64,000 nt of DNA from Lutimonas saemankumensis (GTDB lineage: Bacteria; Bacteroidota; Bacteroidia; Flavobacteriales; Flavobacteriaceae), in contig NZ_JAIUZR010000003.1 in NCBI RefSeq assembly GCF_020171465.1, forward strand, positions 1,178,001 to 1,242,000. The letters run 5' to 3'. The notes below the pieces were generated by a model, which was not told the origin of the DNA, did not search any database, and saw nothing but the letters and a program-made list of their open reading frames with translations. Made by a program: the position numbers and the translations under genes. This document shows positions 1 through 64,000 of the stretch, piece after piece. Position 1 is the stretch's first letter. Each line of letters starts with the position of its first letter.

Positions 1-242
1 AACTCTTATTGGAATGCGGATTAGTACGTAGGCATCAGTTTGGTCAGAACCAGGCTCATTATGAAAAATCTTATTTCAACAAACAACATGACCATATTAT
101 TTTAACGGACACGGGTGAAGTAATCGAATTCTGTGATCCAAGAATCGAGAATATTAAAAAATCGATTGAAGAGGTTTTCAATGTAAAAATTGACAGCCAT
201 TCCCTCTATTTTTATGGTCAAAAAAAACAAAATGCTGAATAA
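1..242 (+). CDS. fur: Fur-family metal-responsive regulator, C-terminal part
   Basis: The frame is open from base 3, so this is the C-terminal end (about 79 codons) of a gene that starts before the window. What remains is the dimerisation and metal-binding domain of a Fur-family repressor: HDHIIL supplies the His residues of the regulatory metal site and EFCDPRIENIKK is the usual following segment. The structural-zinc CxxC that normally follows the HDH motif reads L-T-D-T-G here, so both Cys are missing and only one Cys (FCDP) is left. The gene ends 18 bp before purA on the same strand, so the two are probably cotranscribed, as I know from other Flavobacteriaceae. A PerR- or Zur-like subtype cannot be excluded without the N-terminus. 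Confidence 0.85.
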   Translation, partial: LLLECGLVRRHQFGQNQAHYEKSYFNKQHDHIILTDTGEVIEFCDPRIENIKKSIEEVFNVKIDSHSLYFYGQKKQNAE

Positions 243-260
243 CTTACTAAAATTAATTAA

Positions 261-1529
261 ATGATTGATTTACTACTAGGCCTGCAATGGGGAGATGAAG
301 GAAAAGGAAAAATCGTAGATGTACTGACTAAGAATTATGATATTATTGCAAGGTTTCAGGGCGGACCTAACGCCGGGCACACCTTAATTTTTGACGGGAA
401 CAAACATGTTTTGCATACCATTCCTTCGGGAATATTTCACGAAAGAGCCATTAACATTGTTGGTAACGGTGTAGTTATTGACCCCGTTATTTTCAAAAAT
501 GAAATCGACAACCTCAGTGGTTATAATATTGATTTCAAGACGAAATTGCTGATTTCCCGTAAAGCCCATATTATTTTACCTACGCACAGGTTATTGGATG
601 CGGCTTCGGAAAAAATGAAAGGGAAGTCTAAAATTGGATCAACGCTCAAAGGTATAGGCCCTACCTATATGGATAAAACCGGTAGAAACGGTTTGCGAAT
701 TGGAGATCTTGAGATGAAGGATTGGAAAGAAAGGTATCAAAACCTGACAAGAAAACACCTGAACATGATTAGTTTTTACGGGGTTGAGCTTGATTTTGAT
801 CTTGAAGAACTGGAAAAAGATTTTTTCACTGCGATTGACGCATTAAAGGAATTGACCTTTATCGATAGCGAAGAGTATATCAATCAGGCTCTTGCCAAAG
901 GGCAATCTATACTTGCTGAAGGAGCACAAGGATCACTGCTTGATATCGATTTTGGAACTTATCCTTTCGTAACATCATCAAACACAACAGCGGCGGGTGC
1001 CTGTACTGGACTTGGTGTAGCTCCTAATAAAATTGGAGATGTGTTCGGAATATTCAAGGCATATACAACCCGGGTAGGGTCTGGCCCCTTCCCTACTGAA
1101 TTGTTTGATGAGGATGGTAAGACCATGGCAAAAGTAGGTCATGAATTCGGAGCCACAACGGGAAGGCCAAGGCGATGTGGATGGTTGGATCTTATTGCAT
1201 TGAAATATGCCGTTCAGATCAACGGGGTAACACAACTCATGATGATGAAAGGAGATGTGTTATCGGGATTTGAAGTTTTAAAGGCTTGCACCTCATATCA
1301 TTATAAAGGTAAAGACATCTTCCATTTTCCGTATAATATTGAAGGGGAAAATGTCAAGGTGAATTATACAGAATTTGAAGGATGGAAAGAGGATCTGACG
1401 CAAATGACTGATGCCGGAGAACTTCCAAAAAACCTAAAAGACTATATCGCTTTTATAGAAGATTTTGTTGGAGTTAAGGTACATATCGTTTCCGTTGGCC
1501 CGGATAGGAAACAAACAATTATGGTTTAA
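261..1529 (+). CDS. purA: Adenylosuccinate synthetase
   Basis: Joins IMP and aspartate at the expense of GTP to give adenylosuccinate, the first step from IMP to AMP, in the cytoplasm. The 422-residue length is normal for the family. The GTP/IMP loop WGDEGKGK lies at residues 10-17 (catalytic Asp12), GGPNAGHT at 34-41 carries the second catalytic residue His40, and GSTLKGIGPTY and TTTGRPRRCGW are the usual IMP- and aspartate-binding segments. It follows the Fur-family gene by 18 bp and ends at a strong hairpin terminator, so it is the last gene of that short operon. The identification is secure. Confidence 0.98.
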   Translation: MIDLLLGLQWGDEGKGKIVDVLTKNYDIIARFQGGPNAGHTLIFDGNKHVLHTIPSGIFHERAINIVGNGVVIDPVIFKNEIDNLSGYNIDFKTKLLISRKAHIILPTHRLLDAASEKMKGKSKIGSTLKGIGPTYMDKTGRNGLRIGDLEMKDWKERYQNLTRKHLNMISFYGVELDFDLEELEKDFFTAIDALKELTFIDSEEYINQALAKGQSILAEGAQGSLLDIDFGTYPFVTSSNTTAAGACTGLGVAPNKIGDVFGIFKAYTTRVGSGPFPTELFDEDGKTMAKVGHEFGATTGRPRRCGWLDLIALKYAVQINGVTQLMMMKGDVLSGFEVLKACTSYHYKGKDIFHFPYNIEGENVKVNYTEFEGWKEDLTQMTDAGELPKNLKDYIAFIEDFVGVKVHIVSVGPDRKQTIMV

Positions 1530-1548
1530 TTACCGTTTGATCAATTAA

Positions 1549-1588
1549 AAAAGGTAAAGATTCTTTTGAAGAACTTTACCTTTTTTCT
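1549..1588 (+). terminator. Rho-independent terminator after purA
   Basis: An 11-bp stem (AAAAGGTAAAG / CTTTACCTTTT) continues, after one unpaired base, into an inner TTCTT/AAGAA stem with a TTG loop, and is followed by a T-run. It separates purA from the next gene, whose TTG start is about 45 bp downstream. Confidence 0.85.
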
Positions 1589-1629
1589 TTTCGAGTATAT
1601 TTGTATTGCTAAAATAAAAGAAGGTAACC

Positions 1630-3132
1630 TTGAAATACTGCACCCTTTTTATAATTTGCTTCTTGATAAACTTTGCTACCCTGGCGCAGGGAAAAAGAAT
1701 TCAGATCATTCATTCTGATAATTCAAGTATTGATGAGGAACGGCTTCCCGGAGCCACGATCCTGCTTGGAAATATTGTGATCAGGCACGAAGGCATCAAA
1801 CTCAGATGCAAAAAAGCAGTTCATTACAAGAACGAGAATTTTATCAAAGCCTATGGAGATGTAGTATTAAATCAGGGAGACAGTATCATTCAGACGAGCC
1901 AATACACTGAATACAACGGAAATACACAAAAGGCACTTTCATGGGGTAATGTGGTTATCAGGGATTCAAAAATGACTTTGAGTACGGATACGCTAAATTT
2001 TGATCGGACGAGTCAACTGCTCTTTTACAAATACGGAGCGACTATTAAAGACAGTATCAATGTCCTTACCTCTAATACAGGAAACTATTATCTTGACAAC
2101 AATAAGTTCCAGGCTATTTCCAATGTGGTCCTTACAAATCCCGATTATGTCCTGGAATCGAACCATCTGGATTATTACACAGACAGTGGAAGAGCTTATT
2201 TATACGGTTCTTCAACGATTACCAGTGACAATAATTTGATTTATTGTGAAAAAGGCTTTTACGATACAAAACAAAACATATCTCACTTCACCCGTAATGC
2301 GAGGATTGAATATGATGATAAAGAAATTAAAGCCGACAGCTTGTTTTACAACAGAAATCTTGGTTTTGCTTCAGCTACAGAAAATATTGTCATTATTGAT
2401 ACCCTGAATAACAGTGTGCTGAAGGGTGGATATGCGGAATTCTTCGAAAAACTGGATTCAGCCTATGTGGTAAAAAGGGCTGTGGCAATTACCAATACAA
2501 ATAAAGATTCACTTTTTATACATGGAGATACAATTCTTGCAACCGGAAGACCTGAGAAAAGAATCATAAGGGCATACCATCATGTTAAATTCTTTAAGAG
2601 CGATCTAAGCGGAAAATGTGATTCCATCCATTCAGATCAAGGAAACGGACTCACCCAAATGTTCAGGTCTCCTATATTATGGTCAAAAAAAAGTCAGATA
2701 ACGGGAGATACTATTCAATTGCTTAACAACACCGAAACAAACAACCTGGATAGCCTTAAAGTCCTTAGAAACGCTTTTATTATTGATAAGGATTCCATAG
2801 GGTTTAACCAAATAAAGGGGCGCGACCTGTATGGAAAGTTTGAAGAAAACGATTTAAGATTTGTCAATATAATAGGTAATGCCGAAGTCATTCACTTTGT
2901 GAGGGATGAGGAACAAACACTTATAGGAATTGAGAAAACTTCATGTAGTGAAATACATTTTGTCTTAAGAGATGGAAAAATTGAAACATCAAAATTTATA
3001 AATCTCCCCGACGGGCAAACCTACCCTCCTTCAAAGCTGCCCATCGCTGCGAGAAAACTCAGGGGATTCCTTTGGAGAGAATCGGAAAAGCCAATGTCCA
3101 AATACGATATATTCGTTAAAGATGAAAAATGA
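1630..3132 (+). CDS. OstA/LptA-like secreted beta-jellyroll protein
   Basis: A 500-residue protein with a signal peptide (residues 1-19, cleavage likely after LAQ) and repeated short beta-strand segments such as GDVVLNQGDSIIQTSQ and GNVVIRDSKMTLSTDTL. This is the pattern of OstA/LptA-type jellyroll proteins that shuttle lipopolysaccharide across the periplasm. Flavobacteria carry a long OstA-like version of this kind. The start is TTG at 1630; no ATG fits, and the hydrophobic signal sequence begins right at this codon, which supports it. Its last 11 bp overlap the following aminotransferase gene, suggesting translational coupling without an obvious functional link. A role in LPS export is inferred from the fold only. 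Confidence 0.75.
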   Translation: MKYCTLFIICFLINFATLAQGKRIQIIHSDNSSIDEERLPGATILLGNIVIRHEGIKLRCKKAVHYKNENFIKAYGDVVLNQGDSIIQTSQYTEYNGNTQKALSWGNVVIRDSKMTLSTDTLNFDRTSQLLFYKYGATIKDSINVLTSNTGNYYLDNNKFQAISNVVLTNPDYVLESNHLDYYTDSGRAYLYGSSTITSDNNLIYCEKGFYDTKQNISHFTRNARIEYDDKEIKADSLFYNRNLGFASATENIVIIDTLNNSVLKGGYAEFFEKLDSAYVVKRAVAITNTNKDSLFIHGDTILATGRPEKRIIRAYHHVKFFKSDLSGKCDSIHSDQGNGLTQMFRSPILWSKKSQITGDTIQLLNNTETNNLDSLKVLRNAFIIDKDSIGFNQIKGRDLYGKFEENDLRFVNIIGNAEVIHFVRDEEQTLIGIEKTSCSEIHFVLRDGKIETSKFINLPDGQTYPPSKLPIAARKLRGFLWRESEKPMSKYDIFVKDEK

Positions 3133-4306
3133 TTTTCTGAAATATCAGGCACAGACCAGTGAACATCCTATCCTGCTTAAGGTTAAAAGAGCCAAAGGAT
3201 GCTATATTTACGATGAACAGGATAAAAAATATCTGGATTTTATTGCAGGGGTATCTGCCAACACCTTGGGCCATCGACCGGAGCCGGTTATAAAAGCCAT
3301 TAAAAATCAACTTGATGCCTATATGCATGTCATGGTTTATGGAGAGTTCATCCAGGAGCCTCAAACTGAGCTTTGTAAATTTATGGCCTCCCACCTGCCC
3401 AATTCTCTGAATTGTATTTACCTGACCAATTCCGGAACAGAGGCGACGGAAGGGGCATTAAAGCTTGCAAAGAAGGTTACGGGAAAATTTGAGATTATTG
3501 CGGCGAAAAATGCCTATCATGGGAATACTCAAGGCGCCATGAGTGTTTGTGGAAAAGAAGAACAAAATGCTGCTTTCAGACCACTTGTTCCAGGTTCAAA
3601 GTTTATTGAATTCAACAATGAACAAGACCTGAAAAAAATCAACTGCCATACTGCTGCTGTGATTTTAGAAACTATTCAAGGGGGTGCAGGATTTATTTTA
3701 CCGGAAAATGATTATCTAAAAAAGGTTGATCAGCGATGTAAAGACGTTGGTGCCTTATTGATTCTTGACGAAATTCAGAGTGGTATCGGACGGACCGGTA
3801 CTTTCTATGGATTTGAACATTATGGAATAGAACCTGATATCGTCATCACAGGAAAGGGATTGGGAGGAGGAATGCCCATTGGTGCATTTATTGCTTCAAA
3901 GGAAAGAATGAATTTGCTAATGCGCAAACCAAAACTGGGTCATATCACGACCTTTGGCGGCCATCCTGTAATTGCTGCTGCTGCGCTGTCAACACTTCAG
4001 ACATTGTTTAATTCCAATCTGATGGAAGCAACCCAACCAAAAGAAAAACTCTTTAGAAAACACCTTGTTCATAAGCATATTTTGGAGATAAGAGGGAAGG
4101 GCCTGATGCTTGCACTTATCATGGAGAAACCTGAAATAACCAATTACCTTATTCTAACCGCAATAAAAAAAGGGCTTTTGCTGTTTTGGCTTCTCTATGA
4201 ACCCAAAGCCGTTAGAATTACTCCTCCACTGACTATTTCAGAAAAACAGATTTTATCAGGTTGTCAAATTATTCGAGATATACTTGACACTTATCCAGAA
4301 AACTAA
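3122..4306 (+). CDS. Class III PLP-dependent aminotransferase
   Basis: A 394-residue fold-type I aminotransferase of the acetylornithine/ornithine/4-aminobutyrate class. TNSGTEATEGALKLA (about 102-116) is the phosphate-binding segment, NAYHGNTQGAMS (130-141) the ring-stacking region, LDEIQSGIGRTG (215-226) contains Asp216 that pairs with the pyridine nitrogen, and ITGKGLGGGMPIG carries the Schiff-base Lys245. Substrate cannot be read from the sequence. No arginine or lysine pathway genes are adjacent, so I leave it as an aspartate aminotransferase-family protein. It overlaps the upstream OstA-like gene by 11 bp and is followed by an AT-rich regulatory region. Confidence 0.9.
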   Translation: MKNDFLKYQAQTSEHPILLKVKRAKGCYIYDEQDKKYLDFIAGVSANTLGHRPEPVIKAIKNQLDAYMHVMVYGEFIQEPQTELCKFMASHLPNSLNCIYLTNSGTEATEGALKLAKKVTGKFEIIAAKNAYHGNTQGAMSVCGKEEQNAAFRPLVPGSKFIEFNNEQDLKKINCHTAAVILETIQGGAGFILPENDYLKKVDQRCKDVGALLILDEIQSGIGRTGTFYGFEHYGIEPDIVITGKGLGGGMPIGAFIASKERMNLLMRKPKLGHITTFGGHPVIAAAALSTLQTLFNSNLMEATQPKEKLFRKHLVHKHILEIRGKGLMLALIMEKPEITNYLILTAIKKGLLLFWLLYEPKAVRITPPLTISEKQILSGCQIIRDILDTYPEN

Positions 4307-4333
4307 ATTATTTATTGTCTTTTTGTTAAAATT

Positions 4334-4392
4334 GTTAATCTAATCTTAACGATATAGGATTTTTTTTGCCAAAAAAGTTAAATGTTTCTTAA
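4334..4392 (+). promoter_or_regulatory. Two-box operator candidate upstream of first secreted paralogue
   Basis: Two copies of GTTAA-N5-TCTTAA, at 4334-4349 and 4377-4392, begin 43 bp apart. In each box the TTAA cores are 11 bp apart, the spacing used by OmpR/PhoB-type response regulators on direct repeats. The same pair with the same 43-bp offset precedes the next gene (4932-4990). The second box starts 119 bp before the ATG at 4496. The regulator is unknown. Confidence 0.5.
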
Positions 4393-4440
4393 TTCAGAGA
4401 AATTTAACTTTAAATAATGTAATAAATCAGTCTAAAGTTG

Positions 4441-4495
4441 CGTCCTTTAAAATATAAATGTCTAATCTATTATTGTCTAATCTAAATTATATATC
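4441..4495 (+). repeat. Conserved 5' leader, copy 1
   Basis: This leader is nearly identical to 5039-5091 before the second paralogue. Both contain CGTCCTTTAA, then two copies of TGTCTAATCTA (here at 4459-4469 and 4474-4484), then AATTATATATC directly before ATG. Such conservation in non-coding DNA suggests a shared 5' UTR function (translation or mRNA stability) or a recent duplication. Confidence 0.7.
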
Positions 4496-4846
4496 ATGAA
4501 AAGTTTAAAATTATTCGTTTTTGCATTCGCTCTATTAACAGTTCACATCGCAGCAGCTTCAACAACCAACCCTATTAAACCAACCGACGAGTTAAGAGTT
4601 GAAATGGTGGAATTGATTGGTTCAAGCTATTTGGATATTGATGAAATGTCAGCAGATGAATTTTCAGCTGATGTATTGTTCACCGTAAACGCAAAACAGG
4701 AAATAATAATCTTATCAGTTGATTCGGAAAACGGTCAATTGGAATCTTATCTTCAAAGAAAATTGAATTACAAAAAAGTAGATCACAGACCAAGCAAACA
4801 TGGTGAAATCTATTTACTACCAGTGAAAATGGTAAAACAACTATAA
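4496..4846 (+). CDS. Small secreted protein, paralogue 1
   Basis: A 116-residue protein with an N-terminal signal peptide (MKSLKLFVFAFALL, cleavage near AAA-S) and a short mature domain containing TDELRVEMVELIGSSYLDI and a C-terminal GEIYLLPVKM. I do not recognise a named family. It is clearly paralogous to the next gene, sharing TDELR-EM-ELIGS, VLFTVNA, the L-SV-S-N-QLE-YL-R-LNYKKV stretch and YLLPVKM. The acidic segment (residues 43-60) differs between the two. Likely periplasmic or exported. It has its own leader, operator boxes and terminator, so it is monocistronic. The 43-bp paired boxes suggest response-regulator control. No function is assigned. Confidence 0.8.
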   Translation: MKSLKLFVFAFALLTVHIAAASTTNPIKPTDELRVEMVELIGSSYLDIDEMSADEFSADVLFTVNAKQEIIILSVDSENGQLESYLQRKLNYKKVDHRPSKHGEIYLLPVKMVKQL

Positions 4847-4872
4847 CGATCCCAAATAATATCGCTATTTAG

Positions 4873-4904
4873 AAAACTATCTCAAAATGAGATAGTTTTT
4901 TTTT
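4873..4904 (+). terminator. Rho-independent terminator after paralogue 1
   Basis: An 11-bp perfect stem, AAAACTATCTC / GAGATAGTTTT (4873-4883 with 4889-4899), has a 5-nt loop and is followed by a run of T. Confidence 0.9.
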
Positions 4905-4931
4905 GCCTGATAACCAAGAAATAATAAAATC

Positions 4932-4990
4932 GTTAAGTGTTTCTTAAAAAATCAATAGATTCTCATTGTCCATTGTTAAATGTTTCTTAA
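4932..4990 (+). promoter_or_regulatory. Two-box operator candidate upstream of second secreted paralogue
   Basis: GTTAA-N5-TCTTAA boxes at 4932-4947 and 4975-4990, again 43 bp apart and 117 bp from the ATG for the second box. Spacer bases differ from the first pair (GTGTT and ATGTT versus TCTAA and ATGTT), so the outer motif, not just duplicated sequence, is what is kept. Confidence 0.5.
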
Positions 4991-5038
4991 TTCATGATAT
5001 TTTAACATTTCTATGTGTAACAATTATTGCAATTCTTC

Positions 5039-5091
5039 CGTCCTTTAATATATAAATGTCTAATCTATTTGTCTAATCTAAATTATATATC
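5039..5091 (+). repeat. Conserved 5' leader, copy 2
   Basis: Second copy of the leader at 4441-4495, with TGTCTAATCTA at 5057-5067 and 5070-5080 and the same AATTATATATC before the ATG. The two copies differ by a 2-3 bp gap and a few substitutions. Confidence 0.7.
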
Positions 5092-5433
5092 ATGAAAAAT
5101 TTAAAATTATTTGTACTGGCTTTGGGTCTCTTTACACTTAACCTTTCTGCAGCAAACTTAAATCCAATTAAAGCGACCGACGAATTGCGTTCGGAAATGA
5201 TTGAATTAATAGGATCCAACTTTATGGATGAGATGCTTGAGGATCAATACGAAGCGAATGTCTTATTCACAGTTAACGCAAATAAAGAACTTATCGTCTT
5301 ATCAGTTGAGTCAGATAACGATCAACTTGAAAATTATTTAAAGAGAAGATTGAATTACAAAAAAGTAAATCACAAACCTACAAAGTACGGTGAGATCTAC
5401 CTTTTACCCGTTAAAATGATCAAACAAATTTAA
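5092..5433 (+). CDS. Small secreted protein, paralogue 2
   Basis: A 113-residue paralogue of the preceding gene with signal peptide MKNLKLFVLALGLFTLNLSAA. The mature part keeps TDELRSEMIELIGS, VLFTVNA, LNYKKVNHKPTKYGEIYLLPVKM, with a shorter acidic linker (FMDEMLEDQYEA). Codon choices differ at many synonymous positions from paralogue 1, so the duplication is not recent, yet the leader and the operator pair have been conserved. Exported protein of unknown function. A related pair in other flavobacteria would be worth aligning, but I cannot name a family. Confidence 0.8.
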   Translation: MKNLKLFVLALGLFTLNLSAANLNPIKATDELRSEMIELIGSNFMDEMLEDQYEANVLFTVNANKELIVLSVESDNDQLENYLKRRLNYKKVNHKPTKYGEIYLLPVKMIKQI

Positions 5434-5460
5434 TCCACTTTATCATTTTTATTTGAAGAA

Positions 5461-5489
5461 AAAAGTTGTCTGAAAGGGCAACTTTTTTT
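5461..5489. terminator. Bidirectional terminator between convergent genes
   Basis: AAAAGTTG (5461-5468) pairs with CAACTTTT (5479-5486), extended by C-G and G-U pairs, with A-rich and T-rich flanks, so it can serve paralogue 2 on the plus strand and the TlpA-like gene on the minus strand. Confidence 0.85.
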
Positions 5490-6061
5490 CATTGAACCAA
5501 ACTTGATAATAAATTACGAACCTTGTTACTGTTCCAGTCAGCCGCTCCAATTTTCTTTACTACAATTTTTCCTTCTGAGTTTATTATAAAAGTAGTTGGT
5601 AACGATTTCGATCTCAATTCCTCTGCAGGCTGAGAAACCTGGAAATAAACGGGGAAATTAAATCCTTTTTCTCGCATAAAATATCCAACCTTATCCGGTT
5701 CATCATTTGCGACAAACAGAAAAACAACTTTATCCTTATATTCCGAATACAGTTTCTGCAGACTTGGCATCTCCGCAATACATGGAGGACACCAGGTAGC
5801 CCAGTAATTTATAAAGACTACTTTTCCTTTTAAGGATTCCATATTGATATCCACTCCCTCCGAATCTCTCAGGGTCCAATAGTAACTACTTAGAACTTTT
5901 TGCTTGTCTTCATCTACCTCTAAAGAAAATACTCTGGTCGTTAAAAATGAAACACCCTTAATCAAAGTGGACCTTACAGGTAAGCCATAGGGTGTAAACA
6001 AGAATAAAATAAATCCAAAAAAAAGAATATTGGTAAAGTGCTTCCTTAAAAATTTTGTCAT
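5489..6061 (-). CDS. TlpA-like membrane-anchored thiol-disulfide oxidoreductase
   Basis: A 190-residue protein with one N-terminal membrane segment (about 10-24) and a thioredoxin fold facing the periplasm. WATWCPPC at residues 88-94 is the active-site CxxC (Cys91, Cys94) of the TlpA/ResA class, and LPTTF carries the cis-Pro of the fold. Proteins of this class reduce disulfides, for example in apocytochrome c, or serve other periplasmic redox needs. The gene lies 9 bp downstream of a DoxX-like membrane protein, so the two probably act together or are coexpressed. No cytochrome maturation genes are adjacent, so the partner is unknown. Confidence 0.9.
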   Translation of the reverse strand: MTKFLRKHFTNILFFGFILFLFTPYGLPVRSTLIKGVSFLTTRVFSLEVDEDKQKVLSSYYWTLRDSEGVDINMESLKGKVVFINYWATWCPPCIAEMPSLQKLYSEYKDKVVFLFVANDEPDKVGYFMREKGFNFPVYFQVSQPAEELRSKSLPTTFIINSEGKIVVKKIGAADWNSNKVRNLLSSLVQ

Positions 6062-6070
6062 AATAAATCT

Positions 6071-6460
6071 CTATCTCCTGATTGAATCCAGAAGAGCTAA
6101 TAACTTATTCTTTTGCAAGATAAGACTTATCAATAATAAAACGAATACCAATACGGCTAAACCAAACAACAATCCGCCATCATCCTGAACCACTATACCC
6201 AAAACAAATAAATGAGATAAAATTGCTCCGCTTATTACGCCTAAACCTGCCAAGGCCCCAATAAGACTGGTTCTCCTTATCAAAAGTAACAAAGCTACTA
6301 ATAGTTCTATGATACCTGTTCCGATTCTACCATAAGGCTCCATTCCAAGTTCGCTGAAAATGTAAACACTTTCTGGCGCCGCTGAGAACTTGAAAAACAA
6401 GGTTTGTAAAAGAATGACAGCCGCAAGGATTGAAGAAACTCTTTCTATATAAAATTTCAT
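6071..6460 (-). CDS. DoxX-like integral membrane protein
   Basis: About 129 residues with four predicted membrane helices and the DoxX pattern (IERVSSILAAVILLQTLFFKF; GIIELLVALLLL; GVISGAILSHLFVLG). DoxX proteins are small quinone-associated or redox-linked membrane proteins. I chose the ATG at 6460, which gives MKFYIERV; a GTG at 6481 would add seven polar residues (MQHQIDE). It is followed 9 bp later by the TlpA-like oxidoreductase, a pairing that suggests a membrane thiol-redox function, by inference only. Confidence 0.8.
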   Translation of the reverse strand: MKFYIERVSSILAAVILLQTLFFKFSAAPESVYIFSELGMEPYGRIGTGIIELLVALLLLIRRTSLIGALAGLGVISGAILSHLFVLGIVVQDDGGLLFGLAVLVFVLLLISLILQKNKLLALLDSIRR

Positions 6461-6547
6461 CTCGTCTATTTGATGTTGCACTTAATTTCTAGCCATTGAG
6501 ACGAACTTGCCACAAAATTCTTACATAAATTTAGGAATCAAAAAAAA

Positions 6548-6567
6548 GCCCCGATTAAAATCGGGGC
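6548..6567 (-). terminator. Terminator of the aconitase gene
   Basis: A perfect GCCCCGATT / AATCGGGGC stem with a two-base loop (AA/TT) is followed on the minus strand by eight T. It lies 23 bp beyond the aconitase stop codon. Confidence 0.95.
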
Positions 6568-6589
6568 ATTTCGCAGGTTAACTAAAAAC

Positions 6590-8857
6590 TTACTTTTCCG
6601 CGTTTTCCTTTTTTATCAAATTCAATGCAGAACCCTCTTTAAACCAGTCGATTTGATTCTGATTATAGGTATGGTTCAACCTAATCGTGTCTTTAGCATC
6701 ATCTTCATGAATTACTTCAAGCGTTAATTGCTTTCCAGGAGCAAATTCATTCAGATCAACAAAATTAAATGTATCATTCTCCTGAATAAGATCGTAATCA
6801 TTTTCATTCGCGAATGTCAAACCTAGCATACCTTGTTTTTTTAGATTTGTCTCATGAATTCGTGCAAATGACTTCACAATAACCGCAGCAACTCCAAGGT
6901 GCCTCGGTTCCATAGCTGCATGCTCTCTGGAAGACCCTTCTCCATAATTGTGATCACCTACAACAACTGAATATACTCCGGCAGCTTTATAAGCTCTTGC
7001 CGCATCCGGTACGGGCTGATACTCACCGGTTAACTGATTCTTCACATTGTTAGTCTCCATGTTGTAAGCGTTAACAGCACCAATCAATAAATTGTTTGAA
7101 ATATTATCCAAATGCCCTCTGAATCTTAGCCATGGTCCTGCCATGGAAATATGATCGGTTGTGCATTTGCCATAAGCTTTAATTAACAATTTTGCATTCT
7201 TAACCTGATCCCCAATAGGCTCAAAAGGACTCAACAATTGTAATCTTTTTGAATCTTCTTTTACATTCACCTCGATTGCCGAACCATCTTCTACCGGAGC
7301 CACATACCCAGGATCATCAACATCAAACCCTTTTGGAGGCAATTCAAACCCCGTAGGTTCATCAAACATCACCTCTTCTCCGTCCTTGTTTATTAACTTA
7401 TCAGTTATAGGATTAAAATCCAGCTTACCTGAAATGGCAAGGGCCGCAACCATTTCCGGTGAACCTACAAATGCATGTGTATTGGGGTTTCCATCAGCTC
7501 TTTTTGAAAAGTTTCTGTTAAAAGAATGAACAATGGTATTCTTTTCTTTTCTATCGGCTCCTTCCCTCGCCCACTGGCCAATGCAAGGCCCGCAGGCATT
7601 GGTAAATATTTTCGCATCAAGGTCTTCAAAGATCTCCAATAGACCATCTCTTTCAGCCGTATATCTTACCTGCTCGGATCCGGGATTTATTCCGAACTCA
7701 GCTTTTGCAACCAGCTTTTTATCTAAAGCTTGTTTGGCAATTGAAGCTGCTCTTGACAGGTCTTCATAGGAAGAATTCGTACAAGATCCTATCAATCCCC
7801 ACTCAACATCCATTGGCCAGTCATTGGTTTCTGCCTTTTCCGTCATCGTTCCAACCTCCGTAGCGAGATCTGGAGTAAATGGTCCATTTAGATGAGGTTT
7901 TAACTCAGATAAGTCAATCTCGATAACCTGGTCAAAATACGATTCCGGATCAGCATATACTTCTTCATCTCCCGTTAGATAAGGTGCAACCTTATTTGCG
8001 GCATCAGCTATTTCATCTCTTCCTGTTGCCCTTAGATAACGTTCCATGGATTCATCATAACCAAAGGTTGATGTCGTTGCCCCAATCTCGGCGCCCATAT
8101 TACAAATGGTTCCTTTACCTGTAGCAGATAAAGCCTTGGCTCCTTCTCCAAAATACTCTACTATACATCCTGTACCACCTTTAACCGTTAAGATTCCGGC
8201 TACCTTTAAAATAACATCCTTCGGAGCAGTCCAACCGCTTAACTTTCCGGTAAGTTTTACTCCGATCAACTTCGGAAACTTGAGTTCCCAGGGCATATCT
8301 GCCATGACATCAACTGCATCCGCTCCACCAACACCAATGGCAACCATACCCAAACCTCCGGCATTTACGGTATGAGAATCGGTACCAATCATCATCCCAC
8401 CTGGAAAGGCATAATTCTCGAGTACCACCTGATGAATTATACCGGCTCCCGGTTTCCAAAAACCAATGCCGTATTTATTAGAAACTGATGCCAGGAAATT
8501 GAATACTTCACTGGAGGTATTAATCGCCTCTTGCAGGTCCTTATCTGCCCCGATTCTCGCCTGGATCAAGTGATCGCAATGAACAGTAGTAGGAACTGCA
8601 ACCTTTTTCTTTCCGGCCTGCATGAATTGCAACAAGGCCATTTGTGCCGTAGCATCCTGACATGCAATTCGATCCGGAGCAAAGTCTACATAATCAACAC
8701 CTCTTTCAAAGGGTTTAGTTGGTAGACCATCCCAAAGGTGGTTATATAATATTTTTTCAGATAAGGTCAAAGGTCTTCCCACAACGCTTCTTGCAGTATC
8801 AACGCGTTCTGCCATGCGCTCATATACCTTCTTTATCATATCAACATCAAATGCCAT
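6590..8857 (-). CDS. Aconitate hydratase (mitochondrial-type)
   Basis: A 755-residue citrate/isocitrate-interconverting [4Fe-4S] enzyme of the TCA cycle. The cluster Cys are in GSCTNSS (about 371-377) and ACGPCIGQW (about 435-443). [17 protein letters not shown] and the C-terminal swivel-domain [10 protein letters not shown] are hallmark segments. Length and N-terminus ([15 protein letters not shown]) match the mitochondrial aconitase-like type found in Bacteroidota rather than the about 890-residue AcnA or AcnB. The gene is monocistronic, with its own -7 element (8898-8905) and its own terminator. Confidence 0.97.
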
Positions 8858-8897
8858 AATCTTAATTTAATTTATTCCGGTTAAAATTTATCGTCCC

Positions 8898-8905
8898 CAA
8901 AAGTA
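8898..8905 (-). promoter_or_regulatory. -7 element of the aconitase gene
   Basis: The minus strand reads TACTTTTG, an exact match to the Bacteroidota TAnnTTTG element, 41 bp upstream of the ATG. The position 19 bp further upstream lacks a good TTTG, so the -33 part is weak. Confidence 0.55.
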
Positions 8906-9044
8906 CAAAATAATAAGATGATTTTATAAAATATTCAACGAAATTAGCCTCCCATTTCCTATTCTTCAAACAGCTGGATTTTTTCTTCAAAATTGACAAT
9001 AAATGGAACGAAATCAGGGTATAAATTGTGAAATCTATAAATAG

Positions 9045-9370
9045 AAAAGTAAGCCTGTAAGCCGGATTCTGTATCTGCCCGAGGACAGATTCTTATCATT
9101 TATCTGGGTCGTAAATTACTTTACAACTCTAGCTGCTCACCCCTTGAATTGAACGAGTAGTTCTCTCCCGATTTCTCGGATCTCCAATGTACATAGCATT
9201 GCACCGCATAGAGTTTACCTGATTTCACTACAGCCGAACTGTACATACTTTCTGTTGCACTGGTCCTATCATACATAAATGTATGACGACGGATGTTATC
9301 CGTTATGCTACTCTTTGGTGTCCGGACTTTCCTCCACGCCAGAAGCGCAGCGATAAGACGGCTTACTTTT
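9045..9370 (-). ncRNA. rnpB: RNase P RNA (type A)
   Basis: Catalytic RNA that trims tRNA 5' leaders. The ends form the P1 helix: AAAAGTAAGCC at the 5' end pairs with GGCTTACTTTT at the 3' end. Close to the 5' end the minus strand reads GTGGAGGAAAGTCCGGACACC, the universal CR-I, and close to the 3' end it reads CAGAATCCGGCTTACAGG, which includes the CCA-binding and CR-V region. Length, about 326 nt, is normal. A TACTTTTG -7 element lies just upstream (9377-9384). Exact ends are estimated from P1. Confidence 0.95.
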
Positions 9371-9376
9371 CAAATG

Positions 9377-9384
9377 CAAAAGTA
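9377..9384 (-). promoter_or_regulatory. -7 element of rnpB
   Basis: The minus strand reads TACTTTTG, an exact TAnnTTTG match, placing the start at about 9370, where the P1 helix begins. The -33 region is only a T-run. Confidence 0.6.
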
Positions 9385-9409
9385 GTGCTAAACTGAATGA
9401 TAAAAAAAT

Positions 9410-9433
9410 CCCACTCTTGTAAACAAAAGTGGG
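9410..9433 (-). terminator. Terminator-like hairpin, distal copy
   Basis: CCCACT pairs with AGTGGG, continued by a TTG/CAA inner stem after one mismatch, and is followed on the minus strand by A then seven T. No gene is seen between it and the dnaJ-proximal hairpin, so it is either a second stop for dnaJ transcripts or the end of a small untranslated RNA. Confidence 0.6.
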
Positions 9434-9453
9434 AAAATTGCTATGAAAAAGAA
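9428..9453 (+). repeat. 26-bp direct repeat, copy 1
   Basis: Identical to 9582-9607, offset 154 bp. It begins with the right arm of the hairpin (AGTGGG) and continues AAAATTGCTATGAAAAAGAA. Confidence 0.9.
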
Positions 9454-9566
9454 TATTACTATTAAAAGTAATATAAATAAGACTGTAAAAATACAATATT
9501 TACATCAAAATCCTAATCTTTTGAAAATTTATTTTAAACAATTTTTGACATTGGTGTCAAAAAAAA

Positions 9567-9587
9567 CCCACTCTAAAAAAGAGTGGG
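9567..9587 (-). terminator. Rho-independent terminator of dnaJ
   Basis: CCCACTCT pairs with AGAGTGGG and eight T follow on the minus strand, 126 bp beyond the dnaJ stop codon. Confidence 0.85.
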
Positions 9588-9607
9588 AAAATTGCTATGA
9601 AAAAGAA
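9582..9607 (+). repeat. 26-bp direct repeat, copy 2
   Basis: Exact copy of 9428-9453. Both copies overlap the 3' half of a CCCACT...AGTGGG hairpin, so the duplicated unit is the terminator plus its upstream flank as read on the minus strand. Confidence 0.9.
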
Positions 9608-9713
9608 AAAGTTACTGAATTTAAAAATCCAGCAAAACAAATATACTGAAATTTTTCCTAAAAAAATTCATTATTCTCAAATACTTCTTTATAAGAAATT
9701 GATTCTTCAGAAG

Positions 9714-10832
9714 TTATGAAAACATATCTTTCACTTTTTCAAAAAACGATTTTTCCGAAACTGATGGTTTCGGAACAAAATTTTCATGATCTCTCACACT
9801 TTCAAAGAAGGCTTTTTGATCTTTTGTCAACTTTTTAGGTGTCCACACATTAAGATGAACTAAGAGATCTCCATTGCCATACCTTTCAAGACTTGGAAGA
9901 CCTTTTCCTCTTAATCTAAGAATTTTTCCACTTTGAGTTCCTTCCTCAATCTTGATTCTGACTTTCCCGGTAAGTGTATCTATCTCTTTACTTGATCCCA
10001 GAACCGCTTCCGCATAACTTATATACAAGTCATAGTGAAGATTCGTTCCTTCCCTCTTTAATTTTTCGTGTTGAACTTCTTGTATTACAACCAAAATATC
10101 ACCCGGAATACCATCTCCGGGAGCTTCATTTCCTTTACCTGATACTTTTAACTGCACACCATCCGTTACACCTGCAGGAATATCAATTTCAACGGTTTCC
10201 TCTTTAAGGATCAAACCATTAATGTCTGCTCCCTTTGGCCTGTGATTTACAACTTTACCCGCACCTTTACATGTTGGACAGGTCGTTGCAGTTTGCATTC
10301 GTCCTAAAATTGTGCTGGTAACACGCATTACACTCCCCTGGCCATTACATGCCGTACATGTGGAATAGGTTACACCGGGTGCCTTGACCTGACGCTTTAC
10401 TTTAACTTTCTTATTGACACCGTTTAGTATATCCTTCAACTCCAGTTTCACACGAATACGAAGATTGCTACCCTTGATCCGTCCCTGTCTGGAGCCTCCT
10501 CCGAAACCACCACCAAAGCCGCCTCCAAAATGTCCACCAAAAATGTCACCGAATTGGCTAAATATGTCTTCCATATTCATACCTCCAAAACCTCCTCCGG
10601 CTCCACCATTTTCGAAAGCAGCATGGCCATATTGGTCATACCTTGCCTTTTTGTCAGCATTACTTAAAATTTCATAGGCCTCTGCGGCCTGCTTAAAGCG
10701 CTCTTCAGCCTGCTTGTTACCAGGATTCTTATCCGGGTGATTCTCCACGGCCTTTTTACGATAAGCCTTTTTTATTTCACTCGCAGTAGCATTTTTGCTC
10801 ACTCCAAGAATTTCGTAATAATCCTGTTTCAC
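9714..10832 (-). CDS. dnaJ: Chaperone DnaJ
   Basis: Hsp40 cochaperone that delivers substrates to DnaK and triggers its ATPase, 372 residues. The J domain is at 1-70 with HPD at 32-34, followed by a Gly/Phe-rich linker (about 74-113). The zinc region has only two CxxCxGxG modules, CTACNGQG (Cys159, Cys162) and CPTCKGAG (Cys185, Cys188), where the E. coli protein has four. From memory, this reduced form is usual in Flavobacteriaceae. The C-terminal substrate-binding domains follow, with the tail [10 protein letters not shown]. It lies 27 bp downstream of grpE, so it forms a grpE-dnaJ operon. Confidence 0.97.
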
Positions 10833-10859
10833 AATATTAAAATTTTTAGTTTAAAAGGA

Positions 10860-11441
10860 TTAATTTCCAATAACAACCTTCGGGAATCTTATGATCGTTT
10901 CTCCAAGTTTATAACCCTTTTCAACGGCATCAATGATTTTCCCTTTCAACTTCTTACTTGGGGCAGGAATCTGGCTAATCGCCTCATGGATCTCAGCATC
11001 AAAACTGTCACCCTGCTTAACTTCCATTTCTTTAAGCCCTTTCTGGCTAAGGGTGTTTTTAAACTTGTTATAAATCAACTGCATTCCTTCCAGCAAGGCT
11101 TGATCTGATGATTTTTCAACCTCCTTCAATCCTCTTTCAAAATCATCAAGAATTGGTAAGAGAGCTGTCATCAGCTCTTTATTCGCAGTGCTAAACAATT
11201 CTATTCTTTCTCGTGAAGTACGTTTCTTATAGTTTTCAAATTCGGCAAAAAGACGTAAAAAATTGTCCTTTTCCTTCTGAACCTCAGCTTTTAGAGTATC
11301 CACTTCAGAAATCTCTTCTGATTTTTCTTCCGCCGTATCCGCTGATTTATTATCATCTCCCTCATTCAAAGTCTCATTTTCAACTTCATTTTGAGGTATA
11401 TCTTTTTCCAGTTCTTTCTCTGTATGTTTTTGATCACTCAT
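10860..11441 (-). CDS. grpE: Nucleotide exchange factor GrpE
   Basis: A 193-residue GrpE that releases ADP from DnaK. An acidic, low-complexity N-terminus (about 1-50) is followed by a long coiled coil (EVQKEKDNFLRLFAEFENYKKRTSRER) and the beta domain with EMEVKQGDSFDAEIHEAISQIP and the C-terminal GYKLGETIIRFPKVVIGN. It heads the grpE-dnaJ heat-shock pair. Upstream I see only a short inverted repeat (GCAA-N5-TTGC), not a CIRCE element, so HrcA control is not supported here. Confidence 0.97.
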   Translation of the reverse strand: MSDQKHTEKELEKDIPQNEVENETLNEGDDNKSADTAEEKSEEISEVDTLKAEVQKEKDNFLRLFAEFENYKKRTSRERIELFSTANKELMTALLPILDDFERGLKEVEKSSDQALLEGMQLIYNKFKNTLSQKGLKEMEVKQGDSFDAEIHEAISQIPAPSKKLKGKIIDAVEKGYKLGETIIRFPKVVIGN

Positions 11442-11542
11442 TATTATTCAATTTTATCCTCTTACCCTAGCTAAGCAAATTACTTGCCAAGAGTTCATTT
11501 GTGTCATAATGTCACTAAAAAAATAAAGTCTTTGACTAAGGC

Positions 11543-12859
11543 TTAAAAAGTATTCTCAATTCGCTCGATCTTTGCTCCCAAAGATCTCAATCGGACATCG
11601 ATATCTTCATACCCTCGATCTATCTGATCGATATTGTGTATGACACTCGTACCCTTTGCTGACAAAGCGGCAATCAACAATGAAATTCCCGCTCTAATAT
11701 CAGGAGAACTCATAGTAGTAGCCTTTAAACTCGATTCATGGTTCATACCAATCACCGTGGCTCTGTGAGGGTCACATAAGATTACCTTGGCACCCATGTC
11801 AATCAGTTTATCCACAAAGAACAACCTGCTTTCAAACATCTTCTGATGTATCAGCACGCTCCCTTTTGCCTGAGTGGCAACTACCAGGACAATACTTAGT
11901 AAATCAGGAGTGAAACCGGGCCAGGGCGCGTCAGAAACCGTTAAAATCGAACCATCCATGTATCCTTGGATCTTGTAACTATCCTGAGCAGGAATGTAAA
12001 TGTCATCATTTACTTTTTGAAGTTCTATTCCCAATCTTCTGAAAACATCAGGAATCAAACCCAGATCCTTCCAGCTTACATCTTTGATCGTCAATTCGGA
12101 CCGTGTCATTGCAGCCATTCCTATCCAGCTGCCAATCTCGATCATATCCGGTAATATTCTATGCTCACATCCGCCTAGCTCAGAAACACCCTGAACGATT
12201 AAGCGGTTGGATCCTAATCCGTCTATCTTTGCTCCCATACTCACCAGCATCCTGCAAAGTTGCTGGATATAAGGTTCACAAGCTGCATTGTAAATAATGG
12301 TTTCTCCTTTCGCCAGGACAGCAGCCATTAAAATATTTGCAGTACCGGTCACCGATGCTTCATCCAGCAGCATTTCGGTCCCTACAAGCTCTTCAGCCTC
12401 TACACCGTAAAAATACTCTTCTCTGTTATATCGGAAGGAAGCCCCCAGTTTGATAAAGCCCTCAAAATGAGTGTCAAGCCTTCTTCGGCCTATCTTATCA
12501 CCTCCCGGACGTGGGATATATCCCTTTCCAAAACGGGTCAGTAAAGGCCCTACTATCATGATTGACCCCCTCAGTGAACTTCCGTCCTTTTTGAATTCGA
12601 GAGACTCGAGATACTTTAAATTGATGTCATCCGCCTGAAACGTATAAGTATTTCTGTCTAATTTTTCAATTTTAACCCCAAGTTCCCCCAAGATGAAGAT
12701 GAGTTTATTCACGTCCCTGATGTCAGGAATATTGCTTATGGTGATTTTTTCGGGCGTTAAAAGGGTGGCGCAAATAATCTGAAGGGCCTCGTTTTTCGCA
12801 CCTTGAGGAACAATTTCACCTTTCAGGCGATGTCCTCCTTCAATTTTAAATACTGACAT
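11543..12859 (-). CDS. murA: UDP-N-acetylglucosamine 1-carboxyvinyltransferase
   Basis: First committed step of peptidoglycan synthesis: transfers enolpyruvate from PEP to UDP-GlcNAc. The 438 residues form the two-domain EPSP synthase-like fold, with KNEAL (about 22-26) near the start. The loop reads RPGGDKIGRRRLD, so residue 121, the catalytic Cys115 of E. coli MurA, is Asp. Asp-type MurA enzymes (for example in mycobacteria and chlamydiae) are known to be insensitive to fosfomycin, so this enzyme should be too. From memory, this is usual for Bacteroidota. It lies 23 bp downstream of the DUF4290 gene and is probably cotranscribed with it. Confidence 0.97.
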   Translation of the reverse strand: MSVFKIEGGHRLKGEIVPQGAKNEALQIICATLLTPEKITISNIPDIRDVNKLIFILGELGVKIEKLDRNTYTFQADDINLKYLESLEFKKDGSSLRGSIMIVGPLLTRFGKGYIPRPGGDKIGRRRLDTHFEGFIKLGASFRYNREEYFYGVEAEELVGTEMLLDEASVTGTANILMAAVLAKGETIIYNAACEPYIQQLCRMLVSMGAKIDGLGSNRLIVQGVSELGGCEHRILPDMIEIGSWIGMAAMTRSELTIKDVSWKDLGLIPDVFRRLGIELQKVNDDIYIPAQDSYKIQGYMDGSILTVSDAPWPGFTPDLLSIVLVVATQAKGSVLIHQKMFESRLFFVDKLIDMGAKVILCDPHRATVIGMNHESSLKATTMSSPDIRAGISLLIAALSAKGTSVIHNIDQIDRGYEDIDVRLRSLGAKIERIENTF

Positions 12860-12882
12860 TATTGGTGTTTAATTTTTGGAAC

Positions 12883-13509
12883 TTATCTTTTTCTGAAATT
12901 CTTTTTGCCCTGCTTTGAACTGCTTTTCTGAAATCCTTTTGAAGGCTTTTTTCGCACAAGATCTTTCGATTCGGATAAGCTATCAGTATCCTTAACCACA
13001 AGCCTGCCTCCTGAAAGTTCCTTTAAATGACTAAAGATTACCTCATCATCAACGGTATCTTTATTCCAGTTCAAATAACATTTCTTCATATGGTTCGCGA
13101 TGGTGAAAACCAAGGCATCCTTTAGATCTCCGTCTTCCCAGGTCAATGCAGTATCGATCATGATCTGAATGTTGTTACCGTAAAACCTGTACTTTGAAGC
13201 AGATCTCGGATAATCAAGAGCCTGTGGTTTGGCCTGCAATACTTCTCTTTCTGGTTTCGGGTATGGCGTATCCACATCCAGTTCGTAATCTGACATGATA
13301 AACAACTGATCCCATAATTTATGTTGAAAATCAGGTACATCCCGTAAATGCGGCTGCATATTACCCATTACCTGCACGATGGCTTTGGCCATGGTATTTC
13401 TCACTTCTCTATCCTCCAGTTTTACACAATGATTGACAAGCTTTTGAATATGTCTTCCGTACTCGGGAATGATCAAATGCTCTCGATCAGAATTGTACTC
13501 TAATTCCAT
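12883..13509 (-). CDS. DUF4290 family protein
   Basis: A 208-residue cytoplasmic protein matching the Bacteroidota-specific DUF4290 family, recognised by MELEYNSDREHLIIPEYGRHIQKLVNHC and the PEREVLQAKPQALDYP segment. The C-terminal 45 residues are very basic and low in complexity (KKPSKGFQKSSSKQGKKNFRKR), which suggests a nucleic acid-binding or ribosome-associated tail, though the family function is unknown. It sits immediately upstream of murA, an order I have seen in many flavobacteria. Confidence 0.85.
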   Translation of the reverse strand: MELEYNSDREHLIIPEYGRHIQKLVNHCVKLEDREVRNTMAKAIVQVMGNMQPHLRDVPDFQHKLWDQLFIMSDYELDVDTPYPKPEREVLQAKPQALDYPRSASKYRFYGNNIQIMIDTALTWEDGDLKDALVFTIANHMKKCYLNWNKDTVDDEVIFSHLKELSGGRLVVKDTDSLSESKDLVRKKPSKGFQKSSSKQGKKNFRKR

Positions 13510-13592
13510 TCTTTGGGTCTTTATTTCAACTTTTAATTAAATTCTTATACTTGCTGCAAAGTAACAATTATTTTGATGACAGTGGCAAGGAA

Positions 13593-15956
13593 TCAACCAA
13601 TAATCTTCAACTTGGCAAATTGAAGTAATAACTTCTTACGATCTCCTGATTCAAACAGTATTTCTGCCTTTTTACTGTTACCCGCACCTTCTATTGAAAC
13701 TACCTTTCCTGTTCCGAATTTTGCATGCTCAACAATATTTCCCGGCAAAAGATCCGTGTCAAACAGATTACTCGATGCCTTTACCTCGCTCATTTTTTTA
13801 AGGTTTTTAGAAGGAACCGAGACGGGAGGCTTCATGACTGGTTTATTCACCTTTTTCTCCAGCTTTCTGGAAACCGGCTTTTTAAATCGAATCTTTTTCT
13901 GATCAGGAATTCCGAAAATATCCTTATCGATAAATTTATTGGCGGGTCTTGTTTCCTGTTTCGGGGCTATGAATTCAAGAAATTTCTCATCCACTTCCTC
14001 AAGAAACCTGCTCGGCTCGCAATCGATGAGTTTACCCCATCTGTATCTGGATTGAGCGTAGGAAAGATACACCTGTTTTTCAGCTCGGGTAAGGGCCACA
14101 TAGAACAACCTGCGCTCTTCTTCTATTTCACTTCTTGTATTCATACTCATGGCCGAAGGGAACAGGTTTTCTTCCAGTCCAACAATGTAGACATAAGGAA
14201 ATTCCAATCCTTTTGCCAGGTGGATCGTCATCAGCGAGACCCTTGGAACATCTTCCTTTTCTTTATCAAAATCTGTGGCCAGAGCCACATCCTCTAAAAA
14301 ATATGCCAGGGAAGAATCTTCACCTTTTTCCGTTTGCTCCTCAATAAAATCCTTTATTCCGTTCATCAATTCCTGAACATTCTCAACTCTGCTTATGGCT
14401 TCAGTGGTACCTTCACTTTCAATATCGCGAACAAGCCTGGTTTTTTTAACGACCAGATCGGCAACTTCATATGCATTTTTTGACTGAGCCTCAATTTGAA
14501 AGCTGCGAATCATATCTCTAAAATTGATCAGCTTGGATTTAATTCCAGAGTTAATATTAACAGGAATTCTGTCCAGCTGGAACAGCAATTCAAAAATGGA
14601 TATATCATTCTGATTCGCCGCGATTACCAACCTGTCAATCGTTGTCTGGCCTATCCCCCTGGCCGGATAATTGATCACCCTCTTTAGCGCTTCTTCATCA
14701 TTGGAATTGACCAATAGCCTCAGATAAGCCAATGTATCTTTAATTTCTTTTCTTTGATAAAAAGATAATCCCCCGTAAATTTTATACTTAATATTCTTCT
14801 TTCTAAGCGCATCTTCTATAGCCCTGGATTGCGCATTTGTCCTGTAAAGAACCGTAAAATCATTATTCGGGATCTGATGTTGCATTTTATTTTCAAAAAT
14901 TGAACTTGCAACAAACCTTCCTTCATCTCCCTCAGAAAACGTTCTCATGACTTTGATGGGTTCACCTTCTTTATTTGAGGTCCAGATTTCTTTTTCAAGC
15001 TTGGTCTTGTTCTTATCAATAACACTGTTCGCCGCCTGTACAATATTACTCGAGGATCGATAATTCTGTTCTAACTTAAAGATTTTAACATCATCATAAT
15101 CCTTCTGAAAATTCAAAATATTCTGGATGTTTGCTCCACGAAAGGCATAGATACTCTGACTGTCATCTCCTACAACACATATGTTTTGATAACGGTCCGC
15201 CAATGCCCTTACAATAAGATACTGCGAATGATTTGTATCCTGATACTCATCCACAAGAATATATCTGAACCGATCCTGGTACTTGGCAAGAACTTCCGGA
15301 AACCGGGTTAAAAGTTCATTGGTCCTGAGAAGTAAATCATCAAAGTCCATCGCCCCGGCTTTAAAACAGCGATCTACATATTCTTTATAGATAGAACCGA
15401 TTTTGGGCCTTCCTGAAACCTTATCAGCCTCCATGACCTCGGGGTTCTGATAATAAGCCCTTACCGTAATCAGGCTGTTTTTAAACTGAGAAATTCTACC
15501 GAGAACCTGTTTGGGTTTGTATTTATCCTTTTCGAGTTGCAGCTCTTTAATAATCGAAGTTATAAGCCTTACAGAATCCTGGGTATCGTAAATTGTAAAA
15601 TTAGAAGGATAGCCTAATTTTTCGGCTTCACTTCTGAGAATCCTTGCAAAGACACTATGAAATGTACCCATCCATAAATTCTTTGCCTCGCTTGGACCAA
15701 CAACTCCGGCAATGCGGCTTTTCATTTCCCGAGCCGCCTTATTGGTAAAAGTGAGGGCGAGGATATTAAAAGGATCCACTCCATTTCTCATCAAATGGGC
15801 AATCCTGTAAGTTAAAACTCTTGTTTTACCTGATCCTGCCCCTGCAATGATGATCATGGGTCCTTCACGTTGAATAACCGCCTCCTTTTGTGCCTCATTC
15901 AGGGCTTCCAAATAACTTGTCACTTCCTCTTCATTTTCTCCAAAAATACAATCCAT
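13593..15956 (-). CDS. pcrA: UvrD/PcrA-type superfamily 1 DNA helicase
   Basis: A 3'-5' helicase of DNA repair and replication, about 787 residues. Motif I GAGSGKT lies near the N-terminus, with TFTNKAAREM (Ia), DEYQDTN (II), GDDSQSIYAFRGA (III), QNYRSS (IV), TIHLAKGLEFPYVYIVGLEE (V) and VALTRAEKQVYLSYA (VI). The C-terminal about 45 residues (LLPGNIVEHAKFGTGKVVSIEG...) form the Tudor-like domain that binds RNA polymerase in PcrA/UvrD. I start at ATG 15956; an upstream in-frame run of TTG codons reaches 15971. A promoter candidate (TTTG-N19-TATTGTTG) overlaps the OmpA-gene terminator just upstream and leaves almost no leader. Confidence 0.95.
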   Translation of the reverse strand: MDCIFGENEEEVTSYLEALNEAQKEAVIQREGPMIIIAGAGSGKTRVLTYRIAHLMRNGVDPFNILALTFTNKAAREMKSRIAGVVGPSEAKNLWMGTFHSVFARILRSEAEKLGYPSNFTIYDTQDSVRLITSIIKELQLEKDKYKPKQVLGRISQFKNSLITVRAYYQNPEVMEADKVSGRPKIGSIYKEYVDRCFKAGAMDFDDLLLRTNELLTRFPEVLAKYQDRFRYILVDEYQDTNHSQYLIVRALADRYQNICVVGDDSQSIYAFRGANIQNILNFQKDYDDVKIFKLEQNYRSSSNIVQAANSVIDKNKTKLEKEIWTSNKEGEPIKVMRTFSEGDEGRFVASSIFENKMQHQIPNNDFTVLYRTNAQSRAIEDALRKKNIKYKIYGGLSFYQRKEIKDTLAYLRLLVNSNDEEALKRVINYPARGIGQTTIDRLVIAANQNDISIFELLFQLDRIPVNINSGIKSKLINFRDMIRSFQIEAQSKNAYEVADLVVKKTRLVRDIESEGTTEAISRVENVQELMNGIKDFIEEQTEKGEDSSLAYFLEDVALATDFDKEKEDVPRVSLMTIHLAKGLEFPYVYIVGLEENLFPSAMSMNTRSEIEEERRLFYVALTRAEKQVYLSYAQSRYRWGKLIDCEPSRFLEEVDEKFLEFIAPKQETRPANKFIDKDIFGIPDQKKIRFKKPVSRKLEKKVNKPVMKPPVSVPSKNLKKMSEVKASSNLFDTDLLPGNIVEHAKFGTGKVVSIEGAGNSKKAEILFESGDRKKLLLQFAKLKIIG

Positions 15957-15980
15957 ATTAATCAACAACAATAAAAGTTA

Positions 15981-15995
15981 TTGACATTTTGTCAA
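15981..15995. repeat. Palindrome TTGACA-N3-TGTCAA
   Basis: Perfect 6-bp arms directly after the T-run of the OmpA-gene terminator and 25 bp upstream of the pcrA ATG. The same arms with a 4-nt spacer occur after the dnaJ terminator (9545-9560). Confidence 0.6.
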
Positions 15996-15997
15996 AA

Positions 15998-16025
15998 AAA
16001 AACCGCTTTTGATAAAGCGGTTTTT
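15998..16025 (-). terminator. Terminator of the FadL/TSP3/OmpA gene
   Basis: A 12-bp perfect stem (AAAAACCGCTTT / AAAGCGGTTTTT) with a 4-nt loop and a T-run on the minus strand, 19 bp beyond the stop codon at 16044. The symmetric A and T flanks would also allow function on the plus strand, but no plus-strand gene ends here. Confidence 0.95.
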
Positions 16026-16043
16026 TCTGATCAATCTAAATGA

Positions 16044-18260
16044 TTATTTATCCAGGTAAATCTCTACGCGTCTGTTTGCCTGACGTCCTTTTCTGGTATT
16101 GTTATCTCCAATTGGTTTGGAAGAACCATATCCAACTGCTCTAATATTCTCAGCAGGGAACCCATTTTCAACAAGATAGTTTCTTACGGCATCTGCTCTT
16201 TTTTGAGACAGCTCCTTGTTGATCTTGTCACTACCTGTGTTATCTGTATGTCCTTCCACTACGAATTTTGAAGCGTGATATTCGGCTAAAATCCTGTCAA
16301 TTCCCTCAAGTCTTATCTTGGTTTCGTCCGTAAAGGCATCAGCTCCTGTTTTGAAATAGATAGCTCTCGCCAAATCGGTAATCTCCTTCTGAACCTCTGC
16401 TGTTACGATCGGGCATCCGTAATTCTCGGCCACACCTGCCACATTAGGGCATTTATCCTGGTCATCAGGCACTCCGTCACCATCTGCATCTTTTACAGGA
16501 CATCCTTTGTTTTCAACAGGTCCCGCTTCATTTGGACATTCATCCTTAGAATCCATAACTCCGTCACCATCCGTATCAGGGCATCCGTTGAATTGCTCCA
16601 GTCCTGCCTCGTTTGGACACATATCTTCTTTGTCTATAAATCCATCTCCATCGGTATCAGGACATCCGTTGAATTTGGCCGGGCCGGCTTCGTTTGGACA
16701 TTTATCTTCTGAATCCATGATTCCGTCACCATCCGTGTCTGGACATCCGTTGAACTCTTCTAATCCAGCTTCTTCCGGACACTGGTCATATTTATCCTTG
16801 ACACCGTCACCGTCAGTATCTTTTCCACCAAGATTAAAATTCAAACCAATCATAAACATTTGTGTAGTCATCTCATATGCCACCTCAGATCCAGGAATTT
16901 TGCCCAGAGGATTCTGGTCTGCATCCCATGGCCCGTCAGGGAATCCATCCTGATTAAAGTCGATAGCCGGTATCGGGCTCAACAAATTTCCGCTTGTTTT
17001 TCCATCGCTCATACCATAATGATACACAGCGTCCAGTCTAAAGTTTTCAGTAAATTCATAGGAAAGACCAAATTGGAAGGCGTGCGCAATAATTGCTGTC
17101 GCCGGAGTCGAGAAAAAAGCTAATTCATCCTGAATTGGATTTGAACTATAGGTATAACCAAATCTTAAAGGCAATCTGTCAACGGCTTTTAACTGAAGCC
17201 CGGCAGAAACAACAGATATATTTTGCCATCCAAAACCATTTACTGCTCCTGTGGGAATTTCCTGTCTTAATATTGGGTTCAATTGGGTTTCCCAACCATA
17301 TTTTTCAAATCCTTCTGTATTTTCATAATCCACATAACGATAGTCAACGGCAATGTCAACTATTCCTTTTGAGTAACCCAAACCTATGGAATAAATAGCT
17401 GGGTAATTCATGGTGAATTTCACGTTATCTGCCGAAGATCCATCCAGATAAGTATTCTCGAAATCAAACTCGCTGAAATATTGTGGCGACTTATAAGAAG
17501 CACCAATTTTAAATCCATTTAAAGAATCGTAGAACAAACCAACCTGACCTCCAAATCCTGTTGTCGAAGCTGACTTACTAACCGGGTAACCCAAAGTCTG
17601 ACTTGGTCTTGCCAAAGGGTTCGGTTCTAAAATCAGGGAAGCATAATTAAAGGTTGGCTGCAAACCAATTGAGAATTTTTCTGAAAAATTATAAGCCCAG
17701 GTAAAACCAACCTGTAAAAGCATGTATTCAGAATGTAACCTTCCAAAGCCCATCAGATTTTGCGGGTATAGAATGGCATTTGAATCATTGGGATCCCAAT
17801 TTGGATTGGGATTACCAGTGCCATCAACGGGTAAATTTGTTTCCTGAGGGAAGTCAACCCCAAAACCGCTTATACCAAAGGCAGAAACACCAAAGGTATG
17901 GTTTGAATCCTCTTTTCCCCAGGCAAAACCAAGAGCAGGCATCGGGTTCCATCCTAATTCAGATTTGGTTTTACCAAAGGTACCCGGTGCTCCCTCACCA
18001 AGCATTCCGGGAGGAAGTGATGATGATAATTCGGGAACACCCTCAAAGGCCCCGATATCAAATTTAAGTATTGAACCGTCAAACACCGATAGTGCCGCCG
18101 GGTTCCACTGCATGGCGCCACTGATGTCAAGAGGCTGTGCCGTAGCTGCTCCACCCATGGACATATTTACAGCACCCACACCTTGCATGAGATGCCCAGT
18201 CTGTGCCATCGCCACACTACCGATAAGGATTAAAAATAGCTTAATTGTTTTGTGTATCAT
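16044..18260 (-). CDS. Outer membrane protein: FadL-like barrel, TSP3 repeats and OmpA domain
   Basis: A 738-residue surface protein. Signal peptide 1-19 (SVAMAQ) is followed by a FadL/OMPP1-type barrel (about 20-478): HLMQGVGAVNMSMGGAATAQPLDISGAMQWNPAAL is the classic FadL N-terminus and GFGGQVGLFYDSLNGFKIGASYKSP, RLPLRFGYTYSSNPI are barrel strands. Five thrombospondin type 3 calcium repeats (481-617) each carry DTDGDG or DADGDG, D-CP and GCP. An OmpA peptidoglycan-binding domain ends the protein (about 630-738: VEGHTDNTGS, LSQKRADAVRNYL, ANRRVEIYL). FadL barrels transport hydrophobic substrates. Coupling to peptidoglycan through a calcium-stiffened linker is uncommon for that barrel, where an 8-strand barrel is usual. 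Monocistronic. Confidence 0.9.
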   Translation of the reverse strand: MIHKTIKLFLILIGSVAMAQTGHLMQGVGAVNMSMGGAATAQPLDISGAMQWNPAALSVFDGSILKFDIGAFEGVPELSSSLPPGMLGEGAPGTFGKTKSELGWNPMPALGFAWGKEDSNHTFGVSAFGISGFGVDFPQETNLPVDGTGNPNPNWDPNDSNAILYPQNLMGFGRLHSEYMLLQVGFTWAYNFSEKFSIGLQPTFNYASLILEPNPLARPSQTLGYPVSKSASTTGFGGQVGLFYDSLNGFKIGASYKSPQYFSEFDFENTYLDGSSADNVKFTMNYPAIYSIGLGYSKGIVDIAVDYRYVDYENTEGFEKYGWETQLNPILRQEIPTGAVNGFGWQNISVVSAGLQLKAVDRLPLRFGYTYSSNPIQDELAFFSTPATAIIAHAFQFGLSYEFTENFRLDAVYHYGMSDGKTSGNLLSPIPAIDFNQDGFPDGPWDADQNPLGKIPGSEVAYEMTTQMFMIGLNFNLGGKDTDGDGVKDKYDQCPEEAGLEEFNGCPDTDGDGIMDSEDKCPNEAGPAKFNGCPDTDGDGFIDKEDMCPNEAGLEQFNGCPDTDGDGVMDSKDECPNEAGPVENKGCPVKDADGDGVPDDQDKCPNVAGVAENYGCPIVTAEVQKEITDLARAIYFKTGADAFTDETKIRLEGIDRILAEYHASKFVVEGHTDNTGSDKINKELSQKRADAVRNYLVENGFPAENIRAVGYGSSKPIGDNNTRKGRQANRRVEIYLDK
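16410..16820 (-). repeat. In-gene repeat array encoding TSP3 units
   Basis: Five units with periods of 81, 81, 81 and 87 bp between DTDGDG/DADGDG codons, corresponding to residues 481-617 of the outer membrane protein. The central units are very similar at the DNA level, so copy number may vary between strains. Confidence 0.85.
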
Positions 18261-18413
18261 AATGATTAAATTTGCGACGCCATTTACAAGTTAAATACGT
18301 ACATTATTTTATTCAAATGCAGTACTATTTTTTTAACTGGCGCATCTGTTATTTTGTACCAAATTTAGTGTCAATCGTTACATATAATTGTGACAAATAT
18401 CATTTAATTCGCC

Positions 18414-18444
18414 TTTGTAATTATAGTTACATAAGCTATATTTA
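18414..18444 (+). promoter_or_regulatory. Promoter of the 18462 gene
   Basis: TTTG at 18414-18417, a 19-bp spacer and TATATTTA at 18437-18444 (7 of 8 to TAnnTTTG) match the Bacteroidota -33/-7 pattern with ideal spacing, 17 bp before the ATG at 18462. Confidence 0.6.
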
Positions 18445-18461
18445 AAACCTAAAACAAACAT

Positions 18462-18983
18462 ATGGACATCAATAAGATCATTGAATTACTGGCCTATACT
18501 TTACCAGCTATTGTTACCGGTCTCGTTGCGTTGTACTTTTTTAAAAGTTTTACGGCCAATGAAGACAACCGAAGAACTTATCTCCTTCGAAAAGATTCAC
18601 AACAACATGTATTACCTCTTCGTTTGCAGGCTTTTGAAAGACTCGTGTTGTTTCTTGAAAGAATCTCACTTTCAAAATTATTGATCAGGATTAAACCAAC
18701 CACAAAGGATCCTGAAAAATACAGCCATAAATTAATAGGGATTGTGGAGCAGGAATTCGAACACAATCTCGCCCAACAGATCTATGTTTCCGAAACTGCC
18801 TGGAAAGCTGTTATTACATCTAAAAATCTGGTGGTCAAAATTATAAGGACCACAGCGGCAAAAGAGGAGATTGAAACAGCTGAACAGTTAAGAGAAGAAT
18901 TATTAAAAAACCTGGCAAAAAATGAGGGCCCCAGCAATGCGGCCATTTCTTATTTAAAAATAGAAGTCAAAAAAATATTTTAA
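18462..18983 (+). CDS. Membrane-anchored conserved hypothetical protein
   Basis: A 173-residue protein with one N-terminal membrane helix (about 8-28, LAYTLPAIVTGLVALYFF) and a mostly helical, charged cytoplasmic part (QQHVLPLRLQAFERLVLFLERI; EQEFEHNLAQQIYVSETAWKAV; TAEQLREELLKNLAKNEG). I recognise it as a conserved Bacteroidota protein but no function is known to me. A strong promoter precedes it, and the MBL-fold gene starts 1 bp after its stop codon, so they are coexpressed. Confidence 0.75.
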   Translation: MDINKIIELLAYTLPAIVTGLVALYFFKSFTANEDNRRTYLLRKDSQQHVLPLRLQAFERLVLFLERISLSKLLIRIKPTTKDPEKYSHKLIGIVEQEFEHNLAQQIYVSETAWKAVITSKNLVVKIIRTTAAKEEIETAEQLREELLKNLAKNEGPSNAAISYLKIEVKKIF

Positions 18984-18984
18984 T

Positions 18985-19773
18985 ATGATGTTCATCAATT
19001 CGATACTTTCATTACCAAAACAATTACTTATTTTATCGGGTTTGTTCTTTTGTCTGTCGGCCTGGTCTCAAAGGCCCGAGGCGGACAGAATTATGGCAGA
19101 TGGCAAAGCATTGACCATTCAGCCTGTTTTACATGGAACCCTTGTACTTGAATATGATGGAAAAGTAATTTATGTCGACCCCTATGGTGGTTCCAAAGCC
19201 TTTGCAGGTATCAAAAAACCCGATCTCATTTTAATCACTGATATTCACGGTGACCATTTGAATGAAAAAACATTAGATGGTTTGGGTGTAGAAGGTATTA
19301 CTACCTTAGTTCCTCAGGCAGTGGCAGATCAGATATCTGAAAAATATAAAAATCAGCTTGTCATTCTTTCCAATGGAGAGAAGAAATCTGTGAAAGGCAT
19401 TGATATTCTGGCCATTCCGATGTATAACCTCCCTGAATCGGCCGATGCCAAACACGTAAAAGGAAGGGGAAACGGATACTTGCTTCAACTGGGAGGAAAA
19501 AATATTTATATATCTGGAGACACCGCAGATATTCCTGAAATGAGAAGCTTAAAAGATATTGATATTGCATTTGTTTGCATGAACCTTCCCTATACGATGA
19601 ATATAGATCAGGCCGCCAGTGCGGTTCTTGATTTTAAGCCAAAAATAGTTTATCCCTATCATTACAGAGGTCGGCCAGATATTAGTGATACTGAGGCCTT
19701 CAGCCAACTTGTCAAAACCCAAAACCAGGATATTGAGGTCAGATTAAGGAATTGGTATCCGGAATACGATTAA
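18985..19773 (+). CDS. Secreted metallo-beta-lactamase-fold hydrolase (UlaG-like)
   Basis: A 262-residue protein with a signal peptide (about 12-28, ending in SAWSQ) and an MBL-fold domain. The metal motif is TDIHGDHL, a variant of HxHxDH in which the first His is Asp; ISGDTADIPEM and YPYHYRG supply the later ligands. This arrangement is typical of the UlaG/RNase Z-like subgroup, here in an exported form. The substrate is unknown. It follows the 173-residue membrane protein by 1 bp. Confidence 0.85.
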   Translation: MMFINSILSLPKQLLILSGLFFCLSAWSQRPEADRIMADGKALTIQPVLHGTLVLEYDGKVIYVDPYGGSKAFAGIKKPDLILITDIHGDHLNEKTLDGLGVEGITTLVPQAVADQISEKYKNQLVILSNGEKKSVKGIDILAIPMYNLPESADAKHVKGRGNGYLLQLGGKNIYISGDTADIPEMRSLKDIDIAFVCMNLPYTMNIDQAASAVLDFKPKIVYPYHYRGRPDISDTEAFSQLVKTQNQDIEVRLRNWYPEYD

Positions 19774-19807
19774 AATTTCAGGTGCTGTAAAGAGCTGATT
19801 ATTTGGA

Positions 19808-21169
19808 TCAGTGAATCGCGCTGATAATATCGTGTTTGGTTACAATATGGTACAGGTTGTTTCCCATATCTACAAGTACTGCCTGATTATTTTTATGAAT
19901 AAGGGCGGAGATCTTCTCAACGGAAACATCATTTTTCACAATGGGATAGGGTTTGCCCATAACTTCTTTAATAGGTTTGTCTGCAATAAACTTATCTTCT
20001 AAATACAACCGAAACAAACTACTTTCATCCAAAGAACCGACTATACCACTGGCATCCATGACCGGCAATTGTGAAATTTCATGTGTTCTCATGCGCTCAA
20101 TGGCATGAGAAACCAGTTCTTCCGTTTTAACGGAAACTAACTCAGATCCATCTTTACTTTTGATCAGATCAGAGGCAACGGCAATCTCTTCATCCAGAAA
20201 ACCTCTCTCACGCATCCAGTCATCATTGAACATTTTTCCAACATAACGACTTCCATGGTCATGAAACAAAACCACAACCACATCTTCTGGTTTAAAATGA
20301 TCTTTCAACTGAAGCACACCCTTAATGGCAGAACCCGCCGAGTTCCCTACAAAAATTCCTTCTTCCCGGGCCAGTTTACGAGTATAAACCGCCCCGTCTT
20401 TGTCTGTAACCTTTTCAAATCCGTCGATGATATCAAAATCGACATTTTTAGGAAGGATATCCTCACCTATCCCCTCTGTGATATAGGAATAGATCTCATT
20501 CTGATCAAAGATACCGGTTTCGTGATATTTTTTAAATACCGAACCATAGGTATCAATTCCCCATATTTTAATGTCCGGATTCTTTTCTTTTAAATATTTC
20601 CCAACGCCTGAAATCGTCCCTCCGGTCCCTACACCAACCACAAAATGAGTTACTTTTCCATCTGTCTGTTTCCAGATTTCGGGCCCGGTACTTTCGTAAT
20701 GAGCCGCCGTATTTGATAAATTGTCATACTGCAAGGCATACCAGGAATTGGGTGTTTCCTCAGACAACCTCTTGGAAACTGAATAATAAGATCTTGGATC
20801 ATCAGGTTCAACATGCGTAGGACATACTACAACTTCAGCACCCAGGGCCTTTAAAATGTCTATTTTTTCTTTTGACTGTTTATCCGCAATAACAAAAACA
20901 CATTTATAACCCTTGATATTCGCTGCAATGGCAAGCCCCATACCTGTGTTTCCAGAAGTACCTTCAATGATCGTACCTCCTGGCTTCAACAAACCTGCCT
21001 CTTCTGCATCTTCTATCATTTTGAGAGCCATCCTGTCTTTGACAGAATTTCCAGGATTGAACGTCTCAACTTTTGCAAGAACCAATGCTTCGATGTCCTC
21101 TACAATTTTATTGAGCTTTACCATTGGTGTATTACCAATTGTTTCCAAAATATTTTTAGCGTATTCCAT
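19808..21169 (-). CDS. Cystathionine beta-synthase-type PLP enzyme with CBS pair
   Basis: A 453-residue fold-type II PLP enzyme of sulfur amino acid metabolism. The Schiff-base Lys44 is in NPGNSVKDRMALKM, the phosphate-binding loop is EGTSGNTG (about 69-76), and GVGTGGTISGVGKYLK follows at about 180. The last about 115 residues are two CBS motifs (ELVSHAIERMRTHEISQLPVMDASGIVGSLDE and IVKNDVSVEKISALIHKNNQAVLVD), the regulatory domain of cystathionine beta-synthases that bind S-adenosylmethionine or adenosine nucleotides. It could work as a cysteine synthase; the CBS tail favours cystathionine beta-synthase. It ends 35 bp from the convergent MBL gene. Confidence 0.9.
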   Translation of the reverse strand: MEYAKNILETIGNTPMVKLNKIVEDIEALVLAKVETFNPGNSVKDRMALKMIEDAEEAGLLKPGGTIIEGTSGNTGMGLAIAANIKGYKCVFVIADKQSKEKIDILKALGAEVVVCPTHVEPDDPRSYYSVSKRLSEETPNSWYALQYDNLSNTAAHYESTGPEIWKQTDGKVTHFVVGVGTGGTISGVGKYLKEKNPDIKIWGIDTYGSVFKKYHETGIFDQNEIYSYITEGIGEDILPKNVDFDIIDGFEKVTDKDGAVYTRKLAREEGIFVGNSAGSAIKGVLQLKDHFKPEDVVVVLFHDHGSRYVGKMFNDDWMRERGFLDEEIAVASDLIKSKDGSELVSVKTEELVSHAIERMRTHEISQLPVMDASGIVGSLDESSLFRLYLEDKFIADKPIKEVMGKPYPIVKNDVSVEKISALIHKNNQAVLVDMGNNLYHIVTKHDIISAIH

Positions 21170-21238
21170 AAAAAGTTCTATTCATTACAAATTTAATGAA
21201 AATATTAGCTGGAGAATCAATAACTTTTCCTGTCCCTC

Positions 21239-22249
21239 TCAGGAAAACATAGCAGGATAAGCCTCTCTTAAACTCATTCTGCGAACATGAAGACGGAACA
21301 TAGATTTTGCAAAGCCGGAGCCATAACCAAAAAACTGAGTATACACTGCCGCAACACTTAAAAACGAAACTAAAATATTTTTAGACTTCACTATTGCGTC
21401 AATAAAAATGACAATCGAATACAACAAATAAATAAGCAGAAAGGAATAGAATCCAAGCATGAAAAAGAGAACAGCAACAACAAACCCCGATACAAAAACA
21501 GTGGGAAACCAATAGGTTAATTTTGCCGTACCTGGATGAAGTTTGTTTAAAATGGGTCTGGCCCTGCCAAAACTTATGGTTTGTCTAAAAAAAGAAAGCC
21601 AGGAAGATCTTCTTTTGTGATAAACAAAAGCCTCAGTGATAAGCCTGAGAGAAAATCCTTTGTCAATTAATTTAAAATTCAAGTCGATATCTTCTCCAAT
21701 GCGTTGTTTTGAAAAACCTCCTGTTGTCTGAAAGGCTTTTTTTGAAAGCCCCATATTAAAACTTCTCAACTGAAACTTTCTTTTTGTGGTCTCACGATTC
21801 CTCAATCCACCTGTTGTCAGGAAAGAAGTCATGCTATAATTGATTGCCTTTTGCCAACTGCTAAAACTCTTATGTGCGCAGTCAGGGCCTCCATAAGCAT
21901 CTACAAACGATTTTTCAAGCGAATTTCTTATAATATGCAAATAGTCCCGAGGAAGAAGGCAGTCGGAGTCCAGAATAATAAAATAATCTCCTGATGCTCT
22001 TTCCATTCCATAGTTTCTGCTATCTCCGGGCCCCGAATTGTTTTTAAAACAGTACTTAATGTTTAGCTTTTCCTCGTATTTTTTGACAACCTCCCGGCTT
22101 GTCCTTGTTGAACCATCCTCTACAATAACAACTTCGGTAGATTCAAATTCCAACAGGTTGAGCAAAGAATCGAGTAACTCATCGAGTTCCTCAGGTCTGT
22201 TGAATACGGGTATTATAATAGAAAACTGCAATTGATTTCGTTTCAGCAA
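21239..22249 (-). CDS. Family 2 glycosyltransferase, membrane-bound
   Basis: A 336-residue GT-A glycosyltransferase: SIIIPVFNRPEELDELLDSL (nucleotide-binding start), VVIVEDGST, GPGDSRNYGMERASGDYFIILDSDC with the DxD-like DSD, and GEDIDLNFKLIDKG as the acceptor or catalytic-base region. Two or three C-terminal membrane helices (about 235-310) anchor it. The only start codon that keeps the N-terminal strand is TTG at 22249. The donor and acceptor are not evident. It lies 76 bp downstream of fabI but beyond a strong terminator, so it is transcribed separately or by read-through. Confidence 0.88.
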   Translation of the reverse strand: MLKRNQLQFSIIIPVFNRPEELDELLDSLLNLLEFESTEVVIVEDGSTRTSREVVKKYEEKLNIKYCFKNNSGPGDSRNYGMERASGDYFIILDSDCLLPRDYLHIIRNSLEKSFVDAYGGPDCAHKSFSSWQKAINYSMTSFLTTGGLRNRETTKRKFQLRSFNMGLSKKAFQTTGGFSKQRIGEDIDLNFKLIDKGFSLRLITEAFVYHKRRSSWLSFFRQTISFGRARPILNKLHPGTAKLTYWFPTVFVSGFVVAVLFFMLGFYSFLLIYLLYSIVIFIDAIVKSKNILVSFLSVAAVYTQFFGYGSGFAKSMFRLHVRRMSLREAYPAMFS

Positions 22250-22252
22250 AGG

Positions 22253-22298
22253 TTAAAAAAAAAACGGGAAAATCTAACTTTTGATAAATTTTCCCGTT
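22253..22298 (-). terminator. Rho-independent terminator of fabI
   Basis: A perfect 11-bp stem (AACGGGAAAAT 22263-22273 / ATTTTCCCGTT 22288-22298) is followed on the minus strand by ten T. Confidence 0.95.
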
Positions 22299-22325
22299 GA
22301 TAAATTATTGTATAAACCCTTTGTC

Positions 22326-23147
22326 TTATTCCTCTCCACCTTCCATAAAGCCCTCCATGATAACATCACTGATTCCCATATTCGAAAATCCTCCATCATG
22401 GAACAAATTCTGAAGTGTCACTTTTTTGGTCAAATCTGAAAATAAGGAAATTGTATAATCCGCACATTCAAGTGCCGTGGCATTACCTAATGGTGACATT
22501 TTCTCGGCATAGCTTAAAAATCCTCCGAACCCCTTTACTCCGCTCCCTGCGGTTGTTGGCGTAGGAGATTGAGAAATCGTATTGACACGAACTTTATGAT
22601 CTCTACCAAAGAAATATCCAAAACTTCTCGCAATAGATTCCAGATATGCCTTATTGTCTGCCATGTCATTGTAATCTGGAAATACCCTTTGGGCAGCCAT
22701 GTACGTAAGCGCTACAATTGAACCCCAGTCATTCATAGCCTTTTTATTGTATAGCACGTTCATAACCCTGTGAAATGACAACGCCGATACATCAAATCCT
22801 TTATGCGTAAAATCATAATTTGATTGTGTGTAATGTTTTCCTTTTCTCACATTGATCGACATTCCGATAGAATGAAGTACGAAATCTATTTTCCCTCCCA
22901 ATATTTCCATTGACTTTTCAACTAAATTCTCCAAATCCTCCATGGAGGTAGCATCAGCAGGAATAATTTCAGAACCGGTATCCTTTGCCAGCTGATTAAT
23001 AGCGCCCATTCGCATTGCAATAGGGGCATTGGTCAAAACAAATGTAGCACCTTCCTCATGAGCCCTTTCTGCAACTTTCCATGCGATAGAGTCTTCATTC
23101 AGTGCTCCAAAAATGATTCCTTTTTTTCCTTTTAATAGATTGTACAT
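22326..23147 (-). CDS. fabI: Enoyl-[acyl-carrier-protein] reductase (NADH)
   Basis: Reduces the trans-2-enoyl-ACP in the last step of each fatty acid elongation cycle, 273 residues. The N-terminal cofactor region KKGIIFGALNEDSIAWKVAERAHEEGA is typical of FabI, LHSIGMS precedes the active site, and the catalytic Tyr and Lys are in YNDMADNK (Y-x6-K). Tail FHDGGFSNMGIS. This is the housekeeping reductase; a second, FabL-like one lies in the polyketide operon at 54.3-55.1 kb. Monocistronic by its terminator. Confidence 0.97.
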   Translation of the reverse strand: MYNLLKGKKGIIFGALNEDSIAWKVAERAHEEGATFVLTNAPIAMRMGAINQLAKDTGSEIIPADATSMEDLENLVEKSMEILGGKIDFVLHSIGMSINVRKGKHYTQSNYDFTHKGFDVSALSFHRVMNVLYNKKAMNDWGSIVALTYMAAQRVFPDYNDMADNKAYLESIARSFGYFFGRDHKVRVNTISQSPTPTTAGSGVKGFGGFLSYAEKMSPLGNATALECADYTISLFSDLTKKVTLQNLFHDGGFSNMGISDVIMEGFMEGGEE

Positions 23148-23238
23148 ATGATATAGTTTAATTGTTGTATTTATGATAAATCTGTTTAACCTTCAAGGTC
23201 TAAAACCGGCTCAAAGTTAAAAGAATATTTTTAACAAA

Positions 23239-24891
23239 TTAAGATAACAATTGTCTGGCATGAGCCAGCGCTGATTCACTTAAATTACTTCCGCCAAGCA
23301 TTTCAGCCAATTCAACAAGTCGTTCATCTGGATCCAGGAGTTTTATATTAGAATTTACACCCGACTTGGTTTCTTTTTTGAACACCTTATAATGATGATG
23401 ACCTTTTGCCGCCACCTGGGGCAAATGTGTTATGGTAATTACTTGCATGTTCACACTCATTTTCTGCATCACTTCAGCGATACGGTTGGATACCTCTCCT
23501 GAAACTCCGGAGTCAATCTCATCAAATATTATCGCTGGAAGGTCCGAATATTCGGAAAGTATGGATTTAACCGCAAGCATGATTCGCGACATCTCACCCC
23601 CGGAGGCTACTTTTTTCAGATTCTCAAAAGTCTTGCCCTTATCAGAAGACATTAAAAATGTAAGACGATCCTGTCCGTTGAATAAAAATTCTTTTGATTT
23701 GTCCAGATGAATTGAAAGACGCGTATTTTTCATCTCCAGTCTTTTCAAGTTATTTTCCATCAAAGTAATAAATTCAGGAACAGCCTGAACTCTGCTTTGA
23801 TGTAAATTCTCACCTAGTTCTTTTAATTGATTCTCCTTAGCCTTTATAGCTTTCAAAATATCCTCCAGATACTCTTCTGCATGATCGACCCCTTCAATCT
23901 TGTTTTTATACTGTTCCCTTACTTCAATCAGTGCCGCAACATCCTGAACCAGGTGCTTCTTCTGGAGATTGTAAATCAACTGCAGCCTCTGATCAAGTTC
24001 TTCCATTAGGCCCGGATCATAGACCAACTGATCATTTTCATTTTCAACTTCTTCAAGAATATCTTTGAATTCAATCAAAAGGCTTTCAAGCCTGTCGGAT
24101 AAACTCTCATACAACTCTGAATAGGATGAAATCCGATTAAGATTTTGACTAATTTCAGATAATTGATTCAGGGCACCCATGGATTCTTGTTCGGACAATC
24201 CAATAATTTCCGACAATTTCATCTTGATCTCTTCAACATGTGACAATTTTTCGAGTTCCTTCTCCAGTATTTCCTGCTCATCAGGCTTCAAATTGGCTTT
24301 ATCCAGTTCTTCCCAAAGAAAAAGGTGGTAGTCATACTCTTTTCTCGCTTCCGCCTGACTCAACTTGATTTTTTCGAGTTCTTTTTCACTTGTTCTTAAA
24401 TCCAGATATGATTTTTGATAAGCCTTGAGCAGTCCCTCGTTTCCAGCCAAAGAATCAATGATATGGTATTGATAATCAGAATCTGCCAGTTGCAGGGTTT
24501 CATGCTGAGAATGGATATCAATCAGCCTGTTAGTCAAATCATTGAGTAGGGCTAAGTTGACAGGAGTATCATTGACAAAAGCCCTCGATTTACCGTTCGG
24601 AAGAATTTCCCGCCGAATGATCACTACGGAATCATAATCAAGATCATTGGCCTCAAAGAAGTTTTGAAGATGGTAGTTCTCTACCTGAAATTCGGCTTCA
24701 ATGATACACTTCTTAGCTTTATCATAAACAAGAGAATTATCTGCCCTTTTTCCCAGGACCAGGGCCAATCCTCCCAGAAGTATTGATTTTCCTGCCCCAG
24801 TTTCACCCGTTATAATTGATAAACCAGACTGAAAATCTACTTTAAGGTTTTCAATTAAAGCGTAATTTTTTATAGAAAGGGATGAAAGCAT
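23239..24891 (-). CDS. recN: DNA repair protein RecN
   Basis: SMC-like ATPase for recombinational repair of double-strand breaks, 550 residues. Walker A GETGAGKSILLGGL (about 30-43) sits in the N-terminal half, a long coiled-coil region runs from about 150 to 370, and the C-terminal ATPase half has VASGGEMSRIMLAVKSIL (signature motif) and the Walker B IIFDEIDSGVSG, with ITHLPQVAAKGHHHY as the switch. It lies downstream of the DUF4835 gene in the conserved bamD-rpoZ-coaBC-DUF4835-recN series. Confidence 0.97.
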   Translation of the reverse strand: MLSSLSIKNYALIENLKVDFQSGLSIITGETGAGKSILLGGLALVLGKRADNSLVYDKAKKCIIEAEFQVENYHLQNFFEANDLDYDSVVIIRREILPNGKSRAFVNDTPVNLALLNDLTNRLIDIHSQHETLQLADSDYQYHIIDSLAGNEGLLKAYQKSYLDLRTSEKELEKIKLSQAEARKEYDYHLFLWEELDKANLKPDEQEILEKELEKLSHVEEIKMKLSEIIGLSEQESMGALNQLSEISQNLNRISSYSELYESLSDRLESLLIEFKDILEEVENENDQLVYDPGLMEELDQRLQLIYNLQKKHLVQDVAALIEVREQYKNKIEGVDHAEEYLEDILKAIKAKENQLKELGENLHQSRVQAVPEFITLMENNLKRLEMKNTRLSIHLDKSKEFLFNGQDRLTFLMSSDKGKTFENLKKVASGGEMSRIMLAVKSILSEYSDLPAIIFDEIDSGVSGEVSNRIAEVMQKMSVNMQVITITHLPQVAAKGHHHYKVFKKETKSGVNSNIKLLDPDERLVELAEMLGGSNLSESALAHARQLLS

Positions 24892-24960
24892 GCTCTACTT
24901 GGTTGAATAATTTAAAACTAATAAACAATTACAGAGAAAAAAATACGTAAATCGAAAAAT

Positions 24961-25851
24961 CTATATCTTTATTTCCTTCCACTTTTCATCATAAGCAGGA
25001 TAGATCTTGGACAATACTTCTCTGAGTCCGGAGGTATCAATTCTTGGACCATCGGCAAAAACATCCACAATTTCGTCTCCTTTTGTATCAAAAAACACCC
25101 TTATCAGAAAGGTGTTAGGCCTGTCATTGAATAAATTCTCAAGATCCTGGACAGATTTGCTTATTACTTCTTTAGCATCTCTGGTATTATCGACCATACG
25201 ATCAAGTCCCAACAAATGATATTCATACATGGTCTTTCTGTATTGCTCGTACACGGGCGACAAGAGGTTTTCATTCAACTGGTAACGAGTGAAATTACCA
25301 TCTATCCTGTTCCATCCTACTCCACCTCCCTGCTGGGCAACGTTTACTACATTTTCAGCAAGCTTAAAAAAGTTTTCACCTCCTTTATATCCAAAGGTGT
25401 CTGCCTGATATCCGAGAATTGTGTAAGCGTAAAAAGTCAGGATTGAAACCAGATTAGAATCAAAATTATTCTCATTATAAACCAAAGGCTCAAACTCTTC
25501 GTATGTAAATGAGATGTTGTTATCATTAAAATTCAAAATCGATGTACTGTAAGTGGAGTTAAATACAGGGCGAGAAACTTTAAGCTGTAAGCTGCCTCTA
25601 AAACTGTTTGCCGATATCGCTTCTAAGATATTAATGGTAATTGAACAATTGATCCTTTCATGGGTTTGATATACTGAAGAAGTCCATTTGGTATTGTTCA
25701 TGTATTCAAAAACGGCATTTTGAAGGGTTTCAAAAATTTTCCTGTTGGAAAAACCTATTTCTGCATCGTTGATAAAAACCACGCAATTCAACTCCTGGGC
25801 CCTTGAACTGAAACTTAACAGAAAAAATACTATGAAGAGTAATCTACGCAT
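24961..25851 (-). CDS. DUF4835 family secreted protein
   Basis: A 296-residue protein with signal peptide MRRLLFIVFFLLSFSSRAQ and the DUF4835 pattern: ELNCVVFINDAEIG, then NTKWTSSVYQTHERINCSITINI, and a tail (TKGDEIVDVFADGPRIDTSGLREVLSKIYPAYDEKWKEIKI). Function unknown; restricted to Bacteroidota in my knowledge and nearly always linked to coaBC. The start is ATG at 25851, within the last codons of coaBC (8-bp overlap), so translation is coupled. Confidence 0.88.
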   Translation of the reverse strand: MRRLLFIVFFLLSFSSRAQELNCVVFINDAEIGFSNRKIFETLQNAVFEYMNNTKWTSSVYQTHERINCSITINILEAISANSFRGSLQLKVSRPVFNSTYSTSILNFNDNNISFTYEEFEPLVYNENNFDSNLVSILTFYAYTILGYQADTFGYKGGENFFKLAENVVNVAQQGGGVGWNRIDGNFTRYQLNENLLSPVYEQYRKTMYEYHLLGLDRMVDNTRDAKEVISKSVQDLENLFNDRPNTFLIRVFFDTKGDEIVDVFADGPRIDTSGLREVLSKIYPAYDEKWKEIKI

Positions 25852-27055
25852 CAAAATGTTTTATTATTTCATTAAAAATATCCGAAGCGACTTCCTTCTT
25901 CGTTTTTAATTCAAATGATTTTATCTTTTCATTCTTATCAATCAGTTTTATTTTATTGGTATCGGACCTGAAACCGGCTCCTTTATCATTCAAGGAGTTT
26001 AGAACGATTAAATCCAGATTTTTATTCCGAATCTTTTCTTTGGCATTTTCAAGCTCGTTTTCAGTTTCCAAAGCAAATCCAACCAGAAACTGTTTCCCTT
26101 TTTTTGCCCCTACCGAAGCAAGAATATCTCTGGTCCTAACAAGCTCCAGATTCATTGAATTCTCTTTCTTTTTTATTTTTTCAGAAGATACAATTTTTGG
26201 CTTAAAATCGGAAACCGCAGCCGAAAATATGGCTATATCCACTTCGTCTGCATACTTATGAGTAGATTCATACATTTCATCTGCGCTTACAACATCGATC
26301 CTTTGAATGGCACCATCAACCAACTTCTCCTGGCTAGGTCCGGAAATAAGGACAACCTCAGCTCCCAGGGAGGCGGCTTCCTCAGCAAGGGCAAAACCCA
26401 TCTTTCCCGAAGAATGATTCCCAATGAACCTTACCGGATCAATTGCCTCAAATGTTGGCCCTGCAGTAATCAAAACACGCTTACCTCGCAAGGGCATTCC
26501 TTCCTTTATATGTTCTTCAACAAAGGACAAAATCTCTTCAGGTTCCGCCATTCGGCCTTCTCCCTCCAGGCCGCTGGCCAACTCTCCAAAAGAAGGAGGT
26601 ATAAAGATATTTCCCCTTTTTTCGAGGGTACCTATATTTTTCGCCGTGGTCTCATGTTTGTACATATCGAGATCCATAGCAGGTGCAAAATAAACGGTTG
26701 ATTTGGCAGAAAGGTAGGTTGCGAGCAAAAGATTGTCGCATATACCGTCAGCCATTTTTGCAAGTGTGTTTGCAGTAAGCGGGGCAATAACCATCAGATC
26801 CGCCCATAAAGCGAGATCAACATGATTATTCCACAACTCATTTTCGTCTGTTTTATCGTAAAAAGTGGAATGAACCGGGTTCTTTGATAAGGTTGACAGG
26901 GTCAACGGGGTAACAAAATCTTTTGAGGCAGGAGTCATAACTATTTTTACCTCTGCTCCAGCCTTAATAAAAAGTCGAACAAGAAAAGTAACCTTATAAG
27001 CAGCTATTCCTGCAGTAACTCCAAGAAGTATTTTTTTACCGCTTAGGACAGACAT
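25844..27055 (-). CDS. coaBC: Bifunctional phosphopantothenoylcysteine decarboxylase / phosphopantothenate-cysteine ligase
   Basis: Two successive steps of coenzyme A synthesis in one 403-residue flavoprotein. The N-terminal CoaC domain (about 1-180) has GVTAGIAAYK, PLTANTLAKMADGICDNLL and PAMDLDMY, where the usual Asn of PxMNxxMW is Asp. The CoaB domain (about 190-403) has ITAGPTFEAIDPVRFIGNHSSGKMGFALAEEA, VSADEMYE and AAVSDFKP. It lies 2 bp downstream of rpoZ and overlaps the DUF4835 gene. Confidence 0.96.
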   Translation of the reverse strand: MSVLSGKKILLGVTAGIAAYKVTFLVRLFIKAGAEVKIVMTPASKDFVTPLTLSTLSKNPVHSTFYDKTDENELWNNHVDLALWADLMVIAPLTANTLAKMADGICDNLLLATYLSAKSTVYFAPAMDLDMYKHETTAKNIGTLEKRGNIFIPPSFGELASGLEGEGRMAEPEEILSFVEEHIKEGMPLRGKRVLITAGPTFEAIDPVRFIGNHSSGKMGFALAEEAASLGAEVVLISGPSQEKLVDGAIQRIDVVSADEMYESTHKYADEVDIAIFSAAVSDFKPKIVSSEKIKKKENSMNLELVRTRDILASVGAKKGKQFLVGFALETENELENAKEKIRNKNLDLIVLNSLNDKGAGFRSDTNKIKLIDKNEKIKSFELKTKKEVASDIFNEIIKHFDA

Positions 27056-27057
27056 CC

Positions 27058-27396
27058 TTATTCTATATTATCCTTGTTAATTTCCGGAGTCCTGAAATAA
27101 ATTTCTTCATCTAACCATTCCTGAACCGCAATTGATGTAGGTTTTGGAAGTCTTTCATAAAATCGTGAAACTTCGATCTGCTCTTTGTTTTCAAAAACTT
27201 CTTCAAGACTATCATTAAACGTGGCAAATTCTTCAAGTTTGTCAATGAGTTCACTTTTCAAATCTTCATTGACCTGCGCAGCTCTTTTCGACATAATTGA
27301 AATCGCTTTATAGATGTTCTGCGTAGGCTCTTCAATCTTCACTTTGTCAAAAGTAACCGTACTTTCCGGAGCCGAAGTATTTTTATAATCTTTCAT
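27058..27396 (-). CDS. rpoZ: RNA polymerase omega subunit (Rpb6-like)
   Basis: A 112-residue omega-type subunit that aids RNA polymerase assembly. The core NIYKAISIMSKRAAQVNEDLKSELIDKLEEFA carries the omega/Rpb6 signature (I-A--RA-Q), followed by a Bacteroidota-specific tail (SRFYERLPKPTSIAVQEWLDEEIYFRTP). ATG at 27396 follows the bamD stop codon by 3 bp; an earlier TTG is adjacent but unneeded. Same operon as bamD and coaBC. Confidence 0.9.
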   Translation of the reverse strand: MKDYKNTSAPESTVTFDKVKIEEPTQNIYKAISIMSKRAAQVNEDLKSELIDKLEEFATFNDSLEEVFENKEQIEVSRFYERLPKPTSIAVQEWLDEEIYFRTPEINKDNIE

Positions 27397-27399
27397 CAA

Positions 27400-28230
27400 T
27401 TAATTATTTTGTGATATTGTAGATAATAATTCTTTTGTTTTTAACATTTCCTCCTGCAATTTCAAACCCATTGAATTGACTTCCTCCAGCTTTTCGGATT
27501 CAGGAAAGGCTTTTTCAAATTTTTTGTGGGCCAGGATCGCGTTGGACAATCTTTCTTCTTTTTTACTGAGAACGCTTTGCATGCCCAATTCATAGGCTGA
27601 TTTAAAACTGAAATAAAGAGCATCCTCTTTATATACAGAACCTAAATGATCTTCATTGAAATTTTCAAATGCCTGAATGGCAGCCTGATAATTTTCTGTA
27701 TGATAATAAAGACGAGCCACTTCAAAATCTTTAAATTCAAGTTTTTTATTGAGCTCTGCATAATCTCTGTTCGCTTCTTCGATCAATTCAGAATTCGGAT
27801 ATTTATCTATAAAATTCTGATAGGCTGTCAAGGCCTTGTAGGTATCTTCCTGGTCCCTGCTGTATGCCGGTGAGGCCAGGTAATAACTTTTGGCACTATG
27901 GTAGGCTGCCTCCTGAACTTTGGTACTTTCAGGATAATTGGCAATGAATTTTGAAAAGTAATAAGATGCCATGGTGTAATTCTCAGTTTGAAAATAGCAG
28001 TCAGAAATCATAAACTGGATTCTTTCCATCTGCGGCTTATTTGCATAAGGACCCATGATTTTTTCAAACAAGGTAATGGCCTTTTTGTACTCTTTTTTTT
28101 CATACATATCTACAGCCATCTGGTACTTTTCAGTGTTCTTACCTTTATTAAGGACCTTCTGATATTCACTGCAAGATACCAACACCAATACAAGTGTAAA
28201 TAAATAAACTAACCTCTTCATTTTTTGCAT
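27400..28230 (-). CDS. bamD: Outer membrane protein assembly factor BamD
   Basis: A 276-residue lipoprotein of the BAM complex that inserts beta-barrels into the outer membrane. Signal sequence with lipobox LVLVSC (Cys20), then tetratricopeptide-like repeats, for example YEKKEYKKAITLFEKIMGPY, ENYTMASYYFSKFIANYPES, TALTAYQNFIDKYPNSELIEEA and ENYQAAIQAFENFNEDHLGS. A closely spaced second ATG (28221) also gives a proper signal peptide. It heads the rpoZ-coaBC-DUF4835-recN series, 124 bp downstream of the ferritin gene. Confidence 0.93.
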   Translation of the reverse strand: MQKMKRLVYLFTLVLVLVSCSEYQKVLNKGKNTEKYQMAVDMYEKKEYKKAITLFEKIMGPYANKPQMERIQFMISDCYFQTENYTMASYYFSKFIANYPESTKVQEAAYHSAKSYYLASPAYSRDQEDTYKALTAYQNFIDKYPNSELIEEANRDYAELNKKLEFKDFEVARLYYHTENYQAAIQAFENFNEDHLGSVYKEDALYFSFKSAYELGMQSVLSKKEERLSNAILAHKKFEKAFPESEKLEEVNSMGLKLQEEMLKTKELLSTISQNN

Positions 28231-28354
28231 TTGGCAAAATTAGTCTTTTCAAATGGATTTTGAAAAAATATTTTTTGATTAAATTATAGCAGTTAAATGC
28301 CAACAAGGATTTGATTCCTAGCAGCTTAACTATACTTATTCCGAAAAGTGAGCC

Positions 28355-28867
28355 TTACTCCATGTCAGGAGTTGGATTTGTAACCAAAAGTTTAACATCG
28401 TTATCAAACAGATAAAGCCCACCTTTATCATCTCCGATTAAGTTGATCTTGTCAAGGATTGTTCGGGCCAGGGCTTCCTCTTCGATCTGCTCAGCAACAT
28501 ACCATTGAAGAAAATTATGTGTAGCATAATCCTTTTCTTTTAGTGTAATATCCACAAGCTCATTGATCTTTTGAGAAACCATTACCTCATGATCAAATAA
28601 CTTTTGAAACATCTCTTTGAAGGAGCCAAACGAAACCGGTGGTTTTGTCAGATCGGAAACTTCTGCATGCCCTCCTCTTTCATTGACAAACTTGACCAGT
28701 TTTAACATATGCATACGTTCCTCGTCAGAATGAGCGTACATAAATGAGGCGACACCTTCGAATCCCTGCACTTCAGCCCATGAAGCCATAGCAAGATATA
28801 TTTGTGATGATTCAGCTTCAATTCGAATCTGATGATTCAAAGCTTTTTCGATAATTTCTGAAACCAT
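28355..28867 (-). CDS. ftnA: Ferritin (FtnA-type)
   Basis: A 170-residue four-helix iron-storage protein. Ferroxidase ligands are visible as Glu17 (RIEAESSQIYLAM), E-x-x-H in SDEERMHM (Glu50, His53), and later Glu residues in WYVAEQIEEEALA. ASWAEVQGFEGVASFMYAHSDEE is typical of prokaryotic FtnA; no haem-ligand Met pattern of bacterioferritin is seen. It lies 12 bp downstream of dapA and before bamD, so it may be carried by a promoter of the dapA group. No Fur box is apparent to me in the short gaps. Confidence 0.95.
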   Translation of the reverse strand: MVSEIIEKALNHQIRIEAESSQIYLAMASWAEVQGFEGVASFMYAHSDEERMHMLKLVKFVNERGGHAEVSDLTKPPVSFGSFKEMFQKLFDHEVMVSQKINELVDITLKEKDYATHNFLQWYVAEQIEEEALARTILDKINLIGDDKGGLYLFDNDVKLLVTNPTPDME

Positions 28868-28879
28868 TTATTTCTCGAT

Positions 28880-29755
28880 TTAAAAATGATTAACAAAGGT
28901 ATTAATTTTTTGTCTTAAATCAGAGCTTGCCGGGACAAGAGGCAATCTGACAAACGGCTCAGAAATATGCAATGAATTTAGCATACTTTTGATGCCTGAA
29001 GGGTTTCCTTCAGCAAACACCAGATCGATGCTTTCCGTCAATGTATAAAATATGTCATATGCTTCACGAGATTTCCCTTCCAATCCCATTTTTATCATCC
29101 TGCTAAATGCTTCTGGAAGTCCCTGACCAATTACAGAAATAACCCCATCGCCTCCTGCCAGAACAAGAGGAAGTGCCAATTTGTCTTCCCCTGATATAAT
29201 CAAAAAATCCTCAGGTGTTTTTCTGATTAACTCAAGCACCTGTTCAAAATCCCCTGCGGCTTCCTTTATTCCAATAATATTCTTGCAATCATTGGAAAGC
29301 CTTACCACGGTTTCCACTTCAATATTACTCCCGGTTCTGGGAGGCACATTATAGAGAATCAAAGGCAAGGGGCTTTTTTCAGACAACAGTTTGTAGTGCT
29401 GATAGATTCCTTCCTGGGAAGGTTTATTGTAATAGGGTGACACGGATAAAATAGCCGAAAAACCCGATAAGTCTTCCTCTTCCAGATCTTCAAGAATACG
29501 TTGTGTATTATTGCCCCCAAGGCCCAGAACAACGGGTACGCTTCCATTACATGTATCCAGAACGCATTTTTTAACCAATCTTTTTTCTTCATCAGTCAAA
29601 GTGGCGGTTTCCCCTGTTGTACCAAGGACAACAAGATAATCCACACCATTGTCTATTTGATACCTGACAAGTTTCACAAGAGCCTTAAAATCTATTTGAC
29701 CTTCATTGTCAAAAGGTGTAACCAATGCCACTCCCGTCCCTCTAAATTCTTTCAT
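28880..29755 (-). CDS. dapA: 4-hydroxy-tetrahydrodipicolinate synthase
   Basis: Condenses pyruvate with aspartate semialdehyde, first step of the lysine/diaminopimelate branch, 291 residues. A TIM barrel with GTTGETATLTDEEK (about 45-58), the Tyr in PLILYNVPPRTGSN and the Schiff-base Lys in IIGIKEAAGD (about 160). It follows the 175-residue hypothetical gene by 20 bp and precedes ferritin by 12 bp, a tight group on the minus strand. Confidence 0.97.
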   Translation of the reverse strand: MKEFRGTGVALVTPFDNEGQIDFKALVKLVRYQIDNGVDYLVVLGTTGETATLTDEEKRLVKKCVLDTCNGSVPVVLGLGGNNTQRILEDLEEEDLSGFSAILSVSPYYNKPSQEGIYQHYKLLSEKSPLPLILYNVPPRTGSNIEVETVVRLSNDCKNIIGIKEAAGDFEQVLELIRKTPEDFLIISGEDKLALPLVLAGGDGVISVIGQGLPEAFSRMIKMGLEGKSREAYDIFYTLTESIDLVFAEGNPSGIKSMLNSLHISEPFVRLPLVPASSDLRQKINTFVNHF

Positions 29756-29775
29756 TTGTTTTGATTATTGTATTT

Positions 29776-30303
29776 CTAATCGATCAGTTTCAATATCTTT
29801 AAATATTTTGCCAACTCACTATTAAAAGTGTCAATGTCATTTTTTTTGGCATGAATGGCTATATCATTAAAGAAATTCAATTCATCTTCAAATCCTGCTC
29901 TCATTTTTGAAGCCGACTTCAACATGATGACCCTTGGATAAAGCAAAGATGCATCACAGTAATTAATGAGCAGATCAAAATCAAAGGATAAAAATCTGTT
30001 CAGGGCCTCCGACTTTACTTTGCCAAAAAATCCAAAATCTTTTTCATTACAAGTCTTGTAAAACCCAGGAGCTTCCCCTTTTCCCGAAGGATCGAACAAA
30101 AAGACTTTCAAATCCTCATGACGCACCTTTAAATGATCTGCGAGCCTTTTTGTAAAATCATAGGTTTCAAATAAACTCAATTCTGCCAGAACACCTATCT
30201 TTTTTACAGCCTTTAGTTCAAATTCCTTTTTTCTTTCAGCTGCATTCCGTTGGTTTTTTATAAATTTACTGGCCGTTTTATTCCTTAAATTCAATAGTTT
30301 CAT
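29776..30303 (-). CDS. Conserved hypothetical protein upstream of dapA (DUF6913-like)
   Basis: A 175-residue soluble, basic protein. The N-terminus is rich in Lys, Arg and Asn (NKTASKFIKNQRNAAERKKEF). The rest looks like an alpha/beta domain (KKIGVLAELSLFETYDFTKRLADHL, FDLLINYCDASLLYPRVIMLKSASKMRAGF). I believe it belongs to a Bacteroidota-specific family that usually precedes dapA (DUF6913), from memory and without a search. The FDLLINYCD / RAGF part resembles glycosyltransferase 9 (heptosyltransferase-like) folds. No function assigned. Its start is only 11 bp from the start of the divergent 5'-nucleotidase gene. Confidence 0.7.
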   Translation of the reverse strand: MKLLNLRNKTASKFIKNQRNAAERKKEFELKAVKKIGVLAELSLFETYDFTKRLADHLKVRHEDLKVFLFDPSGKGEAPGFYKTCNEKDFGFFGKVKSEALNRFLSFDFDLLINYCDASLLYPRVIMLKSASKMRAGFEDELNFFNDIAIHAKKNDIDTFNSELAKYLKILKLID

Positions 30304-30314
30304 TTACCAGAATT

Positions 30315-31091
30315 ATGCAGACAAAACTATATAAAATTCTAGTATTAATACTGATTTCATCATTATTAAACAAAATAGTTGTTTCCTGTAAAGAAAAAAA
30401 CAGCGAACTTAAAATGATACGAGGAGAACAGCTTCATATCGATGAAAAAATTGAATCCAATAAAGAAGTAATTGAGGCTTTTGAACCTTATAAAATTGAG
30501 CTTGAAAACAAAATAAATGAAGTATTGTGTTACAATCCCCGACCTCTGGACAGGACAGAAGCAGACCTTGAAAGTTCACTCGGTAACTTCTATGCCGATC
30601 TCTGTTATCAGAATGCAGACAGCACATTTTACAGAAAGACCGGTGAACATATAGATTTCGCTCTTTTCAATTACGGTGGCATCAGAACTTCGTTGCCAAG
30701 AGGTGACTTAAAAGTGGAAAACATTTTTAAATTAATGCCATTTGAAAACAAACTGGTCATCGTTAAATTATCTGGGGCCAAAACCAAGGAATTATTTGAT
30801 CAACTCGCCAAAAGAAGTGTTGCCCACCCTGTTTCAGGAGTTCAGTTGCGATTGAAAAATAAGCAGTTTTCGAAAATTGAAATTCAAGGAGAGAAATTTG
30901 ACCCGGATAAAACCTATTGGGTCCTCACTCATGATTATCTGCAGCACGGAGGGGATAATATGACCTTCTTTAAGGACCCTCTTGAGTTGTACCCAACCAA
31001 TTACAAGGTTAGGGACGCCATCATAGATCATCTGAAAACCAAGGATACATTATATGCATCTCTTGATAACCGATTCGTTAAAGTAAAGTAA
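30315..31091 (+). CDS. 5'-nucleotidase C-terminal domain lipoprotein
   Basis: A 258-residue protein made of the substrate-binding C-terminal domain of 5'-nucleotidases alone. Signal peptide with lipobox VVSC (Cys25), then ESSLGNFYADLCYQNADSTF, FALFNYGGIRTSLPRGDL, VFKLMPFENKLVIVKLSG-like segments, and THDYLQHGGDNMTFFK, where the GGDN/F region stacks the nucleobase. The catalytic metallophosphatase half is the next gene; the pair thus forms a nucleotidase or UDP-sugar hydrolase split in two with domain order reversed on the chromosome. TAATG overlap implies translational coupling. Both are predicted lipoproteins. Confidence 0.9.
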   Translation: MQTKLYKILVLILISSLLNKIVVSCKEKNSELKMIRGEQLHIDEKIESNKEVIEAFEPYKIELENKINEVLCYNPRPLDRTEADLESSLGNFYADLCYQNADSTFYRKTGEHIDFALFNYGGIRTSLPRGDLKVENIFKLMPFENKLVIVKLSGAKTKELFDQLAKRSVAHPVSGVQLRLKNKQFSKIEIQGEKFDPDKTYWVLTHDYLQHGGDNMTFFKDPLELYPTNYKVRDAIIDHLKTKDTLYASLDNRFVKVK

Positions 31092-32005
31092 TGGAAAGAA
31101 GAAAATTTATAAAAAACAGCCTTGCCACAGGCTCGCTGATAAGCCTGGGTGGATTGCCATTAAGCTCCTGTAACATTTCAAGAGAAAGAAAGATCACGAT
31201 CCTTCACACCAATGACGTTCACAGTCATATTGAGCCTTTTTCAGAGAATCACAGCAAATACCCAAATACAGGGGGTGTTGCCAGAAGGGCCACACTTATT
31301 AAGCATCTAAAAAAAGAAAATCCTAATACACTTCTTTTTGATGCAGGAGATATCTTTCAGGGTACACCTTATTTCAACTACTTTGGAGGTGAGGTTGAGT
31401 TTAAGATGATGAGTAAGCTTGGCTATGACGCCGCCACTATTGGCAATCATGATTTTGACAACGGTATAGACGGTCTTGAAAAACAACTACCTCATGCAAA
31501 GTTTGACTTCCTGATCTCAAATTATGACTTTACAAATACTGTGATGGATGGCAAAACGCTTCCCTTTAAAATTTTTTATAAAGATGGACTGAAAATTGGG
31601 GTATTTGGAATCGGAATAAAGCTGGAGGGCTTAGTGGACCCAAGGCTTTACAAAGAAACCAGATATCTTGACCCCATAGAAATAACTCAGGATATGACCA
31701 AAATTTTGAGAGAGGAGCAAAAGTGCGATCTCGTTATTTGCCTATCACATCTTGGCTATTATTATAAAAAGTATCCGGAGAGTATGAGTGATCTGACCCT
31801 GGCAAAAAGTACAAGAAATATTGATTTGATCATTGGAGGACATTCCCATACCTTTTTGAAAAAACCAACTGTAACTAAAAATGTTGATGGCAAGAATATG
31901 TTGGTTAATCAGGTGGGATGCTGGGGAATAAATATGGGTAAAATCGATTTCATATTCGATGATAAGAAAAACATCTCCTCAAAAGGAACGTCCATTGTCG
32001 TCTAA
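31091..32005 (+). CDS. 5'-nucleotidase metallophosphatase domain, Tat/lipoprotein-exported
   Basis: A 304-residue protein with a Tat-like signal (MERRKFIKNS) and lipobox (LPLSSC, Cys27). The metallophosphatase motifs are all present: LHTNDVHSHIEPF, DAGDIFQGTPYF, GNHDFDNG, SHLGYYYKKYPESM and GGHSHTF. It lacks the C-terminal nucleotide-binding domain, which is encoded by the preceding gene. Likely anchored at the outer membrane or cell surface and active on nucleotides or nucleotide sugars, supplying phosphate and nucleosides. Confidence 0.93.
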   Translation: MERRKFIKNSLATGSLISLGGLPLSSCNISRERKITILHTNDVHSHIEPFSENHSKYPNTGGVARRATLIKHLKKENPNTLLFDAGDIFQGTPYFNYFGGEVEFKMMSKLGYDAATIGNHDFDNGIDGLEKQLPHAKFDFLISNYDFTNTVMDGKTLPFKIFYKDGLKIGVFGIGIKLEGLVDPRLYKETRYLDPIEITQDMTKILREEQKCDLVICLSHLGYYYKKYPESMSDLTLAKSTRNIDLIIGGHSHTFLKKPTVTKNVDGKNMLVNQVGCWGINMGKIDFIFDDKKNISSKGTSIVV

Positions 32006-32071
32006 AATATAAATACGCTGATTACCAAAGAACAAGAGATTTGTTCCGGCACAAATCCTGATTAAAGAGCC

Positions 32072-33253
32072 TTACTCTTCGTAAATAAGATAAGCCGAAA
32101 CGAGCCAATGATTGTATTTTTCTTTCTCTGCCCGAGCGGCATCTATGGCTATTTCAATTTGATGTGTACCAGACTCCAGATCACCAAGCTTCACTATATA
32201 AGGCTCCACGATTGAACCAGGACACCAGTTAGAACGGGACAAATCAGAAGAAGCAATTCGCTCTTCAATTTCTTTCACTTTGTACTTTCTGGCCTCAAAA
32301 TCAATATAAGAAGCTGTATCTTTTTTTAACCATACCCCTGAAGTTGGGTTGTATCTTCTGAAGGAGGCGCAATCATCCCTCCAGGGAATGGTATCCAAAA
32401 TACTTTTGCCATCCAACCAGACCTGATTCTTTTTTCTGCTGAATTCATCCCCGCCACTATGGCCTCCGTGTCCGGAAGTAAGAAAATACAACTTCGCATT
32501 TTTTATTTTATTTTCAATTGTAAATGTGTGAGTTAGCGTCGTATCAGCAAAAAATTCCGGTAGGTTCTGTCCCTTGACATAGCCAATGGTATTCAGCAAA
32601 GGTTTCACCTGCTTTAAGGCATCTCTTCGTCCTGAATAATGAAGACTGAGATCAATTTCAAACCCTTCTTTGGTCCAGGTGTCAATCCATACCCCAAGGT
32701 AAAACTCTCCTTCTGTTATGGAAAGGAGATGACTAATATCCTTTTCCCAAACAATTTCATTCTCCCATTTAGGAATGTAGACAGGTTTCCTGTGTCCTTC
32801 GTTGTTCTCACTGTAATAACCGGCTCCAAATGGTGTAACAAACCGAAGTAATTCAACGACTGGCAAATATTCTGAAGTGGATTTGATACCTAAATTCCTA
32901 GACATAACACCTGATTCAATCGGAAATTCTTTTCCATCCTCCCCTGTATCTAATATGGACATCAGCTCCGGGTTCGATACGACAAAACAAGAACCTGATT
33001 TATCCCATCTATCACCCATCGATTTTAACCTGAGTTTTAAATTCACGTCAGAACCTTCTCTATATTTAGGTACCTTGACCTTTTTGTAGACCAACCTTCC
33101 TTTTTGAATTTTTATCGCATTTTTATCGTCGCCAGTGATACCCTCATAGTTTACCGGTTGATTACGGAATACATTCAAATCAAAAGAATCCTGTGCTCTG
33201 ATCAAGTAAGGTATAACCAAGAAAAGGATGCTGTAAGCTAAAGTTTTATTCAT
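32072..33253 (-). CDS. PNGase F-like peptide-N-glycosidase
   Basis: A 393-residue secreted protein (signal peptide 1-20, ending IRAQ) with the two-jellyroll layout of flavobacterial PNGase F. The C-terminal domain is best recognised: TSGHGGHSGGDEFSRKKNQVWLDGK, IPWRDDCASFRRYNPTSGVW, SDLSRSNWCPGSIVEPY and HQIEIAIDAA. The N-terminal half contains YSENNEGHRKPVYIPKWENEIVWEKDISHLL. PNGase F hydrolyses the amide bond between Asn and N-glycans. Here it could release N-linked glycans from eukaryotic proteins or the cell's own glycoproteins. No glycan-uptake genes are adjacent and the gene is monocistronic. Confidence 0.88.
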   Translation of the reverse strand: MNKTLAYSILFLVIPYLIRAQDSFDLNVFRNQPVNYEGITGDDKNAIKIQKGRLVYKKVKVPKYREGSDVNLKLRLKSMGDRWDKSGSCFVVSNPELMSILDTGEDGKEFPIESGVMSRNLGIKSTSEYLPVVELLRFVTPFGAGYYSENNEGHRKPVYIPKWENEIVWEKDISHLLSITEGEFYLGVWIDTWTKEGFEIDLSLHYSGRRDALKQVKPLLNTIGYVKGQNLPEFFADTTLTHTFTIENKIKNAKLYFLTSGHGGHSGGDEFSRKKNQVWLDGKSILDTIPWRDDCASFRRYNPTSGVWLKKDTASYIDFEARKYKVKEIEERIASSDLSRSNWCPGSIVEPYIVKLGDLESGTHQIEIAIDAARAEKEKYNHWLVSAYLIYEE

Positions 33254-33343
33254 TATAATTTATGGAATGTCATTAAAAACAGAACTGAAAATTATAAAAT
33301 CTATTGTAGGCCTTCCTTTATTTCATTCAATTCATTACCTGTA

Positions 33344-34051
33344 TCAATTAATATGGTTAAATGGAAGGTTTAAAATCTGTTGAATTTTCCTTTCATCTGT
33401 CTCATAAACTTGTCCCATTTCCATTTCTAAAGGATCTCCTATGGGTTTTCTTGCAGTAAAATGCAAATAATCAATTCCTGAAGCCGAAAATTTTAAAGCA
33501 TTTTTTGGACTGATTCCACTTCCGGCAATGACTTGAATGTCTTTTCCAAAATTTTGTTGGATTTCCGCAATGACTGAAACACCCAATTCAGCTTTGGGCT
33601 GTAAACCTGATGTTAATAATCTGTCAAATCCTATTTTCATTACTTGTTCAATGGCTACCCTAAAATCGGGTACAAAATCAAAAGCCCTGTGAAATGTTGT
33701 TTTTAAACCTATGGACTTAGCAAAATCGGCCAAAATCTCATTTTTGCCATCAACTTCATTTTTTTCATTTAAAATTCCGAAAACAACCCCGGTTGCACCT
33801 GCCTGTTTGGATGCCTCTATATCATATTTCATCAAGCTCAGATCCTCAATCTCTGCTGAGAACCTTCCTTCTTTATGCCTGATCATAACGTGAACCTCTA
33901 CGTCTGATTCTTCAACGCATTTTTTAATCAGTCCATAGTTGGGGGTAAGGCCTCCTGCTGAAAGTGAAGAACATAACTCAATGCTCTTAAATCCGTACTT
34001 ACCCGCCTTCATGGCGCCTTGCAGACTGTCTGTACAAAGTTCAAAGTTCAA
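33344..34051 (-). CDS. cutC: CutC family protein (copper homeostasis/TIM barrel)
   Basis: A 235-residue TIM-barrel protein: FELCTDSLQGAMKAG, RIELC-type KSIELCSSLSAGGLTPNYGLI, VMIRHKEGRFSAEI, GVVFGILNEKNEVDG, TTFHRAFDFVPD, RLLTSGLQPKAE and VIAGSGISPKNA match CutC. The family was named for copper tolerance, but its activity is unsettled. The start must be TTG at 34051: a stop codon lies two codons upstream, and the start sits inside three tandem heptamers (CAAAGTT, plus strand). With two units, a GTG would instead be in frame. Confidence 0.92.
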   Translation of the reverse strand: MNFELCTDSLQGAMKAGKYGFKSIELCSSLSAGGLTPNYGLIKKCVEESDVEVHVMIRHKEGRFSAEIEDLSLMKYDIEASKQAGATGVVFGILNEKNEVDGKNEILADFAKSIGLKTTFHRAFDFVPDFRVAIEQVMKIGFDRLLTSGLQPKAELGVSVIAEIQQNFGKDIQVIAGSGISPKNALKFSASGIDYLHFTARKPIGDPLEMEMGQVYETDERKIQQILNLPFNHIN

Positions 34052-34055
34052 AGTT
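34035..34055. repeat. Tandem heptamer (CAAAGTT)x3 over the cutC start codon
   Basis: Three perfect copies at 34035-34041, 34042-34048 and 34049-34055. The TTG start of cutC is the complement of 34049-34051. A change in copy number shifts the frame relative to the GTG at 34056-34058. Confidence 0.9.
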
Positions 34056-34172
34056 CACTTATTTTTCACCAATACTTTTGTGCCCATATTTTTAAACTAT
34101 TGTGATCTGACACAAGCATTAGGTTTTGGTACGGATAAAAATAGTATTTTTAGCTGATCAATAAAATTAAAT

Positions 34173-35999
34173 ATGCTCGAACTTGCAGGAATTATTATAT
34201 TGGGGATCATTGCCCAGTGGGTTGCATGGAAATTTAAAATTCCCGCGATCTTACCACTTATTTTGATCGGATTACTCGTAGGTCCTATTTCAACTCTGAT
34301 TTCCGAAGATGGCAACAAATGGATTGAACCTGTCTGGAACGGAAAACAAGGTTTGTTTCCAGGGGAAAGTCTTTTCAATTTTGTTTCCCTTGCTATTGCA
34401 TTGATCCTGTTTGAAGGAGGAATGACACTCAAAAAAGATGAGATAAGGAGTGTGGGGCCTGTGATCTACAAGCTGATCACACTTGGAGCTTTTATTACCA
34501 TGATCACAGCGGGAGTAACAGCTCATTTTATTATCGGGCTCAACTGGCCTTTATCATTCCTGTTCTCTTCCCTGATCATTGTTACCGGACCAACAGTAAT
34601 TACGCCTATTTTAAGAAACCTGCCTCTTAAAAAAGATATTTCAACTATTTTAAAATGGGAAGGGATACTCATTGATCCAATCGGTGCTTTGATTGCCGTA
34701 CTGGTTTTTGAGTTTATACGAATTGGCGGAGACACCGGAATGGAATACAGTAAGGAAACCCTTGTTGAATTTGGTAAGATTGTGATCATAGGCCTTTCAA
34801 TTGGATTTACTTCGGCATATGCCTTTGCAACTGCCATAAAACAAAAATTAATTCCTCATTACCTTTTAAATGTTGTGGCACTTGCCCTGGTACTGGGAGT
34901 TTTTGTACTTGCAGATTTGTTTGCTCATGAAAGCGGTCTTCTCGCGGTTGTGATCATGGGGATGGTTCTGGGTAACATGAAACTTGAGGCACTAAAGGAT
35001 GTCCTGTATTTTAAGGAAACCATCAGTATACTGTTAATATCTATTTTGTTCATATTACTTTCGGCAAACATCAATCTTTCTGATCTTGAGTTAATTTACA
35101 ATTGGAATTCCCTTATTCTATTTGGTGTGGTGGTGCTTTTAGTGAGGCCCCTTGGGGTTTTTCTCAGTGCAAGAAAGAGCGGACTATCCAGTAATGAAAA
35201 AATATTTATCAGCTGGGTTGGGCCTCGTGGTATCGTGGCAGCAGGTATCGCCTCACTGTTTGGATTGAAACTGACTATGCAAGGGGTTCAAAATGCAAAC
35301 TATATTACACCTTTGGTATTTATGATTGTGTTAGGCACTGTATTACTCAATGCAACCACGGCTAAACTTATGGCTCGATTTACCAGGGTATTACTCAAAA
35401 AATCAGAAGGGATTTTAATTGTAGGTGCCTCCCCTCCTGCTCGATTGATTGCAAAATACTTACAAAACAACAATCGTAGAGTGGTTCTCATAGACAGTAA
35501 TCGAACCAATATTGAAACATCTATTGAGGAAGGACTTGAGGCCATGGAATGCAATATTTACGAGGATGAAATCTTTGAGAATATTGAACTCAATGATATT
35601 GGTTTTTTACTGGCTCTGACCGGAAGTAATACAATTAACGAATATGCCCTCTCAAAACTAAAGCAAACCTTTGGAGAGGAAGGTGCCTTCAGATTGATCA
35701 GTGCAGAAGAAATGAGAGACCCTGACAACAACCCTGAAGAAGGGCTCTTCTCTCAAACTGACGATTTTATCAATATTTCGGAAGTGGTCCGTGACTATCC
35801 AATCATCAATGAAGTGAAGATAAATTCACCGGAACATTATAAAGATCTGATGAAAGCCACCATGAAGGAGATAAAATCTATTCCTGTGTTTGTAAAAGGA
35901 ACAGATAATGAGATACATATTATTCCAGCGAATTATAAGGACCTTTCCGTAGAAGAAGGACATTCATTGATGTATATCGGAAAGAAATTGAAAATTTAA
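34173..35999 (+). CDS. CPA-family cation/proton antiporter with cytosolic nucleotide-binding domain
   Basis: A 608-residue inner-membrane antiporter. About 12 membrane helices (residues 1-400) with the CPA core: LFEGGMTL, ITGPTVITPILRNLP, KWEGILIDPIGALIAVLVFE (the Asp of the transport site) and WVGPRGIVAAGIASLF. The C-terminus (about 410-608) is an RCK/TrkA-N-like Rossmann domain (GILIVGASPPARLIAKYL, VVLIDSNRTN) whose glycine loop is atypical (GASPPA rather than GxGxxG). Such proteins exchange Na+ or K+ for H+ in pH and salt homeostasis. It ends 11 bp from the convergent phosphodiesterase-fold gene. Confidence 0.92.
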   Translation: MLELAGIIILGIIAQWVAWKFKIPAILPLILIGLLVGPISTLISEDGNKWIEPVWNGKQGLFPGESLFNFVSLAIALILFEGGMTLKKDEIRSVGPVIYKLITLGAFITMITAGVTAHFIIGLNWPLSFLFSSLIIVTGPTVITPILRNLPLKKDISTILKWEGILIDPIGALIAVLVFEFIRIGGDTGMEYSKETLVEFGKIVIIGLSIGFTSAYAFATAIKQKLIPHYLLNVVALALVLGVFVLADLFAHESGLLAVVIMGMVLGNMKLEALKDVLYFKETISILLISILFILLSANINLSDLELIYNWNSLILFGVVVLLVRPLGVFLSARKSGLSSNEKIFISWVGPRGIVAAGIASLFGLKLTMQGVQNANYITPLVFMIVLGTVLLNATTAKLMARFTRVLLKKSEGILIVGASPPARLIAKYLQNNNRRVVLIDSNRTNIETSIEEGLEAMECNIYEDEIFENIELNDIGFLLALTGSNTINEYALSKLKQTFGEEGAFRLISAEEMRDPDNNPEEGLFSQTDDFINISEVVRDYPIINEVKINSPEHYKDLMKATMKEIKSIPVFVKGTDNEIHIIPANYKDLSVEEGHSLMYIGKKLKI

Positions 36000-36010
36000 T
36001 GGATTCCTTT

Positions 36011-36856
36011 TTATCTGCTTAAAAAGACCCTGACATAAACAGGAAAATGGTCGGAAGGGTATTTTTGATGTTTTGAATCTGTAAGTACGGCATACTTCCT
36101 AACTCGAACACCTTCTTTGGAGCAAAAAATATAGTCTATGCGGTCCTGAACAGCATTGTGAAACTCAAATCCGGTAAAAGTCCCAAAAGGGCCAAAAGCT
36201 CTCTCTTCAGTGAATTGCCTCGAATCTTTATAATGTTCTGACATATACAATATAGCATCACTTTGTTCATTCAAATTAAAATCGCCCAAAATAAAAACCG
36301 GGAAATTATCTTTGTTTAGTTCATCAACTTTATTTTTGATCAGCTCTACACTACGATTCCTGGCCTCAACCCCAACATGGTCAAAATGTGTATTAAAAAC
36401 CCAAAAATTAATTCCAGTATCCTTATCCATAAAGAAAGCATAGGTACAGATTCGTTCATAGGCAGCATCCCATCCTTTTGAAGGTTTCTGAGGTTTATCA
36501 GAAAGCCAGAATGTGTCATGGCCAAGAAGTTGGAACTTATCCTTTTTGTAATAAACAGCACAATACTCGCCCTTTTCCTTTCCATCATCTCTCCCAACGC
36601 CAACAAAGTCATAGCCAGTTAATTCAGCCTGAAGATGATCAACCTGAAGCTTCAAGCCTTCCTGAATTCCAAAAATATCAGGAGAATAAAAACGAATCTG
36701 GTCTGTTAAAAACTCTTTTCTGTTTTCCCAGCTGTTTTCTCCGTCACTGTCAGTAGCGTAGCGAATATTGTATGTCATCAGGCTCAGACCCTGACAAAAA
36801 CCCGTGGAACCAGCCATGATGATCAGAAGTGTAACGAGAAGAATCTTTTTATTCAT
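36011..36856 (-). CDS. Secreted endonuclease/exonuclease/phosphatase-fold protein
   Basis: A 281-residue exported protein (signal peptide 1-21, GFCQG) with the EEP-fold motifs LMTYNIRYAT, DIFGIQEGLKLQ, FWVFNTHFDHVG, VFILGDFNLNE, RIDYIFCS and SDHFPV. In many Bacteroidota these act as phosphodiesterases or nucleases outside the cytoplasm; the substrate (nucleic acid, sphingomyelin-like lipid, phosphoinositol) is not evident. It lies 35 bp downstream of the 171-residue membrane protein and may be coexpressed with it. Confidence 0.88.
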   Translation of the reverse strand: MNKKILLVTLLIIMAGSTGFCQGLSLMTYNIRYATDSDGENSWENRKEFLTDQIRFYSPDIFGIQEGLKLQVDHLQAELTGYDFVGVGRDDGKEKGEYCAVYYKKDKFQLLGHDTFWLSDKPQKPSKGWDAAYERICTYAFFMDKDTGINFWVFNTHFDHVGVEARNRSVELIKNKVDELNKDNFPVFILGDFNLNEQSDAILYMSEHYKDSRQFTEERAFGPFGTFTGFEFHNAVQDRIDYIFCSKEGVRVRKYAVLTDSKHQKYPSDHFPVYVRVFLSR

Positions 36857-36891
36857 GTAATCCAGTCAAATCTTTGAATTAAAACACCTTG

Positions 36892-37407
36892 TCAGATCTT
36901 TTTCATTTGCTGCTTTACCATAGCAATCTGATCTTTAAGCATACCGTGTTTATCCAGCTTTTTCGCCTCTGTTATAAGATTTGTTGCTTCTCTTTTTCTT
37001 CTTTTCGTTAGCGCTATCCCTGCCAGTTGCAATTTTGCCATGGCTTTGTCGTGGTCCATGGCAAGGCCAAGATTCAAGGCCTTTTTAAAGAACCTTTCTG
37101 CTTGTGTTAAATTAGTTTGAGAAACCATGATTCCACGTAAGAAATTATAATACCCCTCTTGCTTCTTTGTCAATGCTGCTGAAGGATTTTTGATCTTGTC
37201 GAGTAATTTATTACCTCCTTCAAAATCCTGTTTACGCAATTTGAAAAAAGTTAAAAGAAGAATTTCATTTTTAAAATAAAAGAAAACAAAGATACCTGCA
37301 AGCAACAAAATGGAGATACCATTCATGATATGTCCCTGATAGAATTCATAAACGGCCCATACGGTAATGATGGCAGCCAGGACAAGTTTTAGATATTTAT
37401 TGAACAT
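36892..37407 (-). CDS. Membrane protein with TPR-like helical domain
   Basis: A 171-residue protein with two N-terminal membrane helices (about 6-20 and 28-46) and a cytoplasmic helical part of tetratricopeptide type (YYNFLRGIMVSQTNLTQAERFFKKALNLGLAMDHDKAMAKLQLAGIAL). The last 35 residues are basic. I do not recognise a named family; it looks like a small scaffold conserved in flavobacteria. It is followed by the secreted EEP-fold protein. Confidence 0.75.
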   Translation of the reverse strand: MFNKYLKLVLAAIITVWAVYEFYQGHIMNGISILLLAGIFVFFYFKNEILLLTFFKLRKQDFEGGNKLLDKIKNPSAALTKKQEGYYNFLRGIMVSQTNLTQAERFFKKALNLGLAMDHDKAMAKLQLAGIALTKRRKREATNLITEAKKLDKHGMLKDQIAMVKQQMKKI

Positions 37408-37508
37408 AAGTGAATTTAATTTTGGTGCAAATTTACATTTTTATGGCATTAATCATTCTATTAAACGGGATTAAATGCTTATCGATTTATTGGAATCATC
37501 CCTAACGT

Positions 37509-37533
37509 AACAGACAACTTTTTATCGTCTGTT
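37509..37533 (-). terminator. Hairpin after the DtxR-family gene
   Basis: AACAGAC (37509-37515) pairs with GTCTGTT (37527-37533), 22 bp beyond the stop codon. No T-run follows, so it may be a weak or factor-assisted terminator. Confidence 0.35.
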
Positions 37534-37554
37534 GAATATTGTGTCCGTTTTTGC

Positions 37555-38217
37555 TCAAAGTACCTCAACATACACACTTTCCGCAAACTTTTTTGACACA
37601 TTCTCCACTTTATTTTCATACCTGATCATCATCGAATGATCGAATTCTCTCACCTCCAAGACCTCAATTTCACTGCTCAAGGCAAGGCCAAGCTGCGTAA
37701 CATATTTTAGAAACGCTGCTGAACTATCTTTTACCGATACCATCCGGCAACGATGGCCTTTCTCAAGTTCGGACAAAGATTTCCTTGTGGTATGGCTAAA
37801 ATTACCCTCTTCATCCGGAATTACGTCACCATGCGGATCAACCTTTGGATTCCCTAAAAAATTATCGAGTTCTCTGATTAATTTTGGAGATTGAATATGT
37901 TCAAGCTGATGTGCAACTTCATGAACTTCATCCCAGCTAAAATTCATATATCGATGCAAAAAAGTTTCCCAAAGACGATGCTTCCTGATAAGTTTTACGG
38001 CTAGATTATGGCCCACATCCGTCAAACTGATCTTCCCGTACTTCTCATAATCCACAAGGTGCTTACTTTTCATCTTCTTGATCATCACACTTACAGATGC
38101 CGGAGATAATTTTAAATACTCTGCCAGTTGGTTCGTTCCAACCTTATCCGATGAGCCCTCAAATGTCAAATGAAAAATAGCTTTTATATAATCTTCAATA
38201 TTACTAGTTATATTCAT
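37555..38217 (-). CDS. DtxR/MntR-family metal-dependent transcriptional regulator
   Basis: About 220 residues. The winged helix (SNIEDYIKAIFHLTFEGSSDKVGTNQLAEYLKLSPASVSVMIKKM) is followed by the dimerisation and metal domain (HRLWETFLHRYMNFSWDEVHEVAHQLEHIQSP with the E-H-xx-E ligands) and an SH3/FeoA-like C-terminal domain. I start at ATG 38217 (MNITSNIEDY); a longer frame reaches 38265 but would run through the operator. It is divergent from a TonB receptor, and an inverted repeat lies in the shared promoter. The metal is probably Mn2+ or Fe2+, by family inference. Confidence 0.93.
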   Translation of the reverse strand: MNITSNIEDYIKAIFHLTFEGSSDKVGTNQLAEYLKLSPASVSVMIKKMKSKHLVDYEKYGKISLTDVGHNLAVKLIRKHRLWETFLHRYMNFSWDEVHEVAHQLEHIQSPKLIRELDNFLGNPKVDPHGDVIPDEEGNFSHTTRKSLSELEKGHRCRMVSVKDSSAAFLKYVTQLGLALSSEIEVLEVREFDHSMMIRYENKVENVSKKFAESVYVEVL

Positions 38218-38226
38218 AAAGGATAT

Positions 38227-38258
38227 TTTGTTAGTTATATCTAACTTTATTAGTTTTG
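38227..38258 (+). promoter_or_regulatory. TonB receptor promoter with embedded DtxR-type operator
   Basis: TTTG at 38227-38230, 20-bp spacer, TAGTTTTG at 38251-38258 (exact TAnnTTTG). The spacer is filled by the palindrome GTTAG-TTATAT-CTAAC (38230-38245), and a third half-site makes TTAG-N6-CTAA-N5-TTAG (38231-38253). The divergent regulator starts 13 bp away, so autoregulation is also likely. Confidence 0.7.
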
Positions 38259-38294
38259 CATTCAAAAGATAAAATTATAGTCTTTTATAACAAT

Positions 38295-40619
38295 ATGCAA
38301 TTAAGAATCATTTTTTTAATAGGTTTATTCATCAACTGTATGGGCCTACTTGCTCAATCAGGCCAGATCGAAGGACGCCTGACCAGCGAGGAAAATGTAC
38401 TCCCTTTTGCAACTTTGCATCTCAAAAATACAGAATATGGAGCCACCACTGATCTCAATGGTAATTATCAGTTGAAAAACATTCCCCCGGGAAATTATAC
38501 GCTCATAGCCTCTTTTGTGGGCCATATATCTGAGAAAAAATCCATACAGCTAAAAGCCGGACAGACCCTTATCGCTAATTTTCACCTGATTTCCTCCTCA
38601 ACGCTCGAAGAAGTGGTCGTGACAGGAACAATGAAGGAAACGTATGTTTCGGCCTCACCCATAAAAATTGATGTGGTAACCTCAAAACAACTTGACACCT
38701 ATCTTCCTTCAGCTTCCAGCTCAGTAGTGGAAAGTGTCCAATTAGTCAATGGTGTGCAGGAAGTGGTTGCCTGTGGGGTATGTTATACCAACAATATCAG
38801 CGTTAACGGATTGCCAGGATCTTATACTGCCATCTTAATGGATGGCACGCCAATTTACGGAAGCCTTGCCTCGGTTTACGGACTTAATGGAATACCAAAT
38901 ATGATCATCGATCGTTTTGAAGTAATAAAAGGTCCCAGCAGTACATTGTATGGTTCAGAAGCGGTAGCAGGAGTGATCAATATCATTACGAAGAATCCGG
39001 AATCCCAGCCAGCTGTTTCTGTTGACCTGATGACAAGTTCCCATGAAGAAGTATTTGGAAATGTGGCAATGGCTCCTCGATTGGGCAGGTCAAATGCCTA
39101 TCTGGGCGTAAATTTTGGTTATGCTAATTTATATGCGGATAACAATTTTGACGGCTTTGGTGACGGGATCAATTCTGATCACATTTCCGTTTTTTCCAAA
39201 ATAAATTTTTACCGTCCCAGTGACAAGATATTTTCACTTGCTGCAAAATACTATTATGAGGACAGAAGAAATGGTGTTCAGGCCTATGTCAAGGACAGGG
39301 CTTACAGGGGACTAAGAGGTAATGATCAGATATACGGGGAAAGTATCTATACCAATCGGGCTGAGCTTTTCGGCACTTATGCCCTCGATACCAAGGCAAA
39401 TTTGAAAATAGATTATTCTTTATCTAATCACGACCAGGACAGTTACTATGGTGACCAATATTACAAGGCTTCCCAGCAAATTGCATTTGGAAATTTTCTT
39501 TGGAATTTCAACAAATCAAAACATGATGTTCTTGTAGGTGCCACACTGAGATACGATGCTTATGATGACAATACCATGGCCACAGAAGAAGAGATTGACG
39601 GAATTGTTACAAACACTCCGAACAATCAGTTTGTTCCGGGAGTATTCGCACAGGATGAATACAGGTTTTCCGAAAAATTCACAATACTAGGTGGGTTAAG
39701 AGTGGATCATCATCAGGAGCACGGATTAATTTACGCTCCTAGATTGAATCTAAAAGCAAAAACTTCTGACTGGACTACCTTCCGGTTTAATTTTGGAACA
39801 GGTTTTAAGGTGGTCAACCTCTTCACAGAAGATCACGCCTTTGTAACAGGCCAGCGGGAAGTGTTCATAACAGAGGAACTTGAGCCGGAGAGTTCTTATA
39901 ATTTTTCCCTGAATTATAACCAGGTTTATACGGGACTAGGAGGTAGTGGATCCATTGACCTTGAAGCATTTTACACGCACTTCACAAACAAGATTATTCC
40001 GGATTATGATATTCCGGGAATGATCATTTATGAGAATTCTGATGGCTTTGCGAAGACGATGGGCTTGGGAATCAATCTCAATCATAATTTTAAGTTTCCC
40101 TTTAGTGTAAACATAGGATTGAATCTTTTGGAGTCGACCGAAACGGATTATGGGCCGGATGATGAGGAGATAACTACAGATATTCTTTTTGCTCCAAAAT
40201 GGAGTGGTGTACTCAATGCTAATTATGAGTTGAGAAGACAGAGAATAACTTTGGCTTATTCTGCGACATTTACCGGAACAATGGCGCTTCCCGAGGTTTA
40301 TGACCTTGACGAACAAGGAATTCCTCTAGAAGATCCTCGTCCCACTAACAGCAAACCTTTTTCAGTTCATCAGATTCAAATCAGCAAATTGATCAAAAAC
40401 AATTACAACTTGTATTTTGGTGTAAACAACCTGTTCAATTTCATACAAACGGAATCTCCGCTCGTTGGATATGACGACCCGAATTATGAGCCAGGATTTA
40501 GTCCTTTCTTTGATACAGCCTACGCCTATGCCCCAAACCACGGGATAGAATTTTATCTTGGTTTCAAATGGGACCTGTCCAAAAAACCCAAACAAGCAAC
40601 TGTTGCTTTGGAAGAATAA
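38295..40619 (+). CDS. TonB-dependent outer membrane receptor
   Basis: A 774-residue receptor. Signal peptide (1-20, GLLAQ), a carboxypeptidase-regulatory-like domain (about 24-100, GQIEGRLTSEENVLPFATL...GNYQLKNIPPGNYTL), plug (about 110-230, SISVNGLPGSYTAILMDGTPIYGSL...IDRFEVIKGPSSTLYGSEAVAGVINIITK) and a 22-strand barrel ending FYLGFKWDLSK before a polar tail. The plug contains Cys160 and Cys163 (ACGVCYTN). I start at ATG 38295 because the promoter elements end at 38258. The neighbouring metal regulator suggests a metal or metal-complex substrate. The small secreted protein that follows may belong to the same unit. Confidence 0.93.
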   Translation: MQLRIIFLIGLFINCMGLLAQSGQIEGRLTSEENVLPFATLHLKNTEYGATTDLNGNYQLKNIPPGNYTLIASFVGHISEKKSIQLKAGQTLIANFHLISSSTLEEVVVTGTMKETYVSASPIKIDVVTSKQLDTYLPSASSSVVESVQLVNGVQEVVACGVCYTNNISVNGLPGSYTAILMDGTPIYGSLASVYGLNGIPNMIIDRFEVIKGPSSTLYGSEAVAGVINIITKNPESQPAVSVDLMTSSHEEVFGNVAMAPRLGRSNAYLGVNFGYANLYADNNFDGFGDGINSDHISVFSKINFYRPSDKIFSLAAKYYYEDRRNGVQAYVKDRAYRGLRGNDQIYGESIYTNRAELFGTYALDTKANLKIDYSLSNHDQDSYYGDQYYKASQQIAFGNFLWNFNKSKHDVLVGATLRYDAYDDNTMATEEEIDGIVTNTPNNQFVPGVFAQDEYRFSEKFTILGGLRVDHHQEHGLIYAPRLNLKAKTSDWTTFRFNFGTGFKVVNLFTEDHAFVTGQREVFITEELEPESSYNFSLNYNQVYTGLGGSGSIDLEAFYTHFTNKIIPDYDIPGMIIYENSDGFAKTMGLGINLNHNFKFPFSVNIGLNLLESTETDYGPDDEEITTDILFAPKWSGVLNANYELRRQRITLAYSATFTGTMALPEVYDLDEQGIPLEDPRPTNSKPFSVHQIQISKLIKNNYNLYFGVNNLFNFIQTESPLVGYDDPNYEPGFSPFFDTAYAYAPNHGIEFYLGFKWDLSKKPKQATVALEE

Positions 40620-40693
40620 AAGCCAAAATATCTTTTAAACAAACATGTTTTTTCATAAATTTAAGCATCCTTAATTGCCTTAAATTGATTCAT

Positions 40694-41074
40694 ATGAAAA
40701 ATATTACCATTTTATTGAGCATATTTGTCTTCTCTGTTTTTAGCACAAAATCATTGGCTCAGGAGAAAGTCCCGAAGGAATTATTGCTGAGTACCCTGAA
40801 CAGCGTAGCTCACCTGAATCTGGAAAAAGAACCCCTGGATCAGCTTCTGGAATACAATAAGGACTTTGTTGAACGCGTCTATGAAATACTGGAAAGTGAT
40901 CAGGAAGATAAACAGAAAAAGCAATTGATGAAAGCTTTGGCTTATACCCGTGAAAAGGAATTACGCGGATTTTTAAGCAAACACAAAACCAATAAATATT
41001 TGAAATTAATGGAAGATGAAATGAGGCCTCTGACAAGAAAAGAAAAATTGCTAAAACCCATAGCTAAAAGCTAG
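40694..41074 (+). CDS. Small secreted helical protein
   Basis: A 126-residue protein with signal peptide MKNITILLSIFVFSVFSTKSLAQ and a charged helical mature part (LLLSTLNSVAHLNLEKEPLDQLLEYNKDFVERVYEILESDQEDKQKKQLMKAL). The frame is open further upstream, but ATG 40694 is the only start that puts the signal peptide at the N-terminus. I do not recognise the family. It follows the TonB receptor by 74 bp and so could be a periplasmic partner, which is only an inference from position. Confidence 0.7.
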   Translation: MKNITILLSIFVFSVFSTKSLAQEKVPKELLLSTLNSVAHLNLEKEPLDQLLEYNKDFVERVYEILESDQEDKQKKQLMKALAYTREKELRGFLSKHKTNKYLKLMEDEMRPLTRKEKLLKPIAKS

Positions 41075-41088
41075 GTTTAATATATAGA

Positions 41089-41565
41089 TCAGGAGCCCGT
41101 TTCGTGTAATAAAAGCTTCATAATCAAGTGCCCTATTTCTGATCGTTTTTCATTCAGTTCCAAAATGATCCGGTCTGATGATTCTTCTTTTTGGAGGTAT
41201 CTCGACCTACAGTTATTACAGATATACAAGAGCAAAAAATCTGCACTATGATGACTCAAAGAACTCTCAAGTTCAAGGATATGATCCTTAAATTCACTCG
41301 AATCTATCAACATCAATAAAACATCAACATCATTTTCAAGCGCATTCATACAAACGCTTTGCCCTGAAGTAATAAAAGGTGATATATCCACGTCAAAGCC
41401 TGTGTCTGAAAGGGAATTAGCTATAGTATTTAAAACTGTTCCTGCATTATTCTGAAAAGTTCCAACCAAAACACGCGGCCTCCTTCCCTCTAATTCGAAA
41501 AACAAATCACTGAGCGATAGTGCTTTTTTTCGAAAATCGTGATTTTCGGAATCGTTCTTTTTCAA
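41089..41565 (-). CDS. Stand-alone degenerate cobalamin-binding-fold protein
   Basis: A 158-residue protein that aligns by eye to the C-terminal B12-binding domain of methylmalonyl-CoA mutase: ELEGRRPRVLVGTFQ at 24-38, TGFDVDISPFITSGQ (55-69) and ALENDVDVLLML (75-86) match GRRPRILVAK, IGFDVDIGPLFQTP and AVENDVHVVGVS. The cobalamin motif DxHxxG is absent: the loop reads FQNNAGTV. The roughly 300-residue or longer catalytic barrel is missing; only 20 bp separate it from the FtsB-like gene. In other flavobacteria, as I recall, the mutase small subunit (mutA) sits exactly here after udk and the FtsB-like gene. Start TTG at 41565; a remnant is possible, but the frame is intact. Confidence 0.65.
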   Translation of the reverse strand: MKKNDSENHDFRKKALSLSDLFFELEGRRPRVLVGTFQNNAGTVLNTIANSLSDTGFDVDISPFITSGQSVCMNALENDVDVLLMLIDSSEFKDHILELESSLSHHSADFLLLYICNNCRSRYLQKEESSDRIILELNEKRSEIGHLIMKLLLHETGS

Positions 41566-41584
41566 ATTGACTTTTTATTCGAAT

Positions 41585-41905
41585 TTAATCTTCTTCAATA
41601 GTATCGTATTCGATAATATAAATATCTTCGTTTTCCTTCTTCATTTTGTATTCCTCTCTTGCATATTTTTCAAGGGAATCAGGATCATTTAAATTATTGA
41701 TTATTTTCTGGTCGGCATCTATTTGCTTTTTATAATATTCATTGGCATCTTCAAGCTTATCGATCTCTTCATCCAGTTCCCGGTGATTCAAAAATGAATT
41801 TTCATCAAAGAAACCCATCCAGACGACAAAAACAACCAAAATAATAACATATTTGTTACTGATTATTCTAACGAATTTATTTTCCTTGAATTTTTTAAAG
41901 TTCAT
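41585..41905 (-). CDS. FtsB/DivIC-like septum formation initiator
   Basis: About 106 residues with one membrane segment (ISNKYVIILVVFVVWMGFFD) and a following coiled coil (LNHRELDEEIDKLEDANEYYKKQIDADQKIINNL), then DPDSLEKYAREEYKMKKENEDIYIIE, the FtsB/DivIC end motif. It should act in the divisome with FtsL and FtsQ. ATG 41905 is 2 bp after the udk stop codon; the longer frame overlapping udk is unnecessary. Conserved after udk in flavobacteria. Confidence 0.88.
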   Translation of the reverse strand: MNFKKFKENKFVRIISNKYVIILVVFVVWMGFFDENSFLNHRELDEEIDKLEDANEYYKKQIDADQKIINNLNDPDSLEKYAREEYKMKKENEDIYIIEYDTIEED

Positions 41906-41906
41906 C

Positions 41907-42512
41907 TTATAAACGTTCGTTAATAACGGTTCTGACAATATCGATGGCTACGGTATTATATGTATCATTCGGTATGATAATATCAGCATAATTCTTGGTT
42001 GGTTCAATAAACTCCAGATGCATTGGCTTTAGAGTCGACTGATAACGGTCGAGAACCTCATTGATATCCCTTCCTCTTTCATGAATATCCCTTTTCAGCC
42101 TTCGTATCAATCTTTCGTCCGAATCGGCGTGCACATAAACCTTTATATCAATAAGATCCCTTAACCTCTTTTCAGTAAAAATGAGTATTCCTTCAATGAT
42201 CACTACTTTTCTGGGATAGGTTATGATCGTTTCACTAACCCTGTTGTGGGTCACAAAAGAATAAATGGGCTGTTCAATTGAATTGCCCTTTTTCAATTCC
42301 TCAACATGTTTGATCAACAGATCAAAATCTATGGCATTGGGATGGTCAAAATTAATCTTTGACCTTTCCTGATAACTTAAATGATCATTTTTATTGTAAT
42401 AAGAATCCTGAGAGATAACAGTAACCTCAGCTTCAGGCAGTTCGTTTAAAATTTGCCTTACAACAGTAGTTTTTCCACTTCCCGTTCCTCCGGCGATTCC
42501 AAGAATCAGCAT
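41907..42512 (-). CDS. udk: Uridine kinase
   Basis: Phosphorylates uridine and cytidine in pyrimidine salvage, 201 residues. P-loop GIAGGTGSGKTTVV (5-18), DSYY and NFDHPNAIDFDLL as the substrate site, RRLKRDIHERGRDINEVL as the lid and MHLEFIEPTKNYADIIIP near the end. First gene of the udk/FtsB-like/B12-fold group. Confidence 0.97.
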   Translation of the reverse strand: MLILGIAGGTGSGKTTVVRQILNELPEAEVTVISQDSYYNKNDHLSYQERSKINFDHPNAIDFDLLIKHVEELKKGNSIEQPIYSFVTHNRVSETIITYPRKVVIIEGILIFTEKRLRDLIDIKVYVHADSDERLIRRLKRDIHERGRDINEVLDRYQSTLKPMHLEFIEPTKNYADIIIPNDTYNTVAIDIVRTVINERL

Positions 42513-42622
42513 TTTTAGATATTTAAAAGAAATTTAGCCTTATTTATATACCAAAACTATAAAAAAAGGATTGAATTTATTGAAAAAAAACATTATTTTC
42601 ACTAGGGTAAAATAATGAAAAC

Positions 42623-44452
42623 ATGATCAAAAATTTATTCGCACACTTCAGAGGAGATGCTTTTGGAGGAATTACAGCTGGTGTAGTGGCTCTTCCATTA
42701 GCCTTGGCTTTCGGGGTTTCTTCCGGATTAGGACCAAGTGCCGGTCTCTATGGGGCGATAATTTTAGGCTTTTTTGGCGCCATGTTAGGAGGTACCCCAA
42801 CTCAGATTTCCGGACCTACTGCCCCGATGACGGCGATTAGCATGATCTTGATTGCGGGAATTCTTCAGATAAATGATGGTGATGTAAATAAAGCACTCCC
42901 TATCATTTTGACGGTCTTTGTTCTTGCAGGATTGTTTCAGGTTTTAATTGGTGCAATTGGGCTTGGGAGATACATAAAATACATTCCCTATCCGGTGGTA
43001 TCAGGATTTATGACGGCCATCGGCCTTATCATCCTCATTACAAATATCTTACCCATTCTCGGTTATTATGTTGAAAATGATCAGGAAAGAATTCAAAAAT
43101 TCAAACCTCAGGCTGAGGAGCTGATAATGGAAAATATTTTAAAGGAAGAAGCTGAAGAAGGGCTTCTTGTTTTAGAGGATTTTCGTGAAACGATACGAAG
43201 GTCTGAGTTGATATCTGAAGAAGAAATCATGAATGAGGCAAAGGTTTTGGCCAAAAAAGAAACCTCAGGAGTGATCGGAGCAATAAAAAGCTTACCTCGA
43301 GCCTTGAGAAATATAAGCTATATGGAACTCATACTGGCTTTTTTCACCATATTCATCATTTATGGATTTAAGAAAATAACGAATAAAATTCCATCGACTT
43401 TGGTCGCGTTGGTTATAGTTTCGAGCATTGCCATTTTTGGAAATTTAGACTATCGGCCCATTGAAGAAATACCAAGTGGATTTCCCGTATTCAATACCGA
43501 AATTTTCACTGAGTTTAATTTAGCTGCTGTTTCACCTCATATTTTTACAGCTATAACGCTGGCCTTCCTGGGTGCAATTGATTCCTTGCTTACCTCAATT
43601 GTTGCGGATAACATGACTAAAACCAGTCATAACCCCAATAAGGAATTAATAGGGCAAGGAATCGGTAACAGCTTGTCGGGCCTTTTTGGCGGATTACCTG
43701 GAGCAGGTGCTACCATTAGGACAGTTGTAAATATTAATTCAGGTGGAAAAACTAAACTTTCGGGAATGATCGCCGGTTTGTTCCTTTTGGTTATTCTTTT
43801 GGCTTTGGGTCCGTTGGCATCTAAGATTCCAGCCGCCGTATTGGCAGGGATCCTGGTAACCGTAGGGATTGGTGTCATGGATTACAAAGGTTTAAAAGCA
43901 ATTCCATCCATGCCGGGATCTGAAATATTGATCATGATCGTGGTGCTTTTCCTTTCCACATTCTGGAACCTGGTTTATGCAGTAGGTATTGGTCTTATCA
44001 TTGCATCGCTTGTATTCATGAAGAAAATGGGTGATGCCACGGCTGATAAATCGGATGTAAAAACACTTAAGGCTGAAAAATCCTGGAAGGACGAAGAAAA
44101 TTTTCCGGATGAAATGAAGGAAAAAGTATTCATCAAACATATAAAAGGGCCTGTATTTTTTGGCTCGACAAGTTTTATACAGGTGCTTGCAAAGCAAATT
44201 CCCGAGACGGCTTCTCATGTTATCATAAGGATGGATCGGGTTCCTTATATAGATCAGACTGGGCTTTTTGTTCTGGAAGACGTCTTTCTTGAATTGGAAA
44301 AAAATGACGTTCACGTTCTGATTGTTGATATTCAGCAACAACCTCTTTATTTGATGAAATCAATAGATATCGTTCCGGATCTGGTTTCAGAAGAGCACAT
44401 TTTTGAAACCTTCGAGGAATGCACAGATTGGATATATAAGAATGTAACTTAA
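42623..44452 (+). CDS. SulP-family anion transporter with STAS domain
   Basis: A 609-residue permease. The SulP signature (GVVALPLALAFGVSSGLGPSAGLYGAI; QISGPTAPMTAI) lies in the first 75 residues, about 12 helices follow, DSLLTSIVADNMT and GLFGGLPGAGATIRTVVN are the conserved motifs before TM8 and TM9, and the C-terminal STAS domain (about 495-609) holds VIIRMDRVPYIDQTGLFVLED. An insertion of roughly 65 acidic residues (about 150-215) separates TM5 from TM6, which I do not expect in the basic family. Substrate could be sulfate, bicarbonate or a dicarboxylate; no sulfate-assimilation or carbonic anhydrase gene is adjacent. Confidence 0.92.
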   Translation: MIKNLFAHFRGDAFGGITAGVVALPLALAFGVSSGLGPSAGLYGAIILGFFGAMLGGTPTQISGPTAPMTAISMILIAGILQINDGDVNKALPIILTVFVLAGLFQVLIGAIGLGRYIKYIPYPVVSGFMTAIGLIILITNILPILGYYVENDQERIQKFKPQAEELIMENILKEEAEEGLLVLEDFRETIRRSELISEEEIMNEAKVLAKKETSGVIGAIKSLPRALRNISYMELILAFFTIFIIYGFKKITNKIPSTLVALVIVSSIAIFGNLDYRPIEEIPSGFPVFNTEIFTEFNLAAVSPHIFTAITLAFLGAIDSLLTSIVADNMTKTSHNPNKELIGQGIGNSLSGLFGGLPGAGATIRTVVNINSGGKTKLSGMIAGLFLLVILLALGPLASKIPAAVLAGILVTVGIGVMDYKGLKAIPSMPGSEILIMIVVLFLSTFWNLVYAVGIGLIIASLVFMKKMGDATADKSDVKTLKAEKSWKDEENFPDEMKEKVFIKHIKGPVFFGSTSFIQVLAKQIPETASHVIIRMDRVPYIDQTGLFVLEDVFLELEKNDVHVLIVDIQQQPLYLMKSIDIVPDLVSEEHIFETFEECTDWIYKNVT

Positions 44453-44563
44453 TTATTAATAACAGACTACAGGGTTTCTAAAATGGGGTTTGTAAATGTT
44501 GCATCATAGCTAATTTTTCATGATCAATATCATAGTATTTAAATGATTTGAATTGTACCTTTC

Positions 44564-44579
44564 TTAGGTTTAACCTTAA
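44564..44579 (+). promoter_or_regulatory. Palindrome at the start of the WG-repeat gene
   Basis: TTAGGTTTAACCTTAA, with perfect AGGTT/AACCT arms about a central T, lies 3 bp before the ATG and just after a TACCTTTC (-7-like, 44556-44563). It has the form of a repressor site; it resembles DtxR-type boxes only loosely. Confidence 0.35.
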
Positions 44580-44582
44580 TTT

Positions 44583-45197
44583 ATGCCTATGAAAAATCTA
44601 ATATTTTTTTTGCTGGGTGTCATAGTAAGTATCTCTGTAAATGCTCAAATTATGATGAACCTCGAGGAGGTTGGGTTGTTAAGTGAAGGGCTATTAGCCG
44701 TTAAGAAAAATGGTCAATGGGCTTTCGTTGATCATAAAGGAGCTATTGTTATAGATTTCAGAGATGATCTGGTTGAAGTTGAAAATGTATTGAACAAAAA
44801 GAAGTATCCTGTTTTTCATGAGGGCAGATGTCTTATTCGGAGGGAAAAAGAAGGATTGATTTACTACGGCTATATTGATCCTGCTGGAATTATAGTTATT
44901 GAACCCCAGTACGTCAATGCAACCCCCTTTAAGGGTGGCTTTGCTGTTGTCATGAATTACATAAAAGAGGTTGTCGGCAAGAACAAATTACTGGGAAAAG
45001 ATGTGGTCAGCTATCGTATAGAAGAATTTGTGATTGATGCTGACGGTAAAACCATGACTCCGATGTTGAACTCAAGAAATTATGTCCCTGATAAAATGAA
45101 ATCCAAAAAAGCTCCGGATTTCACCTCAAAACTTTTAGGTGACAGAATGATTGGAGTTTACACAGAAGACAATAATTGGGAGCTTCATAGTTTTTAG
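44583..45197 (+). CDS. WG-repeat secreted protein
   Basis: A 204-residue exported protein (signal peptide to about residue 22, VNAQI) with WG-type repeats: LLAVKKNGQWAFVDHKGAIVI and GYIDPAGIIVIEPQYVNATPFKGGFAVVM. WG repeats are beta-rich modules of unknown function found in surface and stress-related proteins. A second ATG at 44589 (MKNLIFFLL) gives the same protein minus two residues. It precedes the CDP-alcohol transferase by 5 bp. Confidence 0.8.
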   Translation: MPMKNLIFFLLGVIVSISVNAQIMMNLEEVGLLSEGLLAVKKNGQWAFVDHKGAIVIDFRDDLVEVENVLNKKKYPVFHEGRCLIRREKEGLIYYGYIDPAGIIVIEPQYVNATPFKGGFAVVMNYIKEVVGKNKLLGKDVVSYRIEEFVIDADGKTMTPMLNSRNYVPDKMKSKKAPDFTSKLLGDRMIGVYTEDNNWELHSF

Positions 45198-45202
45198 ATC
45201 AA

Positions 45203-45799
45203 ATGCTCACGTTCCGAAATTTTAATATTGCCGATTGGTTCTCGTTTTACCGAATTTTTGCCGCCCCTTTTCTTTTGGTAATCATATGGTTGGGAGAGCG
45301 GGAACTGTTCAGTTGGCTATTACTGGTAAGTTATAGCACGGACGCAATTGACGGATTTCTCGCCAGAAAACTGAAAATAACCAGTCCAAGGGGGTCCCAG
45401 CTGGATTCCATGGGTGATCAAATAACCCTGGTAATCGGTTTTCTGGGAATATTAAAATTCGAGTTTGGATTTATTCAAGCCTATTATCAATGGATACTAG
45501 TTCCTCTGACGCTTTACTTTATTCAGATGATCATCGCTTTTGGAAAATACGGTAAGGCTACCGCATTTCACACCTATTTGGCTAAATTTTCGGCCGTAAT
45601 TCAGGCCATATTTATTCTTGGACTTCTATTCTGGGGTCCTCTTCTGTGGCTTTTCTACTTTATGATATTTATCGGGATCATCGAAACCTTGGAAGAAATA
45701 ATATTGATTTTTATGTACCCACACTGGGTGGCAGGGGTTAAAGGATATTTCTGGGCGCGCAACGATAAGAGAAGACTTCTGATAAATAAAGACAATTGA
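45203..45799 (+). CDS. CDP-alcohol phosphatidyltransferase family protein
   Basis: A 198-residue inner-membrane enzyme with the CDP-alcohol motif D-x2-D-G-x2-A-R-x8-G-x3-D-x3-D (STDAIDGFLARKLKITSPRGSQLDSMGD) and five or six helices. The family transfers a phosphatidyl or related group from CDP to an alcohol acceptor such as glycerol phosphate, inositol or serine; the acceptor is not evident here. It is followed 4 bp later by the metallophosphoesterase gene; together they look like a lipid head-group module. Confidence 0.9.
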   Translation: MLTFRNFNIADWFSFYRIFAAPFLLVIIWLGERELFSWLLLVSYSTDAIDGFLARKLKITSPRGSQLDSMGDQITLVIGFLGILKFEFGFIQAYYQWILVPLTLYFIQMIIAFGKYGKATAFHTYLAKFSAVIQAIFILGLLFWGPLLWLFYFMIFIGIIETLEEIILIFMYPHWVAGVKGYFWARNDKRRLLINKDN

Positions 45800-45803
45800 A
45801 CAA

Positions 45804-47024
45804 ATGAGGTCATTTTCAAACTTTACCATATTCCTGCTCTGCCTGTCAATACTGGTGATTGATATTCTGGCCTTTTATTGGCTTCAATCCATAACCCAGT
45901 TGATCAATTTGCCCAATCTAAGGCTCAGCATCCATATTGCTTTTTGGTTTTTTACCATTGGTCTGATTACGGCAATCGTAATTTTGAAAATAAGGCTTGA
46001 CAATATTCATCCCCAAAGAAAGCACCTTTTGATCACCTCTTTATACGGATTGACTGTATCGTCCTTTATTCCCAAAATAATTTTTGTGATCATAATTTCC
46101 TTCTTATATTTTTCAAATTATATGCTTTCGGAAAGGGAGTCACTGATGGTTATTCCGGTAATCGGCTTACTCGCCGGGTTTTTGCCATTTTTTGTCATCA
46201 TCTATGCCATTTTCAAGGCCCTCTATCGCTTCAAGGTTCATCATCTTCACTTAAAAACTAAACTTTTACCCCTAAATTTTGAGGGGCTTCGTGTTGTTCA
46301 GATCTCTGACCTTCATCTTGGAAGTTTTAATTTCAGATATCATATTCTGGAGAGGGCGGTTAAGATCATAAATCATCTTAAGCCGGATCTAATCGTTTTT
46401 ACCGGTGACCTGGTCAATAATTTTGCCTGGGAATTAAAAGGATGGAGTGAAGTTCTGGATAAATTAGAAGCAAAAAAAGGGAAATTTGCGGTTCTGGGAA
46501 ACCATGATTATGGAGATTACAGCTCCTGGGAGACACCGGAATTGAAAAAGAGTAACTTCGAATCGATCAAATATTTTTATAAAAAAATAGGGTTTAACCT
46601 TCTGATGAACGAGTCTTTTGTCATTAAAAATGAAGCGGATGAGATTGCCATTCTGGGCGTTGAGAATTGGGGAGTACCTCCTTTCAAACAATATGGAGAC
46701 CTGGAAAAATCATTAGAGAATGTGAAATCAATTCCGTTTAAAATCTTACTAAGCCATGACCCTACGCATTGGCCTGAGGAAGTTGTATCTTATACCAACA
46801 TTTATCTCACTCTCTCTGGACACACACATGGTATGCAAGCCGGCGTCAGGTTGAAAAATAAGCAATGGAGCCCGATCAAATTCAAGTATAAACACTGGGC
46901 AGGTTTGCACCAGGAAGGAGATCAATACCTGAATGTCAACAGGGGTTTAGGCTGGTTGGGATTTCCGGGAAGATTAGGTATGAGGCCTGAGATAACGTGT
47001 ATTGATGTCAAAACTCAAACCTGA
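45804..47024 (+). CDS. Membrane metallophosphoesterase
   Basis: A 406-residue protein with four N-terminal membrane helices (1-about 135) and a calcineurin-like phosphoesterase domain: VVQISDLHLGSF, VFTGDLVNN, VLGNHDYGDY, LSHDPTHW, LSGHTHGMQAG. This is the layout of YkuE-type or phospholipid head-group phosphoesterases. It starts 4 bp after the CDP-alcohol transferase, so it may remove the phosphate from that enzyme's product; that is inference from position. Its last codons overlap the convergent patatin gene by 10 bp. Confidence 0.9.
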   Translation: MRSFSNFTIFLLCLSILVIDILAFYWLQSITQLINLPNLRLSIHIAFWFFTIGLITAIVILKIRLDNIHPQRKHLLITSLYGLTVSSFIPKIIFVIIISFLYFSNYMLSERESLMVIPVIGLLAGFLPFFVIIYAIFKALYRFKVHHLHLKTKLLPLNFEGLRVVQISDLHLGSFNFRYHILERAVKIINHLKPDLIVFTGDLVNNFAWELKGWSEVLDKLEAKKGKFAVLGNHDYGDYSSWETPELKKSNFESIKYFYKKIGFNLLMNESFVIKNEADEIAILGVENWGVPPFKQYGDLEKSLENVKSIPFKILLSHDPTHWPEEVVSYTNIYLTLSGHTHGMQAGVRLKNKQWSPIKFKYKHWAGLHQEGDQYLNVNRGLGWLGFPGRLGMRPEITCIDVKTQT

Positions 47025-47803
47025 AAGAAACTGAGGTCCTTTAATTTAGATAATTCATCATAAGTACTTTCATAACCAATTTGAAATATTTCATCTATTT
47101 TCCCCACATCAAGCAATCCGTACTTTACGAGCTTTAAAGGTGCGATCATCAGTTTACAATGCTTAAATTTAGCATGGGATCGCTTTGAATAATTAATTCT
47201 TATAGCGCGCTCAAGAACATTCACCGAATACTTGAGTTCCTCAGGTTCTATTTCTCCCAAAGGACTGGTATATGAACCAATCATCAGGTTACAGGATGAC
47301 TTAATCGGTGCGATTGGAAAATTATCAAGAATTCCACCATCTCCATATAGTTCGTTCTCAATATTGACCGGTGAGAATAGACCCGGAAACGCGGATGAGG
47401 CCAATAGGGGCCTTATCAACTGCCCCTCTTCAAATACCCTGAGACGACCATTGCACATATTAACGGCAGACACAAAAAGTTTTTTTCTAAGAAAGGAGAA
47501 ACTATCGTGATCCAGGTATTTCAAAAAATCATTGTAAAATTTATCCGTATCAATAAAACCGGGTTTTGAAAAAGCAAATCGATTGAGGTGAAACAAAGGG
47601 GTTTTCTTAAAAAAATCAAGCATTTCATCAGGATCATAGCCGTTACAAAATAAAGCCCCAACAACTGCCCCAGCGGAAGATCCTGAAACAATATCAGGAT
47701 TAATGTTATGCTCCAATAAGGCTTTGATCACCCCTATATGCGCAATTCCTCTCACTCCTCCACCAGACAATACTAATCCAAGAGTATTCTTTTTTTCATT
47801 CAT
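47015..47803 (-). CDS. Patatin-like phospholipase
   Basis: A 262-residue phospholipase of the RssA/YlaK type: SGGGVRGIAHIGV (oxyanion hole), G-S-S-A-G with nucleophile Ser43, and DGGILDNFPI carrying the catalytic Asp. No signal peptide. The ATG at 47803 fits better than TTG at 47806. It lies 24 bp downstream of mlaD and therefore ends the Mla operon, which suggests a role in membrane phospholipid turnover coupled to lipid trafficking. Confidence 0.92.
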   Translation of the reverse strand: MNEKKNTLGLVLSGGGVRGIAHIGVIKALLEHNINPDIVSGSSAGAVVGALFCNGYDPDEMLDFFKKTPLFHLNRFAFSKPGFIDTDKFYNDFLKYLDHDSFSFLRKKLFVSAVNMCNGRLRVFEEGQLIRPLLASSAFPGLFSPVNIENELYGDGGILDNFPIAPIKSSCNLMIGSYTSPLGEIEPEELKYSVNVLERAIRINYSKRSHAKFKHCKLMIAPLKLVKYGLLDVGKIDEIFQIGYESTYDELSKLKDLSFFQV

Positions 47804-47826
47804 CAATTTTCAACTCAAATTCGTAA

Positions 47827-48825
47827 TCATTCCTTAAGTTTATTCTGCCTTTTTTCTTCTTTTAACCTTTCTTTCTCCTGCTTTCTAAAGTATCCTTTAA
47901 AAAAAGTATTGTGTCTTAATGCCTCCAGGTTTTCATTAAGCATTTCGCTTCCTTTCTTTATGTTCTTCACCGTTTCTCCTATATCCTGAACCAAAACTGT
48001 ATCCGATACTATATAATTCAATGTTCCTTGACTATCCTTAATTTCAACAATAAAATCGTTTAAATTTCTAATCACCAGATCTATATCTTCACTCGATTTC
48101 TCAAGATTGCTGATAATATTTCGAAATTGCCTGGCTGACACTGAATCTCTAACCAATACGTTAATCAGGTTGTCCTCGTTATTGACCACATTTACAAAGT
48201 CTTTTACTTCGTTTATGGCCTTTGAAGCTTCAACACTGGCCTGATTCAGGTTCTGAAATGTTTGCTTTAAATCATCACCCATTTCCTTATCGTTTAGAAG
48301 AAGGGACAATGTTCCATCTCCTTCGTTTATACTCTTTGTTATTTTCAGGAGTTCCTTTGAAAGTTCAGCGGCATTATCGTTTGTTACACTTAAGGTAGAC
48401 ATCATATCGGCAGAAGATTTTCTTTTGAGCGATTGAATTGTATCACCTTCCTGAAGCATGTCACCACGAGAGCCTCCAGGAAAAATATTAACAACCATAC
48501 TTCCCACCAATCCATCAGAGCCCACAACAGCTACGGCGCTTTGTTTCATGTGCCTTCTGATTTCCTCGTCGATGACCATATCAACACAAATTGTAGAGTC
48601 GTCCACCATCATTATATTTTTAACGGTTCCAACATTGATACCTGAAAAACGCACGTTATTGCCTAATTTCAATCCATTCACGTTACTGAAAACTGCGGTT
48701 ATTTTAAAAGTATTACCAAATAAATTTTGCTTTTTGCCTATGAAGTAAAGTGCAATAATCAATATGGCTCCAATCAGAATTACGAAAATTCCAAGTTTAG
48801 TTTTTTCTGTGTTTGTAACTTTCAT
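47827..48825 (-). CDS. mlaD: MlaD-type MCE-domain lipid transport protein
   Basis: A 332-residue protein anchored by one N-terminal helix (KLGIFVILIGAILIIALYFIG) with an MCE domain (about 30-125, FSNVNGLKLGNNVRFSGINVGTVKNI, VAVVGSDGLVGSMVVNIFPG) and a long helical tail to about 320 that ends in charged Lys/Arg/Glu residues. It binds and passes phospholipid across the periplasm as part of the Mla ABC system. It follows mlaF by 6 bp. Confidence 0.92.
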   Translation of the reverse strand: MKVTNTEKTKLGIFVILIGAILIIALYFIGKKQNLFGNTFKITAVFSNVNGLKLGNNVRFSGINVGTVKNIMMVDDSTICVDMVIDEEIRRHMKQSAVAVVGSDGLVGSMVVNIFPGGSRGDMLQEGDTIQSLKRKSSADMMSTLSVTNDNAAELSKELLKITKSINEGDGTLSLLLNDKEMGDDLKQTFQNLNQASVEASKAINEVKDFVNVVNNEDNLINVLVRDSVSARQFRNIISNLEKSSEDIDLVIRNLNDFIVEIKDSQGTLNYIVSDTVLVQDIGETVKNIKKGSEMLNENLEALRHNTFFKGYFRKQEKERLKEEKRQNKLKE

Positions 48826-48831
48826 AAACGT

Positions 48832-49572
48832 TTATTTAAAAAAGGCCTGTATTCTGGGATCTTCCGAAGAAGACAATTCCTTAAAGGTTCCCTCAGCATA
48901 ATTAATTCCATCGATCAACAAAATCATTCTATCTGCAATAACTCTGGAACAATCCACATCATGTGTAATGATCAAGGCCGATGATCCATAAATTTCCTGT
49001 ATGTCCCTCATCAATTGAATGATTTCTTTAGCCGTTATCGGGTCAAGTCCGGTAGTGGGTTCATCGTATATAATAATTTTAGGATGTAATATGATTGCTC
49101 GTGCAAGCGCCACTCGTCTTTTCATTCCTCCCGAAAGTTCGTTTGGCATTAATGCAAGGGTTTCAAGCAGGCCCACGCTTTCCAGGGCCTGATGGACAAG
49201 CTTATCTTTTTGTTCCTGACTAATGTGTTGCTTTCTCAAAGGAAATTCGAGATTATCCTTGACGGTCATGGAATCGTATAGGGCACTCCCCTGAAAAAGG
49301 AATCCAATCTTTTTTCTTAGGGCATCCAATTCGGCCTGTTCCAGTTCAAGTACATCATTACCCATAATCTCTATATGGCCCGAATCCGGTTGCATTAAGC
49401 CCATCAAACATTTTATCATCACCGATTTTCCTGATCCTGATTTCCCCATAATCACCAGGTTTTCACCTTTATACAAACGCATATTGAAACCATTAAGAAC
49501 TTCATTGTCACCAAAGTGCTTTACAAGATTCTTTATCTCCAGAATATTCTTTATGTCCTTATCCGTATCCAT
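48832..49572 (-). CDS. mlaF: MlaF-type ABC transporter ATPase
   Basis: A 246-residue ATP-binding subunit. Walker A MGKSGSGKSVMIKC (about 42-55), Q-loop LFQGSALYDSMTV, signature LSGGMKRRVALARA, Walker B IIIYDEPTTGLDP and switch His ITHDVD. FQGSALYDSMTVKDNLEFPL matches MlaF rather than other importers. It follows mlaE by 5 bp and precedes mlaD by 6 bp. Confidence 0.94.
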   Translation of the reverse strand: MDTDKDIKNILEIKNLVKHFGDNEVLNGFNMRLYKGENLVIMGKSGSGKSVMIKCLMGLMQPDSGHIEIMGNDVLELEQAELDALRKKIGFLFQGSALYDSMTVKDNLEFPLRKQHISQEQKDKLVHQALESVGLLETLALMPNELSGGMKRRVALARAIILHPKIIIYDEPTTGLDPITAKEIIQLMRDIQEIYGSSALIITHDVDCSRVIADRMILLIDGINYAEGTFKELSSSEDPRIQAFFK

Positions 49573-49577
49573 TTCGA

Positions 49578-50357
49578 TCAGTTATAAAAAATATCAGTTA
49601 CAAAAACAGCAATAAAGTCAATAATGAATAAAAGCATCGAAGTATATACCACTGCTGAATTGGACGCCTCACCAACTCCTACTGTACCCCGCTCACAATA
49701 ATAGCCTTTGTAACATCCAACGAGGCCAATGGCAAAACCAAAGAAGAATGACTTGATGATTGCCGGGTTGATATCCGAATATTCCAGGGCATCAAATACA
49801 TTATTAAAAAACAGTTGAAATGAAACATCTCCCTTTAGATTCTCAACCAGTGCTGAGCCAATCAACGCGATGGCATCCCCATAGATTATTAACAGGGGAA
49901 TCATCAATGTAGCTGCCAGAATGCGTGTAACTACCAGGTATTTAAAAGGATTGGTCCCGGATACCTCCATGGCATCTATTTGTTCCGTAACCCGCATTGA
50001 ACCCAATTCCGCCCCTATCCCCGAACTAATTCGTCCCGCGCAAATCAAGGAAATAATAACAGGTCCAATTTCTCTTACAATTGAGATACTGACCATAGAG
50101 GGCATCCATGATTCAGCCCCAAATTCCATCAGTGTCGGACGGGTTTGCAAGGTCATCACAAGCCCGAGAATAAATCCAGTGACCCCCACAAGAGTAAGCG
50201 ATTTATTACCCATTTTATAGCACTGATGCATCAGTTCTCTCAGTTCAAAAGGCCTGGAAAAAACTTCTCTGAAAAAACGTCCCGCAAAATAGGACAGATC
50301 TCCTACTTCTATCAGAAAAGACCTGATACTTTTTGGTATGTGCATCTCATAATTCAT
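49578..50357 (-). CDS. mlaE: MlaE-type ABC transporter permease
   Basis: A 259-residue integral membrane permease of the MlaE/YrbE family: a cytosolic N-terminus, then helices with VGVTGFILGLVMTLQTRPTLMEFGAESWMPS, REIGPVIISLICAGRISSGIGAELGSMRVTEQIDAMEVSG and GFAIGLVGCYKGYYCERGTVGVGEASNSAVVYTSM. EIGPV and GAELGSMRVTEQIDAM are signature stretches. First gene of mlaE-mlaF-mlaD-patatin. Confidence 0.95.
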   Translation of the reverse strand: MNYEMHIPKSIRSFLIEVGDLSYFAGRFFREVFSRPFELRELMHQCYKMGNKSLTLVGVTGFILGLVMTLQTRPTLMEFGAESWMPSMVSISIVREIGPVIISLICAGRISSGIGAELGSMRVTEQIDAMEVSGTNPFKYLVVTRILAATLMIPLLIIYGDAIALIGSALVENLKGDVSFQLFFNNVFDALEYSDINPAIIKSFFFGFAIGLVGCYKGYYCERGTVGVGEASNSAVVYTSMLLFIIDFIAVFVTDIFYN

Positions 50358-50402
50358 AAGATATACTTAGCCATTCTACCAAAGTTAGTTAAGGGAATCA
50401 AT

Positions 50403-50430
50403 AAATAAAATGATTTCAATCATTTTATTT
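50403..50430 (-). terminator. Hairpin between oxidoreductase gene and mlaE
   Basis: A 12-bp perfect stem AAATAAAATGAT / ATCATTTTATTT with a TTCA loop, AT-rich, 91 bp beyond the oxidoreductase stop codon and 45 bp before the mlaE start. No long T-run follows on the minus strand, but the right arm is T-rich. Confidence 0.5.
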
Positions 50431-50521
50431 TAACTCATTGAATCCAGGCTGAATTTTCTTCTTACGTGCTGACAACATCCCCCTATTAACCTAACATAAT
50501 CATCCAAAAATCGCCTTGATC

Positions 50522-51610
50522 TTAACTCAATAAAATTCGCGCCCCGCCGCTTTGTGCTGATTTAAATATTGATTCCACAATTTGAATATCTCTCAATCCT
50601 TCTTCCCCAGGTACTACGGGGTCTTGATTTTCTATAATGGCAATTGCATCGTCATCCATTTGTTTAGCTTGCTGGTTTCCTGAAAAGGGTAAAAACGTAC
50701 TGCCTGAACTTGTTCTCCCCTGAACTCCACTGTAGGATTGAAACGGCCTTAATTCGTACCATCCAGAAGAACAATCTATTTTTAAATGATTTATATTCTC
50801 TGCAAAGGAAGTCTTGCATTTAGCCATAACTCCATTAGGAAACTCAAGTTCAAAAAACGTAGTCTCATCTACTTTGAAAAGTTCAGGCCTGGAATTCTCA
50901 ATTCGAGCGGATACACTTATGGGTTCCATTTGGGTTGCATATCGGACAGCATTAAGAGGATATACTCCCATATCAAACATGGCGCCTCCTCCTAATTCAG
51001 GATGAAGTTTCCAATGGCTTCCATCGCCTCCCCGGTTATAAAAACCAGCTTCAGCCTTCAATTTCTCTATTCGTCCAAAAGGTCTTGATCCCGCCATTCG
51101 AATGATTTCCTGAGTTACGGGTTCATGCTGCATTCGATAGCCTATTGTGAGCTGCACTTTATTCTTCCTGCATGAATCGATCATAGCTTTGCAATCCTTT
51201 GCTGTGGTTGCCATTGGTTTTTCACACCATACATGTTTTCCGGCTTCAGCTCCAATGATTGTATATTTTTTATGCATTGCATTGGGCAAAACAATGTAAA
51301 CTATATCAATATCGTCATTGTTAACCATTTGATACATGTTTTCATAATTATAAACATTCCTGTCAGCAATTCCGTACTTTGCCTGCCATACAGGAATTTT
51401 TGAAGGAGTTCCCGTAACGATGCCTCTTAATTCACAATATTTAGTCAGTTGTAAAGCAGGGGCAAGAAGATCCCTGCTGTAGTATCCAAGTCCTACCAAT
51501 GCAACTCCCAGCTTTCGGGAAGGTCCGGATTTTAAAAATTCAGGAATAGGGAAAACACTTGAGGCTGCAACCAAACCAGATTGCCTAATGAAATTACGTC
51601 TGCTGATCAT
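50522..51610 (-). CDS. Gfo/Idh/MocA-family oxidoreductase, Tat-exported
   Basis: A 362-residue NAD(P)-dependent oxidoreductase with a Tat signal (MISRRNFIRQSGLVAASS, 1-about 20). Rossmann part VALVGLGYYSRDLLAPAL, VYIVLPNAMHKKYTI, HVWCEKPMATT (conserved Lys of EKP) and the C-terminal sheet domain with GGGAMFDMGVYPLNA. Exported members of the family act on sugars or glycan fragments in the periplasm and often keep their cofactor tightly bound. No sugar genes are adjacent. It is followed by a hairpin and is separate from the polyketide operon, which ends 161 bp upstream of its start. Confidence 0.88.
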   Translation of the reverse strand: MISRRNFIRQSGLVAASSVFPIPEFLKSGPSRKLGVALVGLGYYSRDLLAPALQLTKYCELRGIVTGTPSKIPVWQAKYGIADRNVYNYENMYQMVNNDDIDIVYIVLPNAMHKKYTIIGAEAGKHVWCEKPMATTAKDCKAMIDSCRKNKVQLTIGYRMQHEPVTQEIIRMAGSRPFGRIEKLKAEAGFYNRGGDGSHWKLHPELGGGAMFDMGVYPLNAVRYATQMEPISVSARIENSRPELFKVDETTFFELEFPNGVMAKCKTSFAENINHLKIDCSSGWYELRPFQSYSGVQGRTSSGSTFLPFSGNQQAKQMDDDAIAIIENQDPVVPGEEGLRDIQIVESIFKSAQSGGARILLS

Positions 51611-51770
51611 ATTCTGAAAAATTTAAACTCAACTTTAAGGTAAGGCTAAAACACTCTTCCTTTAAAGTTAGTAAAAAATAACCAGAATTGATTTTCAATT
51701 AAGTAAGGATATGTATTTTGGAATTGAGGCCGACTATAGGAAGTTAGAATATAAATATCAGGGCTACGGT

Positions 51771-52340
51771 TTAAACAGTGCAAAGAAAACTTCCAAATCG
51801 TCCATGATGACTTACAGAGCAAAAAATATCGGCCTTGTGACCTCTCAAAAAAACTTCAGGAACACCTTCATTTTTTAGGATATCAATATCTGAAGGGTCC
51901 ATTTCTAATTTTTTGGCGAGTTCATCTTTTAGTTTGGAATAAAGAAGCTTCGAGACAATTTTCCAATTATATAATCCGGTTCTAACAGGTTTACACCAGG
52001 CATCCTTTTTATTTATTGTCCATGTCAAGACATACTCTTTCGTTAAAATACTTCTTGTATGATATATCCTTGAGTCAATTTGAATCAGGCCAGATTCAGA
52101 GTTAATCACTTCACATTCAAATTTGAAAGGATTAAAACTTCGTAAACGCGTAAGATGAAAATCGGCTTTGTAGGCGCTTTCTTTCATTGACCACAACCTC
52201 CATATCGCCATTTCCTGATCCTTCTCACTTTCGATAAATTGAATCTCGTTTTTCGAAAAGAGTTTTTCAAGATATCCATTCCGCCTCCAGTCAGACTTTA
52301 CTCTGGCTTCTTTAAGATCAACGATGTCAGTTCCAACCAT
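51771..52340 (-). CDS. 4'-phosphopantetheinyl transferase
   Basis: A 189-residue Sfp/AcpS-type transferase that puts the phosphopantetheine arm on carrier proteins. MVGTDIVDLKEA carries the Mg2+-binding Asp and W-S-M-K-E-S-A-Y-K-A (about 49-58) the second conserved block. In keeping with its position 20 bp after the ACP gene, it is likely the dedicated activator of that ACP, and it closes the polyketide operon. Confidence 0.9.
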   Translation of the reverse strand: MVGTDIVDLKEARVKSDWRRNGYLEKLFSKNEIQFIESEKDQEMAIWRLWSMKESAYKADFHLTRLRSFNPFKFECEVINSESGLIQIDSRIYHTRSILTKEYVLTWTINKKDAWCKPVRTGLYNWKIVSKLLYSKLKDELAKKLEMDPSDIDILKNEGVPEVFLRGHKADIFCSVSHHGRFGSFLCTV

Positions 52341-52360
52341 CTATTGATTACTTCATTTAA

Positions 52361-52609
52361 TTACTTCATTTTACTTTCTATGATCTCCATCGCTTTTTCA
52401 ACCGAAAGCATTTGCTCCATGGATTCGTTATCAATTTCAATATCAAAGGCATCTTCTACATCAAGAACTATATCCACAAGGTTTGCGGAATTTATCTTAA
52501 GATCATTGATAAAATCCGTTTTTTCATTTAGGTTATCAAAGGCTTGCTGATCCTGAATGTAGGGCTTCACAATTTCCTTCAGCTGAATGATCAATTCTTC
52601 TTTTTTCAT
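52361..52609 (-). CDS. Acyl carrier protein of the polyketide operon
   Basis: An 82-residue acidic four-helix carrier protein. The attachment Ser41 is in INSANLVDIVLDVEDAFDIEI, so the usual DSL motif reads NSA. The rest, KTDFINDLKIN and ESMEQMLSVEKAMEIIESK, matches the fold. It is distinct from a housekeeping AcpP by motif and location. It lies 3 bp downstream of the ketosynthase gene and upstream of the PPTase. Confidence 0.9.
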   Translation of the reverse strand: MKKEELIIQLKEIVKPYIQDQQAFDNLNEKTDFINDLKINSANLVDIVLDVEDAFDIEIDNESMEQMLSVEKAMEIIESKMK

Positions 52610-52612
52610 ATG

Positions 52613-53887
52613 TTAATTTTTTAGTTTTCTAAAAATGATACAAGCATTTACGTCTCCGAACCCAAAACTTGCTTTGATTACGGTCCTGACATCCTGCGCC
52701 TTGATCTTGCCGGAAACCGAGGACGGGTTAATGAGCTCAATAATATCAGGATGCAGATCCTCGCTGTTAATTGACGGAAAGAGAAATCCATGATAAATTT
52801 GAAGAACAGAAGCAATGCACTCTATACTCCCTGCGGCAGCGAGGCAATGGCCTGTCATACTTTTTAGGGAGTTTATGTAAGGGAAATTTTTTGAGGAATA
52901 ACCCAGGGCCTCTTTCCAGTTGTAAATTTCGAGCACATCTTTTGTCGTCGCCGTTAGATGCCCGTTAATAGCGTCGATGGAGTTTGGATCGATACCCGCC
53001 TCTTTAACGGCTTCACGAATACACTTTTTAACCGCTGTGGCATTAGGTGCAGTCATTGTGCCTCCCTGACGCTGACCTCCCGAGTTAATATGCCCCCCTA
53101 GAATCTCAGCATATATTTTTGCTCCTCTGTCCAAAGCCCATTCCAAATCCTCCAAAATCATGGCACCTGCCCCCGACCCAGGAACAAAGCCAGCCGCTGA
53201 AGCACTCATTGGCCTCGAACCCTTTTCAGGCGTATCATTGTGTTTATAGGTCATCACACGCATGGCATCGAAGCCACCCCAGATATAAGGACCGTGGTCA
53301 CTGCAACTTCCTACCAGCATCCTCCTGGCCCTGCCTGACCTTATCCTATCCACACCCATCAATATAGACTCGGTTCCCGTAGTGCAAGCCGATGAATTTG
53401 TCGTTACCTGATTTCCACAGCCTAAAATTCCTCCCAGATATGCACTGATTCCGCTCGCCATGGTTTGTGCAACTGTCGTGCTTCCCAATCGCCGCACTTT
53501 TTTGTCATCAAGTTTATAAATGGCTTCACGAAACTTATCGACTCCTGACTGACCCGTACCAAAAATAATTCCCGTGTCATAATCCTCCTCTGAATTCTGA
53601 TCAATCGCCAATCCTGCATCAGTCCAGGCATCCATACCGGCAATGCATCCGTAAAGTATTCCCGAACTGTTGAAATTCTTTCGTTGCAAATCCGTAAGGT
53701 ACCGGCTTATCAAATCTTCAGAAAGCTTCGGAACCGCGCCAATACAGCAGGAAAAACCCAGCTCTTTCAATTCCTGAAAGTATTCAACCCCTGATCTTCC
53801 CGTTCGTATTCCCTGTACGAAATCATCTATCCCAACTCCATTAGGAGCAACAACACCCATTCCCGTAATAACAACTCTTTTTTTCAT
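52613..53887 (-). CDS. Beta-ketoacyl-ACP synthase (FabF/KAS II-like) of the polyketide operon
   Basis: A 424-residue thiolase-fold ketosynthase. Catalytic Cys168 (NSSACTTG), His310 (INGHLTATTKDVLE), Lys342 and His347 (SLKSMTGHCLAAAG) give the complete Cys-His-His set, so it should be active. The N-terminal VVITGMGVVAPNG and PGSGAGAMILEDLEWAL are typical of the KAS II branch. It overlaps the dehydratase stop codon (TAATG), which points to coupled translation. Likely elongates an acyl chain on the operon's own ACP. Confidence 0.93.
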   Translation of the reverse strand: MKKRVVITGMGVVAPNGVGIDDFVQGIRTGRSGVEYFQELKELGFSCCIGAVPKLSEDLISRYLTDLQRKNFNSSGILYGCIAGMDAWTDAGLAIDQNSEEDYDTGIIFGTGQSGVDKFREAIYKLDDKKVRRLGSTTVAQTMASGISAYLGGILGCGNQVTTNSSACTTGTESILMGVDRIRSGRARRMLVGSCSDHGPYIWGGFDAMRVMTYKHNDTPEKGSRPMSASAAGFVPGSGAGAMILEDLEWALDRGAKIYAEILGGHINSGGQRQGGTMTAPNATAVKKCIREAVKEAGIDPNSIDAINGHLTATTKDVLEIYNWKEALGYSSKNFPYINSLKSMTGHCLAAAGSIECIASVLQIYHGFLFPSINSEDLHPDIIELINPSSVSGKIKAQDVRTVIKASFGFGDVNACIIFRKLKN

Positions 53888-54327
53888 TATTCGCCAACAA
53901 TCATTCCTGCAATTTCACCCCTGCATACCAGTTCTTTCTTTTCATTCAGCATTCGTACAGAACATTTTAATTTATTAAATCGAAAGTAGATTTTTTCTGA
54001 TTCTACTATTACTTTTTCTCCGGGATATACAGGAAGGTAAAAATCAATTTGATTCGAAGTCAGCGCAATTTTTGGCCTGATTTCAACTTCCTTTTTGCCT
54101 AATAAAAAAATCCCCATGCAAACAACACCAATCTGGGCCATCACTTCGGTCAAAATGACTCCGGGGGTAACCGGGTTATCCTTAAAATGACCCGCATAAA
54201 AGAAACTATTCTTCCTGAAGGTATAGCTCCCCTGAACCCCTTTCTCATTTATGGTCATGATTTCATCCACAAACAAGAATGGTTCGGTAAACGGCAATGC
54301 ATTGATAATTTCTTCCTTGTTCATCAT
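53887..54327 (-). CDS. FabZ-like 3-hydroxyacyl-ACP dehydratase (hotdog fold)
   Basis: A 146-residue hotdog-fold protein. HFKDNPVTPGVILTEVMAQIG is the FabZ/FabA active-site stretch, with catalytic His and Glu in FabZ spacing (H-x-x-x-x-P-V-x-P-G-V, then E). ALPFTEPFLFVDEI and EKVIVESEKIYFRFNKLKCSVRML also fit. It should remove water from the 3-hydroxyacyl-ACP made by the operon's ketosynthase after ketoreduction. Its start codon follows the SDR stop directly. Confidence 0.92.
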   Translation of the reverse strand: MMNKEEIINALPFTEPFLFVDEIMTINEKGVQGSYTFRKNSFFYAGHFKDNPVTPGVILTEVMAQIGVVCMGIFLLGKKEVEIRPKIALTSNQIDFYLPVYPGEKVIVESEKIYFRFNKLKCSVRMLNEKKELVCRGEIAGMIVGE

Positions 54328-55119
54328 CTAGCTTAAATGTTCCCCTCCATCCACGGGAATTATACAACCATTGATCCATGCAGCTTCTTCTTTGCATAAA
54401 AGATATACGGCATTGGCAACATCCTTGTCCAGAGTAAGACGTCCAAATGGATTTCGCTTTAAAGCATGAGCAACTAATTTTTCACTTCCCGGAATCATTC
54501 TAAACGATTTGGTATTGGTTACTCCCGCCTGAATGCAGTTAGCCCTTACTCCTTTTGAGGCGAATTCAATTGCAATATTCCGGGTGATCGCTTCTAAGGA
54601 TGCTTTCGCTGCTGAAACAGCGGCGTAATTCTTCAATGGCCTTCTTCCTCCTTCACTTGTAAAACTTATCAACCTAAAATCCTTGGCCATTTTAGAGGTT
54701 GAATAAACAGCCTTGAACCAGTCATAAAGACTCAACGCCATGGCATCTACCGTGATTTCAAGATCAAGTTTGGAAAGTTCAGCATTATCCACATCAATCA
54801 TGGGTTTTAAATTACCTTTTGCAATACTGTGGACCAAGCATTTAACAACACCTTTATCACCAAGATTATCAAGAAGAATTTTCAAAATTTCCTCTCTGTT
54901 TTCCGTCTTTAGTAAATCCTTATTAAAGCTAATAAGAGAAACCTGATTTGCCCTGATCTCGTCGAAATGAGCTTCTATTTCAGGCATTTCACTTTTCCGG
55001 TCTCGATGCACGATACATATATTCATGCCATAACGAGACAGCTTTTTGGCCGTAGCAAGACCCAAACCACTTGAGCCACCTAAAATTAAGGCCCAATTAT
55101 TTTTAAACTCTTTTACCAT
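54328..55119 (-). CDS. SDR-family enoyl-ACP reductase-like protein (FabL-like)
   Basis: A 263-residue short-chain dehydrogenase. Cofactor loop GGSSGLGLATA (about 14-24), VHSIAKG, and a catalytic N-Y-x6-K (NYAAVSAAK) rather than the classical Y-x3-K, followed by ASLEAITRNIAIEFASKGVRANCIQAGVTNT and a C-terminal VDGGEHL. The Y-x6-K and the sequence style are those of FabI/FabL enoyl reductases, so I expect it to reduce enoyl-ACP. It overlaps the type III PKS by 7 bp. Confidence 0.85.
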   Translation of the reverse strand: MVKEFKNNWALILGGSSGLGLATAKKLSRYGMNICIVHRDRKSEMPEIEAHFDEIRANQVSLISFNKDLLKTENREEILKILLDNLGDKGVVKCLVHSIAKGNLKPMIDVDNAELSKLDLEITVDAMALSLYDWFKAVYSTSKMAKDFRLISFTSEGGRRPLKNYAAVSAAKASLEAITRNIAIEFASKGVRANCIQAGVTNTKSFRMIPGSEKLVAHALKRNPFGRLTLDKDVANAVYLLCKEEAAWINGCIIPVDGGEHLS

Positions 55120-56165
55120 TCCAATAATATTCTTTGAGCGGAGAACCCCGGCCCAAAACTTAACATCAAACCTTTTTCCCCCGGTTTAATATCCTTTTCC
55201 AGAAACCGTTCAAGAACATACAATACCGTTACGCTTGACATATTTCCATACAATCGAAGCACTTCTTTTGTATCGTCAATATTCTTTCCCGAAGATGCGA
55301 ATAGGCTCTCTACGGTTTGAACAATTTTCTTGCCTCCGGGATGAAAAACCAGGTGATCTATATCGTTTATTGTCAAACTATTCTGCTCCAAAAAAGGATG
55401 CACGATTTTTGGGAAATGAGCTGCTATGGTTTCAGGAACTTCCTTATCAAGTACCATTTGCAGTCCTGTATTTCTCAATTTAAACCCCATCATTTTTTCA
55501 GCATTAAAAAAATGATACATGGATTCATCTAAGATCGCCGGTCCGTTTTTATCTTCTTCGGAGCTGAGGATCACAGCAGCTGCACCATCTCCAAAAATTG
55601 CCGCACTAACCATGTTAACCATTGAAAAATCCTCAAGCTGAAACGTTGCAGTTGGAGATTCAACAGCCACAACTGCAGCACATTTATCCGGATTGGCCTG
55701 CAAAAAATTCTTGGCATAGATCATGCCCGAGACCCCAGCAGCACAACCCATTTCAGTTACTGGTAATCGTACAACATCCTGGCGCATATCCAGCCGGTTG
55801 ATCAAATAGGCATCAATAGACGGGATCATAATTCCGGTACAGCTTACTGTTATCAGGAAATCAACATCTTTAGGAGCAAGATTTGCCTTTTGTAAAGCTT
55901 CAGTTAAACAATTTTCAGCCAGAAGTACCGATTCTCTTTCATAAATATCATTTTTCTCTTCAAAGGAAGATTTATGAAAAACCTCATCAGCATCCATAAT
56001 GGAGTACCTGCGGTCCACGCCGGCATTCTCAAAGATCTTCTTAATTTTCCTTCGAAATCTGGGCTCCTGGTCCTGTAACCATAATTCCAGGAAAGGAAGT
56101 ATTTCCCCTGTATCTCTTGTATATTTTGGCAGCGCCTTTGCTACCGATTTAACTCTAACTTTCAT
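55113..56165 (-). CDS. Type III polyketide synthase (chalcone synthase-like)
   Basis: A 350-residue thiolase-fold enzyme that condenses malonyl units onto a starter without a carrier protein. The Cys-His-Asn triad is complete: Cys141 (EMGCAAGVSG), His275 (VFHPGGKKIV) and Asn308 (YGNMSSVTV), and LSFGPGFSAQRILLEW is the family end motif. I start at ATG 56165, inside the methyltransferase's last codons; an upstream ATG (56219) would overlap much more. Expected products are alkylresorcinols, alkylpyrones or similar; the starter could be the acyl chain made by the adjacent ketosynthase, dehydratase and reductase. Confidence 0.93.
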   Translation of the reverse strand: MKVRVKSVAKALPKYTRDTGEILPFLELWLQDQEPRFRRKIKKIFENAGVDRRYSIMDADEVFHKSSFEEKNDIYERESVLLAENCLTEALQKANLAPKDVDFLITVSCTGIMIPSIDAYLINRLDMRQDVVRLPVTEMGCAAGVSGMIYAKNFLQANPDKCAAVVAVESPTATFQLEDFSMVNMVSAAIFGDGAAAVILSSEEDKNGPAILDESMYHFFNAEKMMGFKLRNTGLQMVLDKEVPETIAAHFPKIVHPFLEQNSLTINDIDHLVFHPGGKKIVQTVESLFASSGKNIDDTKEVLRLYGNMSSVTVLYVLERFLEKDIKPGEKGLMLSFGPGFSAQRILLEW

Positions 56166-56868
56166 TCTTTGAATATAGTAACCACTGGTAACGAAAAGCC
56201 CATTTCCAGGCAATTTCAAAACGCATTCCCATCATTTTTGAAAAGTGTTCCAGTTCATCTTTTTTAAAGCCTCTCAAAATCGATATAAGCCCATCGTTTC
56301 GAATGATCTTATTGTTGATAAAAAAACTGATAATGTTGAATAAAAAATAAGCGAGTTTGTTTCGATGAAGATCATTGATCACAACTCCCAAACTTGCATT
56401 TTTGCATAATAAATTTAGTTTACTAATAATTTCTTCATCTTTTAAATGATGTAAAAACAAGGTTGATACCGCAATATCATACTCAAGCTCTTCGAATTCT
56501 TTAGAAAAAATATCAAGTTGAAAATAGCTGATATTATTATGAGAATTTGAGAGTTCGGCGGCATAAGCTATAGTGTCGGCATTTGCATCGATACCGATCA
56601 GTTCGAATTGATACCCCTTTTGTAATCCCATATTCGCAATCCTTCTGAGCATATCACCATTTCCACACCCCAGATCGACTATCTTCACCTTTCCTTTGGG
56701 ATTTTCTGACTTTAAGATTTTATCAATACCATCCAATGATACATGATTTCCACCCAGCCACCAGTTAATCCTGGATAAAATGTCAAGATTATCTCTTAAG
56801 TCCTTACCCCTCATCGTAAAATCATCCATGATTTCTCTTTGCTCACTTCTATACCTGGTACTAATCAT
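56155..56868 (-). CDS. Class I SAM-dependent methyltransferase
   Basis: A 237-residue methyltransferase with motif I VDLGCGNGDMLRRIA (about 61-75) and acidic GIDANADT, then ISYFQLDIFSKEFEELEYDIAVSTLFLHHL as motif IV. The C-terminal part is helical and includes a hydrophobic stretch (FLFNIISFFINNK) that suggests a membrane-associated, lipid-like substrate. Starts in an ATGA overlap with the upstream flavoprotein gene. Likely methylates the polyketide product, by analogy with type III PKS/methyltransferase/flavoprotein sets in actinobacteria. Confidence 0.85.
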   Translation of the reverse strand: MISTRYRSEQREIMDDFTMRGKDLRDNLDILSRINWWLGGNHVSLDGIDKILKSENPKGKVKIVDLGCGNGDMLRRIANMGLQKGYQFELIGIDANADTIAYAAELSNSHNNISYFQLDIFSKEFEELEYDIAVSTLFLHHLKDEEIISKLNLLCKNASLGVVINDLHRNKLAYFLFNIISFFINNKIIRNDGLISILRGFKKDELEHFSKMMGMRFEIAWKWAFRYQWLLYSKNES

Positions 56869-57992
56869 AAGCTTTCAACGGGTTTGCCATGGGTTCGTTT
56901 TATGATCTGTTCAATGACAGCCGGATAGGATTTGAGGTAGTTTATCACGAATAAAGACAATTGTTTGTATTCAAACAATCGCGAAAGAACCCTTCCAGTC
57001 CTCAATCTGGAAGAAAAAGCCTTCTTCCAAAGAACCCTGTATTTCTTTTCCAACTGTTCTCTGGTCATAGACTTTGCGTTAAAATATTCAACAAGAAGAT
57101 CTGAAATCATCCTGGCACTTAAAATGGCCATACTCATTCCATTCCCACATAAGGGATGAATCATTCCTGCAGCGTCTCCACACATGATTACATGATCCTC
57201 GATCAATGACTTCGATTCAAAGGATATCTGACTAATGGCCAGCGGCTTATCAAAAAGCATTTGGGCATTAAGCAAAATGTTCTTGAGGAATTTATTCTTG
57301 AATAATACCTTTTCTTCAAATTCTTCTATGTTTCTGTACTTTTTAAATTCCTCATAACTGACTATATAACAAATATTGAGTGCCCCATTTTCAATTTTTG
57401 AGACTCCGCAGTAGCCTCCGTAAAAATTATGAAGTCCCACCACATTGTCAGGATAATCACCTTTATAATGGGCCTTAACTGCCAAATAAGGAGCAGATGA
57501 GTTCATAAAACGCCTTTTTAATTTTGTATCGAGTGAAGACCTTTTGCCATAAGCTCCAAGCACAAATTTGGCTTTTACTGTTCCTTTATCCTTAAGTTCA
57601 AGCCGAAAGAGGTCTCCATGAAATTTAATATCCGTAACCGTATCATGCAAGAGGATAATTTCCTTTTGTTTTAGAATCTCATACAAGGCTGCATCCAGGG
57701 TGTAGCGACTGAGACTAAATCCTCCCAAAGGAAGATCTGACATACAGGAATCACCGGTCACAGCTGAAAGTTCAAAATGCTCCATTTTTTTAGCACCGTA
57801 TGAAAATGGATCCATCCCCAAAGAAATCAAATAGGGCAAAACCTCATTTGAAATATATTCTCCGCAAACCTTGTGCCTGGGATATTCTTCTTTCTCAACG
57901 AGAAGTGATTGTATTCCATATTTGGACAAATGTAAGGAAGCAGTTAATCCGGCGAGACCTCCACCAACAATAACAACTTTAAAACTCGACAT
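56865..57992 (-). CDS. FAD-dependent oxidoreductase (geranylgeranyl reductase/monooxygenase-like)
   Basis: A 375-residue flavoprotein. FAD-binding VVIVGGGLAGLTASLHLSKYG (7-27) and EKEEYPRHKVCGEYIS (PRxKxCGE, as in geranylgeranyl reductase-type proteins), and the GD motif VIMCGDAAGMIHPLCGNGMSMAI. First gene of the polyketide operon. It could hydroxylate an aromatic ring, or reduce double bonds in a long chain. The neighbouring methyltransferase and type III PKS make a modification of the polyketide the best guess. Confidence 0.88.
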   Translation of the reverse strand: MSSFKVVIVGGGLAGLTASLHLSKYGIQSLLVEKEEYPRHKVCGEYISNEVLPYLISLGMDPFSYGAKKMEHFELSAVTGDSCMSDLPLGGFSLSRYTLDAALYEILKQKEIILLHDTVTDIKFHGDLFRLELKDKGTVKAKFVLGAYGKRSSLDTKLKRRFMNSSAPYLAVKAHYKGDYPDNVVGLHNFYGGYCGVSKIENGALNICYIVSYEEFKKYRNIEEFEEKVLFKNKFLKNILLNAQMLFDKPLAISQISFESKSLIEDHVIMCGDAAGMIHPLCGNGMSMAILSARMISDLLVEYFNAKSMTREQLEKKYRVLWKKAFSSRLRTGRVLSRLFEYKQLSLFVINYLKSYPAVIEQIIKRTHGKPVESL

Positions 57993-58017
57993 GAATTTGG
58001 GTTCAATTTTTCAACCT

Positions 58018-58048
58018 AAAAGATACGGCTATTTTTATAATGATTAAA
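58018..58048 (-). promoter_or_regulatory. Promoter of the type III PKS operon
   Basis: On the minus strand TTTA (58048-58045), a 19-bp spacer and TATCTTTT (58025-58018), 7 of 8 to TAnnTTTG, lie 25 bp upstream of the flavoprotein ATG at 57992. The CCTGATTA palindrome lies immediately upstream. Confidence 0.55.
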
Positions 58049-58049
58049 C

Positions 58050-58068
58050 CCTGATTAAAATAATCAGG
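58050..58068. promoter_or_regulatory. Operator-like palindrome CCTGATTA-AAA-TAATCAGG
   Basis: Perfect 8-bp arms around a 3-bp spacer, directly upstream of the -33 position of the polyketide operon and in the gap shared with the divergent ndh gene (start 58161). Likely a regulator site; which gene it controls is not clear. Confidence 0.45.
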
Positions 58069-58147
58069 AAGGCGTATAACTGCATATATCGATTTTTAAC
58101 ACCTCGTTTATCAAAACATACGGGAATAAAAAGCGGAAATTTTCCCA

Positions 58148-58155
58148 TATCTTTG
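58148..58155 (+). promoter_or_regulatory. -7-like element immediately before ndh
   Basis: TATCTTTG is an exact TAnnTTTG match, ending 5 bp before the ndh ATG. Transcription from it would give an almost leaderless mRNA; no -33 TTTG is seen at the right distance, so it may be chance. Confidence 0.35.
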
Positions 58156-58160
58156 ATAGA

Positions 58161-59420
58161 ATGGCAAAAAGAAATAGAATCATAATCATAGGAGCTGGTT
58201 TTGGCGGAATAACGCTGGCAAAATTTCTAAAAAATGAAAATGTCGAAGTACTTCTAATTGATCAGAACAACTACCATAACTTTCAACCTCTGATGTATCA
58301 AATTGCCACAGGAGGTTTAGAGCCCTATAGTATTGCATATCCCGTTCGAAGAATTCTCAGGCAACGCAAAAATGTCAGATTTAGAATGGCAAAAGTGAAA
58401 TCTGTGGATACGGATAAGAAAAAATTGAAAACCTCAGTGGGCAGTTTTTATTACGATTACCTGATCATTGCCACGGGAAGCACAAGTAACTTTTATGATT
58501 TTGACTCGATTAAAAATATTCTTTTTCCTCTGAAGTCAATTCCGGATGCCTTGAATATGAGAAGTTTTATTTTTCAAAACCTGGAAAAATCCCTCACACG
58601 ACAAAAGGATGAATCCCTTGAAGAAATCCTTAATATTGCAGTCGTGGGCGGGGGTCCGGCCGGAATCGAATTGGCAGGTGCACTGGCGGAAATGAAAAAA
58701 TATGTGATTCCCAAAGATTTTCCAGATCTTGACATTTCCAAGTTAAGCATCAATCTCTACCAGTCTGCTCCAAAATTGTTAAAGACAATGTCCGATGAGG
58801 CTTCAGAAAAAACCCTTGAATATCTCCAAAACCTCGGTATCAATGTATTTCTGAATTCAAAGGTAACAAACTATGATGGTGATAAACTGAGCCTTGCAGA
58901 TGGAAGCTCCTTTCCTACAGATACACTTATCTGGACTGCGGGAGTTAAGGGAGCTCCAATTAAAGGCCTGCCAGAAAATTCACTTACCGGAGGTAACAGA
59001 ATATTAGTTGATGCATTTAACAGGGTTAGTTACACTGAACGCGTTTTTGCCATTGGTGACGTAGCCGCTCATATTACCGAGGAAAATCCGAGAGGACTTC
59101 CTATGCTCGCCCCGGTAGCCAAGCAACAGGGAAAGTTACTGGCAAAAAATATCCTTAGAATGATGAAGCATAAACCGATTCGTCCATTCGTTTACAAAGA
59201 CAGAGGGGTTATGGCAACCATAGGTCGAAAAAAAGCTGTTGTTGATCTGCCGAACTGGAAATTTCAAGGTTCATTTGCCTGGTTTCTTTGGATGTTTGTA
59301 CACATCGTATCCCTCATTGGATTCAGAAATAAGTTCGTTGCATTTTTGGACTGGTTTACAAATTACTTAACCTACGACAAACCACTGGGTTTGATTCTCA
59401 GGCCTCACAAAAGGAAGTAA
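58161..59420 (+). CDS. ndh: Type II NADH dehydrogenase
   Basis: A 419-residue membrane-associated flavoprotein that passes electrons from NADH to quinone without pumping protons. Two Rossmann glycine loops, IIIIGAGFGGITLAKFL (8-24) for FAD and VAVVGGGPAGIELAGALAEM (about 160-179) for NADH; TGSTSNFYD, VFAIGDVAAH and the quinone-side APVAKQQGKLLAKNI are typical. The C-terminal helical stretch FAWFLWMFVHIVSLIGFRNKFVAFLDWF binds the membrane. Monocistronic. Confidence 0.93.
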   Translation: MAKRNRIIIIGAGFGGITLAKFLKNENVEVLLIDQNNYHNFQPLMYQIATGGLEPYSIAYPVRRILRQRKNVRFRMAKVKSVDTDKKKLKTSVGSFYYDYLIIATGSTSNFYDFDSIKNILFPLKSIPDALNMRSFIFQNLEKSLTRQKDESLEEILNIAVVGGGPAGIELAGALAEMKKYVIPKDFPDLDISKLSINLYQSAPKLLKTMSDEASEKTLEYLQNLGINVFLNSKVTNYDGDKLSLADGSSFPTDTLIWTAGVKGAPIKGLPENSLTGGNRILVDAFNRVSYTERVFAIGDVAAHITEENPRGLPMLAPVAKQQGKLLAKNILRMMKHKPIRPFVYKDRGVMATIGRKKAVVDLPNWKFQGSFAWFLWMFVHIVSLIGFRNKFVAFLDWFTNYLTYDKPLGLILRPHKRK

Positions 59421-59476
59421 ATTCAAATTGAAATTAGGGACCATAAATCCCGGAAAATCCTAAGATAAAATCGTAA

Positions 59477-59603
59477 CTTGCAGTAAGCGTGACGATCAAC
59501 TTTCCAGAAGTTCTGATTGTTTGGAAATTCCTTCTGTGAAGAGTCCTGAATGACGGACGGGAACATTTGCTTCAGAAGGAATTGATTTAAAGTTTACTGC
59601 AAG
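59477..59603. ncRNA. Candidate structured RNA or 5' UTR element upstream of Ca2+ ATPase
   Basis: Nested inverted repeats. The outer stem CTTGCAGTAAGC (59477-59488) pairs with GTTTACTGCAAG (59592-59603), 12 bp with one G-U. An inner 11-bp perfect stem is AATTCCTTCTG (59526-59536) / CAGAAGGAATT (59573-59583), with a GTCC/GGAC hairpin inside (59543-59546 with 59555-59558). A TTTCCA/TGGAAA pair (59501-59526) competes with or abuts the inner stem. The strand is unknown. It ends 37 bp before the ATPase ATG. It does not match any known riboswitch that I can recall, including the Mn2+ yybP-ykoY class. Confidence 0.4.
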
Positions 59604-59640
59604 GTGTAAACATACTTAACTTAATCATTGTTTTTAAATC

Positions 59641-62292
59641 ATGATTAAAAATGCATACGCTTTAACTATTGAAGACATTGCTGCAAGGTTGCACACCGAT
59701 TTCACAAGAGGTCTCGACATAAGCACTGTAAAGAGGCATTTTGCCCATTATGGACCAAACCAAATACCCCGTGATCAACCCAAGTCCAAATTTCAAATTC
59801 TGATTGATCAACTGCTGAATCCAATCATCTATATTCTGGCCGCCGCAACGGTTCTTGCGTTTGTGTTTGGTGACTGGCTCGAAGGAGCAGCCATCCTTAT
59901 CGTTATTTTTATCTCCGTCGCCATCGGTTTCTCTATGGAGTTTCAGGCCATTCGATCCCTCGAGGCCCTAAGAAAGCTGGGGCAATCTATGACCTATACC
60001 ATGCGTTCCGGAAAGATTCGAAAAATAACGGCATTGGAATTGGTTCCGGGAGATATAATACTGGTACAGGCCGGAGATGTGATTACAGCTGATGCCCGAT
60101 TAATCTCACATGAAAACCTGACACTGAAAGAATCTGCACTGACGGGTGAAAGTACTCCGGTACAAAAGAAAATAGAAATACTACCGCTTCATACACCTGT
60201 AACGAATCAGTGCAATATGTTATTCAAAGGCACCATGGTAACAACAGGTTCGGGCAAGGCGGTTGTAACCTCGACAGGGGCCAATACGCAATTGGGAAAG
60301 ATTCAACAAATGGGTATTGAGGCCCATAAAGAAATTACTCCTTTGGAAAAGAAATTGAATCAATTCAGTAAGTGGCTTATTTGGCTTACTTTGATCTTCG
60401 CCGTACTCATTATCATTGCGGGATATCTTCGAGGCAAGGATTTGATCCTTATGATAGAAACGGGTGTGGCCCTGGCTGTTGCCGCAATTCCTGAAGGACT
60501 TCCCATTGTAGCCACTATAGCCCTTGCCCAGGGAATGCTGCGATTATCGAAGCGCCAAGTTATTATCAAAAAGTTGGAGGCCATTGAAACCTTGGGTGCT
60601 ACCAACATTATCTGCACCGACAAAACCGGTACGCTCACAGAAGATCAAATGAAGGTTCATTCTGTTTTATTTGAAGATCTGGAATTAGATAACATCGGCA
60701 TCACAGATAAGCTTGAATTGGATTCATTGAGAGAAAACAAGTCCTTTCTGGAAATCTTAAACGGCAGTATCCTCTGTAATAACGCATCGTCAATTGAAGG
60801 CAACATCATAGGTGATTCCATTGAAGTCGCACTGCTGGATTTTGCACATAAGGCAGAATATGAGGTGCATCGAATTCGAAAAAACAATCCCAAGGAACTG
60901 GAATTACCTTTTGATGCCGAACGTAAACTAATGGCTACTGTCCACAGAAATCAACAACATTTCAAAATTTATGTAAAAGGTGCATTTGAAGCACTTAGAG
61001 AAGCCTGTAATACCATTTTGATCGACGGAAAAAAAAGAGATTTTACAAACAAGGAAATTTGGAAGAGAAAAGTTGATCAATTGGCTTCGAAGGGTCTTCG
61101 AACATTAGCATTCGCTTATCATGAAGTTGAAAAAATACCTCAAAAAGAAAACCTTGCGCAGAATCTTGTTTTTCTTGGAATTATAGGCTTTTTGGATCCC
61201 GCGAGAGAAGATGTTAAGGCAACCATAGAAATCTATAAAAAAGCAGGGATCAAGGTCGTTATGGTAACAGGCGATCATCTTAAAACGGCCGAAAAGATTG
61301 CTGCTGACGTGGGGCTTGCGACTCAAGACAAATTTTCCATACAGGCCCTTCACGGAAACGAATTACGCAATATTATTAAGGAAGATTCAAATTTGATATA
61401 CAAACTATTAAATGCATCCATTTTTGCCAGAGTTACGCCAAAGCAGAAACTTGATTTGATAACTTTCCATCAAAAAAAAGGAAATATAGTTGGAATGATC
61501 GGTGACGGTATAAATGATGTTCCTGCCCTGAAAAAAGCAGATATAGGCATTGCTATGGGTATTCGCGGAACCGAAGCTGCGCGGGAAGTAGCCGATGTGA
61601 TTTTAAAAAATGATAAATTTACGGCGATTGAGCTGGCTATCAGACAGGGTAGAATTGTGTTTCAAAATATCAGACAATTTGTTGTATACCTCTTGTCGTG
61701 TAATTTAGCAGAAATCGTTTCTGTAGGAATGGCAGCGCTGCTGAATCTTCCCTCCCCTTTGCTTCCGCTTCAAATATTATTTTTGAATCTGGTTACCGAT
61801 GTTTTCCCTGCTTTAGCCCTGGGGCTTGGAAAAGGACACGGAGATATCATGAAACGCCCGCCCAGAAACCCAAATGAACCTATTATGACAAGGCGTGAAT
61901 GGTATGCTACCATGTTTTATGGATTTTCGATAAGCGCCTCTGTGTTGGGCATCGTAGTATACTCCTATTTTGTGATGAACCTCAGCTGGAACATTATTAA
62001 CAATATGGCTTTCTATACCCTGGTATTAGCACAATTGTTTAATGTCTTCAATATGCCTCATCATCGAGAATCAATTTTTATAAACGAAGTAACCAAAAAC
62101 ATTTACGTTTGGGCTGCCATACTTCTCTCTCTCCTCATTACCTGGGGTGCATATATTACAGACCCCATAGCTGAAGCGCTGTCATTAATGGAGTTGAACA
62201 AAGAACAGTTTTTCCTGACATTTCTATTTGCGTTGGGTTCCTTTTTATTGACTCAACTGATCAAGCAAGTAAGACGAATATCTAAGAGCTAA
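59641..62292 (+). CDS. P-type Ca2+-transporting ATPase (PMCA/PMR1-like)
   Basis: An 883-residue P2-type ATPase. Actuator motif LTGES (167-171), TM4 ion site VAAIPEGLP (280-288), phosphorylation site DKTGT (Asp327), nucleotide-domain [25 protein letters not shown], hinge [22 protein letters not shown] and TM5-TM6 [39 protein letters not shown] and the NLVTD pattern match Ca2+ (or Mn2+) pumps rather than Na+/K+ ATPases. The tail-to-tail neighbour is a Ca2+/cation exchanger, so this is a calcium-export locus. Its last 11 bp overlap that gene. Confidence 0.92.
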
Positions 62293-63229
62293 TGAAAAAT
62301 TTAACGGAGCTATAACCCAGGTATAGGCAAACTAAAAAAATACCCTCCCTTTTTTGAAGTCCTCTTTTTTGCCTTAAAAACCAAATGAAAATGATACTGA
62401 TAAACAGCAATACTGACATATCATACCATAGCACAGCATCACTAACTCTTATTTCTGATATAAGAGAACCTATTCCTAACGGAACCAAAAGGTCAAAAAT
62501 ATTGCTCCCGACAATATTGCCCACAGACAGACTTGCTTTCCCTGCCGATAAAGCTCTGAAAGAAATTGCCAGTTCCGGGAGACTAGTTCCCAGTCCGATA
62601 ATCACAGCCCCGACAAAAGATTGACGTATACCCCATTTTTCAGTTATTATCAAGGCATTCTCAAGGGTAAGGTGAGAGCTTACAGCAACAATAATAAGAC
62701 CACCCGTCAAAATAATAATGGGTACTGTCATGCGCTTTTCCTTTTTTTCGTTGCTTTGAGCCCTTTCAGTTTTCTTCTCTCTGCGATAGAGAGTAACAAT
62801 ATACATTAAAAAGGCGATGAGCAGTAAAGCTCCGTCGTTCCAGGTGATAACATTATCAAAGGACACAAGCATCAGTAAAATGACAGATCCAATAAGTTCC
62901 GTTGCTATTTGACGGGACTGGACTTCTCCGGAAGAAACATAATAAAAGACTGCAATGAATCCTATCACGATGCTTATCTGAGCTATTGAACTTCCAATGG
63001 CATTACCCACAACCACACCAGAGGTATCCGTTCCGGCCAGGCTTTGAAAGGCTCCGTCAATGGCAACCACAAGTTCAGGAAGATCCGTTCCGAAAGCCAA
63101 TACAGAAATACCTATAAATAATTCGGAAATATTAAAATAACGTGCAAGTTTAACTGCATTTCTCACGGTGAATTCCGTTCCAATCCAAAGACCAAATATT
63201 CCAAAAATAAGATAGATAAAAGGGATCAT
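62282..63229 (-). CDS. CaCA-family Na+/Ca2+ or K+-dependent exchanger
   Basis: A 315-residue inner-membrane exchanger with two alpha repeats: [22 protein letters not shown]...[11 protein letters not shown] in the first half and [23 protein letters not shown]...[19 protein letters not shown] in the second (the GTSLPE and GNxxGSN signatures). About 10 helices with a Lys-rich central loop ([18 protein letters not shown]). It exports Ca2+ in exchange for Na+ or H+. Convergent with the P-type ATPase and overlapping it by 11 bp. Confidence 0.93.
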
Positions 63230-63453
63230 CGTATAGAATTATATATCTAAAACTATTAGTATAAAAGTCTGCCATACCTGAATTTGGTGGTTTTTCCGGC
63301 ATAGAGATCGACAGTATTAAAGTTAATAAAACTTGATCGAATTAAAGATAAAATCAAAATGAATTCGGGATTTAATCTTACTTAGAAGATTGCAGGAAAT
63401 TGTTTTACGTTTCTCTGATTCGAAAACAAGGGTACAGGTTGATCTAACAAAAA

Positions 63454-63475
63454 ATGCCGAACAAGAGTCCGGCAT
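63454..63475 (-). terminator. Terminator of tRNA-Pro
   Basis: ATGCCG pairs with CGGCAT (63454-63459 and 63470-63475), followed on the minus strand by a run of six T, about 8 bp after the mature tRNA 3' end. Confidence 0.85.
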
Positions 63476-63482
63476 TTTTCTG

Positions 63483-63556
63483 TCGGGATGACAGGATTTG
63501 AACCTGCGCCCTCTCGGCCCCCAGCCGAGCGCGCTACCGAGCTGCGCTACATCCCG
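63483..63556 (-). tRNA. tRNA-Pro (anticodon GGG)
   Basis: Read on the minus strand. Acceptor CGGGATG pairs with CATCCCG, discriminator A, D-arm GCGCAGCTCGGTAGCGC, anticodon stem CTCGG/CCGAG with loop CTGGGGG (anticodon GGG at loop positions 3-5) and T-arm AGGTTCAAATCCT. The CCA end is not encoded. A promoter element TATATTTG is just upstream and a terminator just downstream, so it is a single-gene unit. Confidence 0.97.
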
Positions 63557-63569
63557 AAAATGGAGAGGA

Positions 63570-63600
63570 CAAATATAAACGGGTAATCTTTCTCTTACAA
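63570..63600 (-). promoter_or_regulatory. Promoter of tRNA-Pro
   Basis: The minus strand reads TTG at 63600-63598, a 20-bp spacer and TATATTTG (63577-63570), an exact TAnnTTTG, 13 bp before the mature 5' end. Confidence 0.6.
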
Positions 63601-63723
63601 TTAATTTTATGAAATATTTAAATATTTTGGATAAAAAAATCGATTGGCATATTCAATCACTAATTTTCATTTATATTTAACCACTTTTTTATAAATCTTA
63701 ATTCATTTTTTTAAGATCTTCAA

Positions 63724-64000
63724 ATGCGACGCAAACGCTGGATTGTTTCTAAGAATCTCAAAATATTACTTTGGATAGCCATTGGTTTATCGGTATTCAT
63801 GCTGGCCAATACCTTATACCTACTGACCAACAGGCTGGCAGAGAACCTTGGCCTGACTTTTTTTGCATCATCAAAGACCAGCATCCCTGTTTTGTTGCAA
63901 ACCATGATCTTGTCCCATACGGGAGCAGGAATTCTATTGGTTATTTTGATGCTCCTGTTTGGATTTATGCACCTGCCGCGAGTTTGGAGGCTGTATCAAC
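63724..64000 (+). CDS. Membrane protein, N-terminal part (runs off the window)
   Basis: ATG at 63724 opens a frame that is still open at the end of the window (92 codons visible). The sequence begins MRRKRWIVSKNLKILLWIA and has two predicted membrane helices, about residues 12-32 and 66-88, with a 30-residue loop between them. His residues flank the second helix (ILSHTGAGILLVI and FGFMHLPRVW), which could be haem ligands as in b-type cytochrome subunits; this is speculative. No family can be assigned from this fragment. Confidence 0.6.
   Translation, partial: MRRKRWIVSKNLKILLWIAIGLSVFMLANTLYLLTNRLAENLGLTFFASSKTSIPVLLQTMILSHTGAGILLVILMLLFGFMHLPRVWRLYQ

Follow-up and report, generated by a model that had tools for sequence, protein, structure and literature searches.

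Positions 51771–57992 of the 64,000-nucleotide stretch analysed here (the window) carry eight minus-strand open reading frames encoding, from first to last, a flavoprotein, a methyltransferase (MT), a type III polyketide synthase (PKS), an enoyl-reductase-like short-chain dehydrogenase (ER), a FabZ-like dehydratase (DH), a ketosynthase of the KAS type (KS), an acyl carrier protein (ACP) and a phosphopantetheinyl transferase (PPTase). The flavoprotein and MT frames share 4 nt, MT and PKS 11 nt (with the PKS start set to the ATG at 56165, the start used by its homologues) and PKS and ER 7 nt; ER and FabZ abut with a gap of 0, FabZ and KS share 1 nt, and the KS-ACP and ACP-PPTase spacings are 3 nt and 20 nt. 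These coordinates agree with the gene order and the overlapping or near-touching arrangement described in an earlier sequence-only reading of this DNA. A -33/-7 promoter consensus is characteristic of flavobacteria, and no such pair was present upstream of the operon; the 86 nt surrounding and following the PPTase stop codon contained no stable hairpin.

Seven of the eight proteins scored above Pfam cut-offs, the exception being the ACP (18.5 bits, cut-off 20.8). Gene 1 (56865..57992) encodes a FAD-dependent oxidoreductase/hydroxylase of geranylgeranyl-reductase/UbiH-like type (Pfam FAD_binding_3, 5.9e-13; NCBIfam GG-red-SF, 6.6e-28, below cut-off) and is followed by a PRK06202-like SAM-dependent MT (56155..56868; Methyltransf_25, 2e-12; NF004851, 1.7e-34, below cut-off). 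The PKS (55113..56165; 350 aa; Pfam Chal_sti_synt_N/C) precedes a FabL-like ER (54328..55119; adh_short_C2, 1.4e-38) that matched the FabL equivalog NF005975 at 2.6e-42 and 144.9 bits, short of the curated cut-off of 328, a FabZ-like 3-hydroxyacyl-ACP dehydratase (53887..54327; Pfam FabA, 1.1e-13) and a FabB/FabF-type KS (52613..53887; Pfam ketoacyl-synt; 273.5 bits to the fabF model, cut-off 493.75) whose closest paralogue in its own genome is 33% identical. The ACP (52361..52609) was assigned from NCBIfam ACP models (best E 1.8e-10, below cut-off) and from its co-occurrence with the PKS, and the AcpS/Sfp-type PPTase (51771..52340; Pfam ACPS, 2.7e-15) is the least conserved operon member, with a median identity of 33% over 71 loci.

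Residue conservation was taken from ORF-cluster alignments after removal of rows outside 85–115% of the median length. PKS Cys141, His275 and Asn308 were invariant in 81 of 81 rows, as were FabZ His47 and Glu61 (74/74) and ER Tyr165 and Lys172 (66/66), the latter forming the Y-x6-K motif that we take to be the mark of FabI/FabL-type enoyl-ACP reductases. KS Cys168, His310, His347 and Lys342 were each at least 98% conserved (76 rows), as was the phosphopantetheine Ser41 of the ACP (62 rows), and the PKS Cys-His-Asn and KS Cys-His-His sets, previously read as intact in this one sequence, are thus maintained across the aligned rows.

The eight-gene operon is conserved among Bacteroidota. Of 80 named loci, 60 had the full set in identical order and none had a differing order, indicating that the arrangement is not due to chance and answering the earlier proposal to seek the same order in other genomes. 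These 80 loci lean towards close kin because they are the best 80 of 579 confirmed matches, and in two of them the PPTase alone was missing. No such lean affects two further draws, namely the type III PKS matches behind the 56 comparison loci described below and a sample of 299 genomes from the family of the window. In the latter, by raw counts that ignore kinship, the PKS subfamily was present in 103 genomes and the ACP in 102, with both together in 101, PKS alone in two, ACP alone in one and neither in 195. PKS and ACP lay within 8 kb of each other in 97 of the 101 genomes possessing both, showing the carrier to be linked and dedicated. In two genomes (G612 and G572) the operon is broken after the ER, with FAD-MT-PKS-ER at one locus and FabZ-KS-ACP at another. 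A third, G566, had the PKS half, and an operon-type KS was not found in its assembly, an observation that counts against the pathway proposed below.

A comparison set was picked from the type III PKS matches listed, comprising 56 other Bacteroidota loci after four of module type (L146–L149), that is with a linked KS-DH-ACP set, were removed from the 60 fetched. Profile searches for KS, ACP and FabZ within 6 kb were negative at all 56, eight of which are shortened by contig ends, and SDR-level matches to the ER profile (32–67 bits) were seen at three (L175, L176 and L187). The KS-DH-ACP module is thus tightly linked to the module PKS clade, which bears out the view that a dedicated chain-building set is tied to this PKS. 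Half of the comparison loci (28/56) were PKS-MT-flavoprotein triads, and a test for an ICMT gene among loci with a lone PKS covered one locus, L130. In midpoint-rooted trees with 27 rows for the module clade, as in the active-site alignment, module FAD and MT proteins grouped with those of 24 triads (support 100/100), as expected from their suggested kinship to PKS-MT-flavoprotein sets of the methylated-phenolic-lipid type; the remaining four triads (L140, L142, L168 and L176) had FAD matches of 28–37 bits only and stood apart in the FAD tree. The module PKS grouped with another lineage than the triad PKSs (83 rows; L184 and L138 are long branches, and L184 was omitted from the active-site alignment). 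By the support in these trees, the PKS and tailoring genes are of mixed ancestry.

The ER is a variable member of the set: of 77 loci (counting the window; drawn from the best 80 of 579 matches), 63 have it and 14 do not, and it is missing from 20 of 28 further loci (L102–L129). FabZ was kept in all 28 of the latter and KS in 27, the remaining locus being cut by the 4-kb view. No ER orthologue was found elsewhere in the 20 ER-less genomes, where the best match reached 93 bits versus 371–442 in six ER-containing genomes searched. Among the eight operon genes there is no ketoreductase, which counts against the proposed pathway, and no acyltransferase; a FabG-level gene is present elsewhere in the genome. 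The chain-building set had been called self-contained, a term that is too strong. None of the eight gene products was recognised as an acyl-CoA ligase in a Pfam scan, an absence counted in favour of the pathway.

The PKS model (pLDDT 80.3) has a chalcone-synthase (CHS) fold and its best structural match was Pks11 (TM 0.86), followed by CylI among the matches listed, while by sequence Pks11 was followed by THNS and then CylI among the PDB matches listed. Trp at ArsB position 281 marks the resorcinol-forming ArsB (PMC6274091) and is the mark used for PkQ synthases (PMC9927152). At this position, placed through a CHS alignment and not ArsB itself, all 28 sampled triads had Trp, whereas all 27 module PKSs aligned lack this mark and have Phe228, which lies in a segment (residues 222–233) with pLDDT under 50; its aromatic character was counted for the pathway. 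Module PKSs have Phe and Pro where all 55 other aligned Bacteroidota type III PKSs have Trp and Cys, and the triad product is therefore not simply transferable. Leu272, three residues before the catalytic His, was Leu in 80 of 81 module PKSs and in none of 55 others with a readable motif, and was rejected as the ArsB Trp281 site by the ArsC Gly284/Met293 spacing (PMC6274091) and the alignment, both of which favour Phe228. Lys279/Lys280 was discarded as a FabH-like docking pair, the pair being present in other groups too. Cys109 falls at the aligned position of the second THNS active-site Cys and was dropped as a THNS-type discriminator, since all 28 triads also have Cys there.

Among the 81 loci compared (the best 80 of 579 and the window), the upstream gene was visible in 78, of which 29 had a YceI gene directly upstream; in three a YceI gene lay just downstream. 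An MMPL gene was directly downstream in 16 of 71 loci drawn from the same set. An NDH-2 gene (58161–59420), divergent from the operon, would suit a quinone product; its adjacency in only the window and L022 of the 81 loci counts against the quinone reading and led us to reject a respiratory link through this neighbour. The genome also possesses menA and a second quinone is therefore not required.

Aryl polyene and flexirubin (dialkylresorcinol) clusters of Bacteroidota have discrete KS, DH and ACP genes, as the operon does, and form their ring by DarA/DarB, whereas the ring maker of the operon would be a type III PKS; the DarB model reached 20 bits (cut-off 550), showing no DarB-type ketosynthase. 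PKS, MT and flavin oxidoreductase are contiguous and in conserved order, as in hierridin/polyketide-quinone triads. Hierridin hidABC and a Planctomycete operon likewise combine these three, which leads to the expectation of an alkyl-phenol product, and one operon of this type is preceded by a lipid/isoprenoid-binding gene; unlike the present operon, they are described in the available text of both sources without a KS/DH/ER/ACP/PPTase module (PMC8086630, PMC10896814). Bacteroidota triad PKSs belong to a lineage other than the module PKS and have Trp at the ArsB 281 site, HidC itself lying outside the comparison. The pkqABC and similar srs operons of Mycobacterium and Streptomyces also unite PKS, MT and oxidoreductase and yield a methoxylated alkyl-benzoquinone, but in the pathway as drawn they use a CoA starter, and they comprise three genes without an ACP line and have Trp281 (PMC9927152, PMC5916927); benzoquinone electron carriers are given there as PkQ operon products (PMC9927152). 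Feeding of a type III PKS by an ACP-bound chain, as would apply here, has parallels in Azotobacter ArsABCD and cylindrocyclophane CylB/D/H/I, where type I FAS/PKS is the chain source in contrast to discrete type II proteins in the operon (PMC6274091, PMC8086630), and acyl-ACP is accepted by ArsB/ArsC and germicidin synthase (PMC6274091). A paper on koreenceine concerns Pseudomonas type II PKS genes inhibiting Flavobacterium, another system, and our searches of an open literature library found no product assignment or name for the operon lipid.

The best reading of these sequence data is a hierridin/polyketide-quinone-type pathway that may have been rewired onto a dedicated acyl-ACP line. The PPTase would arm the ACP, on which the KS and FabZ-like DH, with the FabL-like ER where present, would build or extend an acyl chain, the ketoreduction step presumably being borrowed from housekeeping FabG. 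The type III PKS would receive this chain directly off the ACP, add malonyl units and cyclise the product to an alkyl- or alkenyl-resorcinol, a pyrone being less likely. Precedents are the alkylresorcinols obtained with Planctomycete PKSs (PMC10896814), the PkQ benzoquinones (PMC9927152) and the use of acyl-ACP by ArsB/ArsC and germicidin synthase (PMC6274091). From their kinship, the MT and flavoprotein may then methylate and hydroxylate the ring to a methoxy-hydroquinone/quinone lipid, which a YceI-type lipid-binding protein and an MMPL-family exporter could handle in some lineages. The product is probably a membrane lipid, and we consider it somewhat probable that the operon is a biosynthetic system for a ring-headed lipid of this kind, with the chain passed from the ACP line to the PKS.

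Other interpretations share the same genes. The KS-DH-ACP set may be obligatory and aryl-polyene-like, supplying a conjugated polyenoyl starter whose double bonds the ER merely trims, so that ER-less species would form polyenyl phenolic or quinone pigments. The absence of ER from part of both locus sets, with no orthologue elsewhere and with FabZ and KS retained, speaks for this version; we nevertheless think it unlikely, as reduction could come from housekeeping FabI, the operon has no ketoreductase and ER is present in most of the 77 loci.

It is more doubtful still that the PKS draws on acyl-CoA or acyl-ACP from housekeeping metabolism and that a second acyl group, made by KS-DH-ER-ACP, is joined to the phenol later, in the manner of a flexirubin-type ester. 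Separation of the PKS and KS halves in G612 and G572 is consistent with this, as is the formation of resorcinols by bare-triad type III PKSs, for PKSs from Planctomycete MT-oxidoreductase-PKS operons yielded pentadecyl- and heptadecylresorcinols in C. glutamicum (PMC10896814). Yet the operon has no acyltransferase or ligase, the module is absent from the 56 other type III PKS loci, and the ER sits with the PKS half in both split genomes, so the halves seem to share chain-building. Least probable appears a reverse order, in which a small aromatic acid, formed by the PKS from a malonyl starter in DpgA/THNS style, is transferred to the ACP and then extended by KS-DH-ER. The top NCBIfam model for the PKS is indeed DpgA (186.9 bits, cut-off 425) and Cys109 matches the THNS site, but that Cys is shared by the triads, no adenylation or acyltransferase gene would load the free acid, and the long-chain enzyme Pks11 leads both the sequence and fold matches, with CylI second by fold.

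A broader proposal, which we offer tentatively and hold to be rather doubtful, is that this PKS clade exchanged CoA starters for a type II acyl-ACP line of its own. Its products would be an undescribed class of membrane lipids, methoxylated alkyl- or polyenyl-quinones, which may act as a further electron carrier or protect the membrane in a third of sampled Flavobacteriaceae genera. The operon offers a naturally occurring system, open to genetic tests, in which separate type II fatty acid enzymes would feed a type III PKS, and the presence or absence of ER is a natural variable that should alter the product side chain. Of 236 genera sampled from the family, 83 have the PKS subfamily, which was also seen in loci labelled Chitinophagaceae, Saprospiraceae, Cyclobacteriaceae and Crocinitomicaceae; the product is therefore probably a lipid that is widespread among environmental bacteria.

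The operon was found to run on the minus strand from 57992 down to 51771, with overlaps or gaps of ≤20 nt between neighbours, and its eight genes encode in order a flavoprotein (375 aa), a methyltransferase (MT; 237 aa), a type III PKS (350 aa), an enoyl-reductase-like SDR (ER; 263 aa, Y-x6-K site), a FabZ-like dehydratase (146 aa; His47, Glu61), a ketosynthase (KS; 424 aa; Cys168, His310, His347, Lys342), an ACP (82 aa; Ser41) and a PPTase (189 aa). Pfam and NCBIfam returned the same family assignments as the sequence-only reading. No NCBIfam model among the matches listed (the top 25 of 206 models in the case of the SDR and of 74 in that of the flavoprotein) reached its curated cut-off, so NCBIfam does not fix the precise functions. 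Y-x6-K is a mark of enoyl reductases; the SDR had FabL as its best NCBIfam match, below cut-off, and an enoyl-ACP reductase [NADPH] as its top PDB match.

A pattern scan of GTDB genomes returned at least 592 matches, at least 579 of them confirmed, and the best 80 of 579 loci were analysed by tblastn. All eight proteins occurred in identical order in 60 of these 80, the ER alone was absent from 14 and the PPTase alone from two (L064, L088), four loci were split or cut by contig ends (L036, L057, L082, L084), and no deviating gene order was found in this set. Partial matches among the 60 full loci affected the flavoprotein in L097, the PPTase in L093 and four genes in L055. In this last locus (Lacinutrix neustonica) the flavoprotein, MT, FabZ and KS genes were broken and PKS, ER, ACP and PPTase kept intact frames, reflecting either a decaying operon or assembly errors. 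Locus titles covered Flavobacteriaceae, Chitinophagaceae, Saprospiraceae, Cyclobacteriaceae and Crocinitomicaceae, and the best-matching named loci point to Flavobacteriaceae as the family of the window. Median identity to the window proteins peaked at 75% for the PKS, stood at 67% for KS and ACP, and fell to 33% for the PPTase. Among 395 genomes drawn from the phylum there were 33 PKS matches below 1e-180, with a next best of 6.7e-75, a gap indicating that the PKS subfamily is sharply bounded; it was carried by 30 of the 41 same-family genomes (own genome counted in both figures).

Where PKS and FabZ were both called (76 of the best relatives plus the window), the ER was present in 63 of 77 loci and absent from 14, and it was missing from 20 of 28 further operon loci (L102–L129). 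A search of 26 of these 28 genomes detected no ER orthologue elsewhere in the 20 with an ER-less operon (best 93 bits), and ER scores were 371–442 bits in the six whose operon has it. As the ER is optional, the near-constant set consists of flavoprotein, MT, PKS, FabZ, KS and ACP. At the PKS/ER-FabZ junction, a gene of one cluster was present in L024, L043, L072, L078, L079 and L086, four of these six loci being ER-less, and the copy in L072 is an IS200-like transposase (Pfam Y1_Tnp). Some extra ORF lay at this junction in 13 loci, and split operons also break there.

Co-occurrence was counted in 299 genomes drawn across genera of the family, as raw counts uncorrected for shared descent. The PKS subfamily was present in 103 genomes (83 of 236 genera) and the ACP in 102; 101 genomes held both, two the PKS only (G566, G713), one the ACP only (G683) and 195 neither, and the two genes lay ≤8 kb apart in 97 of the 101. 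This pattern indicates that the PKS and the KS-FabZ-ACP line (hereafter the module, with or without ER) are mostly retained or lost as a pair. G566 is one counter-case, in which the PKS-side half was present and no operon-type KS was found in the assembly. The flavoprotein-MT-PKS-ER and FabZ-KS-ACP halves were 355 kb apart on one contig in G612 and on two contigs in G572, with no PPTase match at either half in these two genomes. In G696 the halves also lay on two contigs, the first extending ~1.8 kb beyond the ER without FabZ, and the KS contained one internal stop codon. PKS and ACP were on separate contigs in G498, the G713 locus ended at a contig end, and all that remained in G683 was the ACP plus 63 matched residues near the KS end, which looks like a deletion scar.

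The evidence that the ACP may hand its chain to the PKS is entirely genetic, comprising linkage, co-occurrence and the fact that none of the eight genes encodes a ligase, a thioesterase or an acyltransferase. Acyl-ACP is reported as a substrate of the type III PKSs germicidin synthase, SCO7671, ArsB and ArsC (PMC6274091), and the chain passed to CylI is one that type I PKSs have extended (PMC8086630). The predicted PKS structure was nearest to Pks11 and CylI. Ketoreduction would have to be supplied from outside the operon; a FabG-level gene elsewhere in the genome scored 340 bits, above cut-off, and menA was also present.

In a joint alignment of 27 module PKSs with 55 others (28 from PKS-MT-flavoprotein loci lacking the module, 23 lone and four PKS-MT), the CHS Gly256 position was Phe228 in 27/27 module PKSs versus Trp in 55/55 others, and the CHS Thr194 position was Pro171 in 27/27 versus Cys in the same 55/55. 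THNS has Tyr at the Gly256 position. ArsC Gly284 and Met293 are spaced like CHS Gly256 and Phe265 (PMC6274091), and from this spacing CHS 256 probably equates to the ArsB Trp281/ArsC Gly284 site. ArsB makes resorcinols but becomes a pyrone synthase when Trp281 is replaced by Gly, and an aromatic residue there is thought to form a wall favouring resorcinol (PMC6274091). Since Phe228 is aromatic, a resorcinol would be the favoured product of the module PKS.

Several genes recurred beside the operon. A YceI-family gene, of a lipid-binding family, immediately preceded the flavoprotein gene in 29 of 78 loci and lay just past the PPTase in three (Pfam E 1.7e-28 for the L029 representative), and an MMPL-family gene directly followed the PPTase in 16 of 71; neither adjoins the window operon. 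One Planctomycete operon is reported to include a lipid/isoprenoid-binding gene (PMC10896814). A 149-aa protein with a weak, below-cut-off GreA/GreB C-terminal match (e.g. L029:6131-6580) was found in 51 of 81 loci, upstream of the PKS in 34 and downstream in 17. Genes that we take to be accC-like (biotin carboxylase) precede the operon in 26 of the 80 best relatives, L024 among them, with presumed accB-like genes in 24 and fabH-like genes in 18 (all within the 9 kb surveyed). A second methyltransferase of one cluster was located between ACP and PPTase in L026 and L028 and near the end in L097, and it is accompanied by a small membrane-like protein with no Pfam match (L026:14204-14632). In the window, an NDH-2-like dehydrogenase gene (58161-59420, plus strand) diverges from the operon, an adjacency shared only with L022 among 81 loci. 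A Gfo/Idh-type oxidoreductase gene (50522-51610) separates the operon from minus-strand genes ~1.4 kb downstream (47015-50357) for an MlaE permease, what is presumably an ABC ATPase, MlaD and a patatin-like phospholipase.

No product assignment for the eight-gene architecture was found in the open literature; subscription papers were mostly outside the search, so one may exist. Three surveys probably encountered the same operon among their T3PKS clusters, which form 9% of Flavobacteriaceae gene clusters in one (PMC7440613), a Leeuwenhoekiella family without MIBiG match in another (PMC9859067) and, in Winogradskyella, a cluster whose similarity to a beta-lactam cluster is 8% (PMC7615552).

Sixty further Bacteroidota type III PKS loci comprised four of module type and 56 others, and none of the 56, eight of them shortened by contig ends, had a KS, ACP or FabZ profile match ≤6 kb from the PKS. 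The 56 included 28 with PKS, MT and flavoprotein (four with weak flavoprotein matches), four with PKS and MT and 24 with neither MT nor flavoprotein. In the one lone-PKS locus examined (L130), an ICMT-family methyltransferase gene follows the PKS, like the PKS and ICMT-type methyltransferase pair BpsA/BpsB of Bacillus. In the PKS tree the 27 module rows formed a single clade (100/100) that joined 14 PKSs lacking MT and flavoprotein (99/94), separate from all 28 PKS-MT-flavoprotein loci without the module. In the flavoprotein tree the module rows were a single clade (100/100) inside a 51-row group with 24 of those loci (100/100), and the MT tree grouped 27 module with 24 such rows (100/100), the module rows not being one clean clade. 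Given this disagreement, the PKS and the tailoring genes seem to differ in origin, a reading that is supported but short of proof given the midpoint roots and the long stem (1.73) leading to the module PKSs. In summary, the operon is a variant of the PKS-MT-flavoprotein kind that also carries the module, and it is real, conserved and widespread.
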